Below are positions 1 to 64,000 of a stretch of 64,000 bases of DNA, in pieces (the first letter of the stretch is position 1; each line of letters opens with the position of its first letter). The DNA lies in NCBI GenBank assembly GCA_021324735.1, contig JAJPIO010000004.1, positions 62,001 to 126,000 on the forward strand, written 5' to 3'. The position numbers and the translations under genes are program-made. The notes beneath the pieces were generated by a model, which searched no databases, was not told the origin of the DNA, and saw only the letters and a list, made by a program, of their open reading frames with translations. This stretch comes from Bacteroidota bacterium (lineage in GTDB: Bacteria > Bacteroidota > Ignavibacteria > Palsa-1295).

Positions 1-884
1 ACGACCGTATTGTGGGCACGCGCCAGACGTGTGATCGAATCTAATAGAATGATAACGTCCTGTTTAGCTTCGACAAGGCGCTTCGCCTTTTCGAGCGCCA
101 TTTCTGCCACCTGTACGTGACGCTCGGGTGGCTCATCGAACGTGGAGGCAACGACTTCTGCCTTAACAGAGCGCTCCATATCCGTAACTTCTTCCGGTCG
201 TTCATCGATGAGAAGCACGATAAGCTTCGCATCGGGATAATTACGCGCGATCGAGTTGGCGATCTTCTGCAAAATAACGGTCTTACCCGATTTCGGGGGT
301 GACACGATCAGACCGCGCTGCCCAAGACCGATCGGGCAGGCGATGTCCATAATTCGCATGGTATACTCGCCCGGCGATGTTTCGAGAATGAGCTGCCGAT
401 TCGGATACAGCGGCGTAAGATTATCGAAGAGCGGGCGGTCGCGGGCAAGCTCACTCGGAAGATAATTGATCTTATCGACCTTGAGCAGCGCGAAAAATCG
501 CTCGCCATCTTTCGGCGGGCGAACCGTACCTTCGATCGTATCGCCAGTACGAAGATTAAACTTCTTTATTTGTGAAGGGGAGACATAAATATCATCGGGC
601 GACGCCAGATAGTTATAATCGGCCGAACGAAGAAAGCCGTAGCCATCCGGAAGCATTTCGAGCGTGCCCATAGCAGGAGTGGAGGTCTCCTCCTCGCGAG
701 CAGCCGCCGAGCCATTCGTAGAAACGACCTGACTCGAACGCTTGGTAGCGTCCGCTTCCAGAATGCGAAAGATGAGCTCTTGCTTTCGCATATCCGCATA
801 CCCCTCGATGCCGAGGTTCTTTGCAAGATCGTTCAGTTCAACGATCTTCTTTGTTTTTAATTCAGTTGCGCTAAGTAGTGCCAT
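1..884 (-). CDS. rho: Transcription termination factor Rho (C-terminal part outside window)
   Basis: Encodes the first 294 residues of Rho, the hexameric RNA helicase that terminates untranslated transcripts; the rest lies beyond the left edge. Seen in order: a Rho_N/SAP-like helical domain (about residues 1-45), a short acidic linker, a cold-shock-like RNA-binding domain (about 70-140, with the DGYGFLRS and [19 protein letters not shown] motifs), then the ATPase core with Walker A PPKSGKT near 196-202 and Walker B DVIILLDS near 276-283, followed by the Rho-typical ITRLARAHN. The ATG at 882-884 gives the complete N-terminus. The N-terminal linker is short compared with the very long ones in some Bacteroidota. 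No strong Shine-Dalgarno is visible. Identification is secure. Confidence 0.97.
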
Positions 885-1449
885 TATCTGATGATTCAAG
901 GGTTCTAAGCCGCATGTTAGGACACGCCAGCTTTAGTGGTGCTTTGTGCTGCCCCAATGGACAGCGTTGGTGAAAAACTATTGGAAAAAAACGATGGAAT
1001 AGCAGTGCTCTATTGTAAAGAGCTTTAATATCGACAAATCGCCTATAATGCGGCGGCAGTTATAACGACCAAAAACACTTCGTTGCAGTGGTGACAGATC
1101 AACGATCGGTCATCGTTCATTCGAGTATCGCAGAGGCAGTGGAGAACGGTCATCCACGTAGCGACTTCGAACGCTGCCAATGATCTTACAAGGATCAGTT
1201 ACTTAGGAGCAATTGTAGGATTCAAACGGCGAGCCGGTCTCCGTGACTACATCAATGGAAAATGAGCGGTGGTTGCACGGAGGATCGTCCTCACAGGACT
1301 GATCCGGGGACCGGAAGACTTGAAGGGCTCACGACCCGGTCAAGTGGCAGCCGGAGAGCCACAAAGGCAAAAATCCGAAACTGCTCCAAAACGCAAAAAA
1401 CTTAGGGAAAAGACCTGGTGGGTATGTTCCTTACAAAGGCCTTTTGCGC
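885..1449. other. Long intergenic region between rho and folC
   Basis: This stretch of about 565 bases separates the start of rho from the end of folC, both on the minus strand. I see no convincing protein gene; the 64-codon plus-strand reading frame near 1269-1463 has no start signal or recognisable protein character. The part nearest folC (about 1261-1445) contains three consecutive stem-loops and is listed separately as a possible structured RNA. The remainder should contain the rho promoter and leader, but I could not point to clear promoter boxes. Confidence 0.6.
1261..1445 (+). ncRNA. Possible structured RNA (three adjacent hairpins), unidentified
   Basis: Three stem-loops lie side by side. 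Hairpin 1: GGATCGTCC (1282-1290) pairs with GGAC-T-GATCC (1296-1305), one bulged T. Hairpin 2: ACTTGA (1318-1323) pairs with TCAAGT (1340-1345), with an inner GGG/CCC step. Hairpin 3: GTGGC (1344-1348) pairs with GCCAC (1358-1362); it shares two bases with hairpin 2. I looked for hallmarks of RNase P RNA, tmRNA, SRP RNA and common riboswitches and found none. No protein gene lies downstream on this strand, so a cis riboswitch is unlikely. The strand is a guess because stems read the same both ways; it could instead belong to the folC 3' region or a long rho leader. Confidence 0.25.
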
Positions 1450-2706
1450 TCAGTGTGGGATAACCGAGCCCATTTGCTGAAAGTTCTGCAAAAACTCCCC
1501 GATTACGTAATGTGAACCAGTAATCAGAATAGTATCGCCTGGTTTTGCCAATTGCTGAGCTTTGGCAAATCCCTCCGCAGCATTTCCCCCGTCCAATGAC
1601 CTCAAACCCATTTCTTCCGCACGTTTATGTAATTCGGTGCTCAGCAAGGCACGCGACGTCTGCGCCTGGACTGCAATAAACTGGGATGCAAATTGAGAGA
1701 TACAACCCAGAATGGGAGCAATATCTTTATCCTTCATCAGGCCGACAACGACGATCGGTCGGTGTTCGAGCTTTAAGAAGTATTCTTTTAGTCGCTCGAA
1801 CGCCGGTTCATTATGAGCGACATCGATGAGCAATTTTACTTTTTGCTCTCGCAATTCCTCATTTGATAATTCTTCAAGACGAGCATGTAATCCTACCAAC
1901 GATGCCACCTTACTTACACCGGTCCGAATCGCGTTCAATGATGGCGGGTCTTGAAGTATACTCAACGTTGCGAGAACGGTCTTCAAATTTTCGCGCTGAT
2001 GTTCTCCGTTGAGCGATGGTTGAATGTCTTCCCACTCGTTCAGCACCTTCCATTCTTGAACGAAGTAAAGTGGAGCGCTCACACGCTCAGCAGCAGACAC
2101 AAAAACTTTGCGTAGAGGCTCCTCACAGTTTACTACCGCCGGTACTCCACTCTTGAATATGCCCCCCTTTTCACTTGCGATCGATTCCAGCGTTGGCCCC
2201 AGTTGCGCCATGTGATCGAAACCGATCGAAGTAATAACGGTAGCAAGCGGACGTTCCAGCACATTGGTCGCATCCAACCTGCCGCCTAATCCTGTCTCAA
2301 TGATGGCTATATCGACGTGATGTCGGGCAAAGTGATCGAATGCCATTGCGGTGGTTACCTCGAAAAAGGTCGCTCGGAGCTCTTCTACCTTCGTCCAAAT
2401 TCTTTCCAGAAATTCGGCGACGTCTTTTTCAGAGATCATCGTGCCATCAATACGAATACGCTCTCGAAAATCGACAAGATGCGGCGATGTATAAAGCCCT
2501 GTGCGTTTGCCGTCCGCTTGATAAATGGCGGCAAGGGTTGCCGCCACGCTGCCTTTGCCATTGGTCCCGGCAATATGGATGGATGGAAATTTACGTTCGG
2601 GACGCTCTAAATATTCGAGCAATGCTCGAATATTTTCGAGTCCGAGCTTCATTCCAAAGAATTCGAGCTGAAATAGCGCCTGAAGGCGCTCCGAATAGGT
2701 GCTCAC
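1450..2706 (-). CDS. folC: Folylpolyglutamate synthase / dihydrofolate synthase
   Basis: A 418-residue Mur-ligase-type enzyme that adds glutamate to dihydropteroate and/or folates using ATP in the cytoplasm. The nucleotide-binding loop HIAGTNGKGSVAA lies at about residues 44-56, followed by the family motif TGLYTSPHLVDFRERI near 73-88, a GLGGRLDATN segment near 140-149, and the C-terminal ligase domain with VVGLMKDKD. The length is normal. The ATG at 2706 overlaps the end of recN by four bases (ATGA arrangement), so the two genes are very likely cotranscribed and translationally coupled. Whether both synthase activities are present cannot be told from sequence alone. Confidence 0.95.
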   Translation of the reverse strand: MSTYSERLQALFQLEFFGMKLGLENIRALLEYLERPERKFPSIHIAGTNGKGSVAATLAAIYQADGKRTGLYTSPHLVDFRERIRIDGTMISEKDVAEFLERIWTKVEELRATFFEVTTAMAFDHFARHHVDIAIIETGLGGRLDATNVLERPLATVITSIGFDHMAQLGPTLESIASEKGGIFKSGVPAVVNCEEPLRKVFVSAAERVSAPLYFVQEWKVLNEWEDIQPSLNGEHQRENLKTVLATLSILQDPPSLNAIRTGVSKVASLVGLHARLEELSNEELREQKVKLLIDVAHNEPAFERLKEYFLKLEHRPIVVVGLMKDKDIAPILGCISQFASQFIAVQAQTSRALLSTELHKRAEEMGLRSLDGGNAAEGFAKAQQLAKPGDTILITGSHYVIGEFLQNFQQMGSVIPH

Positions 2707-4475
2707 AGGGCGGCTACAGTGGACTTATTAGACTTCGTGGTTTTGCGAGCCGATCTCACGTCTATATCAGCTTCCTCAATAAGGGTGCGCGCGTTATCAA
2801 GAGAGCTTTTTGAAAGAGAATCGCCGGAAATAAGTTTTGCTACTTCTTCAATGTGTTCTTCATTCGTCAATCGGCGCAATCGCGAAGATGTAACTCCTTT
2901 TTGAACGGTCTTTTCTGCAACAAAATGAGCATTACCGCAGGCAGCAATTTGCGCCAGATGAGTGATCGCGATGATCTGATGATCTTCCGCAAGTCTTTTC
3001 ATTGCTCGGCCAACCCGCTGCGCAACACGACCGGAAATTCCGATATCGATCTCATCGAATACTAAAAGCGGTAGGCGGTCGGTCTTTGCCAGGACCGTCT
3101 TTAATGCGAGCATGATCCTCGAGATCTCTCCGCCAGAGGCTACTTTAGCGAGCGGTTTTGGCTCTTCTCCGGCATTCGTAGAAATGAAAAATTCAATGGT
3201 ATCAATGCCGCGAGCATTGCACGCATAGCTTTTCGCTTCAACGGTCAAAGCCATCGGATCGGCTTTATCCGCAGTGGCGCGAGAATTTTCGACTTTGAAT
3301 TTTGCCTGTTCGATCCCAAGCTCTTTTAGAATCTCAGCGATCTGCGGTTCGAGTTTTTTTGCAAGAGCGGCGCGTTCTTTCGAAAGCTTTCCTGCCAAGC
3401 CACTAAGCTCGTTCCGGAGTGCTGCGGATTCTTTCGTTTTCGATGCAATGATCTCATCGAACGCGCTCTCAAAGGAGAGTTTCGATTCTAATTCTGCCTT
3501 CTTCTCGAGAACTGCTGCAAGTGAACCACCAAATTTCTTTTTCAACCGCTGGATCTTTTGAGCGCGATCGCGAAGATGCTCCAATTCCTGCGGATCCAGT
3601 TCGATCCGTTCTGAATAATTGGCGATCCATTTTGAAAGCTCAGAAAGTACAGCAAGTGCCGATCTTGCTTCACGAAGCGGTTCTTCGAGAGCAGGCTCGA
3701 TCGTGGCGAGCTTCGCCAACTGCTCTTTTGCAACCCCTAATTTTTCGATGGCTGAGCCTTCATCTTCATACAATATCCCGTGAATTTGCACCGCCGCATT
3801 TCGAAGCTCCTCGGCATTCTCCAGCACTCGAAGGCGAGTCTCGATCGACTCCTCTTCCCCTGCCTCAGGATTTACAGCAAGTATCTCTTGCAGTTGGAAT
3901 TCAAAAAGATCGTGCTCTTCACGAAGGCGTGCTTCTCGGCTGCGAAGCTCCGCTATCTCGTTATTAAGCGCGATCCAGTCCGACCGTTTGGAAGAATATT
4001 CTTCGACCATTCCATTCAAGCCGCCGAACTCATCCAGCATTCGGATGTGATGCTTCGCGTGAAGCAGTGATTGATGTTCGTGTTGGCCATGTAAGTCAAC
4101 AAGGTACTCGCTGAGGTTGGAGAGTACGTGAACGGTAGCAGGAGAATCGTTAATAAAGCCTCGGCTCGAACCGCGACGCGAAATTTCACGCCTGATAATT
4201 AAGGTGTTGCTTTCATGTTCGATCGCTTCGGCCTCTAAAAATTTCAGAAGATTGGGATTACCAGCTATATCGAATTCTGCCTCTACAACGGCTTTATCAA
4301 CTCCGGCGCGAATACTGGAGGGATCCGCACGATCGCCGATGAGAAGACCGAACGCACCCAATACGATCGACTTGCCGGCGCCCGTCTCACCCGTAATAAT
4401 ATTCAGCCCATGCTCAAACTCGACCGAGAATTCCTCGATGAGCGCGTAGTTCTTAATAAAGAGTGAGCGGAGCAA
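2703..4475 (-). CDS. recN: DNA repair ATPase RecN
   Basis: A 590-residue SMC-like protein involved in repair of DNA double-strand breaks. N-terminal half-ATPase with Walker A GETGAGKS at residues 29-36; long central coiled coil (about 150-370) rich in Glu/Lys/Leu; C-terminal half with ABC signature ASGGEISR, Walker B LLVFDEIDIGISG, and switch AITHLAQIAA. Start is TTG at 4473-4475: an in-frame TAA occurs three codons upstream and the N-terminus MLRSLFIKNYALI matches the family, so no ATG is available. No evident Shine-Dalgarno; the sequence upstream is a very AT-rich spacer next to the rplS terminator. Overlaps folC by four bases. Confidence 0.97.
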   Translation of the reverse strand: MLRSLFIKNYALIEEFSVEFEHGLNIITGETGAGKSIVLGAFGLLIGDRADPSSIRAGVDKAVVEAEFDIAGNPNLLKFLEAEAIEHESNTLIIRREISRRGSSRGFINDSPATVHVLSNLSEYLVDLHGQHEHQSLLHAKHHIRMLDEFGGLNGMVEEYSSKRSDWIALNNEIAELRSREARLREEHDLFEFQLQEILAVNPEAGEEESIETRLRVLENAEELRNAAVQIHGILYEDEGSAIEKLGVAKEQLAKLATIEPALEEPLREARSALAVLSELSKWIANYSERIELDPQELEHLRDRAQKIQRLKKKFGGSLAAVLEKKAELESKLSFESAFDEIIASKTKESAALRNELSGLAGKLSKERAALAKKLEPQIAEILKELGIEQAKFKVENSRATADKADPMALTVEAKSYACNARGIDTIEFFISTNAGEEPKPLAKVASGGEISRIMLALKTVLAKTDRLPLLVFDEIDIGISGRVAQRVGRAMKRLAEDHQIIAITHLAQIAACGNAHFVAEKTVQKGVTSSRLRRLTNEEHIEEVAKLISGDSLSKSSLDNARTLIEEADIDVRSARKTTKSNKSTVAAL

Positions 4476-4540
4476 ATCTAATTACGAATTAAGAATTAAC
4501 AATTAATAGCAGTCCTGCCAAAAGCAATCCCTAAAACAAA

Positions 4541-4569
4541 AATAGGGGTTGCAAAAGGCAACCCCTATT
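4541..4569 (-). terminator. Rho-independent terminator after rplS
   Basis: A perfect 12-base-pair stem, AATAGGGGTTGC (4541-4552) with GCAACCCCTATT (4558-4569) and a five-base loop. Read on the minus strand it follows rplS and is succeeded by TTTGTTTT, a run of U in the RNA. It sits between rplS and recN and probably isolates the two transcripts. Confidence 0.9.
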
Positions 4570-4592
4570 CTTTATTCATTCTTAATTCTTAC

Positions 4593-4934
4593 TTAGGTGG
4601 TCTTGCGGCGAACATCCTTCGAGCCAAGTGCACGAAGATGATAGAGCTTTGCGCGGCGGACCTGACCGGCCTTCACGAAGTCGATCTTTGCAATACGTGG
4701 TGAATGGAGTGGGAAAATACGCTCGACGCCGACGCCGTTCGAGATCTTACGGACGGTAACCGTCTCATTGAGACCCGAGCCGCGGCGTCCCATGACGATA
4801 CCTTCAAAATGCTGGATGCGCTCCTTATCGCCTTCGACGACGCGGACGGACACATTAACGGTGTCGCCGGCACGAAAAGCAGGGATGTCCTGACGAAGTT
4901 GGGCGCTCGTAACAGAGCGAAGAATGTGTTCCAT
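4593..4934 (-). CDS. rplS: 50S ribosomal protein L19
   Basis: A 113-residue basic protein matching L19, located at the 30S-50S subunit interface. Family signatures: [20 protein letters not shown], then [39 protein letters not shown] and a C-terminal [10 protein letters not shown]. Length is typical. It is not accompanied by its frequent partners rpsP, rimM and trmD; upstream on the same strand is the MBOAT/SGNH pair about 100 bases away, and a strong terminator follows. It is probably a single-gene unit with its own promoter. Confidence 0.98.
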
Positions 4935-4989
4935 AGTCGTTAATTTGCGTTATTGTGTCAGGATTGCAATTTTTTTCTACTTTTTCGGT

Positions 4990-5026
4990 GGGCGAATAAC
5001 CGAGCCCGGCTTTAAGAAGTTCGCCC
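4990..5026 (-). promoter_or_regulatory. Stem-loop in the presumed rplS leader
   Basis: GGGCGAA (4990-4996) and TTCGCCC (5020-5026) form a 7-base-pair stem with a GC-rich loop, between the stop of the SGNH gene and the start of rplS. It is not followed by a U-run on either strand, so it does not look like a terminator. It could be part of an autoregulatory leader, as ribosomal-protein genes often have, but I do not recognise a known L19 leader in it. Confidence 0.25.
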
Positions 5027-5034
5027 GTTGGCCG

Positions 5035-6057
5035 CTATTCGAGCGATTCGACCGGATCCTGTGAAAAATATCCGTTTTGCCAATGATTGATTGAATCGGC
5101 CAGCATTGCGGAGATCTTCTTCGCTCCAATGGGCGTAAGATGATAGTTATCCTGGAATTCGTCTGGCTGGAACAGGTTCTTCCGGTCGAAATTCCATAAA
5201 GGGATACTCATGGTCGAAGCCAAAGATAATACCGCCTTATAACTATCCATCCGATGCCTATACGGGATGTCTTCCTCACCAGATTCTCGTGGTCGCAGCG
5301 GGGCGTTATAGAGTGCGACCTGGATCCCCTCGCGCTTACAAGTAGTAACGATCTCTTTTAAGTCAGCCAGATACTGCGGGGCATACACATAATCGCTATC
5401 CCTCGGTGGTTGATTCTGCCCGAACATTATCCGGTTAAAGAGATTTAAATTCGGCACATCCCGAAAAGCATTATTTGCCGCGAAGATGTATTGGTGGAAA
5501 TGATCTGCATACAGGAGTGGCGCTAATGCGGTGGGGCCATATCGAACGATGTTCCATAGCGTCTTCGCCTTCAACTTAACGGCGGAGGTATCCTTCGTCT
5601 CAAAAAACGCATGGACCGTCGACTTTCCATTCAGCTCCTGGATTCCGACTCCATAGACGACCAATGACGGCCGCAATCCTTGTTCAAGCATCGCACGAAA
5701 CATCGGTAGGTTTGCTTCCGCGCAAAAGCCGCCGGTACCAGCATTCATCGTCTCATACGGTGCATGGAATGACCGGAAAACCGAGTCCATATAAAGCTCC
5801 GATACACCGCGTTCAACGACCGAGCTTCCGAGAAAAAGCACCATCTTTCGATTGATCTCCGGCAACCGCTCTCCTTCATCGACCGCCATTTGCGCTCGGA
5901 GCAAGCCATAGAATGTACGTTTATTTGCCAGCGGCAGATGCGGCACAGCAAGCACCAATCCGACGATCGTTGCATACGCCACCACGCCAATGCACAGCGC
6001 GGCTATAAACGTGTAGCGTAATTCGACTGCGTGTCTCTTAAAGAATGGCTCGTTCAT
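5035..6057 (-). CDS. SGNH-type acyl hydrolase/transferase partner of MBOAT
   Basis: A 340-residue protein with one N-terminal membrane helix (about 17-39) and an extracytoplasmic SGNH-like domain. The nucleophile motif LFLGSS lies near residues 75-79 and a C-terminal DNYHL (D303, H306) resembles the SGNH Asp-x-x-His block. Such proteins (AlgX, DltD, PatB types) work with MBOAT membrane proteins: MBOAT moves an acyl group across the membrane and the SGNH protein transfers it to a glycan. The gene overlaps the MBOAT gene by one base (TGATG), strong evidence for joint function. Substrate unknown; nothing here indicates alginate or teichoic-acid synthesis. Confidence 0.75.
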   Translation of the reverse strand: MNEPFFKRHAVELRYTFIAALCIGVVAYATIVGLVLAVPHLPLANKRTFYGLLRAQMAVDEGERLPEINRKMVLFLGSSVVERGVSELYMDSVFRSFHAPYETMNAGTGGFCAEANLPMFRAMLEQGLRPSLVVYGVGIQELNGKSTVHAFFETKDTSAVKLKAKTLWNIVRYGPTALAPLLYADHFHQYIFAANNAFRDVPNLNLFNRIMFGQNQPPRDSDYVYAPQYLADLKEIVTTCKREGIQVALYNAPLRPRESGEEDIPYRHRMDSYKAVLSLASTMSIPLWNFDRKNLFQPDEFQDNYHLTPIGAKKISAMLADSINHWQNGYFSQDPVESLE

Positions 6058-7478
6058 CAGAATTGGAAATAGATAAATGGAAGACTATTATCCGATCCTG
6101 CAATGAGAACCAGCGCGAAGAGTATACCGAAGGCAAGCGAGCGCGTTGCCAAATTCATCCGCCCGACAACCTCCTGTCCAAAACCCGTGTACTGTAATAC
6201 ATCGAGAGTGAAGGAAAGCAAAATAAATGGCACGACAAAAAGTGAAGCGCCCTGATGAAGTCCTGGCACGAACGAGAACATTCGCGTTACATAGGCTCCG
6301 AACGTTGCGAAGTTCGGCGTCCGGAAGAGCAAAAGGGAGAACGAGTAAAGGTTGATCGTCATTAGTATCTTGAAGGGCGACCATATCCCCCACTTAGGCG
6401 TGCCATAGCCTTTCGGTACCGTCCGCTTCGTTACTTTAAGCCATGCCTTGTGAATAGCGAGTCCTATTCCATTCACTGCACCGAACCCAACGAACGTCCA
6501 GTTGGCGCCATGCCATAGGCCGCTCACGATCATCGTGATAAAATTATTGAAGTACGTTCGCCACTGCCCTTTTCGGCTGCCACCGAGCGGAATATAAACG
6601 TAATCGCGCAGCCAACTGGAAAGGGAGATATGCCAGCGCCTCCATAACTCGGTGATATTCTGCGAGAGAAATGGCGTAGCGAAATTGAGATGCAGTTCGA
6701 TCCCGAATAACTTGCTGATGCCTCGCGCCATATCGCTGTAGCCCGCAAAGTCACCGTAGATCTGGATCGTGAAGAGCCACATACGCAGGAGTAGATCCAT
6801 GCTCGTCATTGCGGTCACATCACGAAACGCCTCATCGACGTAACTCGCAATGAGATCGGCGATCAGGACTTTACGAATGAGACCCAGTAATATCAGCGCA
6901 ATACCATCCCTTATTTGTTCTTTGCTGATGCTGCGAGGCTTGGTCAGTTGTGGCAATAGCTGATGCGCGCGAAGGATCGGGCCTGCCACCAAATGGGGAA
7001 AGTACGAGACGAAGAGTGCAAAGTCGAAAAAGTTATCGACCGGCTCGAATTTGCCCCAATAGACATCGATGACGTAAGCCATCGACATGAACGTGTAAAA
7101 GCTAATACCGATCGGTAAGGCCAGTTGCAATGTGATCGGATGGACGTGAAATCCTATCCGAGTAAGAACCGCTTCGAGCGATGAGATAAAGAAATTGCTA
7201 TACTTGAATAACCCAAGAACCGAAAGGTTACTGATAAGCGAAATTCGTAGCCACCGAAGTTTTAGCCGCTGTGTCGCTGCTCGTTTGATCGCGTGCGATG
7301 CGTAATAATCGACTACAATAGTAAGTCCGAGCAAGCCCAGGAATCGCCAATCCCACCAGGCATAGAAGAATAAGCTCGCCACGAGTAAGAACCGGTTCTG
7401 CCCTTTGAAGGGAAGCAAATAATAACCGAGCAGAACGATCGGCAAAAAAATGGCGAATGCTAAACTGTTAAAGACCAC
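6057..7478 (-). CDS. MBOAT family O-acyltransferase (AlgI/DltB-like)
   Basis: A 473-residue polytopic membrane protein with about 10-12 hydrophobic segments. Family motifs: GISFYTFMSMAYVIDVY near 124-140, ELWRRWHISLSSWLRDYVY near 277-295 and the catalytic-histidine segment SGLWHGANWTF with His at about 323. It presumably passes an acetyl or other acyl group through the membrane to modify an exported polysaccharide. The SGNH-like gene follows with a one-base overlap, which is the usual AlgI/AlgX or PatA/PatB arrangement. No polysaccharide synthase sits next to it, so the acceptor glycan cannot be named. Divergent from the TraB-like gene. Confidence 0.92.
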   Translation of the reverse strand: MVFNSLAFAIFLPIVLLGYYLLPFKGQNRFLLVASLFFYAWWDWRFLGLLGLTIVVDYYASHAIKRAATQRLKLRWLRISLISNLSVLGLFKYSNFFISSLEAVLTRIGFHVHPITLQLALPIGISFYTFMSMAYVIDVYWGKFEPVDNFFDFALFVSYFPHLVAGPILRAHQLLPQLTKPRSISKEQIRDGIALILLGLIRKVLIADLIASYVDEAFRDVTAMTSMDLLLRMWLFTIQIYGDFAGYSDMARGISKLFGIELHLNFATPFLSQNITELWRRWHISLSSWLRDYVYIPLGGSRKGQWRTYFNNFITMIVSGLWHGANWTFVGFGAVNGIGLAIHKAWLKVTKRTVPKGYGTPKWGIWSPFKILMTINLYSFSLLLFRTPNFATFGAYVTRMFSFVPGLHQGASLFVVPFILLSFTLDVLQYTGFGQEVVGRMNLATRSLAFGILFALVLIAGSDNSLPFIYFQF

Positions 7479-7503
7479 TGGTACAGGGTTTCAGGTATGG
7501 GGA

Positions 7504-7562
7504 AAGGTATATGGCTTCATAATTCTATACCTTCGTGCCCTAAACCCGAGAGAGCGCTCTCT
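7504..7562. promoter_or_regulatory. Two inverted repeats in the divergent MBOAT/TraB intergenic region
   Basis: AAGGTATA (7504-7511) is mirrored by TATACCTT (7526-7533), and a separate perfect 14-base palindrome AGAGAGCGCTCTCT covers 7549-7562. Both lie between two divergently transcribed genes, where repressor or activator operators are common. No regulator gene is adjacent, so the role is inferred only from symmetry and position. Confidence 0.3.
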
Positions 7563-7613
7563 TTGTGCCGAAGATACTAAGTATTTTTTCCTGACCTATT
7601 GGTGTTGCTTTTC

Positions 7614-8492
7614 ATGATGCACTATCGCCTCCTACTGGCCACCACTATTTGTGCTTTGCTTATTCATGCACATTCCTCTCATCATGGAACGCCGCCGTTC
7701 TATCGAATAACCAAGCCTGGCTCGGCCGATACCTCGTATGTATTCGGCACCTTACATTTGCTCGAAGGTGGCTTCGTCGATACAATGAAAACGGTGATGT
7801 CGGCATTGCGGTCATCCGATGAAGTGGTCGGTGAACTGGTACTCGATAGCTCAAGCACAAGCGACGCAATGCAGGCGATCTTTTCCGGTCCACGGCTCGA
7901 CAGCTTGCTTACGGAAGAGCAGTACCATGCCGTTTCAAAAGTAGTAAAAAGCTACGTACACCTCCCATTAATGGTGCTCGATCATACCGAACCGGTCGTT
8001 ATTTATACTATGATATTGGCGGGTATGTATCAGAAAGAGCATCCGGAGAACCATAAGACTGGCGTTCCGATGGACCTGTTCTTCGAGCAGGAAGCCCAAC
8101 GGCTGGGCAAAAAGGTGATCGGCCTGGAAAGCGCGGAAGGTCAAGAACAATTGCTCGATTCCATCCCGATGGATGAGCAGATCGCTGATCTCATGGAATT
8201 GGTATCCAATCCGAAAAAAGCCATGAAAGACATGAATACCATGCTCGCGGATTATCGGACCGGCAATATTGAGCGAATATTGGACGATCCTTCGTTCGGC
8301 TCGCTATCGTCGAACGAACGGGGCGCTCTCATCGACGACCGGAATAAGAACTGGACCGATACCCTTCCAACTCTGATGACCGGTCACCGGCTATTTATTG
8401 CCGTCGGAGCGGGCCATTTGCCGGGAAAGAACGGACTGCTTGAAGGGCTAAAAAAAGAGGGATTTCAGGTCACTCCAGTGCCTCCAAATTGA
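7614..8492 (+). CDS. TraB/GumN family protein, exported
   Basis: About 292 residues with an N-terminal signal peptide (MMHYRLLLATTICALLIHAHS). The TraB/GumN (ChaN-like/Tiki) fold is indicated by YVFGTLHLLEGG near the start of the mature protein, the central KVIGLESAEGQEQLLDSIP, and the C-terminal pair LIDDRNKNW...LFIAVGAGHLPGKNGLLEGLKKEGF. The conserved GTLH and GAGHL histidines and a Glu in GLES are the putative metal or active-site residues, as in the Tiki metalloproteases. The frame opens 15 bases earlier at a TTG, but the ATG pair at 7614/7617 fits the signal peptide better. True substrate is unknown. Confidence 0.85.
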   Translation: MMHYRLLLATTICALLIHAHSSHHGTPPFYRITKPGSADTSYVFGTLHLLEGGFVDTMKTVMSALRSSDEVVGELVLDSSSTSDAMQAIFSGPRLDSLLTEEQYHAVSKVVKSYVHLPLMVLDHTEPVVIYTMILAGMYQKEHPENHKTGVPMDLFFEQEAQRLGKKVIGLESAEGQEQLLDSIPMDEQIADLMELVSNPKKAMKDMNTMLADYRTGNIERILDDPSFGSLSSNERGALIDDRNKNWTDTLPTLMTGHRLFIAVGAGHLPGKNGLLEGLKKEGFQVTPVPPN

Positions 8493-8599
8493 CCTTGTTT
8501 TTGTAGCGGAACTCGCGAAACTCTTTACTCCTCTTAACGTTTGCTCATCGGATAAGAAGTATTGCTAACCTCTTCGATTCCGTAAATAACGCGCCTATA

Positions 8600-8737
8600 G
8601 ACGATTTCTACGATTTTGAAGTTACAACGCGGGTGATAGCGTCACTTGCAGCTAAGACGAAATCGTCTTAGTGGTTCGGTCAAAATCCCCCGTGACGAAC
8701 GGGCGGTTAAGCGTTTGTATAAGAAGTAGAAATCGTC
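8600..8737. promoter_or_regulatory. Nested inverted repeats upstream of porU
   Basis: GACGATTTCTAC (8600-8611) is repeated in inverse orientation as GTAGAAATCGTC (8726-8737), ending three bases before the porU start. Between them lies a perfect 20-base palindrome CTAAGACGAAATCGTCTTAG (8652-8671) sharing the same ACGA-TTTC/GAAA-TCGT core. In RNA the outer arms would pair and hide the ribosome-binding region; in DNA they would be a set of related operators. Function is inferred. Confidence 0.4.
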
Positions 8738-8740
8738 CAC

Positions 8741-11700
8741 ATGTCGGATTCCTTCGTTCCTATGAAGACACCGCTTTCTTCGAAGCGTAGGATGGTCTCG
8801 CCTGCTTCGAAACTCTCGATCTTTATTGCAGCGACACTCACGGTTTTAGCACATGGCACTCTTGGGGCGCAGCAGATCGGCAATGTGGTGCCAAGCTATA
8901 ATGTGGTGCCGAGCTACGAAGTACTATCGTCGAAACCGGACGAGGTGGTGATCCGGATAGAACCCCGATACGAATCGCATACCGTAACTGGCACCGATGG
9001 ACGTACCTACACGGAGATAACATTCCCTGGCGGCATTGTAAAAGATCTCGCCGGTACGCCGGAGCTTCCTAAGCTACTGCTTTCTTTCCTTGCACCGAGT
9101 ACCCATCGTGCTGCGATCGACATCATTAGTCAAGCGCTGGAAGTATTACCGGGAGTCGATCTTGCACCGGTACCGACACGAGTAACGCGGAATGGCGAAG
9201 TCGATCGCGATTACGTCTTTAATACGGACCGATATAATACTCCACACGATATACCATTATTTGAAGCAGGTCCGGTATCGAGATTCCGCACGGCATATTC
9301 CGAGCAAGTTACGGTCGCTCCTATTCAATATGATATAGCCAGCCGCACGGTCACTCGCATTAAGTCGCTTACGCTTCGCATTCGCTTTGCCGATGCCAGG
9401 ATGACCACTGCACCGAACGACTTACGTCTTACTCCCGAAGAGACGGAGTTCTTCCGTGGCAATTTCGTCAACTCGAACATTACACAGTTTTATGGCATCG
9501 CATGGAGTGATGCTCGTAGTGCTCTCGGTATATCGCGCACGGTAACGACGGCACGTTCGCTCGGTCCGGGCCAGTGGGTCCAACTGGAGACCGGCGATGA
9601 AGGCGTCTATCGTATTACGGCACAGGACCTTGCCAAGGCCGGCATCACCGGCTCGATCGACACCAGTACGATCGAGCTGTTTGGTATGGGTGGCGAAATG
9701 CTGAATGAGAAGCCCACTACGAATTCCGGTGAATGGATCGAACGGCCGGTGGAAATTCACATGAACGGGCAGAGTTTCTCCGATCTCTACTTCTACGCAC
9801 CCGGCGTAAGCGTGTGGAAATATGATGCTTCCGAAGATGGCACGGAAGGACTCTTTCATACTCTGAATCCCTACAGTTCTACCGGTCATTTCCTGCTTAA
9901 GATCGGCGGCGACCGTTTGGGTGCCGATCGTCGCATTGCCAGTTCGTCAGATTCTCTCGCATCGGCGGCCATACCTTCCAACCGAGTTTTGTCCGCTCTA
10001 TGCCGCGAGAACGATCGCAAGATGGAATACGGCAATGTGGGCCGCGAAATGCTCGATCAGGATATCCCTCGCTCGGACGTTGGCTCCCTACAGTTCACGA
10101 TCACTCCTCCCGGCTACACGGGAGACTCCACAATAGTACGGGTGGCCTATGATGCGAGTAACGCAGCAAATTCCGATGCCGTCGTTACCGTCCAACTAAA
10201 TGGGCGAACAGCCGCTACGCTGCCGGTTAGTAGCTCACAAAATCGTGTATGGGACCACACGTTTGTTGCCGATCCTTCGATCGCTTCGCCACTTAATTTC
10301 GGATTGAGCTTTTCGGCCTCTCCTACAATTGCAGTTGCGACGCTCGATTTTGTAGAGATGATCTACCGTCGCACGACCGATATCGGCTCGAAGTCCATTC
10401 CATTTCTGCTGATCGATAACGGTAATGCTTATCAGTATTCGCTGACCCATGCAACAGGCGGCGAAGTATGGGATGTGACCAATTCACTCTCCCCCTCCAT
10501 GCTCGCATCGGCAAATGGCGACATTATCACCGTTTCGCTACAGGGCGAGAAGCACGCAATGCGACAGTTCATCGCGTTCTCGGCACAATCGGTACTTTCT
10601 CCGAACAGTATCTCGAGCATTGCGGTACCCAGTTTACGGTCCGGTCTCGGAACGACCGGTGCGACCGAGATCATCGTGGCACCCCCTGATTTTCTCGATC
10701 AGGCCAACGAACTGAAACAGCTTCGTCAAGAAGGAGGACAGGCGACCGAGGCCATGTCGGCGGCCGTCGTTTCGACCGATGATATCTATCGTGAGTTTGG
10801 CTATGGCAATCGCGACCTCACAGCCATACGCGATTTCATGGCTTATTTGATGCACCACGCTAATCAGCGTCCGGTCTATCTGACTTTATTAGGCGGCGGC
10901 CACTGCGATTATCAAAACCGCGAGACCAATGCTCCGAATTGGATTCCGACCTGGGAAAACGAACCAATGGATTTCCCGCCCAACTTCCGTTCGTCGATCC
11001 CCAACGAGCCATATCCGGATGATTGGTATTTCGTTCAATTAAGTCCGAATACACCAGACCAGCAGTATGACCTGTCGGTCGGAAGGGTCTCTGCACGCAG
11101 TGCCGACGAAGCGGAAAGCTATGTTCAAAAAGTACGGGAATACGAACACCATAGTGATTCCGGCTCCTGGCGAGGCCTGGCCACGTTCCTTGCAGACGAT
11201 CGCTTCGACCCGGAATATGCGTACGCGAAAGATCCCTTAGACCATTTTTATGATACCGAGCATGAGTTAGTATTCGTGCAGGATCGCGTACTCATTAATA
11301 AGATCTATGAAGTATCGTATCCATCGATCATAACCTCCGGAGGTCAACGCAGGCGGCCCGCCGTGGAACAAGCTATTATCGATGCGATAAACAATGGCAG
11401 CGTTCTTTTTTCCTACATCGGCCATGGTAATCCAACTGTTTGGGCGCATGAATCAGTACTTAACGTGCCGAGCACGATCAATCGACTGAATAATTTCGAT
11501 CGGTTAGCTTATCTTACTACTGGCACGTGCGATTTTAGTGAGTATGATAACTTCGCCGATTTCTCGGGCGGCGAAATGTTCTTATTATACCCGACTGGTG
11601 GCGCTATCGGTATGCTCGGGACGTCACGCTCCGTTGGCGGCGGCGAGCCGTTGCTCGATTATTTCTATCAGTATCTCTTCCAACAAGGCGGTTCGAACGG

Positions 11701-12901
11701 CACGGCCACGGTTGGTAAAGCGATACAGTATGCCAAACCGCATGGCAGCGATCCGCAATACTTTTACTTGCTCGGTGATCCCGCCCAACGATTATTAGTA
11801 CCCAAGCTGTATGTGACCTTCGACTCGTTAAACGGTCAGACGATGGGAGAAAACCGGATCTCGCTTCCCGCCCTTTCGAGCGTACACTTAGGTGGCAGCA
11901 TTCGTACCGGTACCGATGGTACGTCACCGGTCGTCTCTTCCTTCGATGGCACCGTCACCGTTAGCTTATTCGATACACCAACGCTCGAAAGCGCAACCAC
12001 GACGTATGGGGATGGAACGTCAATCAAAGATACCTACTTCGTAGAGGGGCCGATTCTGTATCGTGGTACCGCAACCGTTACCAACGGGCATTTCGATGTC
12101 ACCTTTATCGTACCACGCGACGTAAAACTCGATACCAGCTCCGTAAAACTTTCCGGCTATGCGTATGCGAACGATACTCGCACCGCCTTAGGTGATTCTA
12201 AAGGTATTGTTCTGAGAAGCCCGGATAGCACTGTTTCGCTCAACGATACCACCCCACCTCAACTGAAGCTTTATATCGGTAGCCGTACCTTCCAAAGTGG
12301 TGACGCCGTTTCCATGCATTCCACAGCCATCGTGGATGTAAATGCGTTGCACGGTCTTAACACATCGACGACCAGCATCGGACATACGTTCATTGTCTGG
12401 ATCGATAATGCGATGGATTCCGCCATCGATATGGCAAGCACGTACATCTCGAAGCAGAACGATTACACGCAAGGGACGAGCGCCCACCCGATCGAATTGC
12501 CGGCGGGTCATCATACCTTGCATGTTCGCGCGTTCGATACGTATGATAATGCCGCTTTCGCAAGTGTGGACTTTGTCGCTAAGGACAATGTTCCGTATCA
12601 TTTATACGAGCTTAGTACATCACCTAACCCGGTGATCGACCATACGACATTTTCGTTAACGCAGCCGGGCAATGCTGGCAGCCTTATCCGTGCAACGCTT
12701 CATATTTACACGATCGATGGCCGCGCCATACGGACGCTGACAACGGAGACTCGTGAAAGTGTCGTCCAAATTCCGTGGGATGGAGAGGACGCGACCGGTA
12801 CGACGGTGGCGAACGGCATTTATGCGTTTACGATCGACGTCGATGACCTGGATGACGGCACATCATCCGTTGCCAGCGGTAAATGTATTGTTTCACACTA
12901 A
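8741..12901 (+). CDS. porU: Type IX secretion system sortase PorU-like (C25 peptidase)
   Basis: A 1386-residue exported protein. Signal-type hydrophobic stretch at about 24-42, a long N-terminal region of beta-sandwich character, then a gingipain-type C25 cysteine peptidase domain (about 640-1010): LTLLGGGHCDYQN, LFSYIGHGNP with catalytic His895, and YLTTGTCDFSEYDN with Cys930. The 35-residue His-Cys spacing fits C25 enzymes. The C-terminus (about 1290-1386) is an Ig-like/FlgD-like domain with SPNPV...IYTIDGRAIRTL...WDGEDATG. PorU removes the C-terminal signal of type IX cargo and attaches it to a surface glycolipid. PorV follows directly, its known partner. The start could instead be the ATG at 8762; both leave the signal intact. 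Confidence 0.9.
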   Translation: MSDSFVPMKTPLSSKRRMVSPASKLSIFIAATLTVLAHGTLGAQQIGNVVPSYNVVPSYEVLSSKPDEVVIRIEPRYESHTVTGTDGRTYTEITFPGGIVKDLAGTPELPKLLLSFLAPSTHRAAIDIISQALEVLPGVDLAPVPTRVTRNGEVDRDYVFNTDRYNTPHDIPLFEAGPVSRFRTAYSEQVTVAPIQYDIASRTVTRIKSLTLRIRFADARMTTAPNDLRLTPEETEFFRGNFVNSNITQFYGIAWSDARSALGISRTVTTARSLGPGQWVQLETGDEGVYRITAQDLAKAGITGSIDTSTIELFGMGGEMLNEKPTTNSGEWIERPVEIHMNGQSFSDLYFYAPGVSVWKYDASEDGTEGLFHTLNPYSSTGHFLLKIGGDRLGADRRIASSSDSLASAAIPSNRVLSALCRENDRKMEYGNVGREMLDQDIPRSDVGSLQFTITPPGYTGDSTIVRVAYDASNAANSDAVVTVQLNGRTAATLPVSSSQNRVWDHTFVADPSIASPLNFGLSFSASPTIAVATLDFVEMIYRRTTDIGSKSIPFLLIDNGNAYQYSLTHATGGEVWDVTNSLSPSMLASANGDIITVSLQGEKHAMRQFIAFSAQSVLSPNSISSIAVPSLRSGLGTTGATEIIVAPPDFLDQANELKQLRQEGGQATEAMSAAVVSTDDIYREFGYGNRDLTAIRDFMAYLMHHANQRPVYLTLLGGGHCDYQNRETNAPNWIPTWENEPMDFPPNFRSSIPNEPYPDDWYFVQLSPNTPDQQYDLSVGRVSARSADEAESYVQKVREYEHHSDSGSWRGLATFLADDRFDPEYAYAKDPLDHFYDTEHELVFVQDRVLINKIYEVSYPSIITSGGQRRRPAVEQAIIDAINNGSVLFSYIGHGNPTVWAHESVLNVPSTINRLNNFDRLAYLTTGTCDFSEYDNFADFSGGEMFLLYPTGGAIGMLGTSRSVGGGEPLLDYFYQYLFQQGGSNGTATVGKAIQYAKPHGSDPQYFYLLGDPAQRLLVPKLYVTFDSLNGQTMGENRISLPALSSVHLGGSIRTGTDGTSPVVSSFDGTVTVSLFDTPTLESATTTYGDGTSIKDTYFVEGPILYRGTATVTNGHFDVTFIVPRDVKLDTSSVKLSGYAYANDTRTALGDSKGIVLRSPDSTVSLNDTTPPQLKLYIGSRTFQSGDAVSMHSTAIVDVNALHGLNTSTTSIGHTFIVWIDNAMDSAIDMASTYISKQNDYTQGTSAHPIELPAGHHTLHVRAFDTYDNAAFASVDFVAKDNVPYHLYELSTSPNPVIDHTTFSLTQPGNAGSLIRATLHIYTIDGRAIRTLTTETRESVVQIPWDGEDATGTTVANGIYAFTIDVDDLDDGTSSVASGKCIVSH

Positions 12902-12953
12902 GAACGAACGTTAAAGAGTAACGTCCACAAGAGTTTACTTCAGGAAGAGAAGA

Positions 12954-14051
12954 ATGACACTATTACATAATAGAACACTGATACTAATAACATTAGCGGT
13001 CGTAGGATTAGCGGTTCTCCCTCGGTCCGGTTCGGCACAGATCACCTCGACGGCGGTGCCCTTTATGCTCATTGCCCCCGATGCCCGAGCCAGCGGCATG
13101 GGTGATGTAGGCACCAGCCTTCCGGAGGATGTCGGCGCGATCTATTGGAACCCGGCCGGCCTGGCATTCCAGACTGGCAAGGCCGTTTCGCTGACGCACT
13201 CCCAGTGGTTGCCACAGTTCAATCAGAACGACCTCTTTTACGATTATCTAAACTTCAAGTGGAATGACGACGAGAAATTTGGCGGTACGATCGGCGCCAG
13301 TATCGTCTTCCTGAATTTGGGTGAATTTATTTATACCACGGAGAGCTCTCCTACTCCGATCACCACATTCCATTCCTTCGAATACGCAGTAACGGCAGCG
13401 TATGCTACGAAGCTTTCAGAAGACTGGGCGTTCGGCGGTAGTTTACGATATATTCAATCGACACTTTCGACCCTGCATGTCTCCAACGAACAGCAAGGTG
13501 GCGTTGGCCGGTCAGTGTCATTCGACCTCAGTGCGTTGTGGAAGCCCGATTCCACCTATGTTGACGGCATTGGTAATGCACTCCAGGTGGGCTTCCTGCT
13601 ATCCGATCTCGGACCAAAAATTCGATACGTCGATGCGTTACAAGCGGACCCGCTTCCAACGGAATTACGCGTCGGTGCTTCCTACAAGCTCTATGAAGAT
13701 GAGTATAACAAGCTTACGGTCGCAACGGACGTAGGCAAACTTCTCGTCCATCGCGATTCTGGCAGCCTCATTGCCGATCCTCTTCCGAAGTCGATGATCA
13801 CTGCGTGGGATGATAGCACCATGCATTCCTTCATGTGGTCCACCGGTGTGGAATATTGGTACGATCAACTCGTAGCGTTACGAGCAGGCTATTACACGGA
13901 AGGCTCACACGTCGGTGGACGCCAGTACATGACGTTTGGCGCCGGCCTTCGCTATGATGCCTACACATTTGACTTTAGCTATATCGATACGTTCGACCAG
14001 AACCATCCTCTTGCCAATACCCTGCGATTTACGCTTGGCATAAAATGGTAG
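12954..14051 (+). CDS. porV: Type IX secretion outer-membrane protein PorV
   Basis: A 365-residue outer-membrane beta-barrel of the FadL/PorV group. After a signal peptide ending near GSA-QI, the mature start reads TSTAVPFMLIAPDARASGMGDVGTS, the characteristic PorV/PorQ opening, then IYWNPAGLAFQ. The C-terminal strand ends in LRFTLGIKW, typical for barrel insertion. PorV shuttles cargo from the type IX translocon to the PorU sortase. Gene lies 52 bases after porU with a good Shine-Dalgarno (AGGAAGAG), so both are probably one operon. Distinguished from PorQ mainly by the adjacency to porU and similarity of the N-terminal motif. Confidence 0.92.
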   Translation: MTLLHNRTLILITLAVVGLAVLPRSGSAQITSTAVPFMLIAPDARASGMGDVGTSLPEDVGAIYWNPAGLAFQTGKAVSLTHSQWLPQFNQNDLFYDYLNFKWNDDEKFGGTIGASIVFLNLGEFIYTTESSPTPITTFHSFEYAVTAAYATKLSEDWAFGGSLRYIQSTLSTLHVSNEQQGGVGRSVSFDLSALWKPDSTYVDGIGNALQVGFLLSDLGPKIRYVDALQADPLPTELRVGASYKLYEDEYNKLTVATDVGKLLVHRDSGSLIADPLPKSMITAWDDSTMHSFMWSTGVEYWYDQLVALRAGYYTEGSHVGGRQYMTFGAGLRYDAYTFDFSYIDTFDQNHPLANTLRFTLGIKW

Positions 14052-14075
14052 CGACGCATTAAAAGCAATATTGCT

Positions 14076-14957
14076 ATGCCGTTCGGGCGGCGATCTTTCT
14101 GTTCTCTCCTTTTCATTGTAAGTTCGATCTTCGCCCGATCGGCGATGGCTCAATTCATTGAGTCAGAAGTCCCACAGCCGTTTTCCTCTTCGACACTCGT
14201 TAATAGCTTTGCTCTTACGCAAGATATTCGAGCACAAAACGCGCCTGACCTCGGTCTTGAGAATAAAACGCATTCCTTACCAGGACATAAAAGCCCCTAC
14301 CTTGCGGCGGCTCTTTCGCTCGTAATACCTGGCTTAGGCGAATACTACGTCGGCGATCATATCTGGCGAGGTATGATCTTCACAGGTTTGGAGGCCGGCT
14401 TGTGGTTGGAAATGACACATTGGAATCATCGCGGTGATGATTCCACGACGGCATTCCGCGCCTTTAGCGACGCTCACTTCAGTCCGTGCCGGTACAGCGC
14501 CTATCTTGATTCGATCCTCCGAAGCGACAGCATACCGACGCAGACCAACTGTTCGAATATTGCCTCTATTAACCACGCCGAAAATCTGCTGGATAGCCTT
14601 AGCCTTTCCCATCCAAACCTGAATGACTTTACACATCGCGTCCCCGATCCGGCGTCTGATATACAACAATATTATGAGGTGATATCAAAGTATTATCAAT
14701 ACCTGACGGGATGGGACGCTGCCGCAAATTTTTATTCCGCGGCAGAATCACGAGCGAACATGAATTACCAGTATCAGGTAGCGCAATACTTCCTCTGGGG
14801 TATTATCCTCAATCATGTATTATCGGCTATCGATGCAGCGTTGCTCGCTGATGACCACAACACTCGACTCACCCTCGAAGGAGCGCTCACACCGAAGACG
14901 ATGCCTAATGGCACCCTGGGCTATATTCCAACGGCGAATATTCAGTACCGATTTTAG
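14076..14957 (+). CDS. Exported/membrane protein with DUF5683-like segment
   Basis: A 293-residue protein of unknown function. N-terminal signal peptide ending near AMAQ; then a hydrophobic motif SPYLAAALSLVIPGLGEYYVGDHIWRGMIFTGLEAGLW (about 70-107) resembling the DUF5683-type PGxGxxY membrane segment common in Bacteroidota; a polar middle with several Cys (C132, C153-type pair); and a second hydrophobic stretch near 245-268. Starts 24 bases after porV, so it may be cotranscribed, but a role in type IX secretion is only a guess. No strong ribosome-binding site was seen. Confidence 0.7.
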   Translation: MPFGRRSFCSLLFIVSSIFARSAMAQFIESEVPQPFSSSTLVNSFALTQDIRAQNAPDLGLENKTHSLPGHKSPYLAAALSLVIPGLGEYYVGDHIWRGMIFTGLEAGLWLEMTHWNHRGDDSTTAFRAFSDAHFSPCRYSAYLDSILRSDSIPTQTNCSNIASINHAENLLDSLSLSHPNLNDFTHRVPDPASDIQQYYEVISKYYQYLTGWDAAANFYSAAESRANMNYQYQVAQYFLWGIILNHVLSAIDAALLADDHNTRLTLEGALTPKTMPNGTLGYIPTANIQYRF

Positions 14958-15000
14958 GGCTACTCTTGGGGAGCTATTTTAGGGTTGTCTTTGGAAGCTA
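14952..15000. repeat. Short imperfect tandem duplication spanning two stop codons
   Basis: TTTTAGGG...GAGCTA (14952-14976, 25 bases) is followed at once by a 24-base variant TTTTAGGG...GAAGCTA (14977-15000). The duplication includes the stop of the gene ending at 14957 and touches the stop of the convergent YdeI-like gene. Probably a local duplication without function. Confidence 0.5.
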
Positions 15001-15603
15001 TTTCTTTTTAGCGTACTTCCAATTTCTGATCTTCCCTTCGGCCATCCACTCGATAGCTGTGGTAAGCCGTTTCTCACGCGTTTCTTCCGTCTTAGCTTCG
15101 GTGAGCCAATCCACGTAATCTCGTTTATTCGACGGACTAAATGCTTCGAAGGTCTTTCGTGCGGCTGCATTTCTTTTGAGGGCCTTCGTTAAATAATCCG
15201 GCACTGTTACCGTTATAGGTGCAGCCTTAGGCTTAGCGACCTTTTTACCTTCTTCGTTAAGCTTCATTGCCTGACGAATGAACTTCGCAAGAACCGCATC
15301 GCCCGGCAAGTCGGATAACGAGCGGATCTTACCCAAACTGCCCATGCCATCCTCTTTTAATAATCCTTTCGGATCCTCGAGCAGCGATGCTTTCCAAAAA
15401 CCGAAAGCGGCATGTTCCTTAAAAGCCGCCATGCTGCACATCATTTCTCCTTTATAGTCGAAATGAGGGAAACTCCACTTCATTGTTTCTTCGCAACCGG
15501 GGCACGCTCGGTGAATGACTTCGCGAAGATGCTCGAGAATAGGACGTGCGAATGGTGCCGATCGGGCTATATACGCATCGACACGATTATCTTTTTTCGC
15601 CAT
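14998..15603 (-). CDS. YdeI/OmpD-associated family protein (DUF1801 domain)
   Basis: A 201-residue soluble protein. The N-terminal half is a DUF1801/YdhG-like domain: VDAYIARSAPFARPILEHLREVIHRACPGCEETMKWSFPHF. The C-terminal half (about 130-200) is the bacteriocin-protection OmdA-type helical region with FEAFSPSNKRDYVDWLTEAKTEETREKRLTTAIEWMAEGK. This pairing is the standard YdeI family architecture. YdeI-type proteins are linked to stress tolerance but the biochemical role is not established. Converges with the porV-linked gene; the neighbouring transglutaminase-like gene ends 8 bases upstream on the same strand. Confidence 0.88.
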   Translation of the reverse strand: MAKKDNRVDAYIARSAPFARPILEHLREVIHRACPGCEETMKWSFPHFDYKGEMMCSMAAFKEHAAFGFWKASLLEDPKGLLKEDGMGSLGKIRSLSDLPGDAVLAKFIRQAMKLNEEGKKVAKPKAAPITVTVPDYLTKALKRNAAARKTFEAFSPSNKRDYVDWLTEAKTEETREKRLTTAIEWMAEGKIRNWKYAKKK

Positions 15604-15611
15604 AACGTTCT

Positions 15612-16592
15612 CTATGATGACACGATATCCGATACCGGAGAAACCTCGTTCTCAACCGGCTTTGGGGAAAGAGATCGAATATTTGCAATAACAATATATC
15701 CGACGAGAGAAAAAAAGAAGATCGAGATAAGAATTCCAAAGCTCCACTTCATCAGGTGGAATGGATAATGCGGGCTATACACATCCTCGATCACGTAACG
15801 AAGATCATTTTTCCCTAACATTGCCATGCGAACCCCGCGAGCCATGCGAAGTGGTAACGCATCGAACACGGGTGCAAGCATACTAAGCCATGTATACCGG
15901 TGCTCGTACCGCCAACGAAAATCATTGTTCGCATGGAGCATTACCTCCGGAGCCAAATAACATAGCTCGGCAAACATGTAAACATCGGGACGTGACCTCT
16001 CGATGTTCGAGTAATGAATAATGTGCAAGGATTTTGGAGCCGTTAATAACGCTCTTCTCAGGCGTAAAAAGTCTATGGGCGTTGGATCGTTACCGATGGT
16101 ATAATAGCAGTGATAATAGGGGTCGAGCGCCCGCCAGGTGCGAGAGGGCTGGTCGTATATTTCCAGCATATTGTGCCCATACCCTCCGAGCACTTTGGGC
16201 CCTGACATATCCCATAAGCGAGCAGCGATATTACGCTGTGAGAGAATGGTCGCCGTGGCAATATCGACATTATAGCAATGCAGCATTTTACCGCTTTCGA
16301 GCAACCGCAAACACGAGTCGGGCTGGTCGACCGCGGGGAGTGCGTCCTGCGACTCGAGCGGATGAGAATGATCGAAATCCTGCAACACGCTAATGGCACT
16401 AGCAAAATCGCCGCCTAACTTCGTCATGAATTGAAAGCTCGCTTCCGTAGGGATAGCGGTGCTAGAGCTTATAACGTCATACGAGCCAACGATCAATCGA
16501 ATTCGATGCTGAGACGATAGCAATATGACGAGCGCTATAATACTTAGGATCGTAAGTGCAGCACACCATTTTTTGAGGCGGAATAAGGGCAT
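15612..16592 (-). CDS. Membrane-anchored transglutaminase-like protein
   Basis: A 326-residue protein with an N-terminal membrane helix (about 11-27) and a second near the C-terminus (about 283-303), leaving the middle outside the cytoplasm. The middle has a plausible transglutaminase-like triad: Cys106 in KMLHCYN, His140 in GYGHNMLEIYD and Asp157 in WRALDPYYH, with the helix ATILSQRNIAARLWD between Cys and His as expected. Several extra Cys (94, 162, 211) could form disulfides. Such proteins can be cysteine peptidases or crosslinkers; the actual reaction is unknown. It is followed at 8 bases by the YdeI-like gene. Confidence 0.6.
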   Translation of the reverse strand: MPLFRLKKWCAALTILSIIALVILLSSQHRIRLIVGSYDVISSSTAIPTEASFQFMTKLGGDFASAISVLQDFDHSHPLESQDALPAVDQPDSCLRLLESGKMLHCYNVDIATATILSQRNIAARLWDMSGPKVLGGYGHNMLEIYDQPSRTWRALDPYYHCYYTIGNDPTPIDFLRLRRALLTAPKSLHIIHYSNIERSRPDVYMFAELCYLAPEVMLHANNDFRWRYEHRYTWLSMLAPVFDALPLRMARGVRMAMLGKNDLRYVIEDVYSPHYPFHLMKWSFGILISIFFFSLVGYIVIANIRSLSPKPVENEVSPVSDIVSS

Positions 16593-16694
16593 CTTAGCGG
16601 ACTAACACTGCGAGCAAGGAAACATCACCGAGCAGGTATAACGGACGTAACGATTACACAAATACCAGCCAAGCTGTTCCTGGCCTTCTTACCC

Positions 16695-19016
16695 TTAGCC
16701 TACATGCAGGTAGGACTCTGCATCACGATACAGACGAAGGAATTCCTCCCGAGCGGCCCGGTTTGCAGGCATGCGAAGCTGAGGATCGACCTCGATCAGT
16801 GCTTCTGCATCGTGAAGTGATTGCTCGACGAGATCGGTATCGGTGCTAAGATTAGCAAGTCGGAGGACAACTTTCCCCGATTGTTTGATCCCCAGTATTT
16901 CGCCCGTACCTCGAATTGCCATATCCGCTTTTGCGATCTCGAATCCATCACTCGTTTGTACAAGCGTATTGAGTCGTTGCAAAGCCAGTGAGGATTGCTC
17001 GATCTCATCGCTCGTCTGCATTCCTTCTTCCGGAGCGAGCTTTTCGCTGGCTACGAGTACGCACGCGGAATCTGCGCTGCCACGTCCCACTCGTCCACGC
17101 AATTGATGGAGTTGGGCGAGGCCGAATCGCTCGGCGTGTTCGATGATCATCACCGTCGCATTCGGTATATCCACCCCAACTTCGATCACTGTTGTCGCCA
17201 CCAGCACATCGAATTCTTTTTCGCGAAACCGGCGCATCACCTCTTGCTTTTCGGCAGAAGACATCTTACCATGTATCAATCCGACTCGGAAATTCTTAAA
17301 GTCATGCGACTTCAAATATTCATACGCTTTCTCGGCAGCCTCGGAATCAACCTTCTCGGATTTCTCCCGAAGGGGATACACGATAAACACTTGCTCGCCC
17401 TTCTTCTCGATACGCCGAATGGCTGCCTCATAAATCTTTGGATGATCGTGCTCGAAAAAAAGCATCGTCTTTATTGGCCTTCGACCAGCAGGCAACTCCC
17501 GGATGGTGCTGACTTCCATGTCGCCGTATAGTGTCAGCGCCAACGTGCGGGGTATCGGCGTTGCAGTCATGATAAGCACGTCCGGCGAAACGGAAACTGC
17601 TCCACTCGTTGAGCGGAACATATCGCTTGCCTCTTCGCCAGGAAGATCCTGGCTCTTCTCGATCAGAGCTTTGCGCTGCGCTACGCCGAATCGATGCTGC
17701 TCATCGGTGACCACTAATCCCAATCGCTGGAATTTTACGGTCTTCTCGATCAGCGCGTGGGTACCAATTCCGATATGTGTTTCGCCCGAGGCGATGGAAT
17801 CGAGAACGCTTTTACGCTCACGCTTTCCTTGTCCACCAATAAGAAGCGCGATCCGGATCGGCGTATCCTTCAGAATATTACTGAGGGTGTAATAATGTTG
17901 CGAAGCGAGCACTTCCGTCGGCGCCATGAAGGCACACTGGTAGCCATTTTCGATCGCAACCAGCATCGCAAGCAATGCAACGATCGTTTTGCCACTCCCT
18001 ACGTCGCCCTGCAAAAGCCGATTCATCGGATAATTACGTCCATCCTCTTTTGCCATATCGGCGAGGATCTCGCTCAAAGCGTTCGCCTGGTCCTTCGTAA
18101 GTTGATATGGCAATGACGTCAGGACCTGCTCGGCAATACCGGCATTGAGCATTGGCTTGCCTGCAATAGCATCCAACATTCGCGAAGCATCGAACCGAAC
18201 GATCGCCTTTGCAGCCATTCGCATACGACGGCGCTCCACTGCAAGACGGAGTTGCATGAAGAAGATCTCTTCGTACTTAAGTCGCCTGCGCGCACGCTCC
18301 ACACGTTCCGGATCTTGCGGCTGATGCACCTCGCGGACGGCTTCCGCCCGTTGCATAAATTGTTCGCGCTGCAACAGCGACTCTGGAAGTATCTCAGGTA
18401 AAAGCCCAATCCGTTCACCTCGTTCGACCGACGCATGGATAAGCTCTCGAAACGGCTTATCACGAAAGCCTGCCTTACGAAGCGAGGAAGAGAGATAGTA
18501 CATCGGAAGCATCTGGCCTTGCACAAACTCTTCCGGCTTTTCCAAGTGCTCGATGAATGGTGGCTGAACGATCTGAACGACACTGCGATATTCTCCGATG
18601 TATCCGGCAACAAGGAATTCCTCACCAACTCGGAATTGCTTCACACGCCACTCCGGGTAATCGAAATACACAAGCTGGAGTACTCCGCCCGTGGCATCCT
18701 GCAACACTATCGCGGCGCGCGAGCGATGACGTCCCGGAATAAGCTGGGATGTCAAAACCTTCCCCCGCACACTGACCGGTTGGCGAAGATATTTGCGGAG
18801 ATCGCGTAATGGCACAAGATTACGCGCATCCAGGTAGCGACCAGGAAAATGGAAGATCAGGTCTTCCAGCGACTCCAAACCAGCTTTCTGTAAGGCTTCT
18901 TCTTTCTTTGGAGTAATTCCCTTCAGGTAGCGGAGCGAGTTTACCGGCAGCGCCGGTCGCGCAGGTGCTTTTGCATCTGCGTTCGATCGCTGGACCTTCT
19001 GGAATACCTCAGCCAT
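16695..19016 (-). CDS. recG: ATP-dependent DNA helicase RecG
   Basis: A 773-residue helicase that remodels stalled replication forks and branched DNA. N-terminal wedge domain (about 25-230) with LRYLKGITPKKEEALQKAGL and the oligonucleotide-binding fold (SVRGKVLTSQLIPGRHRSRAAIVLQD); helicase core with Walker A LLQGDVGSGKTIVALLAM, motif DEQHRFGVAQR, MTATPIPRTLALTLYGDMEV, and C-terminal VATTVIEVGVDIPNATVM and HQLRGRVGRG. Complete and of normal length. It is a single gene, divergent from rnr across 136 bases that must contain both promoters. Confidence 0.98.
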   Translation of the reverse strand: MAEVFQKVQRSNADAKAPARPALPVNSLRYLKGITPKKEEALQKAGLESLEDLIFHFPGRYLDARNLVPLRDLRKYLRQPVSVRGKVLTSQLIPGRHRSRAAIVLQDATGGVLQLVYFDYPEWRVKQFRVGEEFLVAGYIGEYRSVVQIVQPPFIEHLEKPEEFVQGQMLPMYYLSSSLRKAGFRDKPFRELIHASVERGERIGLLPEILPESLLQREQFMQRAEAVREVHQPQDPERVERARRRLKYEEIFFMQLRLAVERRRMRMAAKAIVRFDASRMLDAIAGKPMLNAGIAEQVLTSLPYQLTKDQANALSEILADMAKEDGRNYPMNRLLQGDVGSGKTIVALLAMLVAIENGYQCAFMAPTEVLASQHYYTLSNILKDTPIRIALLIGGQGKRERKSVLDSIASGETHIGIGTHALIEKTVKFQRLGLVVTDEQHRFGVAQRKALIEKSQDLPGEEASDMFRSTSGAVSVSPDVLIMTATPIPRTLALTLYGDMEVSTIRELPAGRRPIKTMLFFEHDHPKIYEAAIRRIEKKGEQVFIVYPLREKSEKVDSEAAEKAYEYLKSHDFKNFRVGLIHGKMSSAEKQEVMRRFREKEFDVLVATTVIEVGVDIPNATVMIIEHAERFGLAQLHQLRGRVGRGSADSACVLVASEKLAPEEGMQTSDEIEQSSLALQRLNTLVQTSDGFEIAKADMAIRGTGEILGIKQSGKVVLRLANLSTDTDLVEQSLHDAEALIEVDPQLRMPANRAAREEFLRLYRDAESYLHVG

Positions 19017-19152
19017 GCATTATGGTAACAGCCGTACTGCCGCTTTCACTCTTGTTGGTCACCGGAGTTATGGGGGCCACTTTTCGATCATTTTATAAGT
19101 TTATTTAGATGCACGGCCGTGCCGCGCCTTTCTCACCAATTAATCGCCTGCT

Positions 19153-21429
19153 ATGGCCCTACGGGACGATCTTCTCAAGCTCTTCAATGAACATTCCGGA
19201 GAGCTCTTCAAGACCAATGAAGTATCCAAAATGGTCGGCATTAAGTCCGACTCCGATCGATATCAATCCCTTCGCGAAGAATTAGAGCGGCTCGTTCGCG
19301 ATGGCGTGATCGAACGCGCGACACGCCGGCGATACGGCATTCCGAAACCAGAGCTGACAGAAGTTGAAGGCGAGCTTCGTATTCAGCCAACTGGTAATGG
19401 TATCGTTACCCCCAGCAAGGACTTCGATATTGGCGACACGGTACTTGTGCGCGCTCGAAACCTTGCGACAGCAATGGACGGGGATTTCGTCCGAGTGCAT
19501 CTTTTTGCCGCAAAGAAGGGCGAACGCCCGCAAGGCGAGATACTGGCGGTTCTACAAAAATCCGCTCACAAAATTGTTGGTACGATCGAACGGACGCGGC
19601 AAGGATTTTTCGTCCGACCCGAAAGCGGCAAGATCAAGCGTGATGTATTCGTTGCGAGAAAGGACCTGCACGGCGCACACGAAGGCGACCGCGTAACGGT
19701 CGAACTTTACGAGTGGACCGACGAATACCTTCAACCCGAAGGCTTCGTATTGAACGTACTCGGAAAAACGACCAAGGGAGGATTTACAAACGATGCTATT
19801 ATTTCTGAGTACAATCTTCCCGAACAATTTCCATCGGCCGTTTTAAAGGAGGCCTTGAAGCTTCCGGTTGAAATCCCTGAATCCGAGATCAAAAAGCGGC
19901 TCGATCTCCGTGGCGAAACGATCTTTACGATCGACCCGGAAGACGCAAAAGATTTTGATGATGCTGTTTCCCTCACGTCGAATGAGGATGGCACCGTCAC
20001 GCTGGGCGTTCACATTGCAGACGTAAGCCATTACGTCCAGGAAGGCTCTGCACTCGATATCGAGGCGCTTTCGCGAGGAACCAGCGTGTATCTCGTTGGT
20101 GGAGTTATTCCGATGCTGCCCGAGAAGATCTCGAACGAGCTCTGCTCACTCCGACCCGATGAAGATAAACTCGCTTATTCTGTCTTTCTTAGGATCGATC
20201 CGGAATCCGGCAAGGTAAAAAAGGCAGAAATGAAGAAGACGGTGATCCGCAGTGTGATGCGCTTCACCTATGAAGAGGCGGAATCCCGCATAAAAAGTGG
20301 CCGAGGTAAACATGCGAAGCTGCTGCGGCAAATGCGAGCGCTTAGCTTAAAGATGTATGAACTTCGCCGTGAAGCGGGGTCCATCGACTTTGAATCCGAC
20401 GAATTCCGGTTTCGATTCGAGAATGGCGAACCGGTAGAATCCGTACGAAAAGAGCGGCTTGGCTCCATGCGCATGATCGAGGACTTCATGCTGGCCGCAA
20501 ACCGTGCCGTCGCAGAGTTCATCGCTCGCAAAGCAAAGCAAGGGAGCGAACGGCCATTCCTCTATCGCATTCATGCGGAGCCTGATCCGGCGAAAGTACG
20601 CGAGGTCGCACAGCTTGCAAAAATGTTTGGCTTTAAGCTCTCACTGGAAAAGCCAAGCCCGAAGACAGTCCAAAAGTTTTTGGAATCGCTCAAAGGCAAG
20701 CCAGAAGAGCACTTGTTAAATGAGCTGATGCTCCGCGCAATGGCAAAAGCCGTATACGCCGAGCACAACGTTGGCCATTTCGGCCTGGCGTTTCTGCACT
20801 ACACGCACTTCACTTCGCCGATCCGCCGCTATCCCGATCTCATCGTGCATCGAATGCTCTTCGAGTATCAGCGGCCTGGCGGAATGAACCGTGAACGAGA
20901 GCATCACTACTACACCATCTTACCGGAAGTTGCCGATCAAACGAGTGCTCAGGAACGACGCGCAACGGAAGCGGAACGAGAATCGGTAAAGCTCGCGCAG
21001 ATACATATTCTCAAGAATAAACTTGGCGAAGAGTTCGACGGCGTGATCTCCGGCGTAACACACTTTGGAATGTTCGTCGAACTCGATTCCGGTGCTGAGG
21101 GACTGGTGCACATACGCGAGCTGCCCGGCTACTATGAATTCGACGAAGCGCATTACTCCCTTATCGAGCGTCGCGGGCGATTTGGCAGCAAAGCAGAAGG
21201 ACGCCGATTCCGCATCGGCGACCGAGTGCGTGTACAGCTTATCAAAGTGCTGGAAGAAAAACGAAAAGTAGATTTTCGCTTAGCGGAGTCGGCGGAGGAA
21301 AAAGCAGAAGAGAACGAATTCGGTGAAAGGCCCGAACGATCCCAAAAGCTTAAACTGCAGAAGCTGCATCACGAGCGCGCTCACGGACGGCCTCGAAAAT
21401 TGCCACACCAGCGGCGACGGAGGCATTAA
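19153..21429 (+). CDS. rnr: Ribonuclease R
   Basis: A 758-residue 3'-to-5' exoribonuclease (RNB family) that degrades structured RNA. N-terminal winged-helix-like domain (1-65), cold-shock RNA-binding domains (about 75-220), catalytic RNB domain starting with IDPEDAKDFDDAVSL in which Asp261, 267, 269 and 270 are the metal ligands, the FTSPIRRYPDLIVHR motif, and a C-terminal S1 domain (EFDGVISGVTHFGMFVELDSGAEGLVHI). The basic tail ends KLPHQRRRRH. The last 80 bases overlap the 3' end of the convergent rlmB gene, so the basic tail is encoded opposite the rlmB catalytic C-terminus. Confidence 0.97.
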   Translation: MALRDDLLKLFNEHSGELFKTNEVSKMVGIKSDSDRYQSLREELERLVRDGVIERATRRRYGIPKPELTEVEGELRIQPTGNGIVTPSKDFDIGDTVLVRARNLATAMDGDFVRVHLFAAKKGERPQGEILAVLQKSAHKIVGTIERTRQGFFVRPESGKIKRDVFVARKDLHGAHEGDRVTVELYEWTDEYLQPEGFVLNVLGKTTKGGFTNDAIISEYNLPEQFPSAVLKEALKLPVEIPESEIKKRLDLRGETIFTIDPEDAKDFDDAVSLTSNEDGTVTLGVHIADVSHYVQEGSALDIEALSRGTSVYLVGGVIPMLPEKISNELCSLRPDEDKLAYSVFLRIDPESGKVKKAEMKKTVIRSVMRFTYEEAESRIKSGRGKHAKLLRQMRALSLKMYELRREAGSIDFESDEFRFRFENGEPVESVRKERLGSMRMIEDFMLAANRAVAEFIARKAKQGSERPFLYRIHAEPDPAKVREVAQLAKMFGFKLSLEKPSPKTVQKFLESLKGKPEEHLLNELMLRAMAKAVYAEHNVGHFGLAFLHYTHFTSPIRRYPDLIVHRMLFEYQRPGGMNREREHHYYTILPEVADQTSAQERRATEAERESVKLAQIHILKNKLGEEFDGVISGVTHFGMFVELDSGAEGLVHIRELPGYYEFDEAHYSLIERRGRFGSKAEGRRFRIGDRVRVQLIKVLEEKRKVDFRLAESAEEKAEENEFGERPERSQKLKLQKLHHERAHGRPRKLPHQRRRRH

Positions 21430-22120
21430 GAGAAGCGGTCTTGCCGAGCATAGGAATGGAAGCGAGCTTCTCACATCGTTCTCGAACGAGCCGGTGAAGC
21501 CCCTTCTCCTCGCTTCCTATAATGAGGCAGATTGGGCCTGTTAAACCCACTGTGTAAAGACTTTCAGTGGCCTCTCCTGCCAGACCAATGCACGACACCC
21601 CAAACTCTTCCTGCAATTTGCGGATCGTCTGCTCGAGATTACCGATCTTCACGATCGCCATGTGATTTGCCGCCCCGGCACTTGCTTTATAAACGGCAGG
21701 GGTTAGCACTGCACCACGCTTCGGTAATAGCACTGCCATTGCTCCGGCAGCTTCCGCCGAGCGAATGATTGCACCGATGTTATGCGGGTCCTCGATACCA
21801 TCGAGTGCAACCAGCAGCGGATTGGAATTCCTCGCCAGAACATCTTCTAATTCTTCGTACTGCCGTTGAGCGACGAGTACGATCACCCCTTGCGAATCGA
21901 CCTTCTGGTTCAGCCTTCGCTCCAACTCGCGAAACTTCCCGCGATCGAGCTCGCCATGCGTGACCTTATGCTTACGAACGAGTTGAAGTATCTCACCGAT
22001 CTGCGGACCGTGGACGCCATGAGCCAGATAGAGCTTTTCGATCTTTTCCCGCGATGCCTCATCACGCAGAAGTTCGATCGCTGCTCGACGGCCGGCTACA
22101 TATTGCTGCTCGTTCTCCAT
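21350..22120 (-). CDS. rlmB: 23S rRNA 2'-O-methyltransferase RlmB-like (SpoU/TrmH family)
   Basis: A 256-residue SPOUT methyltransferase, probably methylating a guanosine ribose in 23S rRNA with S-adenosylmethionine. N-terminal substrate-binding domain (1-75, YVAGRRAAIELLR), then the three knot motifs: DGIEDPHNIGAIIRSAEAAGA (motif 1, about 107-127), ICLIIGSEEKGLHRLV (motif 2) and MLGKTASLNASVAAGVAIFEAVR (motif 3). The first codon lies three bases after the stop of the LOG gene, so they are cotranscribed. The last 80 bases overlap rnr on the other strand. A different ribose methylation site cannot be excluded. Confidence 0.9.
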   Translation of the reverse strand: MENEQQYVAGRRAAIELLRDEASREKIEKLYLAHGVHGPQIGEILQLVRKHKVTHGELDRGKFRELERRLNQKVDSQGVIVLVAQRQYEELEDVLARNSNPLLVALDGIEDPHNIGAIIRSAEAAGAMAVLLPKRGAVLTPAVYKASAGAANHMAIVKIGNLEQTIRKLQEEFGVSCIGLAGEATESLYTVGLTGPICLIIGSEEKGLHRLVRERCEKLASIPMLGKTASLNASVAAGVAIFEAVRERARDAASAV

Positions 22121-22123
22121 GAG

Positions 22124-22690
22124 TTATAAGATAGTTAATTCCGGCAAGCGCTCCTGCGGCCCCAGTAGTTGTATGAGCCGCTCCACTGCGTTATTGGGCG
22201 ACTCAACACGTTCCATAAGATGGAGCCACGGTTCGAAGTGTTCTTCGTTCTCGACATACTCCACAAATGGCCGCCAGGCCTCGCCGATGAGAAGCAGTGG
22301 CTTTGACGGAAGGAAGCCTTTGGTCATATAGTCCCACGCCATTGCGACTTCGGTTAAGGTACCCGTCGAGTTTCCGATCGCGAGCCACGCATCGGGAAGA
22401 TCGAGCAATTCCATTAAGCGATCGGCAGCGCTTTTTACGCGCACTTCCCGAGTAATGTACTCATTCGCTTCGCGGCCTTTTGCGAAATAAACATCAGCCG
22501 TTACGCCAACCGCCGATCCACCCTCTTCGCGAGCGCCTTTGGAAGCGGCTTCCATTACACCTTCGTAGCCACCCGTCACGACGGCAAAGCCAGCGCCCAC
22601 GAGTAATTTACCAAGATGCCTCGCATCTTCATACAGCGCATCGCCAACAATGCACCGGCCCGGACCAAAGACTGCGACAAGTTTTTTCAT
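22124..22690 (-). CDS. LOG family Rossmann-fold protein
   Basis: A 188-residue protein of the LOG (Lonely guy, lysine-decarboxylase-like) superfamily, whose best studied members hydrolyse nucleoside monophosphates to base plus ribose phosphate. Signature one, GGYEGVMEAASKGAREEGG (about 40-58), is intact. The second signature, usually PGGxGTxxE, reads AIGNSTGTLTEV here: the GTxxE part is kept but PGG is lost, as in distant family branches. It sits in a tight group with the outer-membrane barrel gene (16-base gap) and rlmB (3 bases). Actual substrate is unknown. Confidence 0.82.
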   Translation of the reverse strand: MKKLVAVFGPGRCIVGDALYEDARHLGKLLVGAGFAVVTGGYEGVMEAASKGAREEGGSAVGVTADVYFAKGREANEYITREVRVKSAADRLMELLDLPDAWLAIGNSTGTLTEVAMAWDYMTKGFLPSKPLLLIGEAWRPFVEYVENEEHFEPWLHLMERVESPNNAVERLIQLLGPQERLPELTIL

Positions 22691-22706
22691 CTGTCGATAA
22701 ACTTAT

Positions 22707-24923
22707 TCAGTCGATAAACGCCCAGACGACATCAATCCTCCAATGAAATCCATCGCGAGGATACAGCGCTACATTATAATACGGCGTGCTGAGAATATTG
22801 AGGAACGACATGCTCACCTGTGCCCGCCGATCGACTTCGGCGGAGAGTAAAAAGTCGAGAGCGACTTTGGCGGTGTGCACGCGATTATCCGGCAGCGGTC
22901 GAAGAGCTTGCGTTACGCTGTCGATCGTCATAAGCGAGTACGCCGCGCCTCGGTACACGTAGTAATCCGTGGCTGGATCGTACGACATCTGCGGATCGAG
23001 CTGACTGAGAAGCCGAGCACGTGGGCCAACCGATAGCCGCAGGTTACCTTCTCCCGCTTCGTTCTCGTAATAAAGTCCGGTGAAGCCAAAGAGGCGCTGA
23101 GTAAGATCGGTCTGCAACGCTGGGGTTTGCGTATAAGGACTTAGCGGCGTAGTGGTCGGGAAATAGGTGAACGACGAGCTCCAATGAAAGCGCGAGAAAT
23201 AAGCGTCGAGAGCGACAGTGCCGGACCACGTATGCAGATCGGCGGAGGAAAATCGCGGCACCGTTCTCGTCGTGTCGTTGGGAACGTCGAACACGATTCC
23301 CTCTGGCTCGTGCCGATCGAGGACGCCGGCATGGATTGCAATGCTGTCGGTCGTCGAAAAACCGAATCGCGCATCGAGCCACGCGCCGATATTTCGCAGT
23401 TGATAGGTCGCATCCGGATTCGGGCTCAGCGTTGCGCGATCTTTTGAATAGCTATAGCTCGCCGAGAGCGATATTGCATTCGTAAGTCCGATCGAACCCG
23501 AGAACCCAGCCGATGGAAGCACCGTCGAAGCGACCGATCCCCCACCGATCGAGAGATTCGATTCGACCGCGCGCGCAAAGCCGAAAAGCGAAATACGCAA
23601 CGCCGTTCGAAGCGCGAGTGAATCGCTGGCGGTTGCGGAAAGTCGTGTTTCATGGACCGGCGGTACGATCGTGAGCGTGGAGTCTTTCACGATACGCTGA
23701 ACATCGCCGCGCAGTTTGGCTGCGGTTGTAAAATCGCCGATGGTAAGATCGAGCGGCTGCTCGAGCATCGCACCCAGGCGCGAGCCAAGGCTTACTTCCG
23801 GTACGAATAAGGGGAAAGTGCTATCCGGTGCAAGGATATGACGCGACTCGTACGATGCGTAACCGGCGATCTTCGTTCGCGCCGCCGCGAGTAACGGCAA
23901 CTCCAGTTCTGCAACGCCATCGATGCGAACACGATGATCGAACGTGTTAACATCGTGCACGTGAGCCGTGATCTGATCGAATACGTCGCCCGAATCGATC
24001 GCGGCGACGCCGCCATTCAGTCCGCTAAACGCCGTCGTATATTGCCCCCACAATAAGAAGTCGAGCGTTTTTTGTTTTGCGCTCGGCGTCGCGAGTATCG
24101 AATCGATCTTCGCAGCAGTCATCGTGCTATCGGACGGGAGCGTGCCGAGGTATTTCGCGATCGAAAGCTGGCCGCGAGCGCTCCACATATCCGTGCGCGG
24201 ATTAAACGTTGGATCATTTACATTCGGTGGCCTGCCGGACGCATGCCGGTGGATCGCGAGCGCAAAGTTCGTTGATCGCGAGACGTTGAGGCTAAAAAGC
24301 CCATCGAAGACCGAATTGCTTCGAGCGAGGTCCTGAGTATAATGGATGCGGGAGTACGGCACGGGCGCGCGAAATCGCTCGATCGTAAAATCGCTCGCAT
24401 CGCTTCCCGAAAAATCGGCGCCGGTCATCGACATTCCCTCGGCGGCGCTGTTGAAACGGATCGAGCTAAAGACATCGAGCGGGAAATAATTGCCGAGCGA
24501 CGTACCATTGAGGATGCTATTCATCGGAAGGACGCCATCCATAAGCGCCGAGCTAAGTCCTTCGCTCGTCCGGGGCGTCATCACGAACGATTCGCGGCCG
24601 TAGGCTTCGTCGCTGAGCAGAAGCGGAAACGCGCCGTTCGATTCTTCGAAGAGATTCGCTATGGTCGTGGGCGAGCCGTAGTAACGCAGTGCTTCGCCGC
24701 TATAGAACTGATCGCCGCCGTTACGCTCGACCTGCGGGCGCCGCCACAATTTGCCGCTTGGCTTCGGCGAATTCGCAAGCGTGGTATCGACCGACGCCTT
24801 GCTGCGGTTCGTGTCCGACTGGGCTGGTACGGGAGTGAGGGGACGAGAGGGCGTGGGCGATTGCGCTCGAACGGCGACGGCCCAAACGATGCTGATGAAA
24901 GAAAGGAATACTACGCTTCGCAA
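22707..24923 (-). CDS. Putative outer-membrane beta-barrel (porin/TonB-receptor-like)
   Basis: A 738-residue exported protein. Signal peptide MRSVVFLSFISIVWAVAVRAQ, then a Pro/Ser/Thr-rich linker (22-55). The next part (about 70-160) resembles a TonB-receptor plug: TSEGLSSALMDGVLPMNSILNG and LDVFSSIRF. The remainder alternates polar and apolar residues with many aromatics, as in a large barrel, and ends HWRIDVVWAFID. No TonB box or N-terminal carboxypeptidase-like domain was recognised, so a Bacteroidota putative porin of this type is as likely as a receptor. Start is TTG at 24921-24923, selected by the signal peptide. First gene of a group with the LOG gene and rlmB. Confidence 0.7.
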   Translation of the reverse strand: MRSVVFLSFISIVWAVAVRAQSPTPSRPLTPVPAQSDTNRSKASVDTTLANSPKPSGKLWRRPQVERNGGDQFYSGEALRYYGSPTTIANLFEESNGAFPLLLSDEAYGRESFVMTPRTSEGLSSALMDGVLPMNSILNGTSLGNYFPLDVFSSIRFNSAAEGMSMTGADFSGSDASDFTIERFRAPVPYSRIHYTQDLARSNSVFDGLFSLNVSRSTNFALAIHRHASGRPPNVNDPTFNPRTDMWSARGQLSIAKYLGTLPSDSTMTAAKIDSILATPSAKQKTLDFLLWGQYTTAFSGLNGGVAAIDSGDVFDQITAHVHDVNTFDHRVRIDGVAELELPLLAAARTKIAGYASYESRHILAPDSTFPLFVPEVSLGSRLGAMLEQPLDLTIGDFTTAAKLRGDVQRIVKDSTLTIVPPVHETRLSATASDSLALRTALRISLFGFARAVESNLSIGGGSVASTVLPSAGFSGSIGLTNAISLSASYSYSKDRATLSPNPDATYQLRNIGAWLDARFGFSTTDSIAIHAGVLDRHEPEGIVFDVPNDTTRTVPRFSSADLHTWSGTVALDAYFSRFHWSSSFTYFPTTTPLSPYTQTPALQTDLTQRLFGFTGLYYENEAGEGNLRLSVGPRARLLSQLDPQMSYDPATDYYVYRGAAYSLMTIDSVTQALRPLPDNRVHTAKVALDFLLSAEVDRRAQVSMSFLNILSTPYYNVALYPRDGFHWRIDVVWAFID

Positions 24924-24993
24924 ACGGTCGTAAATGTATTCAGGGCAAACGACGCTCGCACCCGCAAGTGTTCACGGTTTCTCGAGAGAGCGT

Positions 24994-25201
24994 AGGTCGA
25001 GCGTCGGCCCAATGGATGACAGATGTATAGCGAAGCCATTTATGGCTGGAATATTTAGGCAGTAGCTAGCGTAGAGTCCGGAGGACGAAAGAAACATGGT
25101 GTGAAGAAGTCTGTCGTCCTCCGGACTTCCGCTTTCTCTGGCTATTCGTTTCCAGGCCTGAAGGCCTTCGCTATGCATCAGGCGGCCTAACGGACGAATG
25201 G
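24994..25201. repeat. Dispersed hairpin repeat, copy A
   Basis: About 208 bases with nested inverted symmetry. An inner pair, AGTCCGGAGGACGA near 25075 and TCGTCCTCCGGACT near 25113, flanks a short loop; an outer pair starts ATAGCGAAG (25027) and ends CTTCGCTAT (25166-25174). Each outer arm has its own small palindrome (AGCCATTTATGGCT; AGGCCTGAAGGCCT). Copies B and C lie 1.2-1.5 kb away across the lipoprotein gene. The whole would fold into a long branched hairpin. The 352-base gap between genes here (24924-25275) holds little besides this element. Confidence 0.85.
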
Positions 25202-25275
25202 CACAGTCTTAAATGGCGACTCGCTTGGCGAGCATCACCGAAAGCTTTAGCAGAGGAAGCTACTTGTGTCTATCT

Positions 25276-26139
25276 CTACGGCACCACCGTCCCGATCACC
25301 GGTGAGGGCGTTGGGTTGATGGCGGTAAAGACCCACTGCTGCAAAATCGGGTCGTAGTAGTCACCGCCGGCATTGGCATAGTACGATGACGTGCCGTACG
25401 CGGCAACATAAATAGAATCACCCGATTTGAAGCCGTAATATTTTAGAGACGATGTGGGCACAGCGTAGGTGAAACGGTTCGTCGTTGTATCGACCGGATA
25501 GTTCGGATAGGTCCCGCAGATAAAACCCTCCCATCTCCAGAACGTGATGTCGTAGTGGCCGGGAACATCCGTTACATTGGATCTGTGCGATACGAATAGA
25601 ACGATCGCATCGTCAAATTTGGCGTCGATCAAGGGATCCGGCGTCACCGTTCCCCGTGCGATAAGAGCATTACCGAATGAATTCTCCGCAGCCGCGGTGT
25701 CTTTGAAATCGATAGAGCCAAGCGTCACAACCAGGTTTGGTATTTTAAATAAGTATTGCGTCTGATATGGAACGGACCCCGGCGCATACGAATAAGGTCC
25801 GCCGGACCAAACGATCGGTGCATTCCCTCCGCCGGTCACCGTTGCGGACATCCATCGCACCGTTCCATATCCGGGTTTTGTAAAAGAGACGTTGTAGGTC
25901 CCGGTTGGTACACCGGTAAACGAGTAATACCCGTTGCTGTCCGAGAGGGCGGAGAAGCTCGTCCCCTCCATCTTAATCTGGACTCCATTATACGGCGGCG
26001 TAAATTGCCGGTACCCTGGTCCCAGGAGCATCACTCGACCGACGATGTTTGCCGTTTCGCTTGGTGAGGTGATGGTGCGGCAAGAATGTATCGTGAGAAT
26101 AATTGCGACCGACAACACCGCTTTTGAGAAGTTTGACAT
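25276..26139 (-). CDS. Lipoprotein with carboxypeptidase-regulatory-like domain
   Basis: A 287-residue exported lipoprotein. MSNFSKAVLSVAIILTIHSC is a signal peptide ending in a lipobox (IHSC), so Cys20 would be lipidated. Residues about 30-115 form a carboxypeptidase-regulatory-like beta-sandwich: NIVGRVMLLGPG..., SALSDSNGYYSFTGVPTGTYNVSFTKPGY. The rest (120-287) has no motif I recognise and is rich in Tyr, Ser and Pro. The frame stays open upstream to 26292, but the signal sequence fixes the start at 26139; the extra part is repeat DNA. Flanked on both sides by copies of the hairpin repeat. Likely surface or periplasmic; function unknown. Confidence 0.75.
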   Translation of the reverse strand: MSNFSKAVLSVAIILTIHSCRTITSPSETANIVGRVMLLGPGYRQFTPPYNGVQIKMEGTSFSALSDSNGYYSFTGVPTGTYNVSFTKPGYGTVRWMSATVTGGGNAPIVWSGGPYSYAPGSVPYQTQYLFKIPNLVVTLGSIDFKDTAAAENSFGNALIARGTVTPDPLIDAKFDDAIVLFVSHRSNVTDVPGHYDITFWRWEGFICGTYPNYPVDTTTNRFTYAVPTSSLKYYGFKSGDSIYVAAYGTSSYYANAGGDYYDPILQQWVFTAINPTPSPVIGTVVP

Positions 26140-26229
26140 GAGAGTTATCTTCCTAAGCTGAATTTGAAGAGCTGAATTTTGAAGCACACAATGCACAGGA
26201 AGAAGGCAAAGACTCGGGTAAGAATTCCG

Positions 26230-26391
26230 CGTAGAGCCGGCAGAAGGTAGCGCATAAGTTGAGCGTTCCTTCGAAGCACGACAGAAACGCATATGAAGAA
26301 GTCTGTCGTCCTACGGACTTTCCGCTCTCTCTGGCTATTCCTTTCCAGGCCTGAAGGCCTTCGCTATGCATCTGGTGTCCTACCGGACTAA
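26230..26391. repeat. Dispersed hairpin repeat, copy B (left arm degraded)
   Basis: The right half (about 26295-26391) matches copy A closely: GAAGAAGTCTGTCGTCCT, TTTCCAGGCCTGAAGGCC, TTCGCTATGCATC. The left half keeps only fragments (ACGACAGAAAC) and lacks the ATAGCGAAG arm and the AGCCAT palindrome, so this copy cannot form the full outer stem. It lies directly upstream of the lipoprotein gene. Confidence 0.8.
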
Positions 26392-26439
26392 TGGTCACAA
26401 AGCATTAAGAGATAACCGCACGACGAGCATCACGGAGAT

Positions 26440-26668
26440 TAGGTCGAGAGTCCGCCCAAAGGACGACAGATGTATAGCGAAGCCATTTATGGCTGGAATA
26501 TTAGGCAGTATTTAAGGTAAAGTCCGGAGGACGACAGAAACGTCACGTGAAGAAATCTGTCGTCCTACGGACTTCTGCTCTTTTTGCCTATTCATTTCCA
26601 GGCCTGAAGGCCTTCGCTATACGTCTGGCGTCCCTTCGGCAAGCTCAGGGCAGACACTAACGGACGAA
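26440..26668. repeat. Dispersed hairpin repeat, copy C with 23-base insertion
   Basis: Complete copy: starts AGGTCGAGAGTCCGCC like copy A, has ATAGCGAAGCCATTTATGGC (26474-26493), inner pair AGTCCGGAGGACGACAGA and TCTGTCGTCCTACGGACT, and ends near CGGACGAAAG. Compared with A and B it carries an extra 23 bases (26635-26657, TTCGGCAAGCTCAGGG and following), which resembles another widespread bacterial intergenic repeat. Same orientation as copies A and B. Confidence 0.85.
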
Positions 26669-27031
26669 AGACCCACCTCACGTTGGTCGAACATTGGATT
26701 TAAAAAGCGCAATTTATTGGAACTATTTTCAATAATTATATGTTCTTATAATTGCGAAATTTTCCCGGCTTCTACGCTCAATCCCCTCATCAAACCGGCA
26801 AAATACTTAACGTCTCTTTCTAAGAGAATAAAACCATGAAATTACGATAGACACTCCACTATATAAAAATTCTACTTTCCTGAAATAGCCTAACCCATGA
26901 GAAATAAGTAGTGACGGAAATCCTAATAGTTGTGTACAAGAGTGAATTTCGGTCGATCGGGGTTATCCTGTGCGTTGGATCGGTGACGTAGGCGCTTTCA
27001 TTAAATTACAACGCAAAACAAAATCAAAATT

Positions 27032-28318
27032 TTGAGTACTTCCTCGACACGCCGCATTGCCCTCTTCGGATCGACCGGCTCGATCGGCGTCAATACGCTG
27101 GACGTCATCCAACGCAATACGTCAATGGACGGCAAGCCGCTCTTTGAAGTCACCTACCTTGCGACGAACCGGAACATCGATCTGCTGGCGGCACAGATCG
27201 CGGCCTTTCATCCGAAAGCCGTTGCCGTGGCAGATGCGCATGCGGGCGGCGAACTCGTGGCGAGAGATCCGGGATGTGAAGTGCTTATTGGCGACGAAGG
27301 ACTTCGAGAACTGGCTCGCCGCGGCGAGTACGATATTTTCGTCGGTGCGTTAGTCGGTTTTGCGGGACTTGCGCCGACGATCGAGGCGGTCCGTCAAGGC
27401 AAGCGGATCGCGCTTGCGAACAAGGAGACGCTCGTCGTTGCCGGCGAATTGCTCACGGCGCTCGCGAAACAGTCCGGCAGCGAGCTATTGCCGATCGACT
27501 CGGAGCATTCGGCCATTTATCAGTGCCTCATCGGTGAGTCGCACGGGAGCATTCGAAGAATTATATTGACAGCGAGCGGCGGCCCATTCCGCTCACGACC
27601 CAAGGAGTCCTTCCCATCGATCGCTGCGGCCGATGCGCTGAAGCACCCCAATTGGGTGATGGGCCGGAAGATCACGATCGACTCCGCAACGCTGATGAAC
27701 AAGGGCCTGGAGACGATCGAAGCCAAATGGCTTTTCGATCTGCCGCTCGAGAAGATCGATATCATCGTGCACCCGCAGTCGATCGTTCACTCGGTGGTGG
27801 AGTTCGTGGATGGCAGCGTCAAGGCGCAGCTCGGAATGCCGGACATGCGGCTGCCGATCCAGTATGCGTTAGCGGCCCCTGACAGATTGGAACGATCGTA
27901 CGACCTGCTGGACCTCATGATGACCGCCCCGCTCGAGTTCTTTCCGCCAGACTATGAGAAATTTCCTTGCCTCGGTCTTGCAAAGGAAGCGGGGATGCTT
28001 GGTGGACTCTATCCCTGTATCCTGAACGCCGCCAACGAAGTCGCCGTGGAAGCATTTTTGAACGGCGTTATCCAGTTTACGCAAATTCCCGAGCTAATCG
28101 AGGCCGCCCTGGATGCCCGTCCCGGCTCGCCGGACCTCCCGTTCAGTGCCACAAGCGACCGGGAGATCTCGAACTCGATCGATCGAATAAACACATGCGA
28201 CTCCGAGACCCGGCAGTGGTGCGAGGAGTTTTTACGGTCGGCCCGGTTTTCCGCCCCCGCAAAACCGGGCCAAATACGGGAACGTAGCCCTAAAACGAAA
28301 GCGTTTAATGAGTCTTGA
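27032..28318 (+). CDS. dxr: 1-deoxy-D-xylulose 5-phosphate reductoisomerase
   Basis: A 428-residue enzyme of the non-mevalonate isoprenoid pathway, converting deoxyxylulose phosphate to methylerythritol phosphate with NADPH. N-terminal nucleotide fold IALFGSTGSIGVNTLDVI, then GKRIALANKETLV, metal-site region PIDSEHSAIYQCL, LTASGGPFR, HPNWVMGRKITIDSATLMNKGLE, and HPQSIVHSVVEFVDGS. Start is TTG at 27032, the only start consistent with the fold. The protein extends about 40 residues beyond the usual end (after about 388) in a polar, Ser/Arg-rich tail. The frequent neighbour rseP is absent. Next gene is 177 bases downstream. Confidence 0.97.
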   Translation: MSTSSTRRIALFGSTGSIGVNTLDVIQRNTSMDGKPLFEVTYLATNRNIDLLAAQIAAFHPKAVAVADAHAGGELVARDPGCEVLIGDEGLRELARRGEYDIFVGALVGFAGLAPTIEAVRQGKRIALANKETLVVAGELLTALAKQSGSELLPIDSEHSAIYQCLIGESHGSIRRIILTASGGPFRSRPKESFPSIAAADALKHPNWVMGRKITIDSATLMNKGLETIEAKWLFDLPLEKIDIIVHPQSIVHSVVEFVDGSVKAQLGMPDMRLPIQYALAAPDRLERSYDLLDLMMTAPLEFFPPDYEKFPCLGLAKEAGMLGGLYPCILNAANEVAVEAFLNGVIQFTQIPELIEAALDARPGSPDLPFSATSDREISNSIDRINTCDSETRQWCEEFLRSARFSAPAKPGQIRERSPKTKAFNES

Positions 28319-28495
28319 AATTCCACGTCTTTGCTGACTGAAAATTACGCTTTTTGTAGAAAGAAGCGTCTTTGTTTGCGTTTCCTCTGTGCTTTTAGCA
28401 TGTGTGCGTTGTAGCAAAGAATTGAGCAAGAATGAGCGTTGCGTTAAATTAGCGCCGCTTGGGTCAGCGAGATAATATAAAAGGACTCCGAATCA

Positions 28496-28975
28496 GTGGC
28501 TAAAACAGCAGCGGCGACCAAAACCACGCGTCCGCGGACACGTAGACGTTCGAAATATATTACCGGGCTCATGCTATGCTCGGAATGTACGCGCACAGCT
28601 CGCAAAGAGATCGTTGGCGAGGCGCGTACGCAGATGGCCGGCGAGGCGCCGCAACCGATCGACCGCCAGGAAGAGGGTCCGCAGAACGAGAACTTGTGGG
28701 TCCGCTGCACGAAGTGTCACAACACGATGCTGGTGAACCTGGCCGCGCTCATGAGCGAAAAGCCGAAGACCCACACCACGCTGACCGCCGCCGAGTGCAC
28801 GCCATATACGCCCAGCCGCATTTATGCCATCGGCGAAGCCATCTACCATAAGGACTGGGATGACGTCGGCACCGTTGTTGGTAAGGAAGTAACGGCCAGC
28901 GGCCGCAATGCCGTGATCGTCCATTTTGATAAGTCGGGCGAGCGAAAACTTTTAGAGAACTTTCAGCCGCAATAA
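28496..28975 (+). CDS. Zinc-ribbon protein with Tudor/CarD-like C-terminal domain
   Basis: A 159-residue protein starting at GTG (28496) with a Shine-Dalgarno AAGGA ten bases upstream. After a basic, Ala/Thr/Arg-rich N-terminus come two Cys pairs, CSEC (about 28-31) and CTKC (about 71-74), likely holding zinc. The C-terminal part, IYAIGEAIYHKDWDDVGTVVGKEV...VIVHFDKSGERKLLENF, fits the small beta-barrel seen at the C-terminus of UvrD and in CarD-like proteins, which bind RNA polymerase. A link with transcription is therefore plausible but inferred. Located 45 bases upstream of rpsU and probably cotranscribed with it. Confidence 0.65.
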   Translation: MAKTAAATKTTRPRTRRRSKYITGLMLCSECTRTARKEIVGEARTQMAGEAPQPIDRQEEGPQNENLWVRCTKCHNTMLVNLAALMSEKPKTHTTLTAAECTPYTPSRIYAIGEAIYHKDWDDVGTVVGKEVTASGRNAVIVHFDKSGERKLLENFQPQ

Positions 28976-29020
28976 GGCTGTTACGTGGCCCCATAATTTT
29001 ATTAAGGAGAAGAGACAAGA

Positions 29021-29215
29021 GTGGTAGGAATTATCGTCCAGGAACACGAGCCGATCGATCGGGCTCTGCGCCGTTTTAAGAAGAAATACGAGCGCGCGGG
29101 CATTTTGAAAGAATACCGCCGCCGGACCTATTATGAGAAGCCTTCGGTAAAAGGCAAGATGATGCGCCAGCGTGCGGCACGACGTCAGCACCGCATCCAG
29201 GAAGAGCAAGCATAA
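29021..29215 (+). CDS. rpsU: 30S ribosomal protein S21
   Basis: A 64-residue, very basic protein matching S21: [38 protein letters not shown]21 joins the 30S platform near the anti-Shine-Dalgarno end of 16S rRNA. Start is GTG at 29021, supported by AAGGAGA at 29004-29010, one of the best ribosome-binding sites in the window. It follows the zinc-ribbon gene and is closed by a strong terminator. Length is typical for the phylum. Confidence 0.97.
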
Positions 29216-29236
29216 ATTGCACACTATTTTTTATAG

Positions 29237-29267
29237 AAAACCCGTTCGAACCTACCGAACGGGTTTT
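29237..29267 (+). terminator. Rho-independent terminator after rpsU
   Basis: AAAACCCGTTCG (29237-29248) pairs with CGAACGGGTTTT (29256-29267) around a seven-base loop, followed by T-rich sequence. Twenty-one bases after the rpsU stop. Confidence 0.92.
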
Positions 29268-29411
29268 TGATTTTTATCACCTTTATTAATAAGTTAATAA
29301 AATATTCGGATTTCATTGTGTAACGGTCGAATAAGTATTATATTGTAGTCAAGATATGGCTGCTTTGTCCAAGTAGTCGTTTGGTTTGGGTTACCGTCAC
29401 ATTTAACGATC

Positions 29412-32288
29412 ATGATTACCTCGAGAACGACACAGCACTTTGTTTCTTCGCGTTACTTTGCTCCCTTCTTGATACTTATTGTTAGTCTTATAGCATCGAC
29501 GGCCATGGGCCAACAAGTCACGCTACTAAGCACTCAGACATTTTCATCCTCTTCGATGCCGCCCAGCGGTTGGACGTCGGGGGGAGGATTTTTCTGGTCG
29601 AGTAATGGCGATGGCGGCTCTAACGGATCGGCGGTTTGTGATATCTGGAATTACGGTGTCGGGCCACTTAGCACACCGTCCATCAATGCCAGCAAGTACG
29701 CCATTGCGGCTGATTCGGTATGGGTCGATTTCGATTTCTTCTGGGAGTATAATGGCTATGATGCCGCCGGATATGGCGATGATGAATTCATCTTCCAAGT
29801 CAATTCCGATCAATTGATCACGGGTACCCAGGCCCAGCTTTATACGTATTATGCCCCCAATGACTACAACTTCAGTCTGATTCAGACATCGACGAGTTAC
29901 TGGCGGCATTATCATGTGCTCGTACCAGTAGCGGATCGCACGTCAGGCATGACGGTTTCCTTTACCGAAAGTCCGAATTGGGGCTGCTCGGATTATGCGA
30001 TCGACAATGTAACGGTCACCGCCTTCGCGGTTCCTCCGGCTGAATTATCCTTGCAACCGAAATCCCTTAATTTCGGAGCGTTGCTTGTTGGTCAATCGAG
30101 CCAGATTTGCACGTTGAAGGCCTCGTCGGTCGGACAGCAGACGCTGCACATTCAAAACATCTCACTCTCCGGCTCTAACGCTTTTTCGATCGTAAGCGGA
30201 CCTCCTGTTGGTACCGCGATAGCGGCTGGAAGTTCGGCTTCCTGGTGCATTCAGTTTTTACCGCTCTCACGCGGTGCGGCAACCGGAACGCTCACGGTCA
30301 CTACCGACGGTGCGGATTCCGGTACTCAGGTGGTGCAACTTACAGGATACGGAGCGGCTCCAACGATTTCCTATGGCGTCACTTCGCTCTTTAATCGCGT
30401 CCATAAACGAATAGGCGATACCGCAACAACAATACGGTATATTCCCGTAACGTCGACCGGTGATGGCCCCGTCACGTTCAATAATTTCACCTTCATTGGG
30501 TTGAATGCGAACAACTACTCGATCGCCTATATGCCTCAGAACCCGCTTCCACCCGGTATGAGCGATTCGATCGGCGTACGCTTTACACCGACTATTGAAG
30601 GCAGACCGGATGCACAATTAATAATTAGTACCAATGCGACGAATAAGCCGCTCGATACGGTAATGATGCTTGGCGTCGGGACCTTACAACATTTAGTTAT
30701 CACGGTCTCACCACCAGGTAGCGGCAATACGGTAATGTTCGATTCCGTCGCTATGGGCGACTCCGTGTGTCAGTCCATTACCCTGACGAATCCTGGAACC
30801 GATACTCTCCGAATTTTGCGGCAGTTAGTAACCTACGGAGATTATGATTTCTCCTTCTATCCTCTTCGTGGTGCCGACACCATGATCGTGCCCGGAGGTA
30901 CAAAGGTGACGAACATCTGCTTCAAGCCGATCAAGAATGGCTTCCGAGAAGCTTCCATCCGGTTCTTCACCAATATTCCGGCGACCTTCGAAATGCCGAC
31001 CCGCGATACAAGCCAGTTCGTCGTGAATATCAACGGAATTGGAGTACCATACGGTCTTCTTTCCGTGACAGGGCCAATAGTCGATTCTGCGGTTATAGGC
31101 AACACGAATTGCATTACCGATACGCTGAAGAATGTTGGCTTAGCGGATATGACGATCACTTCTGCTGTGATCACCGGTCCGACCGCTTCCCAATTTAGCG
31201 TCAGTACGCCAACACCATTTACTGTTCCGTTTGGACAGACGAAACTGGTATCGCTGTGCTTTACCGCGCATACCCGTGGCCCCGTCGGTGATACGCTTAC
31301 CGTTACTGGCACCACGTCGGAGCATTCATTCACCATTGTGCTTCCGCTTACAGGATATGGCTTACAACAATGTGCAACTGCATCACCTTTGACGGCTGCC
31401 TTTGGCGCAAAAGGTATTACGCTCGTTGGTGCAACAGATGTAGATACTATCACTGTACAGAATTGCGGCGATCTCAGCGCTACGTTCACACCAAGCATTA
31501 CGGCTGGTGCAACAACATATACTGTTAGCCCAAACACGGCAGTACAAGTCGCACCAGGCGCTTCTACTACATTCGTTGTCAGCTTCAAACCGACAGCAAT
31601 GGGCAATGCAGCAGGTACGCTTATGGTCTCCGGAGGCCCCGCTCCGATCAACGTAACGCTGAATGGCGTTGGCGGTGGAGTCACCGCAAGCGCGACCGGC
31701 TCGCCCAATGCTCCGGTTTCGATCGGTGCATGCCAGAACTTCTCGATAACGGTAACCAATAGTGGTAACGTTGATTGGACGCCAGGAACGGCAACGATCG
31801 GCGGAGCTAATGCCAACGACTTCACCGTCGTTACGCAAGTGACGCCATCAACGATTCCTGCCGGTGAGACGGGAGTCGTAACGGTCCAGTTCTGCCCGAA
31901 GACCGTCGGTACGGAATCGATGACTCTTACATTCCCGAACGCCTCTCCGGCGCCGTTAACCTCCTTCAGTTATACGACGAACGGGGTCGGTGCTTCGAGC
32001 GGTGTCTCACTTAAGGCCGAACAAAATGGCTTTGTATTAGGACAGAGCTATCCGAACCCAATGAATGGCACCGCAGATGTGTTCGTCACGCTTCCAAAGG
32101 ATGCAGCGATCCGTATCGACCTGCTCGACATGAGCGGAGCGGTTGTGAAGACAATGTTTACAGGCACGCTGGGAGCAGGCGATCATACGCTTTCGCTGGA
32201 CGCTCGTACTCTCGCAAGTGGTACATACTTCTATTGCCTTACGAGCGGCGATGTGCGTCTCACTCGGGAATTCATTCTTATGAAGTAG
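29412..32288 (+). CDS. Giant secreted protein: adhesin-like head plus HYDIN/ASPM-like repeats and type IX C-terminal domain
   Basis: A 958-residue exported protein. Signal peptide to about 35 (ending TAMGQQ); residues 36-205 form a jelly-roll like the choice-of-anchor J/MAM-type adhesin domain, with FWEYNGYDAAGYGDDEFIFQ and the end YAIDNVTVTAFAVPP. Six beta-sandwich modules of the choice-of-anchor D (ASPM/SPD-2/HYDIN) type follow, about 210-870, beginning LSLQPKSLNFG. Modules 1, 3, 4 and 6 carry a Cys pair placed near the second and seventh strands, likely a disulfide in each. The C-terminus, LGQSYPNPMNGTADV...IDLLDMSGAVVKTM...GTYFYCLTSGDVRLTREFILMK, is a type A sorting domain for type IX secretion. 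Likely surface-attached through PorU. Paralogous to the next gene. Confidence 0.85.
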   Translation: MITSRTTQHFVSSRYFAPFLILIVSLIASTAMGQQVTLLSTQTFSSSSMPPSGWTSGGGFFWSSNGDGGSNGSAVCDIWNYGVGPLSTPSINASKYAIAADSVWVDFDFFWEYNGYDAAGYGDDEFIFQVNSDQLITGTQAQLYTYYAPNDYNFSLIQTSTSYWRHYHVLVPVADRTSGMTVSFTESPNWGCSDYAIDNVTVTAFAVPPAELSLQPKSLNFGALLVGQSSQICTLKASSVGQQTLHIQNISLSGSNAFSIVSGPPVGTAIAAGSSASWCIQFLPLSRGAATGTLTVTTDGADSGTQVVQLTGYGAAPTISYGVTSLFNRVHKRIGDTATTIRYIPVTSTGDGPVTFNNFTFIGLNANNYSIAYMPQNPLPPGMSDSIGVRFTPTIEGRPDAQLIISTNATNKPLDTVMMLGVGTLQHLVITVSPPGSGNTVMFDSVAMGDSVCQSITLTNPGTDTLRILRQLVTYGDYDFSFYPLRGADTMIVPGGTKVTNICFKPIKNGFREASIRFFTNIPATFEMPTRDTSQFVVNINGIGVPYGLLSVTGPIVDSAVIGNTNCITDTLKNVGLADMTITSAVITGPTASQFSVSTPTPFTVPFGQTKLVSLCFTAHTRGPVGDTLTVTGTTSEHSFTIVLPLTGYGLQQCATASPLTAAFGAKGITLVGATDVDTITVQNCGDLSATFTPSITAGATTYTVSPNTAVQVAPGASTTFVVSFKPTAMGNAAGTLMVSGGPAPINVTLNGVGGGVTASATGSPNAPVSIGACQNFSITVTNSGNVDWTPGTATIGGANANDFTVVTQVTPSTIPAGETGVVTVQFCPKTVGTESMTLTFPNASPAPLTSFSYTTNGVGASSGVSLKAEQNGFVLGQSYPNPMNGTADVFVTLPKDAAIRIDLLDMSGAVVKTMFTGTLGAGDHTLSLDARTLASGTYFYCLTSGDVRLTREFILMK

Positions 32289-32312
32289 TACTTTTTCTTA
32301 CACTTCAAAATA

Positions 32313-32340
32313 AGCGGCCTTTGCATGTGCAAAGGCCGCT
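32313..32340 (+). terminator. Terminator after the first secreted protein
   Basis: A 13-base-pair perfect stem, AGCGGCCTTTGCA (32313-32325) with TGCAAAGGCCGCT (32328-32340), then CTTGTTTT. It separates the two tandem paralogous genes, so the second needs its own promoter. Confidence 0.88.
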
Positions 32341-32407
32341 CTTGTTTTCATGCTTGTCTCACAGACGAGTAGCTTCATGATTTTATGCCAAGCCAGTTAA
32401 AAAGTTG

Positions 32408-32415
32408 TATCTTTG
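32408..32415 (+). promoter_or_regulatory. Candidate Bacteroidota -7 promoter element
   Basis: TATCTTTG matches the TAnnTTTG element recognised by the primary sigma factor of Bacteroidota, between the upstream terminator and the downstream secreted-protein gene. The expected -33 TTG is not clear. It overlaps the earliest possible TTG start at 32413, which supports translation starting later, at 32506. Confidence 0.4.
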
Positions 32416-32505
32416 TGGAGTAAACCTCCCTTTGTGGTTTACAGCGGTCCTCCGAATCTCCCGGTCGAACGCCCTACTTACAATCATTTATTCTCTGTAG
32501 GTCCG

Positions 32506-35490
32506 ATGAGAATCTCTAATCACTTCCAACGCATTCTTTGCGCCGTTTTGGTGCTGTTTAGTTTATCACTTATCGCTTCTAATTCATGGGCACTCCCGAA
32601 AGTGTTAGTGGTGGGAGCCGAAATAGATTCATGGGGTCAGGACGTAGCCGCTAAGCTATACAATACCGGCCAATTTGAATCGGTTGATTGGTTTAATTGC
32701 AGAAGCGAAGCACCCTCCCTTTCGACCCTTCAATCCTACAACGCGGTTCTGGCGTTCACCGATTACAATGCAGCCACAGGCACCGGTGATGCCCTCGCTT
32801 CTTATGTCGATGGCGGCGGCGGGCTCGTCCTCTGTATGTTCAGCTATAGCTCCGGTTGGACGTTCGATGGACCCCTTATGACCAGCACATATCTGGCATT
32901 GTCTGCCGACGTTAGTGTCAATTATGGGTTTGCGAGCCTCGGTGGTGTAAGCCGTCCTTCCCACCCTATTATGGCAAATGTAACGACGTTCGACGGAGGC
33001 GAAAGCAGCTACCGATGCTCCTCATCGCTCGTTGGCGATGCCTACACCATCGCTTATTGGGATGATGAAAATATTCTTGCCGCAGCACGCGATGATGTCG
33101 GGCCCAGCCACGTTCGACGAGCGGATCTCAATTTCTTTCCTGTCTCTTCCGATATTCGATCGGATTTATGGACAGCGAGTACTGACGGCGCCATCTTAAT
33201 GGCCAACGCACTTACATGGGTAACGGGTCAATCAGCACCACCACCTCAACTTAGTCTGCAGCCGAAGTCACTAAATTTTGGAACAGCCGAAATAAGTGAA
33301 CCTCCGGTCACGCTGTGTGTGACGGCAAGCAACGTCGGCGAGGGTACGCTTCATATTCAAAATTATAGTATTACAGGAATGCCGGACTATGCTGTAACGA
33401 GTGGTCCGCAGATCGGCGATTCTATTCTTCCTGGCAGCTCCGCTGAGTTCTGTATCAGCTTCACCCCATTTGGTGCTGGCCCCCGTACTGCAACCTTCAC
33501 GTTGGGCACCGACGGAAGGGATTCCGCTTCCCAATCGGTAAGCCTCCTTGGCACTGGCGTCGCACCAGAAGTCCAATATCAGGAAACGAGCCTCTTCCAT
33601 ACCTCTCGTGTACGGCTACGCAGAACGACCGTAGCTTACTTACACGTCTCGTCGATCGGGACGGGGCCATTGACGATCAGGAACGCGCACTTTACAGGTA
33701 CTAACCCAGATAATTATACGATCGTACACATGCCGGAAGGGCCGATCCCTGCCGGTATGACCGATTCTATTGGTATCCAATTCGGCCCGAAATTCGAAGG
33801 TCGTACCGATGCCGCGCTCGTGGTAACAACGAATGCGCTCACTCTTCCAGTATACACGCTACCACTATCTGGTATCGGTATTCTGCAACGCCTGACCATC
33901 ACGACCGCCTCGGCTCTCACCGGAAATACCCTTAACTTCGATTCCGTAGCGATTGGGGATTCGCTTTGCGCTGCTCTTAGCCTATACAATCCGGGTTCTG
34001 ACACACTGACGATCTCAAAGCAGATGAAGAATGGCGGTGATTATGATTTCACATTGTTCCCACTCACAGGATCGACTGTAAAATTGCTTCCTGGCGCAAC
34101 CGGAATTGTCAACATCTGCTTCAAGCCGTTGCGTAATGGCACTCGTGTGGCGAACTTCTCTTTCTACACCGATATTCCGCAGACGTTCGATGCTCCGCCT
34201 CGTGATACCAGCAAGTTCACGATCTACGTAACTGGTATCGGTGTACCGTTTGGCAAACTCATCGTAACAGGACCGATAGTCGATTCGGCGTTGGTCCGTC
34301 AAACGTCCTGCATAACGGACCTGCTATCCAATATCGGTCAGGCGAACATCACGGTTTCGCGCACCTATATTACCGGGCAAACCGCACCTCAATTCACCGT
34401 TAACTCGGGTGCGCCGTTTACCCTTTCGCCAGGTCAGTCACGATCTGCGTCCTTGTGCTTTACCCCACTTGTACCCGGATTCGTGTTCGATACGTTAGTC
34501 GTATTAGGATCGACTTCCGATCATCCGATCACCCTGATGGTACCGCTTATTGGTTACGGCACACAACATTGTGCTCAGCCTTCTGCCATGAGCGTCGAGT
34601 TCGGCACAAAGGGATTAACGCTCGTAGGTTCAACATCGTATGATACGATCACGGTAAACAATTGCGGAGATTTTCCAGAGACCTACTCCGCTCAGCTTCT
34701 ATCCGGAGTTACTACGTACACGGTAACACCAGCCGCTTCAGCCGTAATAGCTCCAGGAAGCGCTGCAACGTTTATCGTGAAATTCGCTCCGTTGGCTATT
34801 GGCCCAGCCGTAGGCTCCTTGCAGATCACGAGCGGTGCTACTCCGCAAGTAGTAACACTGAATGGCGTCGGAGCCGGTATTATTGCGACCGCCATGGGAG
34901 CACCCACCTCTCCGGTTCCAATTCGTGATTGCTCGAACTTCGATATTACGATCACGAACAACGGTAATACTGATTGGACATTGGGCGATGCTCTTATTAC
35001 AGGGGCAGACGCTAATGATTTCTCGGTCGTTACCCAAGCTACTCCGGCAACGATTCCTGCTGATGGCTCTGCAACTATTACGATTCGGTTCTGCCCGAAA
35101 AAGATCGGCACAGAATACATGACGCTGACCTTCCCGAATTCCAGCCCGATGCCGTTGGTACCAGGATTCAGCTATACAACGTCCGGTATTGGCGCAGCCA
35201 ATTCGGTATCATCCTTCGAGCAGCAGGATGGTTTCGAACTCGGTCAAACCTATCCTAATCCGACCAATAGCTCGGCTGATCTGGTAGTGACAACTCCGAG
35301 AGATGCTAATGTGCGTATCGACATACTCGATCTTACGGGCCATGTTGTACGTACCGTCTTTTCGGGATTCATGGCTGCTGGGAAGCAAGTGCTGACGATC
35401 GACGGCAAGGATCTTTCGAGCGGCACATATCTCTACACTCTTACAAGTGGCAATGTTCGGCTGGCGCGACAGTTCATGCTGATGAAGTAG
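32506..35490 (+). CDS. Giant secreted protein: ThuA/GATase-like head plus HYDIN/ASPM-like repeats and type IX C-terminal domain
   Basis: About 994 residues, paralogous to the preceding gene over the repeat region and C-terminus but with a different head. MRISNHFQRILCAVLVLFSL...SWA is a signal peptide, which is why I start at the ATG 32506 rather than the TTG at 32413. The head (about 32-240) begins LPKVLVVGAEIDSWGQDVAAKLYN and includes YNAVLAFTDYN and ASYVDGGGGLVLCMFSY, a flavodoxin/ThuA-like fold often found in exported proteins. HYDIN-like modules with a Cys pair per module follow, then FELGQTYPNPTNSSADL...IDILDLTGHVVRTV...LARQFMLMK as type IX sorting domain. Enzymatic activity of the head is uncertain. 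Confidence 0.82.
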   Translation: MRISNHFQRILCAVLVLFSLSLIASNSWALPKVLVVGAEIDSWGQDVAAKLYNTGQFESVDWFNCRSEAPSLSTLQSYNAVLAFTDYNAATGTGDALASYVDGGGGLVLCMFSYSSGWTFDGPLMTSTYLALSADVSVNYGFASLGGVSRPSHPIMANVTTFDGGESSYRCSSSLVGDAYTIAYWDDENILAAARDDVGPSHVRRADLNFFPVSSDIRSDLWTASTDGAILMANALTWVTGQSAPPPQLSLQPKSLNFGTAEISEPPVTLCVTASNVGEGTLHIQNYSITGMPDYAVTSGPQIGDSILPGSSAEFCISFTPFGAGPRTATFTLGTDGRDSASQSVSLLGTGVAPEVQYQETSLFHTSRVRLRRTTVAYLHVSSIGTGPLTIRNAHFTGTNPDNYTIVHMPEGPIPAGMTDSIGIQFGPKFEGRTDAALVVTTNALTLPVYTLPLSGIGILQRLTITTASALTGNTLNFDSVAIGDSLCAALSLYNPGSDTLTISKQMKNGGDYDFTLFPLTGSTVKLLPGATGIVNICFKPLRNGTRVANFSFYTDIPQTFDAPPRDTSKFTIYVTGIGVPFGKLIVTGPIVDSALVRQTSCITDLLSNIGQANITVSRTYITGQTAPQFTVNSGAPFTLSPGQSRSASLCFTPLVPGFVFDTLVVLGSTSDHPITLMVPLIGYGTQHCAQPSAMSVEFGTKGLTLVGSTSYDTITVNNCGDFPETYSAQLLSGVTTYTVTPAASAVIAPGSAATFIVKFAPLAIGPAVGSLQITSGATPQVVTLNGVGAGIIATAMGAPTSPVPIRDCSNFDITITNNGNTDWTLGDALITGADANDFSVVTQATPATIPADGSATITIRFCPKKIGTEYMTLTFPNSSPMPLVPGFSYTTSGIGAANSVSSFEQQDGFELGQTYPNPTNSSADLVVTTPRDANVRIDILDLTGHVVRTVFSGFMAAGKQVLTIDGKDLSSGTYLYTLTSGNVRLARQFMLMK

Positions 35491-35510
35491 TTTACGATCT
35501 ACGTAAATGA

Positions 35511-35538
35511 AAAGCCCTTCTCTGGTGAGAAGGGCTTT
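35511..35538. terminator. Bidirectional terminator between secreted protein and valS
   Basis: AAAGCCCTTCTC (35511-35522) and GAGAAGGGCTTT (35527-35538), 12 perfect pairs with a TGGT loop. On the plus strand TTTT follows directly; on the minus strand CTTTTCATTT. It can serve both converging genes. Confidence 0.9.
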
Positions 35539-35556
35539 TTAATATGGCTTCATTGC

Positions 35557-38400
35557 TTACGCCAATTCTTCCAAGCTCGCCTTTAGTTTTTCGATCTGTG
35601 CCTCATAACTCGCGTGTTTTTCTCGTTCCTTTTCGATAACATGCGCGGGGGCGCGGCCAACAAATCCTTCGTTCGAAAGCTTTGCGCTCACTTGTTCTTT
35701 CTGGGAAAGTACACGCTCTAACTCTTTCGAAAGGCGTTCTTTCTCCTGCTTACGTTCCTCGTCAGAACGCTGCTCGAGCTTAATAAGGATGCGACCGCGA
35801 GCGCCGACCAACTCTCCAGCATATTCTCGTGATGAATACTCTTTATCATCGGATTCGATCCTTAACGACGAGGCGCGGCCCAGCCGCTCCATAATATGGC
35901 GCGCCGATTCAAGTAATGTCCTATCGCTTGCTTTTCCTGCTTGCAGGACGATCTCCGCGCTTTTTGAAGGCGCTAGCTTGATCGTCGAGCGAACGAGGCG
36001 AATGGCCTCGATGGTACGTTGAACGAATGCAAAATCTGCTTCAACGTTATCGTCGATCTTCCCGTCATCGGCAGTCACATAGTCATCACGCCCGATAAGA
36101 ACGTTCTCGTCATTACCGGTCAGCGCATGCCATAGCTCTTCCGTGATGAATGGCATGATCGGATGCAACAGGCGCATAATACCTTCTAATATCTCGACTG
36201 CAAGCGGCGTGGAATCCGGCTGTAGCTTTACGATCTCGAGGTACCAATCGCAGAAATCGCCCCAAATGAAATCATATAGCGTCTTGGTTGCGTCGTTGAT
36301 CTGGTAGCTATCAAATGCAGCGCGAATATCGCGAGCAGCTCGATTAGCACGGGAAAGTATCCATTTATCCGCAAGCGTTGCAGGAGCTTCAAAAGGCTTT
36401 GCTGAAACAGGTCCGGCAAAAACACGAAGATTATTAGGTCCACGCTTTTCACCATTCGTGCTTATATTCTGCAATTCGGTATCTTCGCTCTCAAATTCCG
36501 TTTTTGGCTTTGAGGCCTGATATTCATCACGCTTCATCAGCACAAAGCGTGTGGCATTCCACAGTTTATTCGCGAAGTTACGGCCGATCTCACACGATTC
36601 TTCACCAAAACGTACGTCCTGCCCAAGAGGAGCAAGATACAACAGCGTAAAACGAACCGCATCAGTACCATATTTCGCGATGAGGTCTAACGGATCCGGA
36701 GAATTGCCCAGTGATTTGGACATCTTACGTCCCTCGAGATCACGCAGGACATTATGGAAATAGACGTCTCTGAATGGAATGAGGTCCGTCAACTTTGTTC
36801 GCTGCGATCCGTCCTTCAAAGGTATGCTTGGCATGAATTCAATGCCTGCCATGATCATACGCGCGACCCAGAAAAAGATGATATCCGGTGCTGTCGAAAG
36901 AAGAGAGGTGGGATAAAACTCCTGTAAATCCGGCGTAGCATCAGGCCAACCAAACGTGGCAAATGGCCATAACCAGGATGAGAACCATGTATCGAGCACA
37001 TCGGAATCTTGCATCAGTGGCCCGTTATATCCACTGTGCTTTGCTTTTGCTCGCGCCTCTTCTTCGTTGCGGCCAACGAAAATTTCTCCAGTCTCTGCGT
37101 ACCACGCGGGAATGCGGTGCCCCCACCACAACTGTCGCGAAATGCACCAATCGCGGATGTTCGTCATCCAATGACGATAGGTATTGAGCCATCGCTCGGG
37201 ATGAAAGTGGATCAACCCTTCCTCAACCACCTGCAGTGCCGGCTCGGCCAGTGGTTTCATCTTCACAAACCACTGATCCGAAAGATAAGGCTCGACCATT
37301 TCACCGCCGCGCTCGGAGTATCCAACGGAGTGAGTGTAATTCTCGATCTTTTCAACGAGTCCGAGAAGTTGCAACTCTTCAACCACACGCTTACGCGCGT
37401 CGAAGCGATCGAGGCCGGCAAAGCGTCCACCATTTTCATTGATGACGCCATGTGTATCCATCACATTGATCTGTGCAAGCTTGTGACGAATGCCGATCTC
37501 GAAATCGTTCGGATCGTGCGCCGGTGTGATCTTTACACAGCCGGTACCGAATTCTTTATCGACGTAGCTATCCGCGATCACTGGAATCTCACGATTCACC
37601 AGCGGCAACATAAGGGTGCGGCCTACCAAGTGCTTGTACCGCTCATCGTCGGGATTTACCGCTACTGCAACGTCACCCAGCATCGTCTCAGGACGAGTGG
37701 TAGCGATCGTTATATATTCTTGCTCGCTACCTTTCGTACCAACGACAGGATATTTAAAGAAATATAACTTGCCTTCTGTGACCTTATATATTACTTCTTC
37801 ATCCGAAAGCGCGGACTGTGCAAGCGGCGACCAGTTAATGATCCGTTTGCCCCGATATATAAGCCCCTTCTCGTATAATCGCACAAAGCACTCGATGACG
37901 GCATCGTAGTACGCTTCATCCATGGTAAAACGAGTACGACGCCAGTCGCACGAGCAGCCGAGTGCTCGAAGCTGACTGATGATAATATCACCATACTTCT
38001 CTTTCCATGCCCAGACTCGTTCTAAAAATTTTTCGCGTCCAAGGTCGTGACGAGTAAGCCCTTCGGCCCGTAACTCCCGCTCGATCTTGGTTTGCGTGGC
38101 AATTCCCGCATGATCGGTACCCGGCATCCAGAGCGCTTCATAGCCAAGCATACGATAAAGACGAATATAGACGTCCTGAATCGTATTGTTGAGTGCATGT
38201 CCCATATGCAGAATGCCCGTCACATTCGGTGGTGGGATGACGACTGTGAACGGCGGCTTATCGACCGCCCTGCGGCCAGTCGGATCCTGCGCATTCAGTT
38301 CAGCGCGATTCGCGTCGAACAGGTGATTTTGTTCCCATCGCTCATACCACGCTGCTTCTACCGTGTTCGGGGAATAGGCTTTTGCTAATGGCTCTGACAT
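35557..38400 (-). CDS. valS: Valine-tRNA ligase
   Basis: A 947-residue class I synthetase that charges tRNA-Val. Motifs: PPPNVTGILHMGHALNN with the HIGH-type HMGH at 65-68, GTDHAGIATQTKIERELRAEG, editing domain with ATTRPETMLGDVAVAVNPDD, DVLDTWFSSWLWPF, and the KMSKS loop RKMSKSLGNSPDPLD. After the anticodon-binding domain comes the C-terminal coiled coil (about 880-947) typical of ValS. The frame is open to 38433 but the ATG at 38400 (MSEPLAKAY) matches the family. An insert of about 25 residues near ESEDTELQNISTNGEKRGPNN is unusual. Downstream of the MgtC gene on the same strand, 75 bases apart. Confidence 0.98.
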   Translation of the reverse strand: MSEPLAKAYSPNTVEAAWYERWEQNHLFDANRAELNAQDPTGRRAVDKPPFTVVIPPPNVTGILHMGHALNNTIQDVYIRLYRMLGYEALWMPGTDHAGIATQTKIERELRAEGLTRHDLGREKFLERVWAWKEKYGDIIISQLRALGCSCDWRRTRFTMDEAYYDAVIECFVRLYEKGLIYRGKRIINWSPLAQSALSDEEVIYKVTEGKLYFFKYPVVGTKGSEQEYITIATTRPETMLGDVAVAVNPDDERYKHLVGRTLMLPLVNREIPVIADSYVDKEFGTGCVKITPAHDPNDFEIGIRHKLAQINVMDTHGVINENGGRFAGLDRFDARKRVVEELQLLGLVEKIENYTHSVGYSERGGEMVEPYLSDQWFVKMKPLAEPALQVVEEGLIHFHPERWLNTYRHWMTNIRDWCISRQLWWGHRIPAWYAETGEIFVGRNEEEARAKAKHSGYNGPLMQDSDVLDTWFSSWLWPFATFGWPDATPDLQEFYPTSLLSTAPDIIFFWVARMIMAGIEFMPSIPLKDGSQRTKLTDLIPFRDVYFHNVLRDLEGRKMSKSLGNSPDPLDLIAKYGTDAVRFTLLYLAPLGQDVRFGEESCEIGRNFANKLWNATRFVLMKRDEYQASKPKTEFESEDTELQNISTNGEKRGPNNLRVFAGPVSAKPFEAPATLADKWILSRANRAARDIRAAFDSYQINDATKTLYDFIWGDFCDWYLEIVKLQPDSTPLAVEILEGIMRLLHPIMPFITEELWHALTGNDENVLIGRDDYVTADDGKIDDNVEADFAFVQRTIEAIRLVRSTIKLAPSKSAEIVLQAGKASDRTLLESARHIMERLGRASSLRIESDDKEYSSREYAGELVGARGRILIKLEQRSDEERKQEKERLSKELERVLSQKEQVSAKLSNEGFVGRAPAHVIEKEREKHASYEAQIEKLKASLEELA

Positions 38401-38475
38401 TCTAAGTAGGAAATTGGAGAGAAAGTAACGCACTCTGACAATCGGGCGTGCCTGCCACGGAAAAGCACTACTCCA

Positions 38476-39057
38476 CTAGTTACTGCTTTTTTCTTCGGTC
38501 AGCGGGGTAATAACCTTCGCCGCTTTCGCCACCGCTGCTGACCGCCGGTGAGCACGGCGGTGTGATCGGTCGCGCACACGGAGCGAGATGAACCAGGGAT
38601 TATTGTCAATAAACCGGTCGATCGGCTTAAGCAGAATAAGAACGCCAAGGGCAATAATACTTATCGCTATGGTAGTAATGACAAAACCAGAACCGGCCAT
38701 AATACCAAGCCCCGCAGTAAAGAAGATCGTAGATGCAGTGGTAATACCTGCAATCTTACCACCACGCACTAAAATGACACCGGCACCAATAAAGCCAATA
38801 CCGGTAATGATTTGGGCTGAAATACGTCCTGGTTCTCCGCCATAAACAATAGCTGTTTGGATCGAAACGATCGTGATCACACAACAACTGATCGAGACCA
38901 TAAGGCAAGTACGAAGTCCTGCCGATTTGCCATAGATCTGATTCTCGAGTCCGATAATGCCGCCGCCGACAATCGCTGCGGCTAGCCTTGGCCAATACGT
39001 GCCTGCAAGATCGAGAAAACTTTGAAGACCTTCGTTTGAATTGGGTGAGAACGCCAT
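38476..39057 (-). CDS. MgtC/SapB family membrane protein
   Basis: A 193-residue protein with five hydrophobic segments in the first 150 residues. Family motifs: LAAAIVGGGIIGLENQIYGKSAGLRTCLMV (about 25-54) and QIITGIGFIGAGVILV (about 82-98), including the conserved Asp/Glu and Arg near LE and GLRT. MgtC-type proteins modulate magnesium homeostasis and ATP synthase activity in pathogens; the role in other bacteria is less clear. Basic His/Arg-rich cytoplasmic tail (RDRSHRRAHRR). It follows a glycosyltransferase by six bases and precedes valS, so cotranscription is likely though functionally odd. Confidence 0.9.
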   Translation of the reverse strand: MAFSPNSNEGLQSFLDLAGTYWPRLAAAIVGGGIIGLENQIYGKSAGLRTCLMVSISCCVITIVSIQTAIVYGGEPGRISAQIITGIGFIGAGVILVRGGKIAGITTASTIFFTAGLGIMAGSGFVITTIAISIIALGVLILLKPIDRFIDNNPWFISLRVRDRSHRRAHRRSAAVAKAAKVITPLTEEKSSN

Positions 39058-39063
39058 TACCGT

Positions 39064-40245
39064 CTATAAATTGTTCAGCATCTCTTCGAACTTAGCGTTC
39101 CAAACCTGTTCGCTAAAATCCCGTTCGATTCGGTGCCGTGATTCAGAGCCAAAGCTTTGCCGCATGCGCTCATCGGACGCCAATTGAAGCATCGCGTTGG
39201 CGAACGCCTTGGGATCATCCTCAACAAAAAAACCGGTCTTTGAGTCAACAATAAATGTTTCGGGGCCACCGCAGCGAGAAGAAATAACTGGAAGTCCGCA
39301 GGCCATAGCTTCCATCGCAGCGATACCAAGCCCTTCCTGCTCACTTGTAACCAAAAGGGCTGTAGATGACTGATACAATTCTATTAAATTATCATCCGAC
39401 ACTTCAGAAAGGTGATGGATCTGAAAAGTTGGTTTTTCTTTTAAGGAAAATTCGGAGGAAACAACAGTGGCTGTGAAATCAAGTTGGGGAGCTATGGTAT
39501 GAAGCTCCTTACACGCCTGTACGAATAGCTCTATCCTCTTGCGAGGATCGTTAGCACGACCGACGAATACGAAGCTGGGCTTTTGTGGTGTGTAAATCTG
39601 CCGAGCAGGCACAAAATGACTCGTATCGATAGGATAAGGCCAGACTTCAACGGTCTTCTTAGTGAGTTGCTGAACATGCCTGCGAGTATCCTCACTGACA
39701 GCAAGTACTTTGGTCGCCGCCTCAAGTACCTGCTGTTCCGCACTCAGTATTCGCTTGAGGCCGGCTTTTTCTACTATACTAGCCGGACCCCGACTGCTTT
39801 GCAATCTCTCCCGACGGTCCATTCCGACCGTCGATGAGACCCACGCGATGAACGGCTTATGTAATTCTACGAGAGCGAGTCCTGTATGAGCCGAGCCGGT
39901 TACAAGTATAAAAGCGTTGAACTGATCGAGCGTTTTCTTCCAAAGCTGATTCGCCTTAACGCGGTTACGCTCCCATTCGGGCAAACGGGCACCGAGAGCG
40001 ATCGAGCGCATTCGTCGAAATTCATACTCTTTAATATTGGGAGTTAACTGTAACTCCCCTCTAGTAAGGTTAAAAAGCGAAGAGTGGAGTTCAGGATGTG
40101 ATTCGAAGCGTGCATAATGAACTACCGTGGGGTCCAGACCTGCAGTCTTGCTTCTCAAGTAAATATACTCGACCAGACGCAATACTCCACCGTAATTGGC
40201 AGGGTCCTGTGTAACAATGGCAAGGCGGGTCTTACGGTTGGCCAC
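39064..40245 (-). CDS. Glycosyltransferase family 4 (GT-B fold)
   Basis: A 393-residue retaining glycosyltransferase. N-terminal Rossmann-type acceptor domain (LAIVTQDPANYGGVLRLVEYIYL), GAHTGLAL-like segment, and C-terminal donor domain with FVFVGRANDPRKRIELFVQA and the EX7E motif EQEGLGIAAMEAMACGLPVISSRCGGPETF (about 300-330), both Glu present. Typically transfers a sugar from a nucleotide-sugar to a glycan or lipid at the cytoplasmic membrane. The NYGG near the start resembles enzymes that bind nucleotide-sugars. Sugar and acceptor cannot be assigned. Divergent from the small stress-type genes. Confidence 0.88.
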   Translation of the reverse strand: MANRKTRLAIVTQDPANYGGVLRLVEYIYLRSKTAGLDPTVVHYARFESHPELHSSLFNLTRGELQLTPNIKEYEFRRMRSIALGARLPEWERNRVKANQLWKKTLDQFNAFILVTGSAHTGLALVELHKPFIAWVSSTVGMDRRERLQSSRGPASIVEKAGLKRILSAEQQVLEAATKVLAVSEDTRRHVQQLTKKTVEVWPYPIDTSHFVPARQIYTPQKPSFVFVGRANDPRKRIELFVQACKELHTIAPQLDFTATVVSSEFSLKEKPTFQIHHLSEVSDDNLIELYQSSTALLVTSEQEGLGIAAMEAMACGLPVISSRCGGPETFIVDSKTGFFVEDDPKAFANAMLQLASDERMRQSFGSESRHRIERDFSEQVWNAKFEEMLNNL

Positions 40246-40524
40246 CTGGAATAATCCGGATATTAAAAAACTCCGATTCCTTCAGTATCATATAGAAACA
40301 TGGGGAATAAATTCTAAAATACTAAATAGGTTCGTATTCGCTAAAAAATCGCGTTTCTGGCTATTTTTTCGCTTCCTGCTGCGGAGCTGCCTCAGGCATA
40401 ATGCTTGTAGCATGAGTCCATTACAAGCCCATGACGAACTACTCATCCATACGCCTAACTGTCGTCGTGGCGCTCTAAGTTTTACTGATCACACTATTTT
40501 TAAGCACCTATTTATAATACAACG

Positions 40525-40743
40525 ATGGCACAAAACCAAAACAACGACTCATCACGGAATAGCAATCGGTCAAATTCGAACCCATCCAAGAGTGGCCAAC
40601 AGAACCCTTCGCGTAGTGGAAATTCCGGATCGGACCGTGATATTAATCGTGGCAACACCCAGGAGCGTTCGGGCCAACAATCCGGTGGCTCTAACAGCGG
40701 ATCCCGACAGGGCGGCTCGCAACAAGGTACTTCGAACCGCTAA
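40525..40743 (+). CDS. Small Gln/Ser/Asn/Gly-rich protein
   Basis: A 72-residue, extremely hydrophilic protein starting MAQNQNNDSSRNSN, with about 70 percent Ser, Asn, Gly, Gln and Arg and no hydrophobic core, so it is predicted to be disordered. I do not recognise a family. It precedes, by 41 bases, a KGG-type stress protein of similar composition, and both lie in a run of small plus-strand genes, which supports it being real. Possibly a hydrophilin-like protein protecting under desiccation or other stress; that is inference. No clear ribosome-binding site. Confidence 0.55.
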   Translation: MAQNQNNDSSRNSNRSNSNPSKSGQQNPSRSGNSGSDRDINRGNTQERSGQQSGGSNSGSRQGGSQQGTSNR

Positions 40744-40783
40744 GAATTCAGTTAACCGTCACCAAACTAAGGAGTAGAGAAAC

Positions 40784-41194
40784 ATGGCGAATACCAGCAA
40801 ACGAGGATTTGCATCAATGGACGGTGAGAAACAACGGCTCATCGCTTCCAAAGGCGGAAAGGCTGCCCACGCAAAAGGAACTGCACATGAGTGGAGCTCT
40901 GAAGAAGCACGAGCAGCCGGACGCAAAGGCGGCGAAAGTCGAGGCACTCGCGGCCAGCATATGGACGAGCCCGTACCCGGCCATTCGGCGCAAGAACTGG
41001 TAAGTCATTCGAATGCGATCTCCACCAGTTTCCTGAATGACGCTGGCAGTTCGTTACGCGGTGGAAACAATTTCGCGAACGGAAATCACACGAATAGTGC
41101 GCCGGCCACAGGATCCAACCCCAATACGGGAGCGAATCACACCTATTATGCGACGACACCGGCACGACAAGAGTCGTCACATGCGGTGAATTGA
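40784..41194 (+). CDS. KGG domain stress protein (YciG/con-10-like)
   Basis: A 136-residue hydrophilic protein with two KGG motifs: GFASMDGEKQRLIASKGGKA (about 8-27) and AHEWSSEEARAAGRKGGESR (about 34-53), the repeat type found in GsiB, YciG and fungal con-10 and linked with general stress. The remainder is Gly/Asn/Thr-rich and disordered. A strong Shine-Dalgarno TAAGGAG (40768-40774) lies ahead of the ATG. With the DUF892 protein at 41661 it makes a yciG-yciE type set. Mode of action of such proteins is not known. Confidence 0.8.
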   Translation: MANTSKRGFASMDGEKQRLIASKGGKAAHAKGTAHEWSSEEARAAGRKGGESRGTRGQHMDEPVPGHSAQELVSHSNAISTSFLNDAGSSLRGGNNFANGNHTNSAPATGSNPNTGANHTYYATTPARQESSHAVN

Positions 41195-41213
41195 GCACTT
41201 GCAAGAACTGAAT

Positions 41214-41399
41214 ATGCCTCAGAAAGATAAATCAAGTAAACGTGCAACACGCAAGGATCAAACGGAACGTAGGGATACCCCTCCGTTTCTGCAAGAGACT
41301 CGTGCGGCGAAAGAGCACGAACTTGTAATCGAGGGCGTACGGTCACTTTCTACACCGCCAGGAGAGCCATACAACGATGTGTCACTTCGACCGAAGTAA
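41214..41399 (+). CDS. Small charged hypothetical protein
   Basis: A 61-residue protein, MPQKDKSSKRATRKDQTERR at the N-terminus, highly charged and probably disordered, with a short more apolar stretch near HELVIEGVRSL. The frame opens at a TTG 15 bases earlier, but the ATG at 41214 is preferred. It begins 19 bases after the KGG gene, the same spacing style as in an operon, and ends before a weak stem-loop. I do not recognise a family; as part of the cluster it may also be stress-related. Confidence 0.5.
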   Translation: MPQKDKSSKRATRKDQTERRDTPPFLQETRAAKEHELVIEGVRSLSTPPGEPYNDVSLRPK

Positions 41400-41436
41400 C
41401 GATCGTCGAAGTCTACTGCGGCTGAAACGCCGAATG

Positions 41437-41490
41437 CCCGCTGGAGATCGTAGCACATGAAAGCTCGTCTTTAGCGGGTGTTTTATTTTA
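41437..41490 (+). terminator. Possible terminator after the small stress-type genes
   Basis: CCCGCT (41437-41442) and AGCGGG (41473-41478) with a long loop are followed by TGTTTTATTTT. The loop of 30 bases weakens the case, but the T-run and position after three small genes agree with termination. Confidence 0.4.
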
Positions 41491-41660
41491 GATGTTTTCT
41501 CTCTCCGTTCTTTTTACATTAAGGCTTTACTCCAAACATTCCATCTTGATTTTACGGCGTGTGCTTTGCAGCATTTATCAGCACGGCTCTGCTACGGATG
41601 ATGCTCATCCGCACCGTTCAAGTTGATCCACACTATTTTACTATTCAGGAGTAATTGCAC

Positions 41661-42236
41661 ATGCCTAAGCTAAATACACTGCAGGATATTTATATCAATG
41701 AGTTGCGCGACCTTTACAACATGGAAACACAACTCACGAAAACACTTCCACGGATCGCAAAGGCGATCTCGCACTCGGAATTGAAACAAGCGTTCGAAAA
41801 CCATTTGGAACAAACGGAGAACCACATTGACCGCCTCGAACAAGTGTTTGAAATGTGCGGGCAGAAGGTCCGTGGCAAGAAGTGCACGGGTATGGAAGGC
41901 ATTCTCGATGAAGCGCTCGAGATCTTGTCATCCGATGTAAACGACGACGCGCTCGATGCTGCGATCATCGGAGCGGCGCAAAAAGTCGAGCATTATGAGA
42001 TCGCAAGCTATGGTACCGTCCGTACATGGGCAGAGCAGCTTGGCTTCGACGATCAGGCCGAACTTCTCAACCAAACCCTCTCCGAGGAAAAGCAAGCCAA
42101 CGAGAAATTAACGCAACTTGCCGAGCAATTCGTGAATGAAGAAGCGAGTCATGGCGAGTCGGAATTCGAAGTGGCACATAACGGATATGATAGCCGTTCG
42201 AAGAGCAACGGACGAAGCAGTCGTCGTTCCTCGTAA
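41661..42236 (+). CDS. DUF892 ferritin-like protein (YciE/YciF family)
   Basis: A 191-residue protein of the DUF892 family, a four-helix ferritin-like bundle: LQDIYINELRDLYNMETQLTKTLPRIAKAI, then ENHLEQTENHIDRLEQVFEMCG with the E-x6-Y and E-x2-H metal-type residues, and IGAAQKVEHYEIASYGTVRTWAEQLG. The Ser/Arg-rich tail (about 170-191) is extra. Family members are induced by osmotic and other stresses. The ATG at 41661 is preceded by AGGAG, better than the TTG at 41655. It ends one base before the convergent SLOG-type gene. Confidence 0.9.
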   Translation: MPKLNTLQDIYINELRDLYNMETQLTKTLPRIAKAISHSELKQAFENHLEQTENHIDRLEQVFEMCGQKVRGKKCTGMEGILDEALEILSSDVNDDALDAAIIGAAQKVEHYEIASYGTVRTWAEQLGFDDQAELLNQTLSEEKQANEKLTQLAEQFVNEEASHGESEFEVAHNGYDSRSKSNGRSSRRSS

Positions 42237-42237
42237 T

Positions 42238-44088
42238 CTATGCACCCTGAGGAACTTCCAGGGGGCGATCTCGATGAGTGAGTATCCAGTCGCCGTTCTC
42301 GGCTAACGCTTCGCGGCCGAGTTCGGCGACAAATCGTTGTGCATCTTCGATACGGTTTTCCTCGATCAGCTTTTCAAGGTGCATCTTTGCTCTGTTAAAG
42401 AACGCACTCATGCGGTCGTACTGACGGGTATGTTCAGAAAAAGCATTCTTATTCAGGAATTCGTGAAGTAGTGCACCTGAAAGGGAAAGCAATACGACTC
42501 CGAGTACAAGATAATGACTATAATCAAAAACGAACGCCTGTAACCCAGCAGCAAAGAGAGCGATCGCAAATAGAATACTCACCGTTCGTTCATACCAGTG
42601 AACGCGTTTGTGATCGCGATGGGCGGCCCGTGCAAAATAATTGGCCTGATCCTCGACCCAATACTTGAGAACGAGCTTCAATCGATCTTTTTCCGTTATA
42701 TCCGGTCGAGTGGAAGCTTGACCAATTGTCTCGTCGGGACATGTTTCGGTCATACAGCTTCGAACGGCATTGCGTATCCAGTCAAGTTCGCTGCGTTGCT
42801 TCCGCATGTAAAAATCAGCGACGGAATCCTTCAGGCCTGCCAACTTCCAAAAGAATTGAATCCGCAACCCCTCCGCAAGTGCGCGGTAATCAAGGTATTT
42901 CGTTTGGTACCCCTGACGTTTTGCCCAACTGAAAATTCCGAACGCTATGAGCAGAATCGCCAGGTAAGCCATGAGCATCTCAGAAGCCGCGAGCGGCCCC
43001 GAATATACCTCGAAGCAAGCGACCGCAAGGAACACACATGTAAGAATCAATTTTAGAGTCGCAAACGTCCGGCGTTGAAATCGTTGCGACAATACATCGG
43101 CAATAGAATAAAAATCGAGCGTTTCGCGAAGCGGCGTTGGCATCGCGGACCGTACACTTGTCGGGAAAATATATTCCTTACTCGCACTTAAGTTCTCTTT
43201 AAGCTCTTCCGCATGCGTAACTGCATCGCGATTCAGCATTTCCATGCGTTCGTAAATATCGCGATACGCCTGCTCCGCCTCTTCCTGAGAGGCATAACCT
43301 TTAGGATAAAGACGCTTCACTTGAAAAGCATCTGCGGCGTTCGGATTCGAATACCGTGGAGTTACAATGTGATAAACGGGTCCGTTGTCTGGCGCATCAA
43401 GTTCACTGTGAGGAGCGGCATAGGGCTCCGGCACTCCTTCCAATCGAAACCTGACGACATTGGAAGTCCCACCGATTTTTTGAAGCGGCACGCCATCCCA
43501 CAACGCTACAAGAATCGTACAGTGCATTGCGAGGAATGCACCACATTGCGCATATTGCCGCTCACGCCCTGGGCCATGGGCGAGAATATCTTCCTGCTCC
43601 TGACCTTCCACAAGCGGTAATTCAAAAGAATGCTCGGCCTTACTAATGATGGCGTGAAATTCTTTTCTGGATGCATCATCAAAATCGGTTTCGTATATCC
43701 CGATCGGCATAGGCAGCACTATGATGAGCCGCATACCCACTTCGATCGCAATGCGAGAACACAGCCGATCAGCACCATCCGCTAATGCTGAAAGTAGGAT
43801 AAAGGACGTAGAAGGATATCGCACGCAAAGTGCCGCAAATTCGGCACGCAAAAGCTCTTCTAAACGCGGAATGTCTTCTGCACGAAGATCACGGTGGCCG
43901 GTAATACCGATTATGATAGGAAGCGGACCATGAACGGTTGTTTCTCCCGTTCGATGCAAAGAAAAACGAGTATTCCTGTTTGGTGCAGTTCGCCGTTCGA
44001 GAAACTCTTCAACGACACTTTCACCAGCACCGACAGCTACCGGTATTCCCGGAAGCTCGAGAGCCGGTTTCACAACCCGATCATCCAT
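42238..44088 (-). CDS. SLOG-like nucleotide-sensing protein with two pairs of membrane helices
   Basis: A 616-residue protein. Residues about 55-210 look like a SLOG/LOG-type Rossmann fold: GITGHRDLRAEDIPRLEELL (61-80), ILLSALADGADRLCSRIAIEVG (97-118), LIIVLPMPIGIYETDF, and FLAMHCTILVALWDG (185-199). After a polar stretch there is a helix pair (343-388), a linker with YRALAEGLRIQFFWKLAG (401-418), and a second helix pair (503-543), then a basic amphipathic C-terminus. The combination resembles SLOG plus SLATT-type proteins, proposed in immune/nucleotide-signalling systems where a pore-forming part is triggered by a ligand. I infer a sensor-effector role; no partner synthase is nearby. It follows the OmpH-like gene by 15 bases. 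Confidence 0.6.
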   Translation of the reverse strand: MDDRVVKPALELPGIPVAVGAGESVVEEFLERRTAPNRNTRFSLHRTGETTVHGPLPIIIGITGHRDLRAEDIPRLEELLRAEFAALCVRYPSTSFILLSALADGADRLCSRIAIEVGMRLIIVLPMPIGIYETDFDDASRKEFHAIISKAEHSFELPLVEGQEQEDILAHGPGRERQYAQCGAFLAMHCTILVALWDGVPLQKIGGTSNVVRFRLEGVPEPYAAPHSELDAPDNGPVYHIVTPRYSNPNAADAFQVKRLYPKGYASQEEAEQAYRDIYERMEMLNRDAVTHAEELKENLSASKEYIFPTSVRSAMPTPLRETLDFYSIADVLSQRFQRRTFATLKLILTCVFLAVACFEVYSGPLAASEMLMAYLAILLIAFGIFSWAKRQGYQTKYLDYRALAEGLRIQFFWKLAGLKDSVADFYMRKQRSELDWIRNAVRSCMTETCPDETIGQASTRPDITEKDRLKLVLKYWVEDQANYFARAAHRDHKRVHWYERTVSILFAIALFAAGLQAFVFDYSHYLVLGVVLLSLSGALLHEFLNKNAFSEHTRQYDRMSAFFNRAKMHLEKLIEENRIEDAQRFVAELGREALAENGDWILTHRDRPLEVPQGA

Positions 44089-44103
44089 CAGTATACTCGT
44101 TCG

Positions 44104-44877
44104 TTAATGCGAAACAGCAGGCTGCTTTTGTGGCGGCGGCGGTTGCTGACCAGGATTGACACTACCCGAATTATACTGCGGTGGTTGCTGATTCGGCGTT
44201 AATCCCTGATTCAGAGCCGGATTCTGTTGGCCCGGTTGCGGGGGTTCTCCAGGTTGTTGTACGCTTTGCTGAATGGCTGGTGCTCCCGGCTGAGTTGGTT
44301 TATTCGTACCTTGTACAAGTGGTGTGGTCAGGATTTCAGATTCAATACCGAGCTTACGCGCAACGGGGATCGTAAGATCGAACTTCGAATTCGTATAAAG
44401 AAGAACGACATCTTTTGAACTGCGGTCGATCACATAATCATACTTGCCGTCTTCTGCCGCTTCCTTGATCGCATTCGTAAGCTTATCATACGCCGGTTTC
44501 ATAAGCTGTGCTTGCTGAGCATACAATTCCCCTCCCGTTTGCGGATCGAATTTTTGATGCAGGTAATCATCGCGCTTCTTTCGAAGGTTCTGAAGATCGA
44601 GTTCTGCCGAAGTTCGCTCTGCATCGGTCATGATGAGTTTGCGGCGATCGTAATCTGACTGTTTACGATCGATCTCGGCCTGCATATCGGCGGCCTCCTT
44701 CTTCCAGCTATCTGTTAGCTGGTCTAGGCGTTGTTGTGCCTCCCGTGCCTCAGGCATTCGCTTCAGTAATTTGGAGGCATCGATATAAGCAACGCGCGTT
44801 TGCTGCGCAAATGACGTCGATGAAAGGAGCAACGCACCGATCGCAACGAGAAGAGATATTCGAGAGGCAATTCGCAT
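44104..44877 (-). CDS. OmpH/Skp family protein with Gln/Pro-rich tail
   Basis: A 257-residue exported protein. Signal peptide MRIASRISLLVAIGALLLSSTSFAQQ, then the Skp/OmpH core (about 28-180): RVAYIDASKLLKRMPEAREAQQRL, a long coiled coil with QAEIDRKQSDYDRRKLIM, and the C-terminal beta part YDYVIDRSSKDVVLLYTNSKFDLT. Skp-type proteins hold unfolded outer-membrane proteins in the periplasm. The last 70 residues are Gln/Pro/Asn-rich (NKPTQPGAPAIQQ onward), a disordered tail I have not seen as standard in the family. Tandem with a second, shorter OmpH paralogue, 147 bases upstream. Confidence 0.88.
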   Translation of the reverse strand: MRIASRISLLVAIGALLLSSTSFAQQTRVAYIDASKLLKRMPEAREAQQRLDQLTDSWKKEAADMQAEIDRKQSDYDRRKLIMTDAERTSAELDLQNLRKKRDDYLHQKFDPQTGGELYAQQAQLMKPAYDKLTNAIKEAAEDGKYDYVIDRSSKDVVLLYTNSKFDLTIPVARKLGIESEILTTPLVQGTNKPTQPGAPAIQQSVQQPGEPPQPGQQNPALNQGLTPNQQPPQYNSGSVNPGQQPPPPQKQPAVSH

Positions 44878-44942
44878 GATCTTAAAATACAGTGATAACC
44901 GGTCCGATCGCTTACTTCTTATTAATATTCGTACACAAAAAG

Positions 44943-44976
44943 AAGCGTGGCTGCTTCTGTAAAAGCAGCCACGCTT
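44943..44976 (-). terminator. Terminator between the two OmpH-like genes
   Basis: AAGCGTGGCTGCTT (44943-44956) and AAGCAGCCACGCTT (44963-44976) form 14 perfect pairs. On the minus strand CTTTTTGT follows, so it terminates the upstream ompH gene (45025-45549). The downstream paralogue then needs its own promoter or read-through. Confidence 0.9.
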
Positions 44977-45024
44977 AGAAAAAGTCCCATTTGTTCGCCA
45001 GTATAGTAGGCGAAAATAAAGGCC

Positions 45025-45549
45025 TTACTTCGAGGCCTGAGCCTTCAGGTATTCCTGGAATTTGGTCGTCAGATCGAGTGTCTCTTCAACATATACGGTC
45101 GCCGTCTTAGGGATAATGACGGAGATGTGCTCTTTCTTTGCATACGACTGAAGCGACGCCTGAAGCTTGTCGGTAATCGGCTTCATAAGCTGCTCGCGGA
45201 GCTGTGCGAGTTCGCCAGTCTGACCGAACTTCGCTTCCTGGAACTTGGAGAACTGATCCTGAAGGTTCGAAAGGTCTTCCTGCGACTTCTTTTTGAACTC
45301 GGCGCTGGCCGTCTCGCCAACCTTGGCATAAGCATCCGCCTTGGACTGGTACTGCGTGCGCATGATGGTCAGCGAATCCATATAGGCCTTGCTGAGTCCT
45401 TCGAGCTTCGCATTCGCGGTTTGATACTCCGGCATAGCAGTAACGATCGTATTAATATCAACTACGGCGATCTTCTGGGCATGGGCCGTACCGAAGAGGC
45501 CGAAGACTGCGAATGCCGCGATGGCAATTCGTTGAGCGAGTTTTGTCAT
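45025..45549 (-). CDS. OmpH/Skp family periplasmic chaperone
   Basis: A 174-residue exported protein: signal peptide ending AHAQ, then KIAVVDINTIVTAMPEYQTANAKLEGLSK, a coiled coil (about 50-120) and ISVIIPKTATVYVEETLDLTTKFQEYL. This is the standard Bacteroidota OmpH architecture; often two or more copies occur in tandem near bamA, but bamA is not seen here. The ATG has a good Shine-Dalgarno (AGGAAG). Presumed function: trimeric holdase chaperone for outer-membrane proteins. Confidence 0.93.
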   Translation of the reverse strand: MTKLAQRIAIAAFAVFGLFGTAHAQKIAVVDINTIVTAMPEYQTANAKLEGLSKAYMDSLTIMRTQYQSKADAYAKVGETASAEFKKKSQEDLSNLQDQFSKFQEAKFGQTGELAQLREQLMKPITDKLQASLQSYAKKEHISVIIPKTATVYVEETLDLTTKFQEYLKAQASK

Positions 45550-45841
45550 GTCTATCTTCCTTTTTTTGCTTCTTAAAGTTATAAAAATTGAGGATGATCC
45601 TCATTGACGCAGCCGCCGGAATGGCTTTCGAAGCATGCTCCTACGGATGGTACCAATTAAAAGACGGGCTTCAAAAACGTGTTTTGCATGAATAATTCCG
45701 CTTTTGAATGCGATTGCACTACGTTGGAATCTTAGCGTCAGTTTCGACGGTCGAATCCTTTGTATCAAATAAAAATCTGGCTTTTAGAACGCTATTTTCT
45801 CGATTGGTGCTGTTGTTGTAATTCTTTTCTTCGCAGAGCTA

Positions 45842-46213
45842 ATGAAACGACATTCTTTTAGAATACTAACCATCGGTAGCCTTTTGGGGATTATGGTAGG
45901 CTGCTCGTCTGAGAAGGATAAATGGGTCAAGTCCCCTGGCCTCGAGGTTTCGGTCTACAAAGAATATGAAGACGGCAAGCCCTATCTGACCGTCTTTTAT
46001 GAAAACTTCGGCGAAGATACTATAGAGAAGATACGGTATCAGCTTATCTCGATCAAAGGCAACCACGCCGATACCACCTGGAGGGAGATTAATCCTCCGC
46101 GATTGCTCGAACCGAAAGATCGGCACACCGTGCCAAGGCATATCGGTGAAGATACGGTGTCGGCAGACGAGGTTCATGTTGGGCAGGTTTTAGCTGTAAA
46201 AAAAGAGGGATAA
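45842..46213 (+). CDS. Small lipoprotein of unknown function
   Basis: A 123-residue exported lipoprotein: MKRHSFRILTIGSLLGIMVGC with lipobox MVGC (Cys21). The mature part is mostly beta-strand-like (VSVYKEYEDGKPYLTVFYENFGEDTIEKIRYQLIS), similar in style to FxLYD-type domains that describe unpaired beta-sandwich proteins, but the match is weak. No function can be assigned. It precedes the Asp-box protein by 129 bases; the 292 bases upstream, between it and the divergent ompH gene, hold no other gene. Confidence 0.7.
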   Translation: MKRHSFRILTIGSLLGIMVGCSSEKDKWVKSPGLEVSVYKEYEDGKPYLTVFYENFGEDTIEKIRYQLISIKGNHADTTWREINPPRLLEPKDRHTVPRHIGEDTVSADEVHVGQVLAVKKEG

Positions 46214-46342
46214 TCCCTGTTTTTCGAAGCAGCCGTTTCTGCAACCGATATAAAGTTTGCGTGTTGTATGCTCTTCGGTTACGGTAAGTTTAGTCTGGCC
46301 GTAATTGTAATATTTCGCAAACTAACCCTGATTCTCATTTCC

Positions 46343-49300
46343 ATGATAGTCACTCGTTGGAAGAGCGCGCCAGGCCATCTCGGTTTTGTCACGGTCTTCT
46401 CCCTTCTTCTATCCCTCCTCATACTTCCGTCCACCAGTAACGCTCAATCAGATGAGGCTGAGATCGCTCCGCATCCCATGGTAGCTCCCACCGATTCCGG
46501 TGCCTATTACGAGCTCAACCGGATGCCGGAACAGCTCCGCCGTTCGATGCCATTCGCTCGAGAGTTCGATGAGTATGTACATGAAGCTGGACTTTCTGGG
46601 ACAGTAAGCCAAAGTGATTATCTGAAAACATTCGAGGAAGCACGCCAGGATTATTTACGCGCAAGCCGCCCGGCGATGAAGAGTGCACCGGGTCACGTTC
46701 TTTCAGGTCAATGGACCAATATCGGTCTAACGGGAGCTGATACCGTACCTTCGGCAGGCATCACGACGTCGATCGTCTTCGATCCTCAGCATCCCAATAT
46801 TATGTTTGCCGGCGGTTCGGGTGGAGGCGTATGGAAATCGCTTGACACTGGCGCCAATTGGATGCCACTCACCGACGAATGGCTACCAAACCTCGCTGTC
46901 TCGTCCATTGCGATCGATCCGGCAAATACTAATACCCTATATGTTGGTACAGGTTATTGCTTTCCGGCTAATGTGAACTATGGCGGCAGCGGACTTTACA
47001 AGACCACCGATGGTGGAGCTACATTCACACGTCTTAACGTCACAACTTCAACGGGAGCTACCGGCAAAGTCGATACAGGATCGTTCGTGAAAGTTTTTGT
47101 CCATCCGACGAAATCGAACATCGTGTTTGCTTCGGCATACGATCAAAATATGGGGCTCTACCGCTCCACCGACTATGGTGCAACATGGGATACGGTCTAC
47201 TCCCGCGGGAATGTGGTGTGGGATATGCTTTCGACACAAGATCAGGGCGGAGCGGTCACTCTTTATATGATCGCAGGCGGTGATGCTTATCGGGTATATG
47301 GCAATAACAATTGTGGTGTCTATAAATCGACCGATGATGGTAAGACGTGGGTGAAGACCACAACTTCCACAAACTTTTATACTCCTACTTCGATCGGTCG
47401 GGCAGCGCTCGCGTCACCCGCAAAGGCTCCGAATAAAATATTCGCTCTTCTAACGAATACATTTACGAGCGATCAGGCGATGTTGTATGAATCGACAGAT
47501 GCGGGTGCAACCTGGAATTCTTACTCGCCAACCATTCCGTCCGATCTTTTTATCGTAAAGGCCTCCGGTATCACTAATCCTCAAGGGTGGTACGATCTAT
47601 ACCTTGCAGTTAGTCCGAACTCTGTTAATAGTGATACGATCTATGCCGGCGGAGTCGTAGCATATACGAAGCAAGGCTCCGGCTCTTGGGTCGCATTTAG
47701 CGATTACGATCCAGGCCATTCGGAAGGTAAAGGTGGGTATCCGCACGTTGACCATCATTCTTTTGCATTCAATCCGCTCAACTCGCGCATCGTCTATGAT
47801 GGTAACGATGGAGGCCTCTTCGTAAATTATGCGTCCGGTTCGAACGATGTTGCTAATACCGGCGGATGGATACTCCATTCACGCTCAATGGTCACGAACC
47901 GTGTATACCACATTGGCATGCAGCCAGCGCTTGGTGATCCATCCAGCGCCTTAACGTTTGCGGGCTTGCAGGACCAGGGGATGTGGAAACTTACGAAGGG
48001 CCAGGACCCACTCTACCGCAAGAGTGGCGACGCAACACAAGTGCTTGTCGCTAGCAATAAAAACTTCGTCTATAGCCAGGGTGTGTTCGGCATGACGGTT
48101 TCGACCAAGCAAGAACCAACGGTGGATCCCAATGATGGTTGGACCGTCATCTGTAGCGACACAACGATGAATACGTCGAGCGGTTGGGTACGTGAAGCTA
48201 CCGGATGGGATTCTCCATTTAAAATGTCACCAGCTAACCGTCCTCCCATTCAGGCATCAAACATTTTGTATCAAGGACGCCAATCCTTGTGGCAATCTAC
48301 TAACAGCGGTACGACGTGGACAAAGCTCGATCCGAATTTCAGCTCAACCAGCGATAACGTTTATTACACGAGCGCCATCGGCTTACCTTCTTGGGATGCG
48401 AACATTATTTATGCGGCAGGGTGGCGCAGTAAATTCTATTTATCAACGCAATTTGGTGCAAAGGGCACATGGACTTTGCGCTCGAATCTTCCTTCCGGTA
48501 GCGTTGTAACATCGATCAATGCAACAGCCCAAAATCCGACGTTCATATTGGTGAGCCTTGCCGGATCGAAGAATAAGATCATGGTGTCACCGGATACTGG
48601 TAAAACGTGGACCGATGCCTCCGGCGTCGCTGGTGAGAGCCTGCCCGGCGCAGGAATTTCCACAAGTTGCAATGTAATGAGCGTTGCAATGGATTCGGTA
48701 AATCCGCTCACTACCTGGTATGCAGGTACGGACTTTGGCATGTTTGTTACCAGAGATGCAGGCCAGCACTGGAGCTTTATGGACGGTTTTCCGGGTCTCA
48801 TCCCTTGCCGTGATGTACAAGTTGCACCGAACCGCAATACGCTCCGCGTAGCAACACATGGCCGTGGCATTTGGGAGTTGAATGGAATTCTTGCTGTCTC
48901 TTCCACCTCGCTTTCGGCAACAAAAACACCGAACGGTACTCAGCTTTCATGGTATGTCGACAACGAGGCCCCCGGCGCTCGTTTCTCGATCGAGCGCTCT
49001 GTTGGTGACGAGCCATTCGAACCTGTCAGTACGTTATCCGGACAAGGCGCTTCTTCAGTGCGCCACAACTATTCTTTCAGTGATGCGGCAACTACACCGG
49101 GTACATATCTCTATCAGATCCACGAAACGGATGCAGATGGCTCTGAACATTACTCCAATACCGTAGAGCTGCATTATGGCACAGATCAGATCTTTGTATA
49201 TCAGCCATATCCGAATCCCTTTGTAGCTGGCGGTGGTGACGAGATGACGTTCGCTTATGAACTACCGGCGCGAGATGATGTAACGCTTTCTATCTATAAC

Positions 49301-49480
49301 ATGAGCGGCGTTCTCATTCGCACGCTGATGAACACTACACTCGATGGCGGGCCGCATTCCATCTCGTGGGATGGGCGCGATGCAACCGGCGCTTTCGTTG
49401 GACCAGGCGGATATATTCTCTCTATTCAAACCGGCCATTCAGGTCTGTTCCAGAATAAGATCATGGTAGTAAAAGAATAA
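46343..49480 (+). CDS. Large secreted Asp-box (sortilin/BNR-type) propeller protein with type IX C-terminal domain
   Basis: About 1045 residues. The ATG at 46343 gives a signal peptide (LGFVTVFSLLLSLLILPSTSNAQ); the frame extends to 46268. From about 125 to 840 the sequence repeats the Asp-box motif S/T-x-D-x-G-x-T-W: SLDTGANW, TDGGATF, TDYGATW, TDDGKTW, TDAGATW, TNSGTTW, PDTGKTW, RDAGQHW, indicating one or two beta-propellers as in sortilin/VPS10 and BNR proteins. Then a fibronectin-like domain and the sorting domain YQPYPNPFVAGG...SIYNMSGVLIRTL...ISWDGRDATG...NKIMVVKE. Exported by the type IX system and probably surface-attached or released. Ligand is unknown; sialidase catalytic residues were not found. 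Confidence 0.85.
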   Translation: MIVTRWKSAPGHLGFVTVFSLLLSLLILPSTSNAQSDEAEIAPHPMVAPTDSGAYYELNRMPEQLRRSMPFAREFDEYVHEAGLSGTVSQSDYLKTFEEARQDYLRASRPAMKSAPGHVLSGQWTNIGLTGADTVPSAGITTSIVFDPQHPNIMFAGGSGGGVWKSLDTGANWMPLTDEWLPNLAVSSIAIDPANTNTLYVGTGYCFPANVNYGGSGLYKTTDGGATFTRLNVTTSTGATGKVDTGSFVKVFVHPTKSNIVFASAYDQNMGLYRSTDYGATWDTVYSRGNVVWDMLSTQDQGGAVTLYMIAGGDAYRVYGNNNCGVYKSTDDGKTWVKTTTSTNFYTPTSIGRAALASPAKAPNKIFALLTNTFTSDQAMLYESTDAGATWNSYSPTIPSDLFIVKASGITNPQGWYDLYLAVSPNSVNSDTIYAGGVVAYTKQGSGSWVAFSDYDPGHSEGKGGYPHVDHHSFAFNPLNSRIVYDGNDGGLFVNYASGSNDVANTGGWILHSRSMVTNRVYHIGMQPALGDPSSALTFAGLQDQGMWKLTKGQDPLYRKSGDATQVLVASNKNFVYSQGVFGMTVSTKQEPTVDPNDGWTVICSDTTMNTSSGWVREATGWDSPFKMSPANRPPIQASNILYQGRQSLWQSTNSGTTWTKLDPNFSSTSDNVYYTSAIGLPSWDANIIYAAGWRSKFYLSTQFGAKGTWTLRSNLPSGSVVTSINATAQNPTFILVSLAGSKNKIMVSPDTGKTWTDASGVAGESLPGAGISTSCNVMSVAMDSVNPLTTWYAGTDFGMFVTRDAGQHWSFMDGFPGLIPCRDVQVAPNRNTLRVATHGRGIWELNGILAVSSTSLSATKTPNGTQLSWYVDNEAPGARFSIERSVGDEPFEPVSTLSGQGASSVRHNYSFSDAATTPGTYLYQIHETDADGSEHYSNTVELHYGTDQIFVYQPYPNPFVAGGGDEMTFAYELPARDDVTLSIYNMSGVLIRTLMNTTLDGGPHSISWDGRDATGAFVGPGGYILSIQTGHSGLFQNKIMVVKE

Positions 49481-49504
49481 TTTTAAAACTGCTTAAGTGA
49501 AGAG

Positions 49505-49526
49505 CCCCTCTACTAGAGGGGTTTTT
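49505..49526 (+). terminator. Terminator after the Asp-box protein
   Basis: CCCCTC (49505-49510) and GAGGGG (49516-49521) around a TACTA loop, followed by TTTTT. It overlaps the stop codon of the convergent glycosyltransferase gene (49513), so the intergenic space is minimal. Confidence 0.8.
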
Positions 49527-51084
49527 CGTTTCTACGATAAAAGGTAAACGCCCCGATCGAGGTCTCGCGATGATAGCGAGACCGGATAAGATCACGAAGC
49601 GAGGTCAGATCGCGCTCGAGTATTTGGTGACCGAGCAAGCCGTTCAAGTGACCCCGAGCATATTCCGGCGCATCGGCAACAACGATATAAACTGGTGGGG
49701 CCGCCGTTAACGTATCGATAAGCTCTCTTCGCCATTGCTGTTGAAATTCTGTAAGCTGTCCCCTCGAATTTCTCAGCATGATCGAATGGAATGTAATAAA
49801 GCGTGTAGCAGGCAACAGATCGGCATAATAGAGAGGGTAGGCATATTCGCCGACAAATTGCACGCGACTATTTTGACCAGCATATCTCTTTAAATAATCT
49901 GATACAGAATCTAACACGGCGAAACCAGAAGAGTCCGAAGTATCGTATTGCCAGTAGATTGGTCCCGATGGCAGTTGTCCCTTTATCGCTCTTATAGCAA
50001 GATGCTTTTGAGTTGTCCCTCGCGTCCAGAAGAAGAGTACAAACACTACGAGCGCCAGCGGCCCGAGATATCGCAAAACAGAAGAGCTTTTATAGCTTAA
50101 TCGAATAAAGATATGTACCCATCCCACCGCGGCCAATATCAACAGCAGTACAAACGTCGTATCATATTGATATACATACCGCTTTTGAGGAATAAGCGTC
50201 AGAAAAGAAATTACTACTAATCCCCCGAAGAGAAGTCGATCCCGGCTCCTTAACGCATACAGACCGAATGGAACCGCGAACAACACCCACCAATATTTTC
50301 CGAATGGATAAAACATTTCTCCGATTGGGATGAACTTGGAATAGACTTCTGTATTAAAGCGAATAATAATCGTGTAGATTTCAGTGAAGTGACCGGCCAG
50401 CAAAGCGATCAGCCCAAACAAGACAAGAAAAATTTGTGCTGCGATCAAAAACATCATCCCATTGATGACACCCTTTCTGCTTCGCACAACGACTACGATC
50501 CATATTGCAAGGAAGAGAGCGTACAGCTCATTCGTTGGGCGAATAAGAATTGCGATCCCATAAAGCAAGCCGCTCCATAGGTAACGTTGAATGCCTTGAT
50601 CTTTGTCATCCTGATTAAGAATATACACAGTTGCCAAAAGAACGATCGTCGCATAGCAATCCCGCTGGGCGACCATAAGATTATCGACACTGAGATAATA
50701 AATAGCAACAAGAACCGCCGCAAGCCAAGGCGCCGGTTTCACTGAACTCGCGATATGCCGGACAATCTTAAACAGAAGATACGTCCCTGCGAGGCGCCAC
50801 AAAACATCCCACGCATGAAATGCAAAAGCGCTTTTGCCGAGTAATAAATATTCCGGTAAATGGACAAAGAATATTGTACCCGGAAAATTATTTTCCCATA
50901 CGGAGACATACGGCCAGTAGCCCTTAACGATCAGTGCGGCCATATAGGCATGCACAGAGGAATCGATGTTGAGCGGGTACGTAAGGGTCCACGCATACAG
51001 TAAGCCACAAACAAGGAGGCCTGAAGGGAGCGAAAAAACCGGCGTTATCCAACCCGAAACCGATTTCGCTTCTTCGTGTTGCAT
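49513..51084 (-). CDS. Polytopic glycosyltransferase (GT39/PMT-like)
   Basis: About 523 residues with roughly ten membrane helices and a soluble C-terminal part (about 390-523). The first external loop has PLNIDSSVHAYMAALIVKGYWPYVSVWENNFPGT, in which an acidic residue and the WxNxxP segment resemble the catalytic loop of lipid-phosphate-sugar transferases (GT-C fold). These use polyprenyl-phosphate sugars to glycosylate lipids or proteins outside the membrane. The frame starts at GTG 51111, but the ATG at 51084 avoids overlap with the divergent acyltransferase and has AGGA upstream. Sugar and acceptor unknown. Confidence 0.7.
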   Translation of the reverse strand: MQHEEAKSVSGWITPVFSLPSGLLVCGLLYAWTLTYPLNIDSSVHAYMAALIVKGYWPYVSVWENNFPGTIFFVHLPEYLLLGKSAFAFHAWDVLWRLAGTYLLFKIVRHIASSVKPAPWLAAVLVAIYYLSVDNLMVAQRDCYATIVLLATVYILNQDDKDQGIQRYLWSGLLYGIAILIRPTNELYALFLAIWIVVVVRSRKGVINGMMFLIAAQIFLVLFGLIALLAGHFTEIYTIIIRFNTEVYSKFIPIGEMFYPFGKYWWVLFAVPFGLYALRSRDRLLFGGLVVISFLTLIPQKRYVYQYDTTFVLLLILAAVGWVHIFIRLSYKSSSVLRYLGPLALVVFVLFFWTRGTTQKHLAIRAIKGQLPSGPIYWQYDTSDSSGFAVLDSVSDYLKRYAGQNSRVQFVGEYAYPLYYADLLPATRFITFHSIMLRNSRGQLTEFQQQWRRELIDTLTAAPPVYIVVADAPEYARGHLNGLLGHQILERDLTSLRDLIRSRYHRETSIGAFTFYRRNEKPL

Positions 51085-51102
51085 GCTATGAACGTCCTGT
51101 GA

Positions 51103-52344
51103 TTGATTCACGATTTGCCCGACACCTTGAATCTACGAGATAAACATTATCCGGCACTCGATGGACTGCGTGGCATCGCCGCGCTTATGATCGTTGCACA
51201 TCATTCTGCATTCTCCTACTGGCTAACAAGTACATTCGATAAAGCATGGCTCCGGGCAACGAGCTTGCTCTGGGTCGGTGTCGATCTATTCTTCGTACTT
51301 TCGGGCTTTCTTATTACAAATATTCTTCTCGAGACTCGTAGTTCCCCCTCGTATTTCCGCACCTTTTACGGTCGGCGATTCGTAAGGATCTTTCCACTTT
51401 ATTACGGCTTCCTCGCGATCGTCTATTTTATTATTCCACTGTTCGGGGGCGATCTTAGCCAAAGTATTCACGATTCTGAACCGTGGCTGTGGACGTATAC
51501 CACGAATATCTATGCGTCCCTCATCGGCCACATGCCCGACCACAGCATTAGCCAGGCATGGACCCTTGCGATCGAAGAGCAATTTTATCTTTTGTGGCCG
51601 CTCCTGTTGCTTTACATCCCAACCCGCTACCATTTAAAATTCGTTTTGTCCTTATTCCTTGCCATGCCGCTCCTGCGAGCGTTATCGCTTGGGGTTGGAG
51701 CAACACCATTTTTTGTATGTACTATTACCTATTGCCGCCTCGATGGCCTTGCACTGGGAGCGTTACTTAGCATCCTAATGCATAACGGACTACTCGAACG
51801 ACTCGAAAAGCCCGTCTGGCAGCGGATTCTAAAGAAACTTGATTGGACGATCGGCCCGCTCGTTCTGGGTTTTGTCCTGATCTTCTGTTTTATACTTCGC
51901 AACGATCAATTCCGCTTCGACGTACTGATCTGGCCGCGATGGTTACAGGTCATTGGTCTTTCACTCATCACAATCCCATTGGGATATGGAATTTTCCGCT
52001 GCGTAACACCGGGTTCAAATTTGCTCCAACGAGCTATGAGTAACCGTCCGTTGCGATGGGCTGGCAAATACAGTTACGCTCTCTATGTATTACATGCGCC
52101 GGTCGTCTATTGGGCAGGAATGCACTTACCGGTGCCACACTTCATTGCCGCACTCCCCCCCACGTGGTCGTTCGTGCAAAGCGTTTACATTATTGCGATC
52201 CAGTTTTTACTTTCGATCGGAGTTGCGGTCTTCTCCTGGCACGTGCTCGAGAAGCACTTCCTGAAACTGAAAAAATATCTGCCTTATCAGCCAGCCGAAC
52301 CGAAAAAGAATTTAGAAGAGACTATTGTACTGGAAGCAGCATAA
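51103..52344 (+). CDS. Acyltransferase family 3 (OafA/YrhL-like)
   Basis: A 413-residue polytopic enzyme with about ten helices. The N-terminal motif YPALDGLRGIAALMIVAHHS contains the conserved Arg and His of the family, followed by VDLFFVLSGFLITNIL and later SQAWTLAIEEQFYLLWPLL, KYSYALYVLHAPV. It would transfer acyl groups, usually acetyl, to surface glycans. No ATG exists upstream of the conserved motif, so TTG is the start (51103; 51115 and 51127 are alternatives). Divergent from the glycosyltransferase by 18 bases; convergent with map. The cytoplasmic C-terminus is basic. Confidence 0.88.
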   Translation: MIHDLPDTLNLRDKHYPALDGLRGIAALMIVAHHSAFSYWLTSTFDKAWLRATSLLWVGVDLFFVLSGFLITNILLETRSSPSYFRTFYGRRFVRIFPLYYGFLAIVYFIIPLFGGDLSQSIHDSEPWLWTYTTNIYASLIGHMPDHSISQAWTLAIEEQFYLLWPLLLLYIPTRYHLKFVLSLFLAMPLLRALSLGVGATPFFVCTITYCRLDGLALGALLSILMHNGLLERLEKPVWQRILKKLDWTIGPLVLGFVLIFCFILRNDQFRFDVLIWPRWLQVIGLSLITIPLGYGIFRCVTPGSNLLQRAMSNRPLRWAGKYSYALYVLHAPVVYWAGMHLPVPHFIAALPPTWSFVQSVYIIAIQFLLSIGVAVFSWHVLEKHFLKLKKYLPYQPAEPKKNLEETIVLEAA

Positions 52345-52351
52345 AGGAGGC

Positions 52352-53134
52352 TTACTTCGTAAGTATTTCTCCGCCATCCCGCCGTACTACGATCGTATGC
52401 TCGAAGTGAGCGCTGGGCTTGCCATCCGCGGTAAGTACGGTCCACTTATCTTTTGCCGTCTTGACACGAGCCGTTCCCATGTTGATCATCGGCTCGATAG
52501 CCAGCGTCATTCCTTCTTTCAATTCAAGATTGACGAATCCTTCAGAATGCTCCGGAACATAGTTCGGCACTTGCGGATCTTCGTGCAAATGACTTCCTAT
52601 TCCATGACCAACTAATTCGCGGACTACACCATATCCATGCGATTCACAGTAATCCTGTATCGCTTCGGAGATATCGAATAAGCGAGCACCGGCTCGTGCA
52701 CGCGCTACACCGAGCAAAAGCGATTCCCGTGTGACCTGAAGCAGTTGTTCGGTCGCTGGAGCGATTTTACCAACGGCGAACGTCCATGCTCCATCGCCGA
52801 ACCAACCATCTTTTTCGACTCCAACATCGAAGGAGATAACATCACCTTCTTTGAGGGGGGTATTATTAGGGATGCCATGGACCACGGCATCGTTGAGCGA
52901 GATGCAAGCGGAGTATTGGAAGGTTTGTCGGCCGACCTTGTATCCTTTGAAGGCAGGATACGCACCGCGCTCAGTAATAAACTTCTCAGCAGCCAGGTCC
53001 AACTCGAGTGGAGTTACACCTGGCTTGATGAGCGTCTCGATATAATTCAAGCATTCCGCAACGATGTGAGAGCTTACTCGCATCTTGGCGATCTCGCTCT
53101 CACTCTTAATAAGTTTGGTAGCGTTGCGAAACAT
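52352..53134 (-). CDS. map: Methionine aminopeptidase, type I
   Basis: A 260-residue enzyme removing the initiator Met from nascent proteins. All five metal ligands are visible: Asp103 and Asp114 (SFDVGVEKDGWFGDGAWT), His177 (ELVGHGIGSHLHEDP), Glu214 (LAIEPMINMG) and Glu245 (AHFEHTIVV), and substrate His86 in DAVVHGIPN. The ATG at 53134 is a good start, close to the family start IKSESEIAKMR. In many bacteria map follows secY-adk; here it follows secY directly, with 269 bases of repeat DNA between, and adk is absent from the window. Confidence 0.97.
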   Translation of the reverse strand: MFRNATKLIKSESEIAKMRVSSHIVAECLNYIETLIKPGVTPLELDLAAEKFITERGAYPAFKGYKVGRQTFQYSACISLNDAVVHGIPNNTPLKEGDVISFDVGVEKDGWFGDGAWTFAVGKIAPATEQLLQVTRESLLLGVARARAGARLFDISEAIQDYCESHGYGVVRELVGHGIGSHLHEDPQVPNYVPEHSEGFVNLELKEGMTLAIEPMINMGTARVKTAKDKWTVLTADGKPSAHFEHTIVVRRDGGEILTK

Positions 53135-53137
53135 ATA

Positions 53138-53398
53138 ATTAAACCAGGATTTACTAATCTAAACCAGGATTTACTGGATTTTAAGGATTAGCAGGATTGA
53201 TTTTCAAAGGATTTGATTTGAAGATCAACTTTTACATCATTAAGATTCAAATCCTTCAAAAAACCAATCTTGAAAATGTATCAAATTCTGTGAATTTTTG
53301 ATTTTAAGGATTAGCAGGATTGATTTCAAAAGACTTTAATTTTTTCAAATCCTTTCAAAATCAATCCTGAAAATCTATCCAATCCTGTGAATCCCGGT
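53138..53398. repeat. Inverted-repeat block between map and secY
   Basis: A set of alternately oriented copies of a motif of about 50 bases. Forward: CCAGGATTTACTGGATT...AAGGATTAGCAGGATTGATT (53161-53212) and a shorter copy at 53300-53338; inverted: AAATCCTT...CAATCTTGAAAATG (53249-53300) and AAATCCTTTCAAAATCAATCC (53346-53397). Forward and inverted copies would pair as two hairpins. The first 15 bases are also duplicated at 53141-53153. The family occurs again at 55318-55552. Confidence 0.85.
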
Positions 53399-53403
53399 TC
53401 TGA

Positions 53404-54735
53404 TTAGTAACCCGCAATTCCGGTGCGTCCTTTAATACGGCCACCCGCCTTCATCAGGCCTTCGTAATTACGCATCGTAAGATGCGATTCGATCTGCTGC
53501 AGCGTATCGAGCGCGACGCCGACCATAATAAGAAGGCTTGTACCGCCGAAGAATTGAGCAAAATCACTCGTGACACCAAGATAGCTTACGAATGCCGGCA
53601 AAATTGCAACGATCGCGAGGAAGATAGCGCCTGGAAGAGTGATCTTCGTCAGGATATTATCAATGTAATCCGAGGTATGCTTACCTGGACGTACTCCTGG
53701 AATAAACCCGCCTTGTTTCTTCATCGTATCTGCTACGTCACGTGGATTAAACGCAATAGCCGTATAGAAATACGTGAAGAAAATGATCATAATGGCAAAG
53801 ATAACCGAATATCCCATCGAGCGATAGCTGAAGAAGCTGGTCAGGAAATCGCCGAAGCCCGTGTTCGGGAAGAACTGCGCGATCGTCGTCGGAATGAACA
53901 GGATCGACTGGGCGAAAATGATCGGCATAACACCTGCGGTATTCACACGCATCGGTATATGCTGCGTAACGCCACCATAGACTTTGCGGCCAATAACGCG
54001 TTTCGCATACTGCACCGGTATCTTGCGAATACCTTGTGTAAGTAATACCACGAATGCCACGATCGCTATGAAGAACGCCCATAAGACCAGTTCGACAATG
54101 ATATTGTGCTGGTTCGTCTGGACCATCTGAACTTCGGTCAGGATCGCGTTCGGGAAACGAGCAACGATGCCGATAAAGATAATAAGCGAAATTCCATTGC
54201 CAATGCCGCGCTCCGTGATCTGCTCGCCGAGCCACATCATCAACATACATCCCGCTGTTAAGCAGATGACCGTTGTAATAACAAAGAAGAATGGACTGAC
54301 GCCCGCGGCAACAACATTCTCCTTCTGAAGATATACCGCCATACCCGAAGCCTGACCGATCGAAACGAGTACCGTACCGACACGGGTAAGCTGGGTGATC
54401 TTCTTACGACCATCTTCGCCCTCTTTCTGCAGTTTCTGGAAATATGGTACTACCGCTCCTAACAACTGAATAATGATCGAAGATGAAATGTAGGGCATGA
54501 TACCCAGACCAAAAATGGCGGCATTCTTAAATGCCCCTCCCACGAAGAGATCGTAGAGTCCGAAGAGCGAATTGCTCGACGATGCACCCTTGTCCAGCTG
54601 CGAAAAATCGACGCCCGGAAGCGTGATATGCGCCCCAAGCCGAACGGCTATGAGGCAGAAGATCGTGAAGAGGATGCGATCCTTTAACTCCTCGATCTTG
54701 AAAATATTACGAAAGCTATCAGTTAACCTGCTCAT
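53404..54735 (-). CDS. secY: Protein translocase subunit SecY
   Basis: A 443-residue membrane protein with ten helices that forms the Sec export channel. Family motifs: FIFTIFCLIAVRLGAHITLPGV region at helix 1, ALGIMPYISSSIIIQLL (plug and helix 2), and loops GNGISLIIFIGIVARFPN and RVNTAGVMPIIFAQSILFIPT, all conserved in SecY. Length is normal. It lies 69 bases downstream of rplO on the same strand, the usual spc-operon order, and about 270 bases ahead of map. It should serve the export of most lipoproteins and cargo in this window before type IX transfer. Confidence 0.98.
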   Translation of the reverse strand: MSRLTDSFRNIFKIEELKDRILFTIFCLIAVRLGAHITLPGVDFSQLDKGASSSNSLFGLYDLFVGGAFKNAAIFGLGIMPYISSSIIIQLLGAVVPYFQKLQKEGEDGRKKITQLTRVGTVLVSIGQASGMAVYLQKENVVAAGVSPFFFVITTVICLTAGCMLMMWLGEQITERGIGNGISLIIFIGIVARFPNAILTEVQMVQTNQHNIIVELVLWAFFIAIVAFVVLLTQGIRKIPVQYAKRVIGRKVYGGVTQHIPMRVNTAGVMPIIFAQSILFIPTTIAQFFPNTGFGDFLTSFFSYRSMGYSVIFAIMIIFFTYFYTAIAFNPRDVADTMKKQGGFIPGVRPGKHTSDYIDNILTKITLPGAIFLAIVAILPAFVSYLGVTSDFAQFFGGTSLLIMVGVALDTLQQIESHLTMRNYEGLMKAGGRIKGRTGIAGY

Positions 54736-54804
54736 ATCAGTGGATGAGTAGCGAACAATGAGTAGCGAGAATTTTTCTCGTCTCCTGCATTACTCGATTA
54801 CTCG

Positions 54805-55290
54805 TTACTTGTTACTTGTTTCCTGCTGTGCAAAGAGTTGCTCGGCGCTGCCGCCGGCCTTTTCGATCTTTTCGATCGCGCTTTTCGAGATCTTGTGCGC
54901 CTGAACGCTGATCTTCTGCGAGAGCTCGCCATCACCAAGGATCTTCACCGGCATACCTTGTCGGTTGATAAGGCCCGCTTCCCAAAGCATATCCGGCGTG
55001 ATCGTCTGATCTAAAGGCAGACGTCCATTGCTTACGCATGCTTCGAGCGTACCGACGTTGAGAACCTGGTATTCAGTGCGGAACGGAGAGTGAAAACCGA
55101 ACTTAGGAAGGCGGCGCGCTAACGGCATCTGTCCGCCCTCGAATCCGGCTTTGAACCGGTTACCGGAGCGAGAGCCTGCGCCGTTCGATCCGCGAGTAGA
55201 TGTTTTGCCATGACCTGAGCCTTCGCCCCGGCCTACGCGTTTACGATTCTTATTCGACCCCGCCTGGGGACGTGGATTGCTGATTGCCAT
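54805..55290 (-). CDS. rplO: 50S ribosomal protein L15
   Basis: A 161-residue L15. The N-terminus has the typical basic, Gly-rich arm SNKNRKRVGRGEGSGHGKTSTRGSNGAGSRSG followed by FEGGQMPLARRLPKFGF; the C-terminal part has LPLDQTITPDMLWEAGLI and VKILGDGELSQKISVQAHKISKSAIEKIEKAGG. Normally follows rpsE-rpmD in the spc operon; here there is nothing ribosomal upstream, only repeats and a lipoprotein gene. The operon has been split. Confidence 0.97.
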   Translation of the reverse strand: MAISNPRPQAGSNKNRKRVGRGEGSGHGKTSTRGSNGAGSRSGNRFKAGFEGGQMPLARRLPKFGFHSPFRTEYQVLNVGTLEACVSNGRLPLDQTITPDMLWEAGLINRQGMPVKILGDGELSQKISVQAHKISKSAIEKIEKAGGSAEQLFAQQETSNK

Positions 55291-55317
55291 TTGTCAATTC
55301 GTTTATTGGTTACTAAC

Positions 55318-55552
55318 GACCAGGATTTACACGATTTGAATGATTGTCAGGATTGATTACATGATTTCCAAAGGATTATACTGTAATCCTTAAAAATCAT
55401 TTTGTCAATCCATCCAATCCTGCGAGGATTGTTTAGATGATTTCTAAAGAAGGATGTTGCCGTCCTTCACAAGGTTTGGGGAATTTATTAATCCCTAAAT
55501 CCTTAAAAATCAATCTTGTCAATCCATCCAATCCTGCGAATCCTGGTTTGGA
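55318..55552. repeat. Copies of the inverted-repeat family upstream of rplO
   Basis: CCAGGATTTACACGATTTGA...CAGGATTGATTAC (55319-55359) is a forward copy; AATCCTTAAAAATCATTTTG...AATCCATCCAATCC (55385-55420) and a very similar segment at 55498-55552 are inverted. The last two are near-duplicates of one another. Same family as 53138-53398, so rplO-secY is bracketed by it. Confidence 0.85.
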
Positions 55553-55673
55553 TTTTCGCGGAGTTTTCGGTCTCCGCTCGCAAAGCGTATGGCTCATTGC
55601 TGAGGCTCATCCGCAAGTGGAGGTTGGATAACAGCCCCAAAGCCGGGGAGTTCCGAGCATTAATATTCAAAGG

Positions 55674-55700
55674 AGTCATTCTGAGCGCAGCGAAGAATCG
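55674..55700. repeat. Fragment of the GTCATTCTGAGCG dispersed repeat
   Basis: AGTCATTCTGAGCGCAGCGA and the following AGAATCG match a sequence often found scattered between genes in many bacterial genomes. Only a short piece is present here. Confidence 0.6.
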
Positions 55701-56059
55701 CTTGGATTTAGCTCTTAAACCTGATTCTCAGAGAATAGCTTTCGATAGTGTTGTGTGCGTTTAATATTTATACTTTGTTAATGAATGGCAAACCCTTCTT
55801 GGGTCATGGGTTCAAAATTTAGCACCGTTGATTGGTGCCTTGATTTCAAAGAACGAGGATTTGCGTTAACAGTGAACAGATGGGCACCTACGGCTGGGTT
55901 CCGGGTATCAATGCGCAAAAAATTAGCTCCGGATCGACGCGAGAGACTTGCAAATAAGATGGTCTGGGATAATCGGCATTCGTTGCCAGTCTATCAGACC
56001 TCCCGAAGAGGCAACCACTGCCTGAAACAAATTGGCTGAGGCAGGAAAGAGTACCGTAG

Positions 56060-57022
56060 TTAGTGGCGCAAATGGAAACGGACGAGACGATAAGTTTTCG
56101 AAGCATCGATCTTCTCATCCTGTCCATACTGTTGATTCTCGTTTGATAGCACTTCAGATAAAGTTACGAAGAAACCAATTTCTGGGGAATACTCCCAATT
56201 ATACTGTTCACTCATTATGAGCATCACAAACCTTCCCTTACAGAAATAATGATAGCCGAGGATAATCTTATCCAATGAAAGGTGAAGGTTGCCGACCAAT
56301 TCGTTTGTATCCTTTGGAATCGCACTTGAACTCTCGTTATAAATTTGCCACGTCCCTTGAGTCGGGAAGCGGTAATCAGTATCAAATGTCCCTTGCCAAC
56401 TTGTACCAGAGGAATCGAGGGATCGAATAGGTAATATTGCTTGAGTGCTATTCGCAGCAAACGGAGTATTCAATTGAGCTACCCAATTGCTATCTTGTTT
56501 CATCACAATACTCCGATAGATCTGATCGGCTTCATCTTTTCCGGTCGAGGAGAACGTTAAAGGAAGGCTTGAAACCCAAACGCTATCGAGCTTTCCAGAA
56601 TCATCGACGAAGACATACGAATCCCCCACATGCCGTTCAAAGGGCGAAGTGTTTCCCATCAGCGCAATAAGGGCCAGCGTATCCTTACCAGAAAGAAGCG
56701 CCAGTGTTCCTTGATGCGGCATGACCGATTCCGGTTGATAGCGTAACGGGATCGTAACTGTAGAATCGGGTGATCGCCTCAAGCTATCATAGCGGAAGAA
56801 GTTAAGACCCGAAATGGAATCCGCTAGTGATAACGGATTGCTTGATAGCTTAAGCTTAATTACGGTATCCGCCTTCCGCCAAAGCGGCACCGTTCCAAAA
56901 TCGATCGTATCTCGTATGGCAGTACTGTAATTGTGATTCGGCTGAATTGGCGGCGTGGAAGCAGTACAACCAATTATTGCGATTACCAGTAACAGGGACC
57001 AGCGATGGGACATCTTCCTCAT
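56060..57022 (-). CDS. Lipoprotein of unknown function
   Basis: A 320-residue exported protein: MRKMSHRWSLLLVIAIIGC with lipobox IIGC (Cys19). The first part (about 35-130), IDFGTVPLWRKADTVIKLKLSSNPLSL...VTIPLRYQPESVMPHQGTLALLSGKDTLALIALMG, resembles one choice-of-anchor D/HYDIN-type beta-sandwich as found in the large secreted proteins of this window. The C-terminal half has no recognised motif. Start may also be the internal Met4. Function unknown; likely in the outer membrane or periplasm. Confidence 0.7.
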   Translation of the reverse strand: MRKMSHRWSLLLVIAIIGCTASTPPIQPNHNYSTAIRDTIDFGTVPLWRKADTVIKLKLSSNPLSLADSISGLNFFRYDSLRRSPDSTVTIPLRYQPESVMPHQGTLALLSGKDTLALIALMGNTSPFERHVGDSYVFVDDSGKLDSVWVSSLPLTFSSTGKDEADQIYRSIVMKQDSNWVAQLNTPFAANSTQAILPIRSLDSSGTSWQGTFDTDYRFPTQGTWQIYNESSSAIPKDTNELVGNLHLSLDKIILGYHYFCKGRFVMLIMSEQYNWEYSPEIGFFVTLSEVLSNENQQYGQDEKIDASKTYRLVRFHLRH

Positions 57023-57095
57023 GTCACCTCAAGGTAAATTTGAAACGGAAAAATCCGTGGGGATAGAGAAATGACCTGCAAATCACCCACAAGTC

Positions 57096-58178
57096 CTAAT
57101 CGGTTTTCCTTCCCGCAAATCGCGGTATCCATTGGTGTGCAGGATCATTTATCTGGGCCTTGTACCAATTTAATGCTCTGCGACCCGGTACTTCAATGCT
57201 CACGTAACTTAACCATGAAGCCAACCAAGAAAACACAATTGCTCCAAGGGCAAACAGCCAGTTAAAACCCGTTATTCCATGATTTTCCGCAATAAGACTA
57301 GCACGCCCGGCCAAGTCACGAAAGAAAGGATGCCAGAGATAGAGTGAGTATGAAACAACGCCTAAATGATGCACTATACGATTACCAAACACGATGGAGG
57401 CAACCCGGCTATTGTAGTAAAGGGATAGAATCAACAATGAAAAAGATATTACTACTGCCACATCGGACTTCGGTATTATCATAAGTCCAATAACCAGCAG
57501 CATACTTCCAAGGACAGAAATATTATTCGAAAACCATCGAATGGCAAACTGATTATGCGAAAAACGGTAAGCAATAAGTCCAAGCGAAAATCCAGCAACG
57601 CAACGAATAAGAGGCAAAACATTATCCGTCATCGTGAGATCGAGCGGACCTTTTGCCCCCAGGGATGAAGCCGCAATGCACAGGAGAAGAACCACAGAAC
57701 TAAGAACCTGTACAGCAAAGAAGCGAGAAAAAGCGAACGCTATCAAAAAGGGGAATACCAGGTATGCAAAAATCTCTGTGCTCACAGACCAAGAATTCCC
57801 CACGATAGATTTTGCGCCAAATCCCCATCCTTGGAGCATGAATATATTGGACAAAAAATCTATGGGCGACGACATTCCTAGCACTCGCAATCCAAAAAAC
57901 AATACCATTATCAAATGAAGCGGGAAGACACGCGCTATTCGATTAAACAAGAAATTCCGATAATCGCGTCTTGTCCAATTATTTTGAAATGTCTTACTAT
58001 ATACGAGAGCCATGACAAAGCCACTAAGGACAAAAAACAGATCAACGCAGAGGTATCCTTTCGAAACAAAAAAGAAATTGAAAGAATGAAACGGAGGAAT
58101 ATGCGAAATGTGATAGAGCATTACCGCGCACGCAGCAACCCCTCGAACGCCAGTTAGTGGCTTAATCTCATTTTTCAT
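57096..58178 (-). CDS. Acyltransferase family 3 (OafA/YrhL-like), second copy
   Basis: A 360-residue polytopic membrane protein with about ten helices. N-terminal IKPLTGVRGVAACAVMLYHIS with the conserved Arg and His, then KGYLCVDLFFVLSGFVMALVYSK, VGNSWSVSTEIFAYLVFPFLI, and VSYSLYLWHPFF near the end. It differs from the copy at 51103 mainly in lacking a long tail. Expected to acylate an exported sugar. Flanked by a lipoprotein gene and a small NTF2-like gene on the same strand; a common operon is possible, with gaps of 53-73 bases. Confidence 0.9.
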   Translation of the reverse strand: MKNEIKPLTGVRGVAACAVMLYHISHIPPFHSFNFFFVSKGYLCVDLFFVLSGFVMALVYSKTFQNNWTRRDYRNFLFNRIARVFPLHLIMVLFFGLRVLGMSSPIDFLSNIFMLQGWGFGAKSIVGNSWSVSTEIFAYLVFPFLIAFAFSRFFAVQVLSSVVLLLCIAASSLGAKGPLDLTMTDNVLPLIRCVAGFSLGLIAYRFSHNQFAIRWFSNNISVLGSMLLVIGLMIIPKSDVAVVISFSLLILSLYYNSRVASIVFGNRIVHHLGVVSYSLYLWHPFFRDLAGRASLIAENHGITGFNWLFALGAIVFSWLASWLSYVSIEVPGRRALNWYKAQINDPAHQWIPRFAGRKTD

Positions 58179-58231
58179 CAGGATTCAACATTCAACGCAT
58201 CTCACCATATCTAGATTGCATATTCGTATTC

Positions 58232-58627
58232 CTATTTTATCTTCCCCGTCCGCTGCAAGAACCCTTGAAACTTGCGCTGTTCACCTGGTATCTCCTTGTG
58301 TTCGATACTTTGAATGAGCGCGTCTTTTACTCGCACGATACTATCATATCGCAGCGAATGCCAGTAGTTATCGATGCGCACCGAGTCGGTAAAGTGTAAC
58401 GTATAGGTCTCCCCATCCACCGGCTCGACTTCTGACGAGTACTTCAATTCGTCGAATGCCTTCTGGGCTTCCTTATGCATCTGACGATAAATATTGATGA
58501 CCATATCACGCCCTTGATAATTACCTTCCCAATAATGGTACTGGCAGTCCTCGGCGAGAAGCTTGGCGGCTTCGTCAAAGCGGGCTTCGTCGAGCAGCGA
58601 CACGAATTCTTGTGCGACCTGTAACAT
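58232..58627 (-). CDS. NTF2-like/SnoaL-type protein
   Basis: A 131-residue soluble protein of the nuclear-transport-factor-2 fold: FVSLLDEARFDEAAKLLAEDCQYHYWEGNYQGRDMVINIYRQM at the start and DNYWHSLRYDSIVRVKDALIQSIEHKEIPGEQRKFQGFL at the end. The helix-then-curved-sheet pattern and the Tyr/Trp/His-rich pocket suit SnoaL-like enzymes or small-ligand binders, but no catalytic residue set is clear. The ATG at 58627 is the only good start. Function unknown. Confidence 0.75.
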   Translation of the reverse strand: MLQVAQEFVSLLDEARFDEAAKLLAEDCQYHYWEGNYQGRDMVINIYRQMHKEAQKAFDELKYSSEVEPVDGETYTLHFTDSVRIDNYWHSLRYDSIVRVKDALIQSIEHKEIPGEQRKFQGFLQRTGKIK

Positions 58628-58782
58628 GTTCTATTTTGAGAGTTTAATTGCTGGCAAAGATAGTAAAGAAATACATTATGTAACCCAAATTTCTTTGTAT
58701 TTTCGTTTTCTATGATATTGTCCCGCTCGCATGGGCGTAAAACTTGATATTAACGTCGTCTCACTCCTGTTGCTGTCTCATT

Positions 58783-58965
58783 ATGAAAATAAAGAAGACT
58801 TCAGTCAAAAATAACACAACTACTTCCGAAGGCCGTCGCAAATTTTTGAAGCAAACGCTTGCATTTGCGGCGATCACTGCGACCTATTCCGTAGTATCGC
58901 TGACTCAGCTTGCATGCCATTCGGATGACGTCACGTCCGCAAACGGCATCACTTATTATTACTAA
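58783..58965 (+). CDS. 60-residue twin-arginine lipopeptide
   Basis: A very short exported product, MKIKKTSVKNNTTTSEGRRK onward. Residues 17-23 (GRRKFLK) match the twin-arginine export motif; a hydrophobic stretch (24-41) is followed by the lipobox TQLAC, so Cys45 would be lipidated. The mature peptide is then only 16 residues, ending in three Tyr. The ATG 58783 is used since the frame from 58744 would place the motif too far in. It stops five bases before the GT9 gene and is probably coupled to it. I do not recognise a family; a small-peptide role is conjecture. Confidence 0.6.
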   Translation: MKIKKTSVKNNTTTSEGRRKFLKQTLAFAAITATYSVVSLTQLACHSDDVTSANGITYYY

Positions 58966-58970
58966 GCTGT

Positions 58971-60170
58971 ATGAGCCGCCGGCCTCAGCGGATCATTGTC
59001 CGCCGAGTCGATAATCTGGGCGATATCGTCTTAGCGCTTCCCGTGTTTGAAGCGCTCCGCAAGAATTATCCAAAAGCGCATTTTACCTTGATGGTGAAAG
59101 AGAGTCATCAGGCACTATGCGCTCATCTTGCGGACGAGTTCGCTCCCCCGCTGCCCGTCGAGCGATTCCATGAGTTCGCACGCAAGTATGACATTGCCTT
59201 CAATATCGATTACTTCGGCAACGACCTAAAAGAGCAAAAGAAGAGCAGCGTCGTCCGCCATATCAATGGCATTAAGTGGGAGCCGCAGCGACATATTGCC
59301 ACACACCTGGCCTACGGGCTGGCAATGCACGGGCTCGAATTCCCGTCGAGCCCTGTGCCACGGCTTCCTATCACGAAGGACCGTCGTACAACGGCAAAGG
59401 CGTGGCTCGAGAAGAACGGTGTGCCGGCAAAGAGATCCTTATGGATCGGGGTGCATATTGGCAGTCGAGAGGCGACGAAGCGATGGCCTACTTCCAAATA
59501 TGCAAAGCTCTGCACCTGGCTTCATCAGGCATTTAATGCCCACATCTTCTTTTTCGGTTCTGAAACAGAAGCCTCTTCTATTGACATCGTGTTTCAAGCG
59601 TTGCCGGACGATGTAGCCACGCGCGTTATAGCTCAGCCACTGGACGTCGTTGCCGCAATGCTGCAGCGGATGGATATCCTCATCGGTAACGACTCTGGAA
59701 TTTCACATCTTGGCGCCGCTGTAAAGACTCCAACCGTTTCTCTCTTCGGTCCAACGAACCCGACCTTATGGCGTCCTGCTGGCAACAAATCGGTACTAGT
59801 GTTACGGCCACAGCCAAAAGGCCCGATGCACCGCTCGACGAAATTGCCTGTACAAACCATCGAGCAGGTAAAGCAAGGTGTGCATCTCTGCTTGCAGAAA
59901 TATGTAAAGCGTGAAAAATTTCCGGTCCTCGACACGATCTCGGTTTCAGCCGATATTCAATTCGAGCGGACCCGCAAAGGCGTAATCGTTCGCAGCGGAC
60001 CCAAAGGCTCCGCCTGTCTCGTACAAGATGGCTGGCAACGAGTGAAGCGAATTCTCGCAACCGTCGATGAGCGGAAGTCCTATAAACGCACGCTTCGCCG
60101 TTTCCGCGATGCCGGTCCCCTGCTCGACCTGTTTATTTTGCATGGGATCGTGAAGTGGGGGCGAAGCTAG
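58971..60170 (+). CDS. Glycosyltransferase family 9 (heptosyltransferase-like)
   Basis: A 399-residue GT-B enzyme like those adding heptose or related sugars to lipopolysaccharide core. N-terminal IIVRRVDNLGDIVLALPVFEALRKNYP (the conserved NxGDxxLxxP), KRWPTSKYAKLCTWLHQ, and IGNDSGISHLGAAVKTPTVSLFGPTNPTLWRP (about 236-267) with the catalytic-type Asp and the NDSG loop. The last 80 residues are extra compared with the shortest members. The acceptor and sugar are not determined. Immediately follows the Tat lipopeptide gene; closed by a strong terminator. Confidence 0.92.
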   Translation: MSRRPQRIIVRRVDNLGDIVLALPVFEALRKNYPKAHFTLMVKESHQALCAHLADEFAPPLPVERFHEFARKYDIAFNIDYFGNDLKEQKKSSVVRHINGIKWEPQRHIATHLAYGLAMHGLEFPSSPVPRLPITKDRRTTAKAWLEKNGVPAKRSLWIGVHIGSREATKRWPTSKYAKLCTWLHQAFNAHIFFFGSETEASSIDIVFQALPDDVATRVIAQPLDVVAAMLQRMDILIGNDSGISHLGAAVKTPTVSLFGPTNPTLWRPAGNKSVLVLRPQPKGPMHRSTKLPVQTIEQVKQGVHLCLQKYVKREKFPVLDTISVSADIQFERTRKGVIVRSGPKGSACLVQDGWQRVKRILATVDERKSYKRTLRRFRDAGPLLDLFILHGIVKWGRS

Positions 60171-60195
60171 ACACTCGATTTTAGGCCATAAGAAC

Positions 60196-60225
60196 AAATA
60201 CCCCTCCAGTCATGGAGGGGTATTT
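60196..60225 (+). terminator. Terminator after the GT9 gene
   Basis: AAATACCCCTCCA (60196-60208) and TGGAGGGGTATTT (60213-60225), 13 perfect pairs with a GTCA loop, followed by CTCATATT. It lies 26 bases after the GT9 stop codon. Confidence 0.9.
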
Positions 60226-60426
60226 CTCATATTGAACGTAAAAATTTTTACGATGCGGATATCCAACCTATGATGTCCAATGCTGTTTTTTTTACCCCCT
60301 TTCTCAATTAGCCCTTATGGCATGAATCTTTACTATAATAATGCGGCAACGCGATAAAACAGCGCTGCCACGCCCTCCCCGGCTCGCCGTTCCGAAAGTA
60401 CGGTTCAAAATGAACCTCACACTGCC

Positions 60427-61593
60427 ATGGCACACGCACATTTCATCATCACACCCGGGAGAAATACCTTACGAGCCTTCATCGATTCCAGACACGCCGC
60501 AAGGCAAACGCTTCGGGTATATCTGCTGCTTGGCGGCATTTTATCGTCGGTGCTTTATCTTCTGATGAATATTATCGTACCGATGAGGTGGCCTGCGTAT
60601 GACTCCGCGTCTCAAACGATCAGCGAGCTATCCGCTATCGGTGCCCCGACACGCACACTCTGGATGTGGCTAAGCATTCCGTACACGCTACTCGTTACCG
60701 GATTTGGTTGGGGCGTGTGGATGTCGGCACCGAATAATAAACGCCTGCGGATCGCGGGCATCTTGCTATTCGCCTATGGCGCTCTGGGTATCTTATGGCC
60801 GTTCGCGCCAATGCATGTACGTGAGACCATAGCGGCTGGCGGCTCAACCTTCAGCGATACACTGCATATAGCGCTCGGCGTAGTGACGGAAATGCTCTAT
60901 CTCTTTGCGCTTTTTTTTACGGCGGCCGCACTGGGCAAGAAATTCCTGGTCTATTCCGCGCTTACGTTCATCGTGCTTCTCATCTTTGTGACTATGACGT
61001 TCCTCGATGCACCCGGCATTGCGAAGAATGAGCCCACACCGTTCATCGGCATTTGGGAGCGCATTAATATCGGCGTCTTCATGCTTTGGAGTGCTGTACT
61101 CGCGCTCGATTTGCTTCGTGGTCCTGCCGATTATATCGAAGCAAATTACGAGACCCGCGCTGCTCAACCAACGTGGCAGAGAGTTATCTTACTGTTCGTT
61201 CTTGGTTACGAGGGTTTAGGCGGACTTGCCGGAGGCAGTTTCCTGCTTGCTACGCCGAACGGCAGTTCGATGGACATGCCCGTCAGTATCCTTCACGGTT
61301 ACTTTCCTGATTTTCAAATTCCGGGTTTTATTCTTCTTGGCCTGGGACTGCTAAATATTATTGCCTTCTTCTTCGTACTCCGAAAAAGTTGGATCGATTG
61401 GATCGTAGCGGGTATCGCACTGGGTGGATTTATCGCCTGGTTTGGTGTAGAGATCGCAGTTCTGCAAGAGCTTCACTGGCTCCATGCCATGTGGGGCTTA
61501 CCCGTCCTGATCGGCGCACTTGCAACGCTCTCGCTGATACCAACAAAGATCTATAGTAATATATGGAACAACACCTATGAAACTGGCCTATGA
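60427..61593 (+). CDS. DUF998-type membrane protein with extra C-terminal helices
   Basis: A 388-residue protein with about ten hydrophobic segments. The N-terminal 230 residues fit DUF998: YLLMNIIVPMRWPAYDSASQTISELSAIGAPTRTLWMWL, GILWPFAPMHVRE and DTLHIALGVVTEMLYLFALFF. The C-terminal 140 residues (VILLFVLGYEGLGGLAGGSFLL...LPVLIGALATLSL) form another four-helix part not usual for DUF998 alone. No function is known. Its last 19 bases overlap the convergent glycosyltransferase gene. The 256 bases between the GT9 gene and this one contain no other gene. Confidence 0.75.
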   Translation: MAHAHFIITPGRNTLRAFIDSRHAARQTLRVYLLLGGILSSVLYLLMNIIVPMRWPAYDSASQTISELSAIGAPTRTLWMWLSIPYTLLVTGFGWGVWMSAPNNKRLRIAGILLFAYGALGILWPFAPMHVRETIAAGGSTFSDTLHIALGVVTEMLYLFALFFTAAALGKKFLVYSALTFIVLLIFVTMTFLDAPGIAKNEPTPFIGIWERINIGVFMLWSAVLALDLLRGPADYIEANYETRAAQPTWQRVILLFVLGYEGLGGLAGGSFLLATPNGSSMDMPVSILHGYFPDFQIPGFILLGLGLLNIIAFFFVLRKSWIDWIVAGIALGGFIAWFGVEIAVLQELHWLHAMWGLPVLIGALATLSLIPTKIYSNIWNNTYETGL

Positions 61594-63494
61594 GCGATTG
61601 AATCACGTTTTAGCTCGGCAAGTCTAATCTTAATGGGATTCTCAAGAGTGGTATCAGAATAGGAGCTAAAATAGAATTTTTGAAAGCCAGCATAATCGTC
61701 TTCCAACTCGGAGAGAGCGCGCGTTGCAAGATAATCCTTGTTATACTCAGCAATGATTTGCTCGTAAAGAGGAAGTCGCGTGTGGTTGCCTGCAGCGGTG
61801 AACCGCCTGGCGAGCTCATTCATCATCGACTTATTGTAAGTTACCAATCGAGCGGTCTCCCATAAGCCAAGATCCGGAATTTCAAATGCGATAATGTCAG
61901 CGGAGAGCGGATCAGGCAACTTATTAACAACATCGAGGATCACAAAATCGACGTGACGTTTTCGAAGATAGTCCTCGGTTGCATGTTTTTCGTGCCCAAT
62001 ACGCCCCCTCGTATCGATCGCTGAATGAGCGATTTCCGAATCTGTTAAACCGTATTCGTTAATACACGTTGCGAAGTTAGCATAGTATGCGCTCATATTA
62101 TGAGCACCAGGGATCGCAACGGTCACAGATAACCCTTGAAAGAAAGGCTCAAGGTATTTTGCAATTTCCGAATAGATATCCATCGTGCCACGGTATGCAC
62201 CATTGATGTAAAAGTGGTCGTAGTAGTAGACCCAGCGTTCATCGGCAATTCCTCGAGTAGAGCCTTCTCCTTTTAGATCCCAATTTTCAATACGCTGATT
62301 CGCCTCATTAAAGTGAAAAAGTACATTGTCACGCAGTGAGTTCTCGACAAGAACCCCTGCAATGATCATCGATACAATTACTATTTGATACCGCTTTAAA
62401 TGATTCGGCAATCGCTCGATCGCCTCCTCCAAGACAAAAGCCATCAAGGGCACGACTGGAATAATGAAGCGAGCAAACATGAAATCGCCGCCAGTACGAG
62501 CCACAAATATTGAAAGATATACGAGACTTGCAATGCCCGCAACGACAACCGCAGAGCCTCGTTCCGGTTCAGCAGAACGCTCCCTGCGTTGGGACCGCAA
62601 TAAAATTCCGACACCAATTAGAAGGCTCAATCCTTGTATGAAGTATACTCGGAAATAAAGCCATATATAATAGACGCCTTGCTCGAAGTAAGAGTAACCG
62701 GCAGACTTGGCATAGTAGGTTAACGGCAGAATATCACCATAATAATATTTCTTCCAAAGCAGATAAGGCACTCCAATTATCACAGATGGAAGTAAAATCA
62801 TAAGTACCTCCTTTGCTGCGCTCTTTAATGTTCTGCTTCGTACACCTCGTGCAAAGAACAAACAGCATGCAGTAAGAGTAAAGAGTACTCCGTCGGGCCG
62901 AGTGAGTGCAACAAGCACTAGAATAAACCCTGCAATAAGAAGACGTACATTCTCCTTATATTTTGAATAAAACCAAACATAGAATGCGGCAAGAATAAGA
63001 AAAGCATACAAAGAAGTCTCAAGACCGCCACTCGCCCAAACCGCTGCATCATAACTAAGAGCTACTATTACAGCTACCACCGGAATCCAAACGCGTTTCG
63101 ACGTTCCGCGCTCTTGAACAGAAATTAGAAGCAAGAGAATAAGTAATCCGGTATAGGCCGCTATTCCCAACCAGATACTTGCATCAACCGGATCGAAACC
63201 TAAATATCTTGCTCCGGAAAGCAATAATAGCCAAAGGAAATGAGTATAACCTTCAACTCGCTCACCTACATTATAGACCAGCCCTTTCCCTGCCGTAAAA
63301 TTTTGTACGTAACGTGTAGTAATAAACGCGTCATCCGATATCCAGCGTAAACCGACTGCATGCCATACACCGATAATTAATACTACAATCGAAATGATCC
63401 AATTAAGGGGTGAATAGGAAAACGCAGGGCTATCTTTGCGCCACGTTTCCGATCCACGCTTCGAAGTTGACCTCTTCTTTAATGCTTTCGACAT
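61575..63494 (-). CDS. Polytopic glycosyltransferase (GT-C/GT39-like)
   Basis: A 639-residue protein with about 11 helices in the first 400 residues and a long soluble C-terminus. The first external loop has the catalytic-type ISDDAFITTRYVQNFTAGKG, the acidic pair typical for GT-C enzymes that use polyprenyl-phosphate sugars, then GLVYNVGERVEGYTHFLWLLLL, shared with arabinofuranosyl/mannosyltransferase-like members. The soluble part includes AYYANFATCINEYGLTDSEIAH and DFVILDVVNKLP. Basic N-terminal tail (KALKKRSTSKRGSETWRKD). Sugar and acceptor are unknown. Downstream of the DUF2279 gene by 51 bases. Confidence 0.8.
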   Translation of the reverse strand: MSKALKKRSTSKRGSETWRKDSPAFSYSPLNWIISIVVLIIGVWHAVGLRWISDDAFITTRYVQNFTAGKGLVYNVGERVEGYTHFLWLLLLSGARYLGFDPVDASIWLGIAAYTGLLILLLLISVQERGTSKRVWIPVVAVIVALSYDAAVWASGGLETSLYAFLILAAFYVWFYSKYKENVRLLIAGFILVLVALTRPDGVLFTLTACCLFFARGVRSRTLKSAAKEVLMILLPSVIIGVPYLLWKKYYYGDILPLTYYAKSAGYSYFEQGVYYIWLYFRVYFIQGLSLLIGVGILLRSQRRERSAEPERGSAVVVAGIASLVYLSIFVARTGGDFMFARFIIPVVPLMAFVLEEAIERLPNHLKRYQIVIVSMIIAGVLVENSLRDNVLFHFNEANQRIENWDLKGEGSTRGIADERWVYYYDHFYINGAYRGTMDIYSEIAKYLEPFFQGLSVTVAIPGAHNMSAYYANFATCINEYGLTDSEIAHSAIDTRGRIGHEKHATEDYLRKRHVDFVILDVVNKLPDPLSADIIAFEIPDLGLWETARLVTYNKSMMNELARRFTAAGNHTRLPLYEQIIAEYNKDYLATRALSELEDDYAGFQKFYFSSYSDTTLENPIKIRLAELKRDSIAHRPVS

Positions 63495-63545
63495 AGATCC
63501 TGTACAACTTCCAAGCTACTTCAAGAGTGGCACTTCGATATGTTT

Positions 63546-64000
63546 CTATCCGATCGTCATCTTGAACGGGAAAAGAATAAAGAATCGATGTTCGGGACTG
63601 ATCTCGTATGCGGGCGCCGGGAAATGCCAATAGTCTAAGCTATGACGCACGAAATTCCAGATGCCGGATGACGATTCGGGAATGATCTTCGAGAAATCGT
63701 AATCGAGCGAGACGAGCCACGTGAGGAAATGAAGATCGTAAATGTCGTGTCCGGGCCGGGTATCGATCGGTCCGAGGCCAGTACCGGAAAGCCCGACCGC
63801 GAGGTTCAGCCATTTGGGCCACCAGGGATTTAGTCCGGCATCTTTCATCATCGAGTGAACGTCCGCGCTCATCCAATAGGATTGTCCCGTATAGTCCTCG
63901 ATGAACGTGAGCTTCTCTCCCATCGCATCCGGCTGATTGTTGAGGTATTTATCACTCGGGAAATACGACCACTTGTATTTGAAATATTTAAAGAACGGCA
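63546..64000 (-). CDS. DUF2279/YfiM-like protein, C-terminal part (cut by window edge)
   Basis: The last 151 codons of a gene that continues past the right edge; the reading frame is open to base 64000. It reads ...FFKYFKYKWSYFPSDKYLNN, then DYTGQSYWMSADVHSMMK, NPWWPKWLNLAVGLSGTGLGP and LVSLDYDFSKII, ending FFILFPFKMTIG. The PSD-x-Y, DYTGQSYW and PKWLNLAVG motifs are typical of the DUF2279 family of predicted periplasmic/outer-membrane proteins in Bacteroidota. Function is unknown. Confidence 0.75.
   Translation of the reverse strand, partial: PFFKYFKYKWSYFPSDKYLNNQPDAMGEKLTFIEDYTGQSYWMSADVHSMMKDAGLNPWWPKWLNLAVGLSGTGLGPIDTRPGHDIYDLHFLTWLVSLDYDFSKIIPESSSGIWNFVRHSLDYWHFPAPAYEISPEHRFFILFPFKMTIG

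Follow-up and report, generated by a model that had tools for sequence, protein, structure and literature searches.

The two tandem genes analysed here lie in a 64-kb window (the whole 64,000-nucleotide stretch under study) and belong to a real family of T9SS stalk proteins with varied heads, which is nearly confined to one GTDB family. Our reading is that these proteins are exported by the T9SS and combine a disulfide-stapled stalk with varied heads, and that the stalks undergo gene conversion while the heads are kept or occasionally replaced. We assign this reading a probability of about 0.65. In related species the stalk bears other tips, so that this group of bacteria seems to conserve the stalk while the tip varies.

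Two tandem genes share a six-module stalk

Each gene encodes a putative N-terminal Sec signal peptide (read by eye), a head, six HYDIN/ASH modules and a T9SS type A sorting tail (Table 1). At about 960-1000 aa the proteins are smaller than the word "giant" in an earlier note on this DNA had implied. The claim in that note that they have six modules and the sorting tail in common was confirmed. Each protein contains six stretches matching NF012200 (choice-of-anchor D, HYDIN type; 166.6 and 161 bits, cut-off 45) and one tail, the Pfam models Cep192_D4, HYDIN and ASH match both proteins, and BLASTP gave a collinear alignment with 393 of 758 positions identical (52%), which runs from residues 202 and 270, at the head border, to the end. 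In a domain-by-domain alignment, modules at the same position in the two proteins were 45-62% identical and modules at different positions 19-41%. Same-position pairs scored 247-361 and any other pair of the six modules at most 95, so that the opposite outcome considered in the earlier note, namely counterpart modules that are no more alike than others, does not hold.

Gene 2 probably starts at the ATG at 32506 rather than at the listed TTG, because the latter leaves 31 residues ahead of the signal peptide. The terminator-like hairpin between the two genes means that they may be transcribed separately. The hairpin scan returned seven sites against a shuffle mean of 6.7, a total that is not above chance; among them, the intergenic stem is the richest in G-C pairs.

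Table 1. Features of the cargo genes and of the T9SS genes in the window. Module borders are our own.
Feature	Position	Strand	Remarks
PorU, T9SS sortase	8741..12901	+	703.7 bits, cut-off 420
PorV, T9SS type A shuttle	12954..14051	+	270.5 bits, cut-off 250
Gene 1 (protein P0001)	29412..32288	+	958 aa
Gene 1 head A	29511..30038	+	residues 34-209; all-beta in low-confidence model, perhaps jelly-roll
Gene 1 module M1	30039..30362	+	Cys 233/279
Gene 1 module M2	30363..30683	+	no Cys
Gene 1 module M3	30684..31046	+	Cys 453/503
Gene 1 module M4	31047..31361	+	Cys 567/616
Gene 1 module M5	31362..31673	+	Cys 654/685
Gene 1 module M6	31674..31994	+	Cys 774/828
Gene 1 T9SS type A sorting tail	32049..32285	+	TIGR04183
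Terminator-like hairpin	32313..32340	+	12 pairs, between genes 1 and 2
Gene 2 (protein P0002)	32506..35490	+	from likely ATG; ORF listed from TTG 32413
Gene 2 head C	32590..33237	+	remotely ThuA-like; alternating strands/helices at start of poor model
Gene 2 modules M1-M6	33244-33567, 33568-33882, 33883-34245, 34246-34560, 34561-34872, 34873-35196	+	Cys 302/347, 519/569, 633/682, 720/751, 840/894
Gene 2 T9SS type A sorting tail	35248..35487	+	

The proteins carry predicted signals for export by the T9SS

Both tails scored above the cut-offs of TIGR04183 (34.5 and 34.9 bits, cut-off 23) and PF18962 (31.6 and 40.4 bits, cut-off 27). The genes for PorU and PorV are neighbours and lie, like the two cargo genes, within the window, and SprA is encoded elsewhere in the genome (575.8 bits, cut-off 200). 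According to the portion of the published account consulted, type A tails use PorV and the outcome is anchoring or release (PMC12618676). A surface location of the stalk proteins is likely. The signal peptide and the type A tail would direct them through SprA and PorV, after which PorU would remove the tail and either attach or release the protein. The six Ig-like modules, five of which are probably disulfide-stapled, would then form a stalk that holds the N-terminal head off the cell. A further large protein encoded in the window (46268-49480) also has a T9SS type A tail, along with a below-cut-off match to the F510_1955 glycosylhydrolase model.

The heads are of four kinds

Clustering of 37 heads (BLAST, E<1e-8, over more than 100 aa) gave 17 heads A, 17 heads B, two heads C and the singleton L035, which is a weak stalk match and was dropped. 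At a looser E<1e-4 without a length limit, heads A and B link via short matches. The heads of gene 1 (A) and gene 2 (C) are unrelated, as had been noted earlier: the best alignment of the two proteins begins at the head border, and the heads fall in unlinked clusters.

The description of head A as adhesin-like is weak. The head of gene 1 had no Pfam match up to E=10 and no NCBIfam match, and for the 17 head A members the best Pfam match of any kind had E=0.11, none being to the cleaved-adhesin model that typifies gingipains, while NCBIfam returned none up to E=1. A head A profile gave only weak matches to CBM27 and reelin (E 0.38-0.79). The ThuA/GATase-like description of head C is weak as well and amounts to a remote likeness, at E=0.0037 to ThuA (PF06283), with a score of 18.0 bits that falls below the cut-off of 33.4. 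Single-sequence searches of the PDB with heads A and C found no match up to E=1. A two-row profile of head C matched designed proteins alone (E 0.083 and 0.13), which we took as chance. The AlphaFold models of both heads were poor (pLDDT 52 and 41), and because of this low confidence the Foldseek lists serve as hints only: neither model had a match counted at E<=0.001, and carbohydrate-binding modules and lectins were among the weak hits of head A.

A head B profile matches residues 5-217 of a chain deposited as RemA (PDB 8gl6, 8gl6_D; E=2.9e-22), and head D contains PhoX and Phytase-like domains above their cut-offs. Head B also occurs outside the stalk family, with matches in 15 of 28 genomes beyond the same GTDB family. 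Head A is nearly family-restricted: 18 of its 26 profile matches are the 18 head A rows of the stalk tree, and outside the GTDB family only three of the 28 genomes have a match, none better than E 2.6e-7. Other architectures also bear heads A and C: head A occurs on a distinct HYDIN array (1210 aa) in genome G006 and head C, at 47% identity, at locus L114 of the source genome (architecture read by eye). A head A protein of 745 aa at L069:15125-17359 has a shortened stalk.

The heads may thus comprise a perhaps jelly-roll A, a B like the N-terminus of RemA, a remotely ThuA-like C and a PhoX/phytase-like D. As the head kinds differ, one stalk would present different binding or enzyme tips. We consider it possible, if unlikely, that the heads are enzymes or tethers instead of binders and that the proteins are released to the medium. 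This would suit the PhoX/phytase-like head D, the weak ThuA likeness of head C and the capacity of type A CTDs to give release as well as anchoring, as stated in the part of PMC12618676 drawn on here; the RemA-like head B and the low-confidence jelly-roll likeness of head A speak for binders.

The stalk is nearly confined to one GTDB family

A genome-wide search for further members with other heads, as proposed in the earlier note, revealed four head kinds among the 38 stalks whose head could be read, in 13 genomes. Among the 41 genomes searched at E<=1e-20, the stalk was present in all 13 that belong to the same GTDB family and in one of the 28 others (G023, a weak match of 28% identity). The source genome holds three more near-full copies of the gene 1 stalk, all with head A, and the closest publicly named relative is "Bacteroidetes bacterium isolate Centralia_MAG_339" (53%). 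From 50 ORFs that matched the stalk, 41 entered the tree: 18 with head A, 17 with head B, two with head C, one with head D and three whose heads are cut off (L075_8883, L088 and L089), which were kept without a label. L069_15125 was assigned to A and L087_469 to D by inspection, in agreement with the profile search (A) and the Pfam scan (D). Weak or fragmentary matches were left out, namely L035 (26% match), both L076 pieces, L085, L086 and L092-L095. The L076 pieces (L076:5283-6666, in G006) are a stalk gene seen as two separate open frames, perhaps a decayed copy.

Many stalk genes share neighbours across genomes and so occupy recurring loci. Next to a bS21-like gene (named by eye) we found A and C in G000, A in G005, B in G003 and two A each in G007 and G009. 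Next to an sHsp-like gene (also named by eye), G008 and G012 carry sister stalks (100/97) that are 87% identical in M3, under heads that are merely 29% identical. This is the clearest head difference on one stalk at one apparent locus, on contigs of just 4.6 and 3.6 kb.

Stalks probably recombine between paralogues under different heads

The 38 rows whose head is known imply nine head changes on the stalk tree, where the minimum possible is three; the count is 12 if the three headless rows form a group of their own. The labels A and B nevertheless group together more strongly on the tree than they do when shuffled (A, 9 changes versus 13.6; B, 7 versus 13.3). Stalks of the same species with different heads also cluster, in G006, in G001 and in the window genome: one clade (100/98) unites the A, B and C stalks of G006, and another (99/98) the stalks of genes 1 and 2.

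The B stalk of G001 is a mosaic. Its identity to the B stalk of G002 is 85% in M1 and 53% in M5, and its identity to the adjacent A stalk of G001 is 59% in M1 and 96% in M5. The same gradient was seen at four-fold sites of the G001 B/A pair, of which 9 of 39 are identical in M1, 51 of 69 in M5, 40 of 68 in M6 and 35 of 47 in the tail (p=4.5e-7). Another pair in G001 has a synonymous gradient with p=1.0e-10, and in a G007 B/B pair, where both genes have the same head kind, identical four-fold sites rise from 24 of 48 to 58 of 62 (p=3.7e-10). A G011 pair reached p=2.5e-4, with 13 sites and at the end of a contig. At four-fold sites, the G006 and G009 pairs are near the level of the window pair with no comparable rise, and recent homogenisation is therefore seen only in G001, G007 and, on few sites, G011. 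The gene 1/gene 2 pair has no synonymous gradient at four-fold sites (p=0.64), and it is old.

These data bear on whether an old duplication with differential loss would suffice, such that ancestral tandem copies bearing different heads disappeared unevenly among the species and the likeness of the stalks reflects only selection for a conserved stalk. We regard this as rather unlikely overall, though it may apply to genes 1 and 2. It accommodates the recurrence of tandem pairs, the clustering of A and B labels on the tree, the even synonymous divergence of genes 1 and 2 and the lack of a strong gradient in the G006 and G009 pairs, but in the G001 and G007 pairs synonymous sites, and not residues alone, are homogenised in the tail-side modules, and the same-species clustering of stalks with different heads in G006, G001 and the window genome likewise runs against it.

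Break points were sought within the stalk alone, because non-homologous heads favour a break. In 10 of 11 triplets, which had been picked after the identity tables were inspected, the observed break point was matched in at most 3 of 5000 shuffles. Gene 1 was the query in two of these (0 and 3 of 5000, with breaks in M3 and M4), and the exception, the triplet of gene 2, was borderline (246 of 5000). Cross-genome control triplets, which have the same head kind in different genomes and are not all proven to share one locus, reached p<0.01 in 4 of 36 cases and p<0.001 in none, while 461 of 1484 systematic paralogue triplets reached p<0.01. AU tests on single modules were underpowered, with p=0.053 and 0.0535 in two cases and 0.13-0.55 in the others.

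Our conclusion is that homogenisation has affected tail-side modules in G001 and G007 at the least, and probably in other genomes longer ago, and that the head and M1 tend to follow descent. We take this mosaic pattern to reflect gene conversion among stalks whose heads are retained, with some heads replaced. Paralogous stalks would recombine such that gene conversion evens out the tail-side modules in some genomes, and the head, which has no homology to other heads, would be retained together with the adjoining M1 or occasionally be replaced. The idea of the earlier note that heads are exchanged on one scaffold thus stands in part: its core is right, with homogenisation of the stalks as an additional or even the main process. 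Varied heads do sit on one stalk, and the sister stalks of G008 and G012 agree with an exchange. Exchange is nevertheless only part of the process, because in the G001/G002 comparison, the clearest example, the tail-side stalk has become alike between paralogues, and the head and M1 side with the orthologue.

A collapse or chimeric joining of near-identical repeats in metagenome assemblies appears very improbable as the source of these patterns: 15 of the 50 matching ORFs do run into a contig end (e.g. L066, L077, L087 and L091-L093), which fits assemblies breaking at near-identical repeats, several genomes are split into hundreds of contigs and the G008/G012 case lies on short ones, but the window pair lies within a 243 kb contig and the G001 B/A tandem within a 605 kb contig, and the identity of the latter climbs across several modules and not at one joint.

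Cysteine pairs co-vary across the stalk family

Five of the six modules (M1, M3, M4, M5 and M6) have a Cys pair that is aligned in both window proteins, M2 being the one without, which agrees with the earlier note that several modules keep a Cys pair at matching positions. Across the family the M4 and M5a pairs are nearly invariant, with both/mixed/none counts of 39/0/1 and 35/0/2. Among 20 Cys-bearing columns, 6 of 190 column pairs passed a Fisher test at p<1e-3, values which ignore relatedness. These are M1 (12/0/25 if an adjacent column is taken to hold the same Cys, 8/4/25 in the raw counts), M3 (34/0/7), M5b, which is absent from the window proteins (19/0/17), M6a (10/1/24), M6b (10/3/22) and one pair between M5 and M6 (7/1/27). 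Independent contrasts on the tree, which was itself built on recombining stalks, were concordant in 5 of 5 cases for M1, 5 of 5 for M3 and 4 of 4 for M5b (alone 0.0625, 0.0625 and 0.125). The stalk columns P0001 670/787 and 756/847 hold alternative Cys pairs in other lineages, one of which would link M5 and M6.

Partners of a Cys pair thus tend to be gained or lost together. Such co-variation is what a disulfide predicts, and on the strength of these alignments the disulfides are putative.

Relation to known systems and significance

The closest precedent, as far as the consulted part of PMC5266723 describes it, is domain rearrangement in the T9SS adhesins of Porphyromonas gingivalis, where modular gingipain/HagA variants form mosaics by recombination. 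The likeness, drawn from that description rather than from sequence, lies in modular T9SS cargo with recombination mosaics. The gingipain/HagA variants are reported among strains of one species and for catalytic and adhesin domains, whereas the present proteins have a six-module HYDIN stalk in common and differ in their N-terminal head, across a family of species. A second likeness is to RemA, a T9SS gliding adhesin of Flavobacterium johnsoniae, and its homologue RemZ, as given in the part of PMC10994853 used here. It consists of the match of head B to the RemA N-terminus and of the type A tail, and concerns head B of the relatives, neither window gene having this head. NF012200 and the Pfam HYDIN/ASH models are generic domain families that match the modules of both proteins; they do not cover the fixed six-module stalk, its Cys pairs and its varied heads. 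Searches of the literature on RemA/SprA, HYDIN with T9SS or gene conversion, choice-of-anchor proteins, concerted evolution of T9SS adhesins and Kapabacteria surface proteins gave no description of the family, judged by titles and abstract starts among the matches listed. The family is therefore best placed as a lineage-restricted variant of known modular T9SS cargo, and this variant is new.

A bolder extension, which we hold only tentatively and think improbable, is a lineage-wide system of head cassettes, where head and M1 would be the inherited or exchanged unit and the disulfide-stapled stalk with its tail a common socket that gene conversion keeps uniform, so that species would vary their surface tips, binders or enzymes, at a handful of recurring loci.

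With one stalk and four head kinds in 13 genomes of one family, these proteins offer a clearly delimited natural example of modular surface display in Bacteroidota. The co-varying Cys pairs would allow disulfides in exported HYDIN-type modules to be tested directly, and the recombination signature, which is readable in some of the 13 genomes, could show how T9SS bacteria diversify their surface.
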